From a virus: 21,370 bases of DNA. The position numbers and the translations under genes are program-made. Every line of letters starts with the position of its first letter. Position 1 is the first letter of the stretch. The notes under the pieces were generated by a model. That model did no database searches and had not been told where the DNA came from. It worked only from the letters and a program-made list of their open reading frames with translations. The stretch covers positions 1 through 21,370 of IMG/VR virus record IMGVR_UViG_3300035698_004403; one strand, 5' to 3'. Shown here piece after piece: positions 1 to 21,370 of the stretch.

Positions 1-316
1 CCTTAACATTGGCCCCCGTCACAATACGATAGTGCGATGTTGAAAGGTTCAGGTTGCCGTTGTACTTGCCACCGACATTCACAGGGTCGCCCTGAATACA
101 TATCTCGTAGGCACCATAAATGATGCCGGATGGTGATACGGAGGTTGTGTCAGCCGTGCCCGCCGACGAACTGCAATTGATAATTATGTGTTCGGTCAGC
201 GTTCCTATACCGACGAGTTCTGCAATAGCCGCACTCAACGTCGTGTAGGCATTTGTTATATCTATACCAGTTCCTGTTCCGGATGCGTCCGGGTTTACGT
301 ATATCGTTTGAGTCAT
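1..316 (-). CDS. Tail fibre or tailspike-like protein, N-terminal part only
   Basis: Reading the minus strand from the ATG at 316 gives about 105 codons with no stop before the window edge, so the gene continues to the left. The protein begins MTQTIYVNPDASGTGTG and continues with an alternation of short Ser/Thr/Gly-rich strands (residues 18-105). An N-terminal YVNPDASGxGxG followed by an AYTTLSAAI segment is typical of right-handed beta-helix proteins of the pectate-lyase or tailspike type, which phages use for binding or degrading surface polysaccharide. The start overlaps the stop of the upstream gene as ATGA, so the two are probably translationally coupled. The assignment rests on this N-terminal pattern only; a generic virion structural protein is the alternative. 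Confidence 0.6.
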   Translation of the reverse strand, partial: MTQTIYVNPDASGTGTGIDITNAYTTLSAAIAELVGIGTLTEHIIINCSSSAGTADTTSVSPSGIIYGAYEICIQGDPVNVGGKYNGNLNLSTSHYRIVTGANVK

Positions 317-732
317 GGGTCAACCGTAATATCGGCCACCGTTACGTATCGGGCATTCTGGTGATCGTAAATAATATCTTTGATGTCATCCCAATCAACA
401 ATTGTCCAGCGTTGGGAAACAAGTTCGTCACGGGCCGCTTGTGGCAAGCTGGCGTAGACCACTTGGCAACGAATTATGCGGCTCTGCGTCGGCGGGTCCG
501 TCAAGTAGTTAACGGCGGGGGTCGTGCAAAGATTATTTACCTTGAGAGGGTCAATCGTCGTCAGGATGCTAACCGGAATATCTATCCCGATAAATGACAT
601 TAGAAACCTGTCCGGCACAGGGTTCTCCGTATTGAACTTATCCGCCCCGAACGCGTCAACAAGGTCGCCCAATTGCGCTTGATCTGCATTAGGACCGAAC
701 TTCGTACGTACTGATAGCCAAGTCCCTAGCAT
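313..732 (-). CDS. Hypothetical virion-region protein, 139 aa
   Basis: The reading frame stays open upstream to 873, but the ATG at 732 (MLGTWLSVRTKFG) is the better start: AAGGGA lies just upstream and this start avoids overlapping the preceding gene. The product is soluble, with no membrane segment, and has a C-terminal half rich in acidic and aromatic residues (VDWDDIKDIIYDHQNARYV). I do not recognise the family. Its position between small beta-rich proteins and a tail-like gene suggests a head-tail or tail accessory protein, which is inference from context only. It ends in an ATGA overlap with the next gene. Confidence 0.75.
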   Translation of the reverse strand: MLGTWLSVRTKFGPNADQAQLGDLVDAFGADKFNTENPVPDRFLMSFIGIDIPVSILTTIDPLKVNNLCTTPAVNYLTDPPTQSRIIRCQVVYASLPQAARDELVSQRWTIVDWDDIKDIIYDHQNARYVTVADITVDP

Positions 733-742
733 AGTTTTTCCC

Positions 743-1123
743 TTAGGCTGGTGCGGAGTACGTGAGCGCAGTGATAGCCACACTCTGTCCAGACGCAATG
801 TTCGTGTTATCCAGTTCGATGTCTCCACCGCCTGACGTGGCTGTAACCGTTCCCGAAAGAATGACCGTTCCATCTCTATCTTCTATATCGAACCCATCTG
901 CGTCTGCTACAGTTCCTGATGCAGTTGCTGAAAGGGTCACACCTGCTAGGGTTATAGTGCCGCCCGAGGCGGCCCCAAATGCAGGGTTCTGCAAATTGAT
1001 AGTAGCTGACACTGACGCGCCGTCTTTTATGACAAGCGTAGCAGTGCCGGAACCTGTATTGATAGCGGCATCTACCGCATCTGCAAGTACGTTGCGCGTT
1101 GCCGTGTTATGTGTGATAGCCAT
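743..1123 (-). CDS. Beta-rich virion-associated protein, 126 aa
   Basis: The protein is nearly free of charged residues in long stretches and is dominated by Thr, Ser, Ala, Gly and Val in short alternating strands (TATLVIKDGASVSATINL, then SGGTITLAGVTLSATASG). This composition is usual for phage decoration or tail proteins with immunoglobulin-like or jelly-roll beta folds. The first 20 residues look helical (NTATRNVLADAVDAAIN). The start forms a TAATG overlap with the stop of the upstream gene. No specific family is recognised; head decoration or tail tube accessory are both possible. Confidence 0.75.
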   Translation of the reverse strand: MAITHNTATRNVLADAVDAAINTGSGTATLVIKDGASVSATINLQNPAFGAASGGTITLAGVTLSATASGTVADADGFDIEDRDGTVILSGTVTATSGGGDIELDNTNIASGQSVAITALTYSAPA

Positions 1124-1380
1124 TATTTAACTATGCCTCTCCCTGAAACCTTAGCAACGTTATTCGTCATCTCTACCACCCCGGCTTTGATGAACTGCTT
1201 AACTGCCTGTTTCAGGATATGATTGTCTTCTCTAATGTTATATAGCTTACCTTCTTGGTATGTCTGTGCGTTTCCATCAACTACAGCAGTGAAGGTTTCT
1301 AGAACCTTGAATCTCTCTATCTGTTCGATGTGCACCTCAACCTCGGGCTTCTTAGTAAATAGTCTACTCAGCCAGCTCAT
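1123..1380 (-). CDS. Small hypothetical protein, 85 aa
   Basis: A short protein beginning MSWLSRLFTKKPEVEVH. Amphipathic helices and a small beta segment (FTAVVDGNAQTYQEGKLYNI) can be seen, but no motif that I recognise. It is joined by TAATG overlaps on both sides (1378-1382 and 1121-1125), so it is part of the minus-strand virion operon and is surely translated together with its neighbours. The function is unknown; small proteins at this position in podovirus-like genomes are often head-completion or tail accessory proteins, which is inference only. Confidence 0.7.
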   Translation of the reverse strand: MSWLSRLFTKKPEVEVHIEQIERFKVLETFTAVVDGNAQTYQEGKLYNIREDNHILKQAVKQFIKAGVVEMTNNVAKVSGRGIVK

Positions 1381-1670
1381 TACGCACCTAGTACGCAGTA
1401 TATGTCGCCGCTAGTGTAGGCTGTACATTTGAACTGATAAAGCACGTAGCTAGCCACTTCTTCGACTATGCCTTCGTAGCTTGTATCTGCCCAAGTCTCC
1501 ACAATCTTCCAAGTAAGTCCATCATCGAAGGATCGCTGTAGTTCAATCGTGCCTGCTCCTGGTCCTGTGTAGAAGTCTAGGCTTACCGATACACTCTTAT
1601 TAACATGAAGAGGATCTGAAGTGCCTGTACCAGAGGCCGTGTATGTAAGTAGATTGGCATTCTGTACCAT
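1380..1670 (-). CDS. Small beta-rich virion-region protein, 96 aa
   Basis: The sequence shows a beta-sandwich-like pattern: SVSVSLDFYTGPGAGTIELQ, then RSFDDGLTWKIVETWAD, then YVLYQFKCTAYTSGDIYCVLG. The phrase FDDGLTWKIVETW resembles the repeated strand-turn of phage proteins that carry a single Ig-like or jelly-roll domain. Two cysteines lie near the C-terminus. The gene is TAATG-coupled to the neighbours at both ends. It is probably a virion decoration or tail accessory protein, but no named family is supported. Confidence 0.7.
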   Translation of the reverse strand: MVQNANLLTYTASGTGTSDPLHVNKSVSVSLDFYTGPGAGTIELQRSFDDGLTWKIVETWADTSYEGIVEEVASYVLYQFKCTAYTSGDIYCVLGA

Positions 1671-1921
1671 TAGCTAATCCTTTTACCTCTGATGAAGTAC
1701 CAAGCGAGCCCTAGTCTCTGCTTAAAGGAATAGGACTTGGGATCGAAGTAATGCCGCATTCTCCATACGTATTGCCAGATCAGCTCGTTAACCTCTCCTT
1801 GATTCAGCTTCATCTTATGAAACACATGGTCGATCTTCTCAGCCTCTTCTTGGCTCCATGATAGTCCCATGTTCTCTACAGCGTTCTGAATGAACTCGTA
1901 CTCGTATACCAGCTTAGTCAT
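1670..1921 (-). CDS. Hypothetical protein, 83 aa
   Basis: A mostly helical, charged protein with a conspicuous aromatic C-terminal half (LIWQYVWRMRHYFDPKSYSFKQ, then LGLAWYFIRG). It overlaps the end of the terminase small subunit gene by 8 bases, so it is the next cistron of the packaging operon. No catalytic motif or membrane-spanning segment of convincing length is seen. I do not recognise the family. Its place directly after TerS, where the large terminase subunit is often found, is mildly unusual. Confidence 0.65.
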   Translation of the reverse strand: MTKLVYEYEFIQNAVENMGLSWSQEEAEKIDHVFHKMKLNQGEVNELIWQYVWRMRHYFDPKSYSFKQRLGLAWYFIRGKRIS

Positions 1922-2477
1922 CCCTATCGTCCTCTACCTGTTGTCGTCTACGAGCCTCGATAGTACGAATGAGGTCGACTTCACCTTTAATCTCAATCTT
2001 CTCTGTGAACAGGCCAAGATGCTTACCCAGCGCCTCAAGGGCTCTAAGCTTATCATGCATCTTCACTCTAATTCGCGAAACCGGTACAGCATCATCTCCT
2101 CTGCCTTTTGATATCTCATCCACAGTGAACTCACTAAGTGCAGCCATATGCTCTGGTTTCGCTCTGCTGAAGTCATAGTATGCGGTACCATCCTCGTTGA
2201 TAACGAGAAGGTCGCCTAGGTCTGCTTCAACAATGTCCTTGAATTTCTGTATAACGTAGTCGGCATCAACCTCTGCCCTCTTAGCCATCTTAGCCTGCCT
2301 TTTCTTTATCTCTGCCTGTACGTCAGTTCTATTGAATACGTCCACCGCTCTCTCTGAAGTAGATTGGGAATAGCCTGCATCCTTCATGGCCTTAGTCTTA
2401 TTGTAATGCTTCATGTACCCATCAACCACTTTAGAATGGGCTGCGGATAGATGGATCTTACCAGTACCTGTAGTCAT
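1914..2477 (-). CDS. Terminase small subunit (TerS)
   Basis: This is the DNA-recognition subunit of the phage packaging motor. Residues about 10-60 form a helix-turn-helix region (YMKHYNKTKAMKDAGYSQST followed by SERAVDVFNRTDVQAEI) of the kind found in the Terminase_2 family, and residues 60-100 form the central helical region (RAEVDADYVIQKFKDIVEAD) with the characteristic motif near DLGDLL. The C-terminus ends in a charged helix (RTIEARRRQQVEDDRDD). The length of 187 aa is normal for the family. The ATG at 2477 overlaps the stop of the upstream secreted-protein gene as ATGA. The large subunit is not in this window and must lie beyond the left edge or elsewhere. Confidence 0.85.
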   Translation of the reverse strand: MTTGTGKIHLSAAHSKVVDGYMKHYNKTKAMKDAGYSQSTSERAVDVFNRTDVQAEIKKRQAKMAKRAEVDADYVIQKFKDIVEADLGDLLVINEDGTAYYDFSRAKPEHMAALSEFTVDEISKGRGDDAVPVSRIRVKMHDKLRALEALGKHLGLFTEKIEIKGEVDLIRTIEARRRQQVEDDRDD

Positions 2478-2848
2478 GAATCCTTGCCTTGATCCTTAGC
2501 CTGCATGAAGATGTACACACCAGCCTTAGTCTTCCATACGTTGATCAGCTTACCTGTGCTATCTGTGAATGTGTTAACAATCTTATCAGCAATGAATCCC
2601 ACACTATGTGGTTGCATGAAGAAGCAGCCTCTAACATCTGTAGCAGGGAAGGAGGTGACAACGTTGAAATGAGTCAAAGCTACGTTGATGTCTTTAGAAC
2701 CCGCATCAGCTACACCTTTAGCATACACTTCATCAGTGCACCACATCTGTGTGATTGCTCTAGTAACCTCTTCAGACTTAGCTGGCGTTGTTGAGAGAAG
2801 AGAAGCAAGTATGATTGAAGGAAGAAAGGTAGAAAGAAGGTATTTCAT
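2474..2848 (-). CDS. Exported protein with signal peptide, 124 aa
   Basis: The first gene of the minus-strand operon. Its N-terminus is a clear Sec signal peptide: Lys2, a hydrophobic core at residues 4-19 (LLSTFLPSIILASLLS) and a likely cleavage site after Ser25 (A-K-S followed by EE). There is no lipobox. The mature part of about 99 residues has two cysteines (near residues 37 and 75) that could form a disulphide in the periplasm. The function is not recognised. An exported phage protein at the head of a packaging operon might act in superinfection exclusion or envelope modification, but that is speculation. It ends in an ATGA overlap with TerS. Confidence 0.75.
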   Translation of the reverse strand: MKYLLSTFLPSIILASLLSTTPAKSEEVTRAITQMWCTDEVYAKGVADAGSKDINVALTHFNVVTSFPATDVRGCFFMQPHSVGFIADKIVNTFTDSTGKLINVWKTKAGVYIFMQAKDQGKDS

Positions 2849-2928
2849 ATCAGCTCTTATATCTCTGTTTGTGACTGTTGGTAGTTAAGTTCGTCTAACT
2901 CGTTACACTCGTAAGACTCTCTAAGTAC

Positions 2929-2974
2929 ATACTCCATATAGAGTATACTAGAGTTAGAGCAAATAGTTTACAAA
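2929..2974 (-). promoter_or_regulatory. Promoter-like element for the virion operon, with inverted repeat
   Basis: Read on the minus strand, 2974-2941 contains TTTGTAAACTATTT, then GCTCTAACTC, then a -10-like TATACT (2947-2942). TAAACT sits 17 bases upstream of the -10 and could be the -35. The same arrangement recurs at 14643 and 18874. An additional copy of the upstream part (GCAAACTATTT) lies immediately beyond it on the upstream side. A 6-bp inverted repeat (ATACTC at 2929-2934 and GAGTAT at 2941-2946) overlaps the -10 and could be an operator. It would start a transcript about 90 bases ahead of the first virion-region gene. Confidence 0.6.
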
Positions 2975-3167
2975 ATAGTTTGCTTTTTATGCATTTAGTT
3001 GAATCACCCGAGAAACACTGAGGTTTGAGTTTGAAGCCAAAATACCCCTTTTCGTTTTTCATAAACCCGTTTAATGGCCCAAATCTCCCAGCGGCTGAAC
3101 AGGGGGTGGTACGAAGGTAAACCATGGGGGAGACCCCCCGAAGGTCGGTCCATCTCTGACACATACG

Positions 3168-3305
3168 AATGAGAATCAGATTGAGAGTGCATATTAGAAT
3201 CATCCCAAGTTTGATAGCCAGTTGAGAGTGCGATGCAGTTGAGTTATCTGCTACTGATACCTGCCGATACCTGCCCGTGAGTATTCCATAGATGTAAATG
3301 AGAAT
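3168..3305. repeat. Cluster of short direct repeats (iteron-like)
   Basis: Three different short sequences each occur twice: AATGAGAAT at 3168-3176 and 3297-3305, TTGAGAGTGC at 3181-3190 and 3222-3231, and GATACCTGCC as a perfect tandem pair at 3256-3275. Such clustering in non-coding DNA is typical of protein-binding sites at origins or control regions. No binding protein can be named. Confidence 0.55.
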
Positions 3306-3332
3306 GATTCTTAGTCGCACCTTCTCATTATG

Positions 3333-3370
3333 TGTCTCAATATGTTACACTTGTCTCATAATGTTACACT
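3333..3370. repeat. 19-bp tandem direct repeat, two copies plus partial third
   Basis: TGTCTCAATATGTTACACT (3333-3351) is followed directly by TGTCTCATAATGTTACACT (3352-3370); the copies differ only by an AT/TA swap. A degenerate partial copy (TTCTCATTATGTG) lies just upstream at 3322-3334. The tandem phase of 19 bp is close to two DNA turns, which suits cooperative binding of a regulator or initiator on one face. The second copy runs into a TATAGAAT sequence that might be a -10. Confidence 0.7.
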
Positions 3371-3430
3371 ATAGAATGTACCTGCTCTTAAAATGATTAA
3401 TGTGAGACGCTAGTTTAGCGGCGTAATCCA

Positions 3431-3458
3431 TTGATATCATTGAATAATAAAATAATAT
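3431..3458 (+). promoter_or_regulatory. Possible sigma-70 promoter in AT-rich DNA
   Basis: TTGATA (3431-3436) matches the -35 consensus at five of six positions and is followed, after 16 bases, by TAATAT (3453-3458), a four of six match to the -10. The hexamers TGATAT (3432-3437) and ATATCA (3455-3460) are inverted repeats of each other. If real it would direct early plus-strand transcription into the structured region and the genes beyond. AT-richness alone could produce this match. Confidence 0.3.
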
Positions 3459-3595
3459 CATCTTCAGGCTTACACTTGGCACGCGGATTGCATAGTACTT
3501 AGTATCCCAACGCCATGATGGCACGGGGACCATAGGCATAGTGACAGGCGTCACAACTGCCCCTCCACTGGTGACCTTTTGAAAGGTGTAGACCC

Positions 3596-3820
3596 ATGGC
3601 AAGATTAGGCAAGAAAGAGCGTGCAACGTTAGTACGTTCACAGGAGGGGCGCAAGCCCCGCAACTTCTCTAATAAAGAAGTTAGCATACGATCATGCTTA
3701 GCTAATATGATACCGAGCGATAGACCTAGCGGTAAATCCCGCAGTTCTAAGACTTGGGGACATTCATACGCCAGATACTCAACTGGTAAGCTTGGCACGG
3801 GTAGTGTAGGCTCTAAATAA
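3596..3820 (+). CDS. Doubtful small basic ORF, 74 aa
   Basis: The frame opens with ATG after a fair ribosome site (AAAGGTG, 8 bases upstream) and would encode a very basic, Ser/Gly/Lys/Arg-rich protein (MARLGKKERATLVRSQEG at the start, GTGSVGSK at the end) without any recognised domain. Against it, the DNA inside the frame forms at least four consecutive hairpins (3625-3638, 3646-3659, 3662-3682, 3683-3698), which is unusual for coding sequence and fits the structured-RNA reading of the region. I give it as an alternative to that reading, not as an established gene. Confidence 0.3.
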   Translation: MARLGKKERATLVRSQEGRKPRNFSNKEVSIRSCLANMIPSDRPSGKSRSSKTWGHSYARYSTGKLGTGSVGSK

Positions 3821-4215
3821 CGCTAAAACAAACCATAGCTAATAGTTAACGCTGTTAGCCTTGGCTTGTCTTAGTTGACAAGGTACATTTTGACACTTTT
3901 GGTGATCCCTATGGCATGTAAAAAGGCTTAACAGCCTTTGATGTCGGAGATGTAAATCCAAACAGGCGGTATCATCCGCTTGTGAGTGCCCACAAGTGAA
4001 AGCTTGAAAGGGACTAGACCGGCATTGATCTACGGATTGGCGCCAGCCGCTACAGTCTTTCAGGGTTCAAAGGGTAAGCGTTGGGGCTTTAAGGAAAGCC
4101 TGTCAATGGTCCTGCGTTCTCTGTTAGTAGATTAGGCAAGGGAAGTGTCGATACATTTGATTTCGTTTCCACGAATGAGTTTTCTTCGTGCTCGGACCCT
4201 AACGAAAGGTACGAG
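3620..4215 (+). ncRNA. Hairpin-dense stretch, candidate structured RNA or long leader
   Basis: Local hairpins follow one another: AACGT/ACGTT (3625-3638), GGGGC with a GCAA tetraloop (3646-3659), AACTTCT/AGAAGTT (3662-3682), AGCAT/ATGCT (3683-3698), a GCTAA/TTAGC stem near 3836-3862 extended by CCA/TGG, CTTGTC/GACAAG just after it, AAAGGCT/AGCCTTT with a TAAC loop near 3922-3939, CTTGTG/CACAAG near 3979-3996, and GGCTTT/AAAGCC near 4085-4100. From 3821 to 4217 there is no credible reading frame. It may be the 5' leader of the gene at 4218 or an independent RNA. Strand is assumed from the downstream gene. The boundaries are approximate. Confidence 0.35.
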
Positions 4216-4217
4216 AC

Positions 4218-4838
4218 ATGTCTAATATGAAAACATTTACGGAATTGCTTGCCGAGTTCACGGCGTCGCAGACGAAAACCCACGCCCTAGGCGTTTCTTG
4301 TGCCAAGCTGGCATACGAATGCTTCCAGGGAACGGGCAATTTGACTTACGCAAGTCATTTCTATGCGGCTCTCAAGACGAACGGCGACAAAAATTCCTTC
4401 ATGTCATGGATTTGCGACTTCTCTCCGGCTAAGATGGAAGAAGGCGGCAAGTTCCTGAAAGACAAAGCACGGGAAATCGCTGAAGGTGACGCTTGCTGGC
4501 GTAAAGGCGAGGCTTTTGCCAAGCCATTCTATTCCTACAAGCAAGCGAAGCTCAAAGAAACGTCATTTGACGCTGCAATGCTGGTAACGCAGGTTCAGCG
4601 GGTAGTTTCCCGCTTCCAGGCCGAAGGCATGACACCGGACAATGACGAAGCGGGCAAGGCTCTGGTCGAGCTGAGCAACGTTGTGACCCTGTTTGCCGCC
4701 AAGGTGGACAGCACGAAAGACAATACCCTTGAAGCAGTTGACGCCGAGTTCGCTCAGCATCTTCTCAAGGCAAAAGACGCCGAATCCCTTTCGGTGCCTG
4801 CGACTGAAGAACCGGCTGCGGCTTCCGCTTCAGCTTAA
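4218..4838 (+). CDS. Hypothetical phage protein, 206 aa
   Basis: A well-formed gene: GAAAGG lies 8 bases before the ATG, and the codons look natural throughout. The protein is soluble and mainly helical, with several aromatic and Cys residues in the first 100 residues (FYAALKTNGDKNSFMSWICD near 50-70), a long helical part (LVTQVQRVVSRFQAEGM near 115-132), and an Ala/Ser/Pro/Glu-rich flexible tail (PATEEPAAASASA). I do not recognise it. The gene is isolated between two non-coding hairpin-rich stretches and is visibly richer in G and C than the neighbouring plus-strand genes, resembling the leftmost virion genes instead. That may mean different origin or high expression. It could be a host-takeover or RNA-associated protein, but nothing in the sequence proves this. 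Confidence 0.8.
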   Translation: MSNMKTFTELLAEFTASQTKTHALGVSCAKLAYECFQGTGNLTYASHFYAALKTNGDKNSFMSWICDFSPAKMEEGGKFLKDKAREIAEGDACWRKGEAFAKPFYSYKQAKLKETSFDAAMLVTQVQRVVSRFQAEGMTPDNDEAGKALVELSNVVTLFAAKVDSTKDNTLEAVDAEFAQHLLKAKDAESLSVPATEEPAAASASA

Positions 4839-4844
4839 CGACCT

Positions 4845-5505
4845 GCGACCAACCAATATTGGTTAAAACCTAGGCCACGGCACGGGGAAAGCTCTTTTGT
4901 GGAAATGGATAGCCCTGTTTAGGCGGGGAGAGGGTTGCAGGCTTATGGCTGCGTCAAAAGCCGATATAGCGTCGGTCAGTAGATAGCATAAGGGATTCAC
5001 CGATAAAGCGAAGCCCTAACTATATCATTGAAGGCGCATAAGTGTCGGAGATTACCTATCCATTTCCCCTTAGATTCAGAAAGATAGGAAAGCAACTGGG
5101 CCATTAGTTCCCGCCCGCCGCTCCCTATCCTCAAGCCCAGGGCTGTAAGCACACACTTGATAAGGGTGAAAGCTAGTCTTGGGCTTTCTTATTCAGTTTG
5201 AGGTTCAGCAGATAGAGAGCTGGGACGGCACGCCTTAGATCACAACCCAGCCAGTCCCCGCGCACGTGATAGCTGTTAACCGGGTTTGCGTCCGGCCTCA
5301 ATTCAAATCGCCCCTATTGGGGTGTGAACGTCGTCTGAAGTCCGATGGATGACATATAGCAAGCAGACCTGCAACTGCGTTTATAATCAAAGGCGGCCTA
5401 ACACATTGATGATCTAAGTGGTTAAGTGGGAGCAAGGGAAGCTAGGGGTTAAGCCTGATGATCCTTCCTTGTTCCTATCTACCCATTGAACCTTAGGAGG
5501 AGATC
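4845..5505 (+). ncRNA. Candidate large structured non-coding RNA
   Basis: About 660 bases with no credible gene but strong complementarity. GGAAATGGATAG (4901-4912) pairs perfectly over 12 bp with CTATCCATTTCC (5056-5067), closing a domain of 167 nt. Positions 5133-5145 pair with 5174-5186 in a 13-bp helix with three G-U pairs. Positions 5429-5441 pair with CTTCCTTGTTCC (5464-5475), 12 pairs with one bulge. Smaller helices include AACCA/TGGTT (4851-4864), GATAGG/CCTATC (5083-5088 with 5124-5129), GCTGGG/CCCAGC (5219-5224 with 5246-5251), and CGCCCC/GGGGTG with a TATT loop (5309-5324). GGCGGGGA (4922-4929) with TTCCCGCC (5108-5115) would form a pseudoknot. The size and phage setting near a tRNA recall the GOLLD and ROOL classes of ornate phage RNAs, but I cannot show homology. 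The far end may act as the leader of the gene at 5515. Confidence 0.45.
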
Positions 5506-5514
5506 GTTATTCGA

Positions 5515-5928
5515 ATGAAGAAGCTAATGGGCATTGTTGCCTTGTGTATGCTGCCCTTGCTGGCTGCATGTGAGGATAATGCCACTATCGCATCGAAGAA
5601 CCTGTCTAAAGCTGCTGACAACTTCGAGATCGTTCGAAACATCGTCTTCTACAACGTGTGGACTGACGTTGAAGTAGCAACGGTCGTAGGGCGATGCTCT
5701 CTTGAAGTGGGATCGGCCAAGGTAGCTGTTATCTGCAAGGAAGGCAACGGCAAGTTCAAGAAGCACTACCTTGGACGTAGCGGTAATCTGTCGTTCTTTG
5801 CCATCCAGGTCGACTCTGCCGATGTATCCACGATGCACACACGCATCACTTGGAAGCCTCAGCAGTTCATTCCTGATGTCGACTTCAGGGGTAGTGTAAA
5901 AGAGCTTGCCCCTCGCGAGCAGCGATAA
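5515..5928 (+). CDS. Phage lipoprotein, 137 aa
   Basis: The N-terminus is a lipoprotein signal: Lys2-Lys3, a hydrophobic core at 4-17 and the lipobox LAAC with Cys19 as the lipidated residue, so the mature protein should be anchored in a membrane. The mature part holds NLSKAADNFEIVRNIVFYN (residues about 29-47), then a Cys-containing beta region (VGRCSLEVG, VAVICKEGNGKFKKHYLG) and QQFIPDVDFRG near the C-terminus. From memory this pattern matches a conserved protein of unknown function found in many siphophages of actinobacteria and proteobacteria; I cannot verify that here. The strong AGGAGG lies at 5495-5500, 14 bases before the ATG, which is a long spacing, and part of it can pair with CTAAG at 5414-5418, so translation may be controlled by leader structure. 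Confidence 0.75.
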   Translation: MKKLMGIVALCMLPLLAACEDNATIASKNLSKAADNFEIVRNIVFYNVWTDVEVATVVGRCSLEVGSAKVAVICKEGNGKFKKHYLGRSGNLSFFAIQVDSADVSTMHTRITWKPQQFIPDVDFRGSVKELAPREQR

Positions 5929-5939
5929 GAGTATATAAA

Positions 5940-5980
5940 GGGAGGGAGGGCTATTTGCTCTCTCTCCTATTTGTGTATTT
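5940..5980 (+). terminator. Intrinsic terminator after the lipoprotein gene
   Basis: An 11-bp stem pairs 5941-5951 (GGAGGGAGGGC) with 5957-5967 (GCTCTCTCTCC) around the loop TATTT, with two G-U pairs, and is followed by the U-rich TATTTGTGTATTT. It ends the lipoprotein transcript wholly or in part before the next small gene. Confidence 0.6.
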
Positions 5981-5994
5981 AAAGGAGCTACGCT

Positions 5995-6159
5995 ATGACC
6001 AGATACGTTGAAATACTCCCTATACTCATGAAGATGTCGAGAAGGCAGACAAAAGCCTTCTTAAACACCTGTAGGATCATCGAGGATGCCCACCAGAGGC
6101 CCATCTCTAATGATGAAGGTGTCAACCTAGCTAAAGCATCTATTAGGGCCTCCAGGTGA
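5995..6159 (+). CDS. Small basic hypothetical protein, 54 aa
   Basis: An ATG preceded at good distance by AAAGGAG (5981-5987) opens a 54-codon frame beginning MTRYVEILPILMKMSRRQTK. The protein is basic and helical (QTKAFLNTCRIIEDAHQRP), with no known motif. Its stop overlaps the start of the next small gene as GTGA, which supports real translation of both. Function unknown. Confidence 0.6.
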   Translation: MTRYVEILPILMKMSRRQTKAFLNTCRIIEDAHQRPISNDEGVNLAKASIRASR

Positions 6160-6314
6160 GCTTTAATCCAATTGTCTCAAACATCAAGATCACTTCTCCT
6201 TCCGGAAGGGTGACATACCTCCCTCCCATGAGCTTGGATGATCTTGGTTGGAACATAAAGAAAGAATCAAAAAAGGATAAAATAACATGGTTACAGCGTC
6301 TGCTCTCACGCTAG
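6156..6314 (+). CDS. Small hypothetical protein with GTG start, 52 aa
   Basis: The frame begins at GTG 6156, overlapping the previous stop as GTGA, and reads MSFNPIVSNIKITSPSGRV, then TYLPPMSLDDLGWNIKKESK, ending in WLQRLLSR. The sequence looks like a genuine small protein: a beta-like start, a polar middle and an amphipathic basic C-terminal helix. The last 28 bases overlap the next gene in another frame. An ATG start at 6228 would give only 28 residues and has no good ribosome site, so I prefer the GTG. The DNA contains a perfect 12-bp palindrome (CCTTCCGGAAGG, 6198-6209). Function unknown. Confidence 0.5.
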   Translation: MSFNPIVSNIKITSPSGRVTYLPPMSLDDLGWNIKKESKKDKITWLQRLLSR

Positions 6315-6436
6315 CCTTTGTGCTAGGCTGCGCCTCCCATAGCGCATACTTGTATAGAAAGCAAGACTTCTCCACCTTCATGGCGCTTATCAGCGTTGTC
6401 TTGGTCCTTTACACTGTTGCTTTAAACTTCGGATAA
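6287..6436 (+). CDS. Small membrane protein, 49 aa
   Basis: ATG 6287 follows AAAAAGGAT. The protein has two hydrophobic segments, residues 2-16 (VTASALTLAFVLGCA) and 31-48 (FMALISVVLVLYTVALNF), separated by a short positively charged loop (YLYRKQ), which predicts a hairpin with the loop in the cytoplasm. VLGC at 12-15 resembles a lipobox, but there is no N-terminal positive charge, so a membrane hairpin is more likely. Small two-pass phage proteins are sometimes holins or inner-membrane effectors; position away from any endolysin argues against a confident holin call. Confidence 0.6.
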   Translation: MVTASALTLAFVLGCASHSAYLYRKQDFSTFMALISVVLVLYTVALNFG

Positions 6437-6443
6437 CCCCCTC

Positions 6444-6520
6444 GCACCCGTAGCTCAGTTGGATAGAGCATGAGATTTCTAATCTCAGGGTCGCAAGTTC
6501 AAATCTTGCCGGGTGCACCA
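6444..6520 (+). tRNA. tRNA-Arg(UCU)
   Basis: A complete 77-nt cloverleaf with encoded CCA: acceptor GCACCCG (6444-6450) pairs with CGGGTGC (6510-6516), D arm GCTC/GAGC, anticodon stem TGAGA/TCTCA with loop TTTCTAA giving anticodon TCT (6478-6480), variable GGGTC, T arm GCAAG/CTTGC with loop TTCAAAT, discriminator A and CCA. It reads AGA (and AGG by wobble), codons that are frequent in the phage genes of this window. It lies in the early plus-strand operon between small genes. Confidence 0.97.
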
Positions 6521-6538
6521 ACCTATAAGGAGCTACAA

Positions 6539-6718
6539 ATGGCTAAATCTAAAGGTATTACCATTCGCATGAACGCCGCCGAGAACACAATGGACGTGTA
6601 CGGCAAGAAGTACGACCGTGAGGACCACAACAAGCTCCTCATGGACCATTCCGGGGAAGTGGCATTCACTCAGGATGTTGTCGACCATGTGTGTGAAGTG
6701 AGAGGTCTCAATGCTTAA
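6539..6718 (+). CDS. Small hypothetical protein, 59 aa
   Basis: The start at ATG 6539 (MAKSKGITIRMN) is set by TAAGGAG at 6526-6532; the longer frame from 6470 would begin inside the tRNA and is rejected. The protein is charged and soluble with no recognised motif (DVYGKKYDREDHNKLLMD in the middle). It ends in an 8-base overlap with the next gene. The gene is the first after the tRNA and shares its transcript. Confidence 0.7.
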   Translation: MAKSKGITIRMNAAENTMDVYGKKYDREDHNKLLMDHSGEVAFTQDVVDHVCEVRGLNA

Positions 6719-6971
6719 GCGTACCGCTACAACTAGCTATCCTCCGGAGATTCCGCTCCCTTTATTCGGGGAAGTTGAAATAGGGGGGTGTTTTACCATC
6801 CCCGGCGACCGAGGTCTCATCCGTGAAGCGCGGCTTTACATGAAAATCAGATCTTATGACGGGAGAAATTCCATATCCTTGGATAATGGAGATATCTATA
6901 AGATGGACCCTACGACCTATATTGTGGTAGTCAACACTCCCATAACACTAGGAGTACCCCAACATATCTAA
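6711..6971 (+). CDS. Small hypothetical protein, 86 aa
   Basis: Starts with ATG 6711 inside the end of the upstream gene, after GAGAGG. The sequence suggests a small beta-barrel: LFGEVEIGGCFTIPGDRG, then KMDPTTYIVVVN with an acidic turn. Proteins with an opening of the type GEV.IGGCF.I are common among small phage and bacterial proteins of unknown function, but I cannot name the family. One cysteine. The next 70 bases hold only the ribosome site of the following gene. Confidence 0.65.
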   Translation: MLKRTATTSYPPEIPLPLFGEVEIGGCFTIPGDRGLIREARLYMKIRSYDGRNSISLDNGDIYKMDPTTYIVVVNTPITLGVPQHI

Positions 6972-7041
6972 CACCATTCAGAACTCGCTCTATCATACCG
7001 TTCAGGCCTATACCATTACACAAAACTCAGAGGAATCACAA

Positions 7042-7395
7042 ATGATAAGTACAGACAATATCACATTCGACCAAGTAAGACGCTGTTGCGGCGCATTTCA
7101 TATCTCAGGCTTTGCCATGGAAGACCAAGATGCATTGGATGAATTTGGAGTCCGCACAGTAAAGGAGTGGGTAGCCAAGGTTAGGGCTCACCTTGTCTAT
7201 CATATTAACCGTATGTCCAATCTTGCAATCTTCCAACTCTACCTCAACGAGTGTCAGAATGAGGTGTTCGGAGATGCGTTCGAGAGCATCGGTTTCAAAC
7301 TCGTATCACAGGGTTATAACAAGAATTCCAATTCTAAAAACTACCTGTACACCTTTGTGCGAGATCACAGGGCCGACCGCCCTCAGGTGACATAG
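7042..7395 (+). CDS. Hypothetical protein, 117 aa, first of a paralogous pair
   Basis: ATG 7042 follows AGAGGAA. The protein shares an ordered set of motifs with the product of the next gene: RCCGA near residue 14, a G-F-x-M/L-E motif, a helical middle, QLYLNECQ near 72-79, F-x-S-I-GF and GYNKNSNSK near 92-100 followed by a hydrophobic strand (NYLYTFVR). The pair therefore arose by tandem duplication. The end pattern, a conserved GF followed by N-x-NS and a short beta strand, recalls small acetyltransferase-like or recognition domains in phages, but no catalytic residues are certain. Function unknown. Confidence 0.75.
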   Translation: MISTDNITFDQVRRCCGAFHISGFAMEDQDALDEFGVRTVKEWVAKVRAHLVYHINRMSNLAIFQLYLNECQNEVFGDAFESIGFKLVSQGYNKNSNSKNYLYTFVRDHRADRPQVT

Positions 7396-7396
7396 T

Positions 7397-7855
7397 ATGC
7401 GGCCGATGCGGGGGTTGTTCGCCGTCGACGTGGCTGTGGATGAAGACTGGGAAGAAGAGAGGATGAGAAGGGAGGAAGAGGACGATATGGACGAAATGGG
7501 AATGGATGTAGATAACATCGAGGAACTAGAAGTAGAGCAATGCTGTGGAGCGACTCTACTTTGTGGATTCGGATTGGAGGAAGACCCCTTTAAATACAGA
7601 AATATCTCTAAGAAGAACGTAGAGAACTATGTGTCTGATGTGAAAGATCGGGTGTCTGCTCTTACAAACCGACTGTCCAATCCAGGTGTGGTTCAGCTCT
7701 ACCTCAACGAGTGTCAGAAGAAACACTTCGATAAGATGTTTCTATCTATTGGATTTGAGCAGGTTGCCTGGGGGTGTAATAAGAACTCCAATTCTAAGGT
7801 GTTTTTATATGCTTTCCAGAGAAAATCATGGGTAAAAAGGAAAAAGGCTGCATAA
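7397..7855 (+). CDS. Paralogue of the preceding gene with acidic N-terminal extension, 152 aa
   Basis: Residues about 48-145 match the upstream protein in motif order: EQCCGA, CGFGLEED, QLYLNECQ, FLSIGFEQVAWGCNKNSNSK, and FLYAFQR. The first 47 residues are new and strongly acidic (EDWEEERMRREEEDDMDEMG), resembling a DNA-mimic or protein-interaction tail. The basic end (KSWVKRKKAA) contrasts with it. The gene begins 1 base after the stop of the first copy. The extension may redirect the same domain to another partner; function unknown. Confidence 0.75.
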   Translation: MRPMRGLFAVDVAVDEDWEEERMRREEEDDMDEMGMDVDNIEELEVEQCCGATLLCGFGLEEDPFKYRNISKKNVENYVSDVKDRVSALTNRLSNPGVVQLYLNECQKKHFDKMFLSIGFEQVAWGCNKNSNSKVFLYAFQRKSWVKRKKAA

Positions 7856-7857
7856 AT

Positions 7858-8013
7858 ATGACAGAATCGGATACTTTTATCTTGTGTGAGGAGCTTCAAA
7901 GGGAAAATAAAGCCCTTAAGGCTGCTCTTACTGTGTCTACTGCCACTGTTAAGCGTTTATCAGAGATTCAAGGCAAGATGCAGGTCCAGCTTAACAAATT
8001 ATGTGAGGATTAA
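7858..8013 (+). CDS. Small coiled-coil protein, 51 aa
   Basis: I choose the ATG at 7858 (MTESDTFILCEELQREN), preceded by AAAAAGG; the in-frame ATG at 7828 would overlap the upstream gene by 28 bases with a poorer ribosome site. Residues 13-48 are a heptad-like amphipathic helix with Leu, Ile and Val at spaced positions (LQRENKALKAALTVSTATV), predicting a short coiled coil and probably dimerisation. It ends in a TAATG overlap with the next gene. Function unknown. Confidence 0.65.
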   Translation: MTESDTFILCEELQRENKALKAALTVSTATVKRLSEIQGKMQVQLNKLCED

Positions 8014-8267
8014 TGCCTAAGAACTTCAGAGAAGGCTGCTTCGCTATTAACGGAGAGCGTTGTTGGGGTATGACAAAGGGTAAATTCACCGGCCCTTGCT
8101 CCAGCTGCTTGGATGAGACTGCCATTATGAATGCCAATCCCTACGATTATGGATGTTTTGGTGTAGAGAGTGTGTACGATTCAGACAAGGTGGATCGATA
8201 CAATACATCGGTAATTGAACTAGATGGCCTCACAGAGGCTCCTTTTTACTTCGACGGGAGCCTATGA
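8013..8267 (+). CDS. Small Cys-containing hypothetical protein, 84 aa
   Basis: Begins at the TAATG junction (8013) after GAGGA. It has six cysteines in the first 50 residues or so, including a C-x2-C pair in GPCSSCLDE, which may bind zinc together with Cys9, Cys17 or Cys48. Otherwise no domain is recognised; the C-terminal part is acidic and polar. It ends in an ATGA overlap with the cyclotransferase gene, so it may be expressed with the ligase operon although nothing shows that it takes part in it. Confidence 0.65.
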   Translation: MPKNFREGCFAINGERCWGMTKGKFTGPCSSCLDETAIMNANPYDYGCFGVESVYDSDKVDRYNTSVIELDGLTEAPFYFDGSL

Positions 8268-8647
8268 TGCACAGAGCATTCGTATACGGTAGCCTTAAAG
8301 AGGGGCTGGGCAACCACGGACTACTAGCCAAGTCCACATTAGAGGGTATTGATGCAATTAAGGGTGATTTCAAGATGGTTTCCCTAGGCGGATTCCCTGG
8401 TGTTCTTGAATCCATCGACTATGAAGAGGCATTGATCACTGTTGAAAGCTATAGAATCAACGATCAGACCTTGGCCTCTTTGGACTCGTTAGAAAGTGAG
8501 GGGGACTTCTATCATAGGCTCCCATTCACCTCAGAGCAGGGCCGTGAGGGCTTTATGTACATTCTGGACGATAGGTACGCTCTAATAGACTACGAGCTGG
8601 CGGGCAACTTTAAGACCGATACAGGGCTAACTGCATATGAGTGGTAA
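8264..8647 (+). CDS. Gamma-glutamylcyclotransferase-like protein (AIG2/GGCT family)
   Basis: Proteins of this family release a gamma-glutamyl group as 5-oxoproline, from gamma-glutamyl amino acids or from gamma-glutamyl amines on proteins. The signature is present: VYGSLKEG (residues 7-14) forms the substrate-binding loop, GGFPGV (42-47) follows, and LDSLES (73-78) contains Glu77 at the place of the catalytic acid, with FYHR (82-85) after it. The length of 127 aa is normal. It is the first recognisable enzyme of the amide-ligase operon and overlaps its neighbours on both sides (4 and 11 bases). In this setting it probably trims or edits the product of the ligases, or acts on a gamma-glutamyl intermediate; the substrate is unknown. 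Confidence 0.85.
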   Translation: MMHRAFVYGSLKEGLGNHGLLAKSTLEGIDAIKGDFKMVSLGGFPGVLESIDYEEALITVESYRINDQTLASLDSLESEGDFYHRLPFTSEQGREGFMYILDDRYALIDYELAGNFKTDTGLTAYEW

Positions 8648-9425
8648 AGAAGAGGCCCAAGCGGCGACTAAGCCTTACGTTACAGAGGCTAGTCTACTGA
8701 GTCTTAGCCCTTATGTCAAATATGTCCTTATAGGAGAGAAGGGGGCGGTTAATATATCAGGAGGGGCAGTTTGCTTCTCTCAGCTAGGAGGAACCGAATT
8801 TAATGCCACGGATGGCTATGTTCCGTGCTGTACCGAAGAGGTTTTAAGTATTAAGCCGATTAAGTACTTGGCTTTTAGTTGTCGAAAGTACATGAAGCTA
8901 GAGTATAAAGACTATATTCGCTGGGTAGTAGATGAGTCTTTCTACTCTCGTGCCTTCCTTTCCTCTTTTCAGGAGTGCTGGGAAGAAGGCATAGCCTATA
9001 TGAACATAGGAGAGACTGCTCAAATAGTGGTGGGAGCTATGGCTTTGCTCCGTTCCATTTTCGAGCACCAAAGCTGTATTGATCTTTGGAATGAAGGGAT
9101 GGGACACGGCCTTGGTGAGGATAAGTCTCTTGTTTATGCTTTCTCTTTCCAAGAAAACTTTCCTATGGCCCGATATAATATAAACCACTCTCCTGTTGAT
9201 TTCCGAGATGAACAAACGGTAAGGAGCTTCTTGACCGGAGTTCCTATGTCTATGAATAAGGTTAGCTTTGCCGATAATTCAGGATACAAGGGTTTTGTAA
9301 GTATGTTTAGAAATACAGGAAAGAAGGGAAACCCTAGTAGCAAGAGAGTAGAAAACCAGCTCGGAGATGGTAGTGCTTCCCCACGAAACGATTACTTCAT
9401 TAACTGGCTGAAGGAGCTGAAATGA
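8637..9425 (+). CDS. Unrecognised protein of the amide-ligase operon, 262 aa
   Basis: This gene lies between the cyclotransferase and the class I amidotransferase-like gene, overlapping them by 11 and 4 bases, so it is made with them. The protein is soluble. Visible features are a beta-like start (YVKYVLIGEKGAVNISGGAV), a Cys pair (VPCCTEE), a helical centre (FQECWEEGIAYMNIGETAQ, then IVVGAMALLRSIFEH) and a basic, Ser/Asn/Gly-rich tail (FRNTGKKGNPSSKRVENQ). His and Glu residues around WNEGMGHGLGED could be part of an active or metal site, but there is no known motif. I cannot assign a family. Given its place it may be the substrate, the acceptor, or an additional enzyme of the pathway. Confidence 0.75.
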   Translation: MSGKEEAQAATKPYVTEASLLSLSPYVKYVLIGEKGAVNISGGAVCFSQLGGTEFNATDGYVPCCTEEVLSIKPIKYLAFSCRKYMKLEYKDYIRWVVDESFYSRAFLSSFQECWEEGIAYMNIGETAQIVVGAMALLRSIFEHQSCIDLWNEGMGHGLGEDKSLVYAFSFQENFPMARYNINHSPVDFRDEQTVRSFLTGVPMSMNKVSFADNSGYKGFVSMFRNTGKKGNPSSKRVENQLGDGSASPRNDYFINWLKELK

Positions 9426-10051
9426 AACGTAACTACTTCATACTGCCCCCTACTTACGGGTACATAGCGATGTGCGAAAGTGAGAACTGGGAGAGAGTTG
9501 ATGCAGTCAAGGATGCAGAGATAATCATATTCACAGGAGGGGCTGATGTACATCCTGATCTATATAATCATGGCCTGCACGCCAAGACCAACTTCGACAA
9601 GGAACGGGATGCCAAGGAGCAGAAGTTCTTTGAAATAGCATTGGCAAACAACATTGCTATGGTTGGAATCTGTAGAGGTGCTCAGTTCCTAAATGTTATG
9701 AGTGGAGGGGAGATGTTTCAGCATGTAGATGGACATGGTAGCAACGGTACCCACACTGCCTTCGATACGCACTCAGGTGATGAGTTCCAAGTCACCTCCA
9801 CCCATCACCAGATGATGAAACCCTCTCGTCTAGGCTTAGTACTCGCGACCGCCCGTGAGAGTACCTTTCGTGAGGAATGTGTCTCAGAGGGCAAGACTAA
9901 CCGCCAGATATCTAACATATATCAGGATACCGAGGTGGTATACTACACCGAGACTAACTGCTTGTGCTTCCAACCGCACCCGGAGTTCCTTGGTCACGAC
10001 GATATGACTTCACGCTTCTTCGATTATGTCGAAGAATACAACTTCAAGTAG
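9422..10051 (+). CDS. Class I glutamine amidotransferase-like hydrolase (peptidase C26 type)
   Basis: The family cleaves gamma-glutamyl bonds (gamma-glutamyl hydrolase, gamma-glutamyl-GABA hydrolase) or transfers glutamine ammonia. Motifs in order: FTGGADVHPDLYNH (37-50), the D-x-E-R-D-x-x-E region (59-66), the nucleophile elbow GICRGAQFLNV (82-92) with Cys84, an STHHQM motif (126-131), and FQPHPEF (183-189) with His186 and Glu188 completing the triad. All three catalytic residues are present, so it should be active. The arrangement FTGGxDxxP and DxxRD is that of the C26 hydrolases rather than of ammonia-channelling subunits. In the operon it would remove gamma-glutamyl groups or serve as a second editing enzyme. 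ATGA overlap upstream; the next gene starts 11 bases after it. Confidence 0.88.
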   Translation: MKRNYFILPPTYGYIAMCESENWERVDAVKDAEIIIFTGGADVHPDLYNHGLHAKTNFDKERDAKEQKFFEIALANNIAMVGICRGAQFLNVMSGGEMFQHVDGHGSNGTHTAFDTHSGDEFQVTSTHHQMMKPSRLGLVLATARESTFREECVSEGKTNRQISNIYQDTEVVYYTETNCLCFQPHPEFLGHDDMTSRFFDYVEEYNFK

Positions 10052-10061
10052 GATCTAATAC

Positions 10062-11270
10062 ATGTGCGGACTAGTAGGGTTTATCGGACCCGCAATCTCC
10101 AAGAATGATGACATCTTTGCTGACCTACTGTTCCTCGATACGGTGAGAGGAAAGGACAGCACTGGTGTTACCTGTGTTGCCGTTGATGGATCAACTACCT
10201 CCTTCAAGGCACTCGGCCTTCCTGATAACCTGTTCCAAGACAAGGACTTTCGTAAAGCCCTTCTGCGACAGAACAATATCGTAATGGGTCACAATCGATT
10301 TGCTACAAAAGGGAATGTAAACGAAGCCAACGCTCATCCCTTCACCCACGGTCGGATCACCGGGATGCACAACGGAACCCTTGTTGGTGACTGGCGGCTG
10401 GATAATTATCAGGACTTCGATACAGATAGTGAGGCTATCATGTATAACATCGCGAAAGATGGTATCGAAGAGACATATAAGAAGATTGAAGGGGCGGCAG
10501 CCCTCTCCTACTATGACGATGAGGAACAGACACTAAACCTCATCACCAATGGTAGACGACCTCTGTACTTAGCCACCCTTAAGGATCGTCCCGGCATGTT
10601 CTATGCCTCCGAACAGTGGATGCTAAACGCTGCTATCACTCGTAATGAGATCGCTGTGAATATGTATTATCGTCCCAACCCTCACTTCCTTTTCTCTTAT
10701 AAATGGGAAGATCAGCGAGTCAAGTCTTGGAGCAGGGAGCTGTCCCCTTTCGTGCACGGCGAGTACAGCAAAAACCACTCTCGGCACGTCTATCAGAATG
10801 GCTCTGGCCAAGGGAATCACGGCGTGAACCAAGCAGCTAGCATCAGAGAGCTGGAGCTGAAACGAAAGGTAGACTTGGCGAAGGCAACGGCTGATAAGAC
10901 GGAGGAGAAGAAGGCAAAAAAGGAAATCGAGGGGGCAAAAGGAAACGAAAGCGTAACGGTAAACGCAAGTAGTGATGAAGCCACTGCTCTCTTGGAAGCC
11001 TCTCGTGATGCCATTGATAATGTAATACCTTTCGATATAGATGATGGATTGGAGGGGTGGGGTGTTAATTCTCGCCTCTATAAGCTACACGATGGCACCT
11101 TGGTAAGTAAGCAGCAGCTTGAAAACCAATACCCCCACTGTTGCTTCTGCCACAGCGAATTAGACTTCGATGTAGATGAAGTAGTAGTATACGACGAAGA
11201 GAACGCAGGCTGTCAGGAGTGTAACCGACAGTCTGCGATTTTTCAAATCCCTTTTCACACATTGCACTAG
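10062..11270 (+). CDS. Class II glutamine amidotransferase (Ntn hydrolase) with C-terminal zinc ribbon
   Basis: The N-terminal domain hydrolyses glutamine to glutamate and ammonia. Cys2 (MCGLVGFIG) becomes the N-terminal nucleophile after removal of Met1; GHNRFATKG (76-84), MHNGTL (102-107) and DTDSEA (120-125) are the usual glutamine-binding and oxyanion motifs. The domain ends near residue 200. There is no synthetase or isomerase domain behind it as in GlmS, PurF or AsnB. Instead there is a charged coiled-coil-like linker (about 255-297) and a zinc-ribbon-like end with Cys360/361, Cys363, Cys384 and Cys387. The ammonia would therefore be passed to a separate enzyme, most likely the ligases encoded next. 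The two-part design suggests that the tail docks to a partner or substrate. Confidence 0.88.
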   Translation: MCGLVGFIGPAISKNDDIFADLLFLDTVRGKDSTGVTCVAVDGSTTSFKALGLPDNLFQDKDFRKALLRQNNIVMGHNRFATKGNVNEANAHPFTHGRITGMHNGTLVGDWRLDNYQDFDTDSEAIMYNIAKDGIEETYKKIEGAAALSYYDDEEQTLNLITNGRRPLYLATLKDRPGMFYASEQWMLNAAITRNEIAVNMYYRPNPHFLFSYKWEDQRVKSWSRELSPFVHGEYSKNHSRHVYQNGSGQGNHGVNQAASIRELELKRKVDLAKATADKTEEKKAKKEIEGAKGNESVTVNASSDEATALLEASRDAIDNVIPFDIDDGLEGWGVNSRLYKLHDGTLVSKQQLENQYPHCCFCHSELDFDVDEVVVYDEENAGCQECNRQSAIFQIPFHTLH

Positions 11271-11279
11271 GAAACCGAG

Positions 11280-12113
11280 ATGAATCTTACTATTGGAGCT
11301 GACCCAGAGCTTTTCGTCAGAGGAGCAGAAGGCTATGTTTCAGCACACGGAATGATACCTGGGGATAAGATCAACCCCCACCCTGTTAAGTCAGGAGCTG
11401 TACAGGTTGATGGCATGGCGCTTGAGTTCAACATCGATCCAGCTAACACCTTCAATCAGTTCACGAGCAATATCAACCACGTTCTCTCTGACCTTCGGAA
11501 GATGGTCCCTAAGGAGTATGATATGGTTGCTGTACCAGCAGTTACCTTCTCCGATGAGGTGATGGCTTCTACCCCAAAGGAAGCGTTGATACTTGGTTGT
11601 GATCCTGATTTCAACGCTTACACCGAGAGTCAGAACGGTAAGCCGGAACCTTCAAAGGGACTCCGTACAGCAGCCGGTCACATCCACCTAGGATGGGGCG
11701 AGTTCAATGTAAACTCTGAAGAACACTGGAACAATTGTGTTGGCTTGGTCAAGGTGTTGGATAGGCTGCTTGGTGTGTGGTCTCTGACTGTCGATGAAGA
11801 CCATACCCGTAGGTGTCTATACGGCAAGGCCGGCGCCTTCCGTGTTAAGCCGTATGGTCTAGAGTACCGTGTTCTCTCTAATTTCTGGGTGTTTGATATA
11901 GAACATCGGGCGACTGTATGGGACCTGTGTAAGAGCGCCTTCGATTGGTGGCAGAAGGAATTTAGTCCTGATAAGCGTATTATGGACGAACACGGTTTCC
12001 GCCTGCACTCGGCACAAGAGATGATTGACAGTGGGAGCACCAAACGAGCAAGGTCAGAGTGGCCTTACTTATCTCTGGCTGTTGACAGAGTACGTAATGG
12101 GGATTGGGTATGA
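11280..12113 (+). CDS. phiEco32-type COOH-NH2 ligase (amidoligase, glutamine-synthetase-like fold)
   Basis: ATP-dependent ligase joining a carboxylate to an amine or ammonia. The family motifs are visible: IGADPELFV (5-13) with the metal-binding acid, QVDGMALEFNI (42-52), AAGHIHLGW (131-139) with His134 and His136, RRCLYGKAGAFRVKPYG (177-193) and LEYRVLSNFW (194-203) with the Arg used for nucleotide or phosphate binding. The 277-residue length agrees with phage members. The family is known from phage phiEco32 and relatives by comparative genomics, where it occurs with a class II amidotransferase and ATP-grasp protein as here. The acceptor and product are unknown. ATGA overlap with the following gene. 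Confidence 0.87.
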   Translation: MNLTIGADPELFVRGAEGYVSAHGMIPGDKINPHPVKSGAVQVDGMALEFNIDPANTFNQFTSNINHVLSDLRKMVPKEYDMVAVPAVTFSDEVMASTPKEALILGCDPDFNAYTESQNGKPEPSKGLRTAAGHIHLGWGEFNVNSEEHWNNCVGLVKVLDRLLGVWSLTVDEDHTRRCLYGKAGAFRVKPYGLEYRVLSNFWVFDIEHRATVWDLCKSAFDWWQKEFSPDKRIMDEHGFRLHSAQEMIDSGSTKRARSEWPYLSLAVDRVRNGDWV

Positions 12114-12727
12114 GAGATAACTACTATGACCTTGAACAAGCCAAGATGAGGCTCCAAGGTGGTGTAATTCAATACAATGGGACATATGTGTATGTAACCA
12201 GAGTGGAAAGAGAAGGTGGAGAGTACTCCATTCAATATGAACGACTTCAGAAAGATGTAGGCTACAGTGGAAGAGGCGATAGCTGGACAACTCTGGATAC
12301 CAACCTGATAGACACTGGTAACATGCAGTTAGGTTTCTCAACTGGGCCAGATACTCCTAGATACCTTATGCGTACACCTACTAGACAGTGGAAGGAAGGG
12401 CTGGCCTTTGATAACATGTGTTTTACTCAGCCGGGTAGTAATAGTGCTTATGTAAATCGCGGGGTACCAAGAGATACCTTGTCTGGACGAGTACTACTTC
12501 CCATCTTTGAGAATAACTATCCCAGCTTTGATGAGGTGAAAAAAGAAGCAACCCAAGCAAAGGAAAGTTCTTGGTTCCCCTTCGATAGGAACTATGCCTT
12601 GAGTGGTGGTGGAGATATCAACTACAAGGGAGTTTGTAATGTGGGAATTGTCAAGGGCGAACAAGTTGTATTGAAGGACGAGTACTTGTTCCTTCAGGAA
12701 TCTTTACAGGAGATAGGCGTTGTTTAG
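12110..12727 (+). CDS. Unrecognised protein between the two amidoligases, 205 aa
   Basis: I use ATG 12110, which overlaps the previous stop as ATGA; an in-frame TTG at 12104 would add two residues and is less likely. The protein opens with a helix followed by beta strands (YYDLEQAKMRLQGGVIQYNG, then TYVYVTRVEREGGEY), a pattern I associate with conserved phage proteins next to amidoligases, but I cannot name the family. The middle is rich in Gly, Thr, Arg and aromatic residues (TPRYLMRTPTRQWKEGL), and the end is acidic. No catalytic motif is evident. It may be a substrate-binding or scaffold component of the ligase system. It overlaps the next gene by 8 bases. Confidence 0.75.
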   Translation: MRDNYYDLEQAKMRLQGGVIQYNGTYVYVTRVEREGGEYSIQYERLQKDVGYSGRGDSWTTLDTNLIDTGNMQLGFSTGPDTPRYLMRTPTRQWKEGLAFDNMCFTQPGSNSAYVNRGVPRDTLSGRVLLPIFENNYPSFDEVKKEATQAKESSWFPFDRNYALSGGGDINYKGVCNVGIVKGEQVVLKDEYLFLQESLQEIGVV

Positions 12728-13835
12728 GAATACCATCGCGGATTACTACGGATACGGTATTACAAAGGGAGAGGTTGGTATTGAAATAGAGATGGAAGGC
12801 GATCATCTTCCCGTCCGTTTCGAAGATTCCAACGCTTGGACAGGCACTCGGGATGGCTCTTTACGAGGAGAGTCTATGGAATATGTGCTTAAAACCCCTG
12901 TTGTTAGATCTTCTGTTGCAAAAGTTCTAAAGAACTTGGAAGAACGGTTCGACAGGGCAGGGTCTGTCCTCCGACCTTCGGATAGATGTGGGGTTCACAT
13001 ACACCTTAATATGCAGGAGCTTACTGTAATACAGGTGATCAATACTATCATCATCTACCTTATGTTTGAGGACATCTTGGTTAGATGGCACGGTGAAGAT
13101 CGGGAGGGAAACCTATTCTGCCTTAGAGCCTCCGATGCTGAAGCTAACATAATGATATTGCAGGAAGCCATCCGAACTGGGCAGCTTAGCTTCGGTAACG
13201 ATGTGAGGTATGGCTCCCTAAATCTAGCAGCTCTATCTAAGTTTGGATCACTTGAGTTCCGTGCCATGCGTACCCAGCGTGACTTAGGAATGGTTAAGAC
13301 ATGGGCTGAGATGCTTTTGGCTATCAAGGATGCCGCTGTTAAGTTTGAGTATCCTTGTGATATCATTTCCTCTTTGTCTGGTCAAGGGGCTTCCGGTTTC
13401 TTCCGTGATGTTATGGGAAGACAGTCGGATGTCCTTGAGTTCAGAGGGTTCGAGGATACAATCCAAAATGCAATGCGTAGAGTGCAGCACTTGGCTATGA
13501 TGCGTGAGTACAAGCAGGAGGTTAAAAAGAAGTCTCTTAGAAAAAAGCCTATGCACGAAATTGATCGTCCAGCGGAGGTGCCAATAGTTCCCGAGGATCT
13601 GGTCTGGAATCCTGCCGCTAACAGATTTGAAGCTATCTCACATTGGGCGGATATGGCCCCAGCAGCTCCTCCTCCTAGAGAACCATATGTCGTGGGGCGA
13701 CTAGCCCAGAACGCAGATCAGATGAGACAGGCCCAAATCATGCCGTATTTGGGCCAAATTGTAGAGCTAATAGGGGAAGATATGCCTGAATACGATGACT
13801 ACGATGATGATGAGTTTGATGAGGAGGATGTATGA
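12720..13835 (+). CDS. Second amidoligase (Amidoligase_2 type), 371 aa
   Basis: Starts at TTG 12720, placed 7 bases after AGGAG (12708-12712); no ATG fits as well. The core carries the amidoligase motifs: VGIEIEMEG (19-27) with metal-binding Glu22 and Glu24, GTRDGSL (42-48), MEYVLKTP (53-60), CGVHIHLN (90-97) with His93 and His95, and RYGSLNLAALSKFGSLEFRA (163-182) with Glu179 and Arg181. It belongs to the glutamine-synthetase-like amide-bond formers. After about residue 270 there is a Pro/Ala-rich region and a strongly acidic tail (EYDDYDDDEFDEEDV, 357-371), possibly for docking. Having two different amidoligases plus an ATP-grasp ligase in one operon suggests at least two successive ligations. 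ATGA overlap with the next gene. Confidence 0.87.
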   Translation: MFRNTIADYYGYGITKGEVGIEIEMEGDHLPVRFEDSNAWTGTRDGSLRGESMEYVLKTPVVRSSVAKVLKNLEERFDRAGSVLRPSDRCGVHIHLNMQELTVIQVINTIIIYLMFEDILVRWHGEDREGNLFCLRASDAEANIMILQEAIRTGQLSFGNDVRYGSLNLAALSKFGSLEFRAMRTQRDLGMVKTWAEMLLAIKDAAVKFEYPCDIISSLSGQGASGFFRDVMGRQSDVLEFRGFEDTIQNAMRRVQHLAMMREYKQEVKKKSLRKKPMHEIDRPAEVPIVPEDLVWNPAANRFEAISHWADMAPAAPPPREPYVVGRLAQNADQMRQAQIMPYLGQIVELIGEDMPEYDDYDDDEFDEEDV

Positions 13836-14584
13836 AGAACGTAAAGCTATACTCTTACAACCCAGTATCTAATGCGGGAAGGGAGTTGGCTAGCGGGCTA
13901 GGTATCAAACGTGTAATGCATGAGGGATCTAAGTTCGTAGCTAAGCCACGGAATACGGTAATCAACTGGGGTGCTTCCACCCTGCCGGTTGCCTTGTTAG
14001 GTGGGAAGCTCTTGAACCCGCCAGAGGAGGTGGGCAAATGCTCTAATAAGCTGATGTTCTTCAACTTACTCAAGGACACAGAGCTTACTCCCAAGTTTAC
14101 TACAAGCCAAGACACAGCCATTGAATGGTGTCGGGAGGGCAAGGTTGTAGTTTGTCGACAGAAACTAACAGGCCATTCGGGGGAGGGCATTGTTATTGCT
14201 GAAACAGAGCAGGACATTGTTCCCTCTCCCTTGTATGTATTGTATGTTAAGAAGAAGGATGAGTATAGGGTTCATGTATTCAATGGTAAGTCCATCGATG
14301 TCCAGCGTAAAGCTCGTCGACTGGACTGCGAAGAACCTAACTGGCGTGTCCGTAACTACGACAATGGTTTCATATACGCTAGGGATGGGCTAGTTGCCCC
14401 CTCGTCTGTAACAGAGGTGGCTGTTAAAGCCATGGGTAAGACTAAGCTTAACTTCGGGGCAGTAGATGTGCTGTTCAACGATAAGAAAGACAGGGCTGTA
14501 GTGTTGGAAGTTAACACTGCACCTGGTCTTGTCGGAACTACACTAACCAATTACATAGGAGCATTCAGAGAATTCCTATCTTAA
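13832..14584 (+). CDS. ATP-grasp ligase, RimK-like, 250 aa
   Basis: ATP-grasp enzymes activate a carboxylate as acyl phosphate and join it to an amine, often adding amino acids to peptides or protein ends. The motifs are in order: VINWGAS (43-49), NKLMFFNLLK (72-81) with Lys73, VVCRQKLTGHSGEGIVIA (106-123) as the ATP lid with the Gly-rich loop, YVKKKDEYRVHVFNGK (138-153), FGAVDVLFN (208-216) with Asp212, and VVLEVNTAPGL (223-233) with Glu226 and Asn228 for magnesium. The length is short but complete for phage members. It is the last gene of the operon, followed by a 114-base control region. It probably acts on the same substrate as the amidoligases. Confidence 0.9.
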   Translation: MKNVKLYSYNPVSNAGRELASGLGIKRVMHEGSKFVAKPRNTVINWGASTLPVALLGGKLLNPPEEVGKCSNKLMFFNLLKDTELTPKFTTSQDTAIEWCREGKVVVCRQKLTGHSGEGIVIAETEQDIVPSPLYVLYVKKKDEYRVHVFNGKSIDVQRKARRLDCEEPNWRVRNYDNGFIYARDGLVAPSSVTEVAVKAMGKTKLNFGAVDVLFNDKKDRAVVLEVNTAPGLVGTTLTNYIGAFREFLS

Positions 14585-14614
14585 TCCCCTATTATATATA
14601 CTAGGATTGTATGG

Positions 14615-14679
14615 AATAGTTTACTAAATAAATAATATATCTTTTGTAAACTATTTCTCCTAACTTCGGTATACTTAAT
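14615..14679 (+). promoter_or_regulatory. Promoter-like element before the replication genes
   Basis: TTTGTAAACTATTT (14643-14656), then CTCCTAACTTCGG, then TATACT (14670-14675) repeats the element found at 2941 and 18874, with TAAACT 17 bases before the -10. A perfect 10-bp inverted copy of its upstream part lies 21 bases away (AATAGTTTAC at 14615-14624 and GTAAACTATT at 14646-14655), suitable for a looping or cooperative binding site. The intergenic region is AT-rich and holds no gene. Transcription would begin about 15 bases before the primase-helicase gene. Confidence 0.6.
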
Positions 14680-14698
14680 ACAATACTAAGGAATTTCA

Positions 14699-16357
14699 AT
14701 GAGCCATTGCGTAGAGAAACTCCCTCATTCTTGTGGCAGCAGCGATGCACTGCAAGTCTTCGAGGACAAAGGTGTATACACAGGCTTCTGCTTTGCCTGT
14801 AACGAATATGATGCTGACCCCTACAAGGAGAAGCCGGAAGGCTACCGTCCTGTAGTCAAGATCAAGACACAAGAGGATATAGCCCGAGAGGTGGCGGAGG
14901 TTAGTGAACTAGGCAGTGTGTCTATCACCAGCCGTAAGCTATCCAAGGCAGCCCTCGACTACTTCGGTATGAAGGTGGGTGTCTCTGAGGCAGACGGTTC
15001 TACCCCTAACATGCTATGTGTCCCGATGCTGAAGGGGGATGACATCACAGGTTGGAAGGTCAACCTCCTCGATCCCAAGAAGATATGGTCAGTGGGAGAA
15101 GTGAAGGGGGCTGACCCTCCGGGCTGGAAGCAAGCCCTAGCTTCTGGATCTTCCCGCCTCTACATTACTGAAGGCGAGAAGGATATGGTCTCGGTTTTCC
15201 AGACCATCATGCGTAAGCAAAAGGATACACAGTATGCCGACAACATCCCGGCGGTCATCTCCTTGCCATCTGGCTCTTCGTCAGTCAAGAAGCTCATCTC
15301 GGATAAAGGCAAGGCTATTAGCGACAGCTTCAAGGACATCTACATCGTCTTCGACTCCGACAAAGCGGGTCAGGACGCTACGCATGAGGCTCTTGGGCTC
15401 CTGCCTGGGGCCAAGGTTGTTAAAATACCGGGCAAGGATGCTAACGACTGTGTCGTTAATGGGAAAGAAAAAGCCCTCGCGAACGCCCTTCTCTTTGGAG
15501 GGGAAACTCTAAAGAATAGCAACACAGTTAATATCAATGACTTCTATGAGCAGGCACTACAGCCTGTTGAGTTCGGAATATCCTTCCCTTGGGAGGGACT
15601 TAACAATCAGACCCGTGGTCTACGATACGGTGAGACCTACTACATTGGGGCTGGTGTTAAGATGGGTAAGTCTGATGTGGCTAATGCTCTTGCTGTTTGG
15701 TTCTCAACAGAACATAACCTCAACGTGTACATGGCTAAGCCAGAGGATAGCATGGTTAAACTATCCAAGAAGCTTTACGGTAAGGCAGTGGGCAAGGTGT
15801 TCCATGATCCTAAGCGTACTGACTGGAAGCCAGAGGACATGAAGGAGGGGGCAGACAAGATTAATGGGCGTATCCACCTGCTTAACAAATACCAGCATGT
15901 GGGTTGGGATACTCTTAAGAAGGATATCTATAACGCAGTGGCATCCCTTGATGTCAAGATTGTAATGATCGATCCCATCACCAACCTAACCAATGGGGTT
16001 GACCCTTCAGCAGCAGACACACTACTTAAGCAGGTGGCTCAAGACCTAGCAGCTATGGCCCTTGACTTGGACATTGCTATCTTTATCTTCTGTCATCTCA
16101 AGAGCCCTGAGTCTGGACCTGCACATGAACGAGGGGGAGATGTGTACTCCCATCAGTTCGCTGGTAGTAGAGGGATGATGCGCTCATGCAACTACATGCT
16201 AGGGCTCCAAGGTAACAAGGACCCCGGCCTACCTATCGAAGAGAAGAATCTTCGTCAACTTGTCATGCTAGAGGACAGGGAGTTTGGCGAGGGAGGTATC
16301 GTACCCATGTACTGGGACCATAACACTGAACTGTTCAATGAAATCAAGGAGCACTAA
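14699..16357 (+). CDS. Primase-helicase, T7 gp4-like
   Basis: Bifunctional replication protein that unwinds DNA and makes primers. A zinc-binding part (residues 4-36: Cys4, His10, Cys12, Cys31, Cys34, in LPHSCGSSDA and GFCFACNEYD) is followed by a TOPRIM primase core with LYITEGEKD (154-162, Glu158) and YIVFDSDKAG (215-224, Asp219 and Asp221). The C-terminal RecA-like DnaB-family helicase has a Walker A GAGVKMGKS (317-325), Walker B IVMIDPITN (421-429) and a later motif HQFAGSRGMMRSCNYMLG. His10 stands where T7 gp4 has the first zinc cysteine. The 552-residue length is close to T7 gp4 (566). ATG 14699 follows TAAGGAA. The stop forms TAATG with the next small frame. Confidence 0.92.
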   Translation: MSHCVEKLPHSCGSSDALQVFEDKGVYTGFCFACNEYDADPYKEKPEGYRPVVKIKTQEDIAREVAEVSELGSVSITSRKLSKAALDYFGMKVGVSEADGSTPNMLCVPMLKGDDITGWKVNLLDPKKIWSVGEVKGADPPGWKQALASGSSRLYITEGEKDMVSVFQTIMRKQKDTQYADNIPAVISLPSGSSSVKKLISDKGKAISDSFKDIYIVFDSDKAGQDATHEALGLLPGAKVVKIPGKDANDCVVNGKEKALANALLFGGETLKNSNTVNINDFYEQALQPVEFGISFPWEGLNNQTRGLRYGETYYIGAGVKMGKSDVANALAVWFSTEHNLNVYMAKPEDSMVKLSKKLYGKAVGKVFHDPKRTDWKPEDMKEGADKINGRIHLLNKYQHVGWDTLKKDIYNAVASLDVKIVMIDPITNLTNGVDPSAADTLLKQVAQDLAAMALDLDIAIFIFCHLKSPESGPAHERGGDVYSHQFAGSRGMMRSCNYMLGLQGNKDPGLPIEEKNLRQLVMLEDREFGEGGIVPMYWDHNTELFNEIKEH

Positions 16358-16483
16358 TGTTTGATACACTATTCGATGCAGTGACACGACCCATCCGACT
16401 TAGTAGTTCGAGAATACAAAGAAGATGGTAAGTTGTTTGCTGAAACACGTAACAGTTTGTATGAGATAAGGGAGAATGAATGA
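16357..16483 (+). CDS. Small phage gene split between two frames (+1 shift)
   Basis: ATG 16357 lies in a TAATG overlap with the primase stop and reads MFDTLFDAVTRPIRL, then continues SSSRIQRRW to a stop at 16429. One base further along, the +1 frame reads VVREYKEDGKLFAETRNSLY and EIRENE and ends at 16481-16483 in an ATGA overlap with the sigma factor gene. Joined after CTT (skipping A at 16402) the product is a 41-residue protein of the kind common in phage replication operons. Both operon junctions fit only if the two parts belong together. Either there is a programmed +1 shift at CTT-A, or a one-base insertion, or a sequence error. Confidence 0.5.
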
Positions 16484-16977
16484 CCCAAAACGAAGCCTAT
16501 AGAGAGATTGAGGCACACTACCGAGCGAGCAGAGAGAGCCTAGTGGGGCAACTCACCCGAGCCTGCGGTAGTAAGGCAGAAGCAGAGGACACAGTACAGG
16601 AGGCTTACGCTAGGGCCTGCCAGTATTGGTACTCCCTTAAGCCAGGGGAGAGTGTGGGAGGTTGGATCTATGGCATACTTCAGAACTGCACTAAGGATAC
16701 ATGGCGGGACTCCATCAACAACGGGATGAGTACTGACCTACGAGAGAGTGACATCCCTCGTATTGATATGGCAGGTGAATATAACATCCAGCTTCAGGAG
16801 GTTAAGGTTATGATCTCTGAGGAGAAGGCGTCTGCCCAACGTATCCTTAACTACCACCTGTTCGATGCCTTGACAGGGCCAGAGATTGAGCAGCTTGTAC
16901 CTGATAATCGTCAGATGATATGGCGTATCATTAGGGAGTTTAAACAAAGGATAGAGAGTACCTATGGAAGTAAGTAA
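16480..16977 (+). CDS. Phage RNA polymerase sigma factor, ECF type
   Basis: A 165-residue sigma-70-family protein with regions 2 and 4 only. Region 2 spans about 8-77 and includes the typical AEAEDTVQEAYARACQYW (33-50) and GGWIYGILQNCTKDTWRD (60-77), where core polymerase binding and -10 recognition reside. Region 4 lies at about 118-160 (LFDALTGPEIEQLVPDNR, then QMIWRIIREFKQRIE), a helix-turn-helix for the -35. It would redirect host RNA polymerase to phage promoters; phage phiEco32 uses a sigma factor in this way and also carries related ligase genes. The best candidates for its sites are the three similar elements at 2941, 14643 and 18874. ATGA overlap upstream. Confidence 0.82.
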   Translation: MTQNEAYREIEAHYRASRESLVGQLTRACGSKAEAEDTVQEAYARACQYWYSLKPGESVGGWIYGILQNCTKDTWRDSINNGMSTDLRESDIPRIDMAGEYNIQLQEVKVMISEEKASAQRILNYHLFDALTGPEIEQLVPDNRQMIWRIIREFKQRIESTYGSK

Positions 16978-16983
16978 TAGGGT

Positions 16984-18873
16984 ATGAGAACATGCCTAGC
17001 AGACCTTGAGTCTGATGGGTTTGTAGACGAGGCTACGACGGTATGGTGTGGGGTGGTAAAGGACTTGGACACAGACGAGGTGTTTCAGTTCCGTCCCCAT
17101 CAGATCAAAGAGATGCTGCGGTTCATGGACAAGGAGTGCTCAACACTCATCTTCCATAACGGTACTCAGTTCGACTTCCCCCTTCTCGATAAGCTATACG
17201 GATGGAAGTATAAGGGGAGGAAGGTCGACACTCTCATCATGTCTAGACTACAAGACCCCAACCGCAGGCTATCCCCTAGCTGTCCCAATAGGAGGGCTGG
17301 ACCACACTCCATTGAATCATGGGGGTATAGGCTAGGGCGAGGCAAGCCGGAGCATACTGACTGGTCTAAGTTCTCCGAGGCCATGCTTCATAGATGTACC
17401 GAGGATGTGGAGATCATGCACCTAGTGTATAACTCTCTGCTTAACGAGAACGAGGATGGAAGATGGACACCAGCTAACCGATCAACTACCAAGCTGTTCG
17501 AGCTACTACGTCAGCAAGAGGAGTATGGTTGGACACTAGATATACCTCATGCTAAGGCCAGCATACACATGCTGACCAAGTGGATGGGGAAGATAGACCA
17601 AGCTGTTATACCTCAGCTTCCTATGAAGTATGATGTTAATCAACAGAAGGTAGAAGGAGAATACAACCATGTCAAGAAGCCATTCAAGACGGATGGAACC
17701 TATAGTGCTCACACGAAAGCTTTTATTTCAGATCTGGTTCATAGGTCTGATTCTAGGCCTGTCGGTGGGCCTTATTCTCGGGTTACATTTCGTAAGTTAG
17801 ATCTCAACAAGAACGTAGAGATCAAAGAGTACCTGCTTGCAGAGGGGTGGGACCCAGCGGAGTGGAACTATAACGATGCGGGGCAGCGTACGTCTCCTAA
17901 GATGAGTCAGACTGATCCCTTTGATGGTGTCAAGGGGAGGGTAGGGCAGCTTGTAGCCAAGCGTGTGGTGTGCAGGCAGAGACGAGGTGTTATCGAGGGA
18001 TGGCTTGAGGTTGTAAGACCTGATGGCCGTGTCCCCTCCAAGGTGGCTGGACTTGCCACTACATATAGAGCTAGACATTCTATTATTGTTAACGTACCTA
18101 GATCTACAACCTTCTTCGGCAAGTGGATGCGTAAGTGTTTCATTGCTAAAGAGGGGTGGGTGTTGGTAGGTACAGATGCTGATGCGTGTCAGCTTAGAAT
18201 GCTAGCAGCAAGGATGGATAATGAAGAGTACACGGAAGCGGTATGCCACGGCAACTCCAAAGATGGAACTGATGTCCATACTCTTACTCAGAACACTATT
18301 GGGCTCCATGATAGAGACTCCGCGAAGACATTTAACTACGCCATCATCTTTGGTGCGGGAGATGCTAAAGCAGGCAGACTCGTTAACGGAGGTGCTAAAG
18401 AAGGGAGGGCTGCCAAGGAAAAGCTATTCAAAGGTATACCCGCTCTTGGACGTGTGGTTGAGGAGCTTACCGCCGAGTGGAAAGGGAATGCACGAGCAAT
18501 ATGGAATCCCCGTTGGAGCCGTATGGAATACAGGGGTGGTTGGATTACTGGCTTGGACGGCAGGAAAGTCTTCTGCGAGTCAGAGCATATGGTCTTGGTA
18601 TATGCCCTCCAAAGTGACGAAGCAATACTAATGTCCTATGCCTATAACATCTTTCACAATAGGATGGATAGGCTAGGTTATATTTATGGTGTAGACTATG
18701 GCACTGTCATATGGATGCACGATGAATTCCAAGTAGAATGCAGACCAGAAATACAAGACATAGTGGGTGAGAAAGCTGCTGACTCCATAGTTCGGTCTGC
18801 TTCTATACTAAAACTACGCTGCCCTCAGACTGGCAGCTACGCAGTGGGAAAAAGTTGGGCAGATACCCATTAA
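16984..18873 (+). CDS. DNA polymerase, family A, with 3'-5' exonuclease domain
   Basis: Replicative polymerase of the T7 type, 629 aa. Exonuclease motifs: CLADLESDG (4-12, Asp7 and Glu9), FHNGTQFDFP (57-66, Asn59 and Asp64) and CTEDVEIMH (138-146, Asp141). Polymerase motif A is GTDADACQLRMLA (396-408), with catalytic Asp398; motif B is RDSAKTFNYAIIFGAG (444-459), with Lys448 and Tyr452; motif C is MHDEF (578-582), with Asp580 and Glu581. The residue that is Glu in E. coli Pol I (Glu710) and T7 (Glu480), the steric gate against ribonucleotides, is Gln403 here. Tyr452 is as in T7. Starts 6 bases after the sigma gene and ends right at the next promoter-like element. Confidence 0.93.
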   Translation: MRTCLADLESDGFVDEATTVWCGVVKDLDTDEVFQFRPHQIKEMLRFMDKECSTLIFHNGTQFDFPLLDKLYGWKYKGRKVDTLIMSRLQDPNRRLSPSCPNRRAGPHSIESWGYRLGRGKPEHTDWSKFSEAMLHRCTEDVEIMHLVYNSLLNENEDGRWTPANRSTTKLFELLRQQEEYGWTLDIPHAKASIHMLTKWMGKIDQAVIPQLPMKYDVNQQKVEGEYNHVKKPFKTDGTYSAHTKAFISDLVHRSDSRPVGGPYSRVTFRKLDLNKNVEIKEYLLAEGWDPAEWNYNDAGQRTSPKMSQTDPFDGVKGRVGQLVAKRVVCRQRRGVIEGWLEVVRPDGRVPSKVAGLATTYRARHSIIVNVPRSTTFFGKWMRKCFIAKEGWVLVGTDADACQLRMLAARMDNEEYTEAVCHGNSKDGTDVHTLTQNTIGLHDRDSAKTFNYAIIFGAGDAKAGRLVNGGAKEGRAAKEKLFKGIPALGRVVEELTAEWKGNARAIWNPRWSRMEYRGGWITGLDGRKVFCESEHMVLVYALQSDEAILMSYAYNIFHNRMDRLGYIYGVDYGTVIWMHDEFQVECRPEIQDIVGEKAADSIVRSASILKLRCPQTGSYAVGKSWADTH

Positions 18874-18910
18874 TTTGTAAACTATTTGCTCTAACTCTGG
18901 TATATATAAT
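18874..18910 (+). promoter_or_regulatory. Promoter-like element before the SSB gene
   Basis: TTTGTAAACTATTT (18874-18887), then GCTCTAACTCTGG, then TATATATAAT, the third copy of the element seen at 2941 and 14643. It begins directly after the DNA polymerase stop codon, and the ribosome site AGGAGG follows at once (18911-18916), so a transcript from it would have almost no leader before the Shine-Dalgarno sequence. That could mean use as an operator or an unusually short leader. Confidence 0.6.
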
Positions 18911-18925
18911 AGGAGGTTATTTTTT

Positions 18926-19600
18926 ATGCCGTTGAATACTAACAAAGTCGCTGGTTCTGATGGACCTAAAGTTGATCCGCTTGATAATGGATCGTACCCT
19001 GGACGAGTCGCAGCAATTATCGATCTTGGATTGCAGCCTCAGCGTCCTTACGAGGGTGAAGCTAAGCCTAGCAAGGAAGAGGTTATGCTTTCATATGAAC
19101 TATCCGATGAGTTCATGCCTGGTGAGGATGGCGAAGAGGATGAGAGCCGACCGCGTATGCTCTCTGAACGGTTCGTTGTTTACAGCCTGAAGTCAGAGAA
19201 GGCTAAGTCTACAGCTAGGTACAAGGCCATCGACCCCGACAATGAGAAGGGTGGTGACTTCGGCCAGTTGATTGAGATGCCTGTTAACATTACCATTGTG
19301 CAGAACCCCAAGGGTGAACGCATCTATGAGAATGTAGCAGGGCTTACACCAATGCGGCCGAAGGAGAAGGAGAAGCTTACTGGGCTGGTTAATCCCCCTC
19401 GTGTCTTTGACTTGGGTGATCCAGACCTTGAGGTGTTCCTTCATCTCTACCCCTGGCAGCAGGAGATCATTCGGTCCAACCTGAACTTCCAAGGTAGTCC
19501 TCTTCAGAAGCTACTGGAGAAGGACCCGGACTACAAAGACCCGGACTTCTCGGCACCGGCTGAGAAGGATGATGACTATGATGAGGACAACCCCTACTAA
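18926..19600 (+). CDS. Single-stranded DNA-binding protein, phage type
   Basis: A 224-residue protein that I recognise as the phage SSB-like family found beside DNA polymerase in podovirus-like genomes: an N-terminal beta segment (NGSYPGRVAAIIDLGLQPQR near 22-41), an acidic loop, LSERFVVYSLKSEKAKST in the middle, PVNITIVQNPKG (near 119-130) and a proline-rich later part with the motif NPPRVFDLGDPDLEVF. The C-terminus is a short acidic tail ending in an aromatic residue (EKDDDYDEDNPY), as in T7 gp2.5 and bacterial SSB, used to bind the polymerase and helicase. AGGAGG lies 9 bases before the ATG. It ends in a TAATG overlap. Confidence 0.8.
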   Translation: MPLNTNKVAGSDGPKVDPLDNGSYPGRVAAIIDLGLQPQRPYEGEAKPSKEEVMLSYELSDEFMPGEDGEEDESRPRMLSERFVVYSLKSEKAKSTARYKAIDPDNEKGGDFGQLIEMPVNITIVQNPKGERIYENVAGLTPMRPKEKEKLTGLVNPPRVFDLGDPDLEVFLHLYPWQQEIIRSNLNFQGSPLQKLLEKDPDYKDPDFSAPAEKDDDYDEDNPY

Positions 19601-19686
19601 TGGTAGACCTGTTCATGAACATCCTGTTCGGACTAGGGCTGGGTGCAGCCTTTGTTTACTTTGTATTCTGGTGGATGTATAGATGA
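19600..19686 (+). CDS. Tiny membrane protein, 28 aa
   Basis: ATG 19600 overlaps the SSB stop as TAATG. The product MVDLFMNILFGLGLGAAF followed by VYFVFWWMYR is a single hydrophobic helix with a short acidic N-terminus and a basic end, predicting a one-pass membrane protein. Its stop (19684-19686) overlaps an ATG at 19683 that begins a remnant of the exonuclease gene. Phage membrane peptides of this size are common between replication genes; function unknown. Confidence 0.5.
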   Translation: MVDLFMNILFGLGLGAAFVYFVFWWMYR

Positions 19687-20131
19687 AGGCACTCATTGAC
19701 TGGTAGCAAGGTCTGTCGGATATGTAGTAAGAGTAAACCACTTGTTGACTTCCACCCTAATAAGACATGTAATCAAGGAGTTACTGGTACGTGTCGGGAT
19801 TGCAACAGGGTTAGGATCAACAAGTGGTACTCTGATAACAGGTCTTCAAGATAGGCTAAGCAGAATGAGAGAAACAGAAAGAACAAAGCAGGTGCTGTTG
19901 CTATGTTCGGGGGGAGTTGCCATGATTGTGGTAACACTTTCCCTCTATGTGTCTATGATTTCCACCATCTAGATCCTTCCAAGAAGGACGTAAACCCTAG
20001 CAAAGCAATCGGTCACAGCAATGCCCGTATGCTTGAGGAATTGAAGCATTGTATTATGCTGTGTGCTAACTGCCACCGCATCCGACATGCGGATATGAGA
20101 TCGGAGGTTGGGGATGAAAGCGTTGATTGAC
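19683..20131 (+). repeat. Duplicated first six codons of the exonuclease gene flanking the HNH gene
   Basis: ATGAAGGCACTCATTGAC (19683-19700) and ATGAAAGCGTTGATTGAC (20114-20131) both encode MKALID. They differ at four of 18 bases, all without changing the protein. The first copy overlaps the stop of the upstream gene as ATGA, the usual operon junction here, but is cut off by TGG TAG. The second has its own ribosome site (GGAGG). The segment between them holds the HNH gene. Confidence 0.65.
19696..20130 (+). pseudogene. HNH homing-type endonuclease interrupted by an amber codon
   Basis: The frame can start at TTG 19696 (after GAAGG) and reads MTGSKVCRICSKSKPLVDFH, a Cys-pair zinc motif (CRIC, CRDC), up to SSR; then TAG at 19852-19854; then AKQNERNRKNKAGAVAMFGG and a complete HNH part with SCHDCGN, DFHHLDPSKKD and LCANCHRIRH. 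The zinc-binding Cys pairs and the catalytic His-His are present, as in phage HNH nucleases. If the TAG was once CAG, one C-to-T change split the gene. The downstream half has its own ATG at 19903 and keeps the whole catalytic domain, so a shortened protein is possible. Endonucleases of this kind spread by cutting unoccupied sites. It overlaps the exonuclease start. Confidence 0.7.
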
Positions 20132-20915
20132 GGAGACATCCTGCGATAGTTACGAAATAGGCTTTGCAGCAGAGGCGGCGGTCAGGGCAGTGAGTAATGA
20201 CCCTGATCGTCTCCCGAGCTGGGACTATGTTGAGGCTTGTCTCTTACGTAGGATAGCCGACATCGAAGAAGCAGTGGGTTCTACTGTGCCTAGTAATATC
20301 TACATCACAGAGGGCGAGAACTTTAGAAATCAGTTGGCTCGTAAGAAGGAATACAAAGCCACCCGTGTGACTAAGCGCCCTTGGCACTATGCTAACATCA
20401 CCACCTATATGATCCATCAGTTAGATGCCATCGTTTGCAGAGGAATTGAAGCGGACGATCAGATGGCTATGGACCAGACAGAGGACACCATCATCTGCTC
20501 AAGAGATAAAGACTTGAAGCAGGTACCCGGCTGGTTATACAGTTGGGAGCTGGGCAGACAACCGGCATTCGGGCCGGAGGAGATCGATCAAGTAGGATAC
20601 CTATCCCTTTCCGATAATCGAAAGAAGGTAGCAGGTACAGGCTTATCGTTCTTCTATGCTCAGTGTTTGATGGGAGATACAGTGGACAACATCCCCGGAC
20701 TACCGGGCTGTGGACCTGTTAGGACTTATGAAATCCTAGAGGGTATGACAGATCCGGAGGAGATGGAGGGTGCTGTGCTAGATGCCTACTGTGACCAGTA
20801 CGGGCTAGATGCCTACAAGTATGAACTACTAGAGCAAGGACGACTACTATGGATGACCAGGGCTATGACCCCGGAGAACACCCCGGTACTTTGGGAGATA
20901 GGAATGAGGGGATGA
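20114..20915 (+). CDS. 5'-3' exonuclease (FEN-like, T7 gp6 type), needs +1 shift at its start
   Basis: Removes primers and degrades DNA from 5' ends. From codon 11 on, the frame is open to 20915 and contains YITEGENFRNQLARKK, GIEADDQMAMDQ, IICSRDKDLKQVPGW and CLMGDTVDNIPGLPGCGP, the metal-binding acids and helix-hairpin region of the family. The natural start is ATG 20114 with GGAGG 6 bases upstream, giving MKALIDGDILR with the first conserved Asp pair, but TAG follows at 20147-20149. Slipping by +1 at CGA-TAG leads directly into SYEIGFAAEAAV. The uninterrupted frame alone could start only at TTG 20127, which loses the essential Asp residues and lacks a ribosome site. Programmed shift, damage by the HNH insertion, or error are possible. 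Confidence 0.8.
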
Positions 20916-20965
20916 TTAAGTATCCGGATCTCTCTCCTATTCTTTCAGTTAGCAAAAACGCTTAA
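20912..20965 (+). CDS. Possible tiny ORF, 17 aa
   Basis: ATG 20912 overlaps the exonuclease stop as ATGA and gives MIKYPDLSPILSVSKNA before TAA. The overlap is of the type used throughout this operon, but the ORF is too short for any other evidence. It might be the start of a longer gene that has been cut short. Confidence 0.3.
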   Translation: MIKYPDLSPILSVSKNA

Positions 20966-20992
20966 GGAGCTGAACTATATAGCACACTAAGG

Positions 20993-21128
20993 ATGTGAAA
21001 GCTTTCCTAATTGTGATACAGAGTTCTGTGATGAAAGCGATTTTACCAAACAAGATGCCCTATCCGAGATCGATCATCAGAGAGGATGGAACAATGCGGT
21101 TAAAGAGATGAGAAGATTAAACAAATGA
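20993..21128 (+). pseudogene. Small Cys-containing protein, frame not opened by its start codon
   Basis: The frame from 20991 reads TGT GAA AGC and encodes CESFPNCDTEFCDESDFTKQ, DALSEIDHQRGWNNAVKEMR and RLNK, and ends in an ATGA overlap with the following gene. It looks like a real small phage protein with three Cys. The only ATG at its head (20993, after TAAGG) is in another frame and is followed directly by TGA. Reading +1 after that ATG would give MESFPNC. So either a base was inserted, or the start is non-canonical. Confidence 0.45.
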
Positions 21129-21370
21129 GAGATACAGGAGATGAGAACCAACCTCGTAAGGAAGTATGGAGTTTAAAGATCCGTCTACGAGAGGAGGGTG
21201 TTGGCTTTGGACCGGCTGCCTTGTGCCAAGAGGCTTTGCAATACATCGAACAGCTAGAGGCAGCGTTGCAAACCCTTTGCTACCACTGGGATCAGATGCT
21301 CAACAACCTAGATGATGGTGAAGAATTTGAAGCAAGGGAAGCCGCACGGGCCGCACTGGGACAGGAGAAG
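21125..21370 (+). CDS. Hypothetical protein, 5' part only (82 codons)
   Basis: ATG 21125 overlaps the previous stop as ATGA and the frame runs open to the window end. The visible part is helical and charged (EVWSLKIRLREEGVGFGPAA, then LCQEALQYIEQLEAALQTLC), with a coiled-coil-like stretch and an acidic later part. The family is not recognised. Confidence 0.6.
   Translation, partial: MRDTGDENQPRKEVWSLKIRLREEGVGFGPAALCQEALQYIEQLEAALQTLCYHWDQMLNNLDDGEEFEAREAARAALGQEK

Follow-up and report, generated by a model that had tools for sequence, protein, structure and literature searches.

The DNA analyzed here comes from an uncultivated podovirus, a new Zobellviridae-like carrier of an eight-gene cassette that is of the kind already known from phages RIO-1 and PSA-HP1 and is not a new one. 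By comparing loci from divergent phages, we found that the cassette has an invariant core, and the sequence comparisons show that two of its genes that had gone unnamed belong to it. They also suggest that removal of a gamma-glutamate cap is always part of the cassette.

Organization of the cassette

In the window (the whole stretch of 21,370 nucleotides that was analyzed), positions 8264 to 14584 are occupied by eight genes, g1 to g8, all on the plus strand, whose ends either overlap by 4 to 11 nt or almost touch across gaps of 9 to 10 nt. The packed operon for amide and peptide bonds that a first-pass annotation had described was therefore found as eight codirectional reading frames. Families were assigned with Pfam, PHROG, NCBIfam, and profile matches to solved structures, and catalytic residues were checked on alignments of 18 to 34 homologues per enzyme. 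The features are as follows.

8264..8647, plus strand: g1, gamma-glutamylamine cyclotransferase-like protein of the GGACT/YtfP/BtrG fold (PF06094, 1.4e-14; PDB 1xhs YtfP, 1.2e-7)
8637..9425, plus strand: g2, unrecognized member of a very divergent cassette family (profile of 11 proteins encoded upstream of C26, 3e-12)
9422..10051, plus strand: g3, Peptidase_C26 class I glutamine amidotransferase-like gamma-glutamyl hydrolase (PF07722, 2.7e-20)
10062..11270, plus strand: g4, class II glutamine amidotransferase domain with Cys2 as the nucleophile (GATase_6 PF13522, 1.8e-15)
11280..12113, plus strand: g5, phiEco32-like COOH-NH2 ligase type 2, a glutamine-synthetase-like amidoligase (PF14395, 6.6e-8; phrog_3815, 1.5e-77)
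12110..12727, plus strand: g6, unrecognized core protein (41/42 complete-core loci)
12720..13835, plus strand: g7, Amidoligase_2, the second glutamine-synthetase-like amidoligase, with a TTG start (PF12224, 7.9e-10; phrog_7469, 6e-72)
13832..14584, plus strand: g8, RimK/MptN-like ATP-grasp amino-acid ligase (phrog_2599, 2e-80)
14646..14675, plus strand: 30-bp promoter-like element at the downstream boundary, before the primase/helicase gene (three copies in the window, 0 expected)

The g6 frame opens at TTG 12104, and the more likely start is ATG 12110, which gives a 4-nt ATGA overlap with g5. Genes for a primase/helicase (14699), a sigma factor (16480), and a PolA-type polymerase (16984) follow on the 3′ side, so that the cassette immediately precedes primase/helicase and DNA polymerase, within the early/replication half, as expected for the phiEco32/RIO-1 type. 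The 30-bp element, of which no copy was found upstream of the cassette, is a candidate site of the phage's own sigma factor. Chance or miscalled reading frames were ruled out, as all eight genes have homologues with conserved residues.

Family assignments of the six enzymes

All six enzyme families proposed in the first-pass annotation held, by Pfam for g1, g3, g4, g5, and g7 and by PHROG, NCBIfam, and a solved-ligase profile for g8. The key catalytic residues, judged present at that stage, proved intact and conserved across 18 to 34 homologues. Two of the enzymes, g1 and g3, belong to gamma-glutamyl-cleaving families. Cyclotransferases act only where the alpha-amine of the gamma-glutamyl residue is free, which is the case in a capped amine. 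In g1, the YGxL motif (Y8, G9, L11), D74, and E77 were invariant in 18 sequences, and the phage tf homologue is BtrG-like according to its RefSeq note. The hydrolase g3 scored 73.5 bits against the Peptidase_C26 cut-off of 20.5 (PF07722), and its Cys-His-Glu triad (C84, H186, and E188) was kept in 29/29 sequences. Its best NCBIfam matches were gamma-glutamyl-CDP-amidate hydrolase (4e-8) and then PuuD (9e-5), both far below the family cut-offs; for the former (NF045546) the score was 33.5 bits against 250, which places g3 outside that family. Both of these nearest named relatives strip a gamma-Glu group off an assembled intermediate.

The amidotransferase g4 resembles PurF/GlmS, with a weak match to EgtC (1e-4), and conserves C2, R79, T82, N104-G105, and D122; its C-terminal segment has a zinc-ribbon-like CxxC...CxxC arrangement, with the CxxC pairs found in most homologues. 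Release of ammonia by g4 is only plausible, because the same residues also fit gamma-glutamyl hydrolysis of the EgtC/Dug3 kind. Both amidoligases exceeded the Pfam gathering cut-offs within one operon (g5, PF14395, 32.5 versus 25 bits; g7, PF12224, 39.5 versus 22 bits), and g4 and g8 lie in that same operon, which is the combination of the phiEco32/RIO-1-type cassette. Residues E10, E49, H134, H136, E195, and R197 of g5 were conserved in 33/33 sequences, as were E22, E24, E26, E54, H93, and H95 of g7 in 34/34 and its E179 and R181 in 33/34. A profile search for solved relatives of g5 and g7 gave none, and we know of no member of the cassette, and of no PF14395 or PF12224 enzyme at all, with a demonstrated substrate.

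Matches to PHROG 2599, to MptN, and to solved alpha-L-glutamate ligases (profile match, 3.7e-12) make g8 clearly an ATP-grasp enzyme. Its Pfam ATP-grasp matches were subthreshold (R2K_2, 1.5e-4; RimK, 1.4e-3), and the NCBIfam matches to MptN (7e-11) and the RimK family (7.5e-9) were both below the curated cut-offs. With 22.1 bits against 26.2 for R2K clade 2 (PF18299), g8 falls outside that clade, and with 35.3 bits against 143.4 for the RimK-family alpha-L-glutamate ligase (TIGR00768), it belongs to the same superfamily and is not a member of the family. Residues K73, R109, E144, R146, K160, D212, E226, and N228 were each kept in 34/34 or 33/34 sequences.

Recurrence of the cassette across phages

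The comparison set consisted of 42 loci with a complete core. Since these loci had been chosen by g5 or g8, only genes other than these two count as co-occurrence. Genes g4, g5, g7, and g8 were together in 42/42 loci, and g6 was present in all except a crAss-like phage, nearly always between g5 and g7; the invariant core of the cassette is g4 to g8, with g6 near-invariant. The cyclotransferase g1 was absent from 18/42 loci and g3 from 9/42, and each of the 42 loci had a GGACT or C26 enzyme for gamma-glutamyl cleavage, or both as in the window. Because 0/42 loci lack both genes while each is individually dispensable, gamma-glutamyl cleavage looks obligatory, with g1 and g3 partly interchangeable. 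The chance of finding no locus without both is P 0.003 if the two genes are independent and kinship is ignored; the lineages are not independent, and the statistical weight of this apparent rule is therefore modest.

The first-pass annotation had left g2 and g6 as two unrecognized genes. This stood in so far as Pfam searches with either protein were without a match, but neither gene is a bystander. The g2 family was found in 27/42 loci and was recovered independently in loci L026 and L030 to L034. Over the 27 loci, at a mean identity of 15%, C46 and R139 were conserved in 27/27, S101 in 25/27, E143 in 24/27, and H184 in 23/27. Because of the invariant Cys and Arg and the near-invariant His, g2 is probably a fast-evolving enzyme; its AlphaFold2 model (pLDDT 72) had no significant fold match in the PDB. 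The g6 model (pLDDT 88.9) likewise gave no significant PDB match, only a resemblance to SH3/tudor-type barrels, and from it g6 is predicted to consist of an N-terminal SH3/tudor/KOW-like small barrel and a C-terminal domain without known relatives. Residues G77, R94, G99, and G181 of g6 are conserved. Its significant matches in the viral library were solely uncharacterized phage proteins, and the identifiable ones include proteins of the cassette phages CW02 and Vp_R1.

Tens of divergent phages carry this gene set, far more than chance would give, and its carriers include Zobellviridae, kuraviruses, LUZ24-like phages, and a crAss-like phage; sequenced phages with the cassette number in the hundreds, their hosts being Pseudomonas, Escherichia, Vibrio, Aeromonas, and others. 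Scattered homologues or missing catalytic residues had been named at the outset as what would speak against an operon of this sort; when this was checked, the homologues co-occurred and the residues were kept. The link to phiEco32-type systems was also borne out by the same gene set in related phages (PMC5498523, PMC10580990), and more had been published on the cassette than the first-pass annotation implied, among it a description in RIO-1-like phages that matches closely. That text describes a "peptidoglycan modification cassette" common to phiEco32, LUZ24, tf, PA11, and CW02 (PMC5498523). As in the window, a gamma-glutamyl cyclotransferase, a glutamine amidotransferase, a gamma-glutamyl amidoligase, a second amidoligase, and an ATP-grasp protein lie among DNA metabolism genes; five of the seven genes are named there, whereas the g2 and g6 families are defined in the present analysis (PMC5498523). 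In kuravirus SU10, homologues of the cassette are classed as early genes, and mass spectrometry yielded 6 peptides of the ATP-grasp protein, 9 of the amidotransferase, and 2 of the cyclotransferase, along with a 23.3 kDa protein (PMC4281155). The latter matches the g6 homologue by mass. Our literature search found no experimental product and no report of peptidoglycan-modifying activity for the cassette, in agreement with the earlier statement that no product had been shown. The founding paper (Iyer 2009) and the RIO-1 paper (Hardies 2013) are cited here through later papers.

The phiEco32/LUZ24-type phages (Kuravirus, Bruynoghevirus, tf, and Grimontviridae) share with the window the g5-g6-g7 block, the class II amidotransferase, the ATP-grasp protein, and the cyclotransferase. 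They differ in gene order (g5-g6-g7-g4-g8-g1) and in having no C26 hydrolase, and those of LUZ24, kuraviruses, and Grimontviridae have a conserved small protein of about 70 to 120 aa right before the ATP-grasp gene, which the window does not. A chromosomal module of Ignavibacteria also has genes of the g5 and g4 families near each other; they are separated by one for a Cys-rich zinc-finger-like protein, a possible counterpart of the g4 zinc ribbon. Unlike the cassette, this module is cellular and not viral, and the second amidoligase, ATP-grasp, g2, g6, and a gamma-glutamyl-cleaving gene were not found in the flanks fetched.

A search with PADLOC for known anti-phage defense systems matched 0/8 cassette proteins, and a known defense or anti-defense system was rejected. 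No small open reading frame, as for a Pup-like or RiPP-like substrate, was shared among the loci and also found in the window, and no plasmid-borne relatives of the ATP-grasp protein were found. A link to phage tRNA-Arg was dropped, as several loci have this gene and most do not.

Candidate reactions and products

The roles offered in the first-pass annotation (a modified host protein, a cell-envelope change, a metabolite, or defense evasion) are guesses between which sequence alone does not choose. Our preferred reading, taken tentatively and with somewhat less than even confidence, is that the cassette encodes an amide-assembly pathway, expressed early in infection, that works via gamma-glutamyl-capped intermediates. 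Either g5 or g7 would link glutamate through its gamma-carboxyl to an amine or a carrier, and the capped intermediate would be elaborated by the second amidoligase, by g8 through amino-acid addition of the RimK/MptN type, and by g4, which would draw ammonia or a gamma-glutamyl donor from glutamine. The cap would then be taken off by g1, with release of 5-oxoproline, and/or by g3 through hydrolysis. In such a scheme, g6 would be noncatalytic, serving as a scaffold or binding the substrate, and g2 would be one more enzyme, dependent on a cysteine; the end product might be a small peptide or amide, or else a group attached to some conserved host molecule.

In PuuA/PuuD (gamma-glutamyl-putrescine), BtrJ/BtrG (butirosin), and gamma-glutamyl-CDP-amidate hydrolase (Campylobacter capsule), an intermediate receives or bears a gamma-glutamyl group, which a C26 hydrolase or GGACT-type cyclotransferase later takes off. 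The cap put on and removed would, by analogy, follow the same logic, and it is supported by g8, whose nearest relatives are enzymes that attach glutamate to a carboxylate. Against it, g3 and g8 score well short of the cut-offs for the named families. Moreover, known gamma-glutamyl systems do not combine three ligases with an amidotransferase as the phage cassette does; those named above use one ligase each, and the cassette also includes two unrecognized proteins. The hydrolases could also recycle glutamate or degrade host glutathione independently of the ligases.

Rather doubtful at present is the stronger claim of a new class of phage product, in which three ligases and an amidotransferase would assemble an amide or peptide by a gamma-glutamyl route on a carrier or a host molecule, g6 would hold the substrate, and g2 would represent a new cysteine-enzyme family of unseen fold. 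If true, it would be a widespread phage strategy, given carriers as different as Zobellviridae, kuraviruses, LUZ24-like phages, and a crAss-like phage, with chemistry that has no described counterpart. More than 6 kb of phage genome is spent on the cassette, and a product that is a new modification would explain a common, overlooked part of early phage infection. The invariant core, the gamma-glutamyl cleavage never lost in the loci examined, and the membership of g2 and g6 narrow a vague guess among peptidoglycan, protein, and metabolite to a few testable reactions, approachable in easily grown phages such as LUZ24 and relatives of PA11 and phiEco32.

An unlikely alternative to the gamma-glutamyl-capped pathway, although it is the published proposal for phiEco32-type and RIO-1-like phages (PMC5498523, PMC10580990), is a change of the cell envelope, in which peptidoglycan stem peptides gain unusual bonds through the ligases and lose bonds already there through the gamma-glutamyl enzymes, so that superinfecting phages are excluded. 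The D-glutamate of the stem peptide is gamma-linked, all hosts seen have peptidoglycan precursors, and the ATP-grasp fold is common to RimK and D-Ala-D-Ala ligases. However, as long as the stem peptide is intact its D-Glu amine carries L-Ala as an acyl group, and a cyclotransferase, needing a free glutamyl amine, cannot act there, which makes its published peptidoglycan-degrading role chemically weak. Nor does the cassette contain a Mur-ligase-like gene; 0/8 window proteins have an N-terminal signal peptide or membrane segment as judged by eye, and the hosts named in the phage matches are Gram-negative genera, with receptors outside the peptidoglycan.

Equally improbable in our estimate is host takeover through glutamylation or another aminoacyl tag on a host protein, for example, a ribosomal protein, a translation factor, or RNA polymerase. 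This is what Aravind and colleagues proposed for phage R2K ATP-grasps (PMC4431377), and it fits the closeness of g8 to RimK and other alpha-L-glutamate ligases and the early expression class in SU10 (PMC4281155). RimK, however, works without amidotransferase or cyclotransferase partners, a protein tag has no obvious need for two gamma-glutamyl-cleaving enzymes, and the window cassette is without a conserved small substrate protein.

Scavenging of nitrogen or amino acids, with glutamine, glutathione, and gamma-glutamyl compounds degraded to feed phage synthesis, is very unlikely: g1, g3, and g4 alike recognize gamma-glutamyl groups and replication genes come after the cassette, but its invariant part is the ATP-consuming ligases, a cost and not a yield, and it is the cleaving enzymes that vary. 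Some phages couple amino acids or amines to thymine, and the cassettes adjoin replication genes, both of which count for a DNA base hypermodification that shields the phage genome from host nucleases. We nevertheless consider this explanation barely credible, since LUZ24 has the cassette and no annotated thymidylate-synthase-like, hydroxymethylase, or base-modification gene, and HaeIII cut the DNA of phage tf, on which a standard ligase worked as well (PMC3517423).

The cassette and its conserved core

Eight plus-strand genes occupy 8264-14584, overlapping by 4-11 nt or separated by gaps of 9-10 nt. They encode a GGACT cyclotransferase (g1), an unrecognised protein (g2), a Peptidase_C26 hydrolase (g3), a class II amidotransferase (g4), a COOH-NH2 ligase type 2 (g5), a second unrecognised protein (g6), an Amidoligase_2 (g7) and a RimK/MptN-like ATP-grasp ligase (g8). 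Six of the eight matched known families in Pfam, PHROGs or NCBIfam. The g8 protein lies below every curated ATP-grasp cut-off, and a profile of the phage g8 family matches solved alpha-L-glutamate ligases (4e-12). The catalytic residues that the first-pass annotation had read in these enzymes are indeed present and are kept across homologues.

Related loci were gathered by g5 similarity from viral contigs and from phage records, the latter including even the weakest matches, a second, independent collection was made by g8 similarity, and iterated profiles of all eight families were run over the collected loci. In the 42 loci with a complete core, g4, g5, g7 and g8 are all present (42/42); as g5 and g8 served as selection criteria, the informative co-occurrence is that of g4 and g7. 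The g6 gene is found in 41 of them, g3 in 33 and g2 in 27, and at least 24 have g1. Eight loci (L007, L018, L019, L021, L030, L032, L033 and L034) share the full order g1-g2-g3-g4-g5-g6-g7-g8, with g7 split into two ORFs in L019, while a second order, g5-g6-g7-g4-g8-g1 without g3, characterizes the LUZ24/kuravirus/Grimontviridae side. The eight-gene cassette proposed from the sequence is thus real and conserved, being tightly packed here and recurring as a gene set elsewhere. A small conserved protein of 69-118 aa (core LDNPVVVRKVPMT...IPFPV.IH) is encoded directly upstream of the ATP-grasp gene in L004, L005, L037, L038, L041 and L042, and is limited to cassettes of the LUZ24/kuravirus/Grimontviridae type.

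The sole complete-core locus lacking g6 is the Crassvirales version in crAss-like phage cr108_1 (L035, 8688-15744), which encodes the ATP-grasp, C26, COOH-NH2 ligase, class II amidotransferase and Amidoligase_2 proteins together with two unnamed ones of 329 and 300 aa. Outside the 42, a Rickettsiales MAG contig (L052) is an exception, carrying g3, g5, g4 and g7-like genes with neither g6 nor g8 in the fetched flank. Chromosomes of Ignavibacteria and relatives (L058, L060-L065) hold a three-gene module in which g5 and g4, the only cassette genes in the fetched flanks, surround a CxxC-rich zinc-finger-like protein; this module is possibly a cellular ancestor or minimal form of the cassette.

The window cassette is a further member of an already described type. 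RIO-1-like phages carry a seven-gene cassette with the same enzymes, and phiEco32, 7-11, PA11, tf, MR299-2, LUZ24, PaP3 and CW02 were named as carriers (PMC5498523); g5 alone matched 317 phage records by tblastn. Our literature search found no paper demonstrating a cassette product. That long-open question becomes more testable with the core defined, two proteins (g2 and g6) added and one chemical rule proposed.

The two unrecognised proteins

No match to g2 was obtained by tblastn against phages. It was found at 3e-12 by a profile built from proteins encoded directly upstream of g3 elsewhere, and the family was recovered again in loci selected by g8. Across its 27 sequences, which average 15% identity to the window protein, two residues are invariant (C46 and R139) and three nearly so (S101, 25/27; E143, 24/27; H184, 23/27), the kind of pattern that a catalytic site would show. 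Its AlphaFold2 model is mediocre (pLDDT 72) and has no PDB relative.

The g6 model is good (pLDDT 88.9). Its N-terminal part is a small barrel of SH3/tudor/KOW type, followed by a C-terminal domain, and the model has no significant match in the PDB. In the viral library, only uncharacterised proteins from phages matched significantly; those that could be identified include proteins of cassette phages CW02 and Vp_R1. The few conserved residues (G77, R94, G99 and G181) do not resemble an active site, and we infer that g6 may be a scaffold or substrate-binding subunit.

A proposed gamma-glutamyl cap and its alternatives

The gamma-glutamyl group is recognised by three kinds of cassette enzyme, the cyclotransferase, the C26 hydrolase and the class II amidotransferase. 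Cyclotransferases act only on a gamma-linked glutamate whose alpha-amine is free, releasing 5-oxoproline. Thus, the substrate would be a gamma-glutamyl cap rather than an internal peptidoglycan residue. Within the fetched flanks, g1 is absent from 18 and g3 from 9 of the 42 loci, and both from none (P 0.003 if losses were independent, a value weakened by kinship among the loci). The free-amine requirement and the presence of g1 or g3 in every locus together suggest that the pathway runs through capped intermediates, for which PuuA/PuuD, BtrJ/BtrG and gamma-glutamyl-CDP-amidate processing are precedents. The cassette would accordingly be pictured as a ligase placing gamma-glutamate on an amine and g1 and/or g3 removing it, a reading we hold tentatively, at somewhat below an even chance. 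Since the ligases are the invariant part, its main task would be synthesis, not scavenging.

The published alternative, envelope (peptidoglycan) modification, appears unlikely: the D-Glu amine of peptidoglycan is acylated, and the cyclotransferase would not act on that internal residue. Modification of a host protein is likewise improbable in our estimate. For OM43 phages of Zobellviridae, which carry an amidoligase and an amidotransferase, the superinfection idea has been restated (PMC10580990). As to the amine that would carry a gamma-glutamyl cap, an unconfirmed yeast two-hybrid result paired LUZ24 gp9 with SpuB/PauA2, the gamma-glutamylpolyamine synthetase of the host (PMC4635203), which gives only a hint of polyamines.

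Expression and genomic setting

The cassette of kuravirus SU10 falls within the genes assigned to the early class. When the phage was amplified, concentrated and analysed by mass spectrometry, the preparation yielded peptides of the ATP-grasp protein (6), the amidotransferase (9) and the cyclotransferase (2), as well as of a 23.3-kDa protein numbered 86 (PMC4281155). The g6 homologue SU10_087 has that same mass under a different number. The window has three copies of a 30-bp element, GTAAACTATTTnnnCTAACTnnnGTATACT, where none is expected by chance.

Features outside the cassette
2942-2971, minus strand, 30-bp element before the terminase operon
6444-6520, plus strand, tRNA-Arg (TCT) upstream of the cassette
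about 14595-14624, minus strand, degenerate divergent copy of the element
14646-14675, plus strand, 30-bp element before the primase
16480-16977, plus strand, sigma factor gene
18877-18906, plus strand, 30-bp element before the gene at 18926

The element may serve as a promoter recognised by the phage sigma factor; its first 20 bp have no exact copy in 67 fetched loci. No copy precedes the cassette, which fits early cassette transcription by the host polymerase. A promoter search there identified none, promoter-like matches being no more frequent than in shuffles.

The window is a complete record of 21,370 bases from an uncultivated podovirus, and its g5 is closest (<60% identity) to homologues in Zobellviridae and similar phages. 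The terminase small subunit and virion genes lie on the minus strand to the left of the cassette, and primase/helicase, sigma factor, PolA-type DNA polymerase and exonuclease genes on the plus strand to its right, the same arrangement as in Pseudomonas phage O4 and phage KZY1-k141_1938105. Several other loci also have a tRNA-Arg (TCT or CCT) close to the cassette, and most do not. The divergent operons are separated by about 1.2 kb (about 2980-4210), a stretch with no convincing gene, no Rfam match and a 19-bp tandem repeat at 3333-3370. The lipoprotein-like gene at 5515-5928 (plus strand) belongs to Pfam Phage_VG64, a family named from a mycobacteriophage; its PHROG label, recombination directionality factor, appears doubtful. 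Two adjacent paralogous plus-strand genes (7042-7395 and 7397-7855) belong to an unnamed family with the pattern CCG...LYLNECQ...NKNSNSK...LY.F, whose relatives lie beside the cyclotransferase gene in L018, L026 and L029 and elsewhere in L021, L025 and L028.
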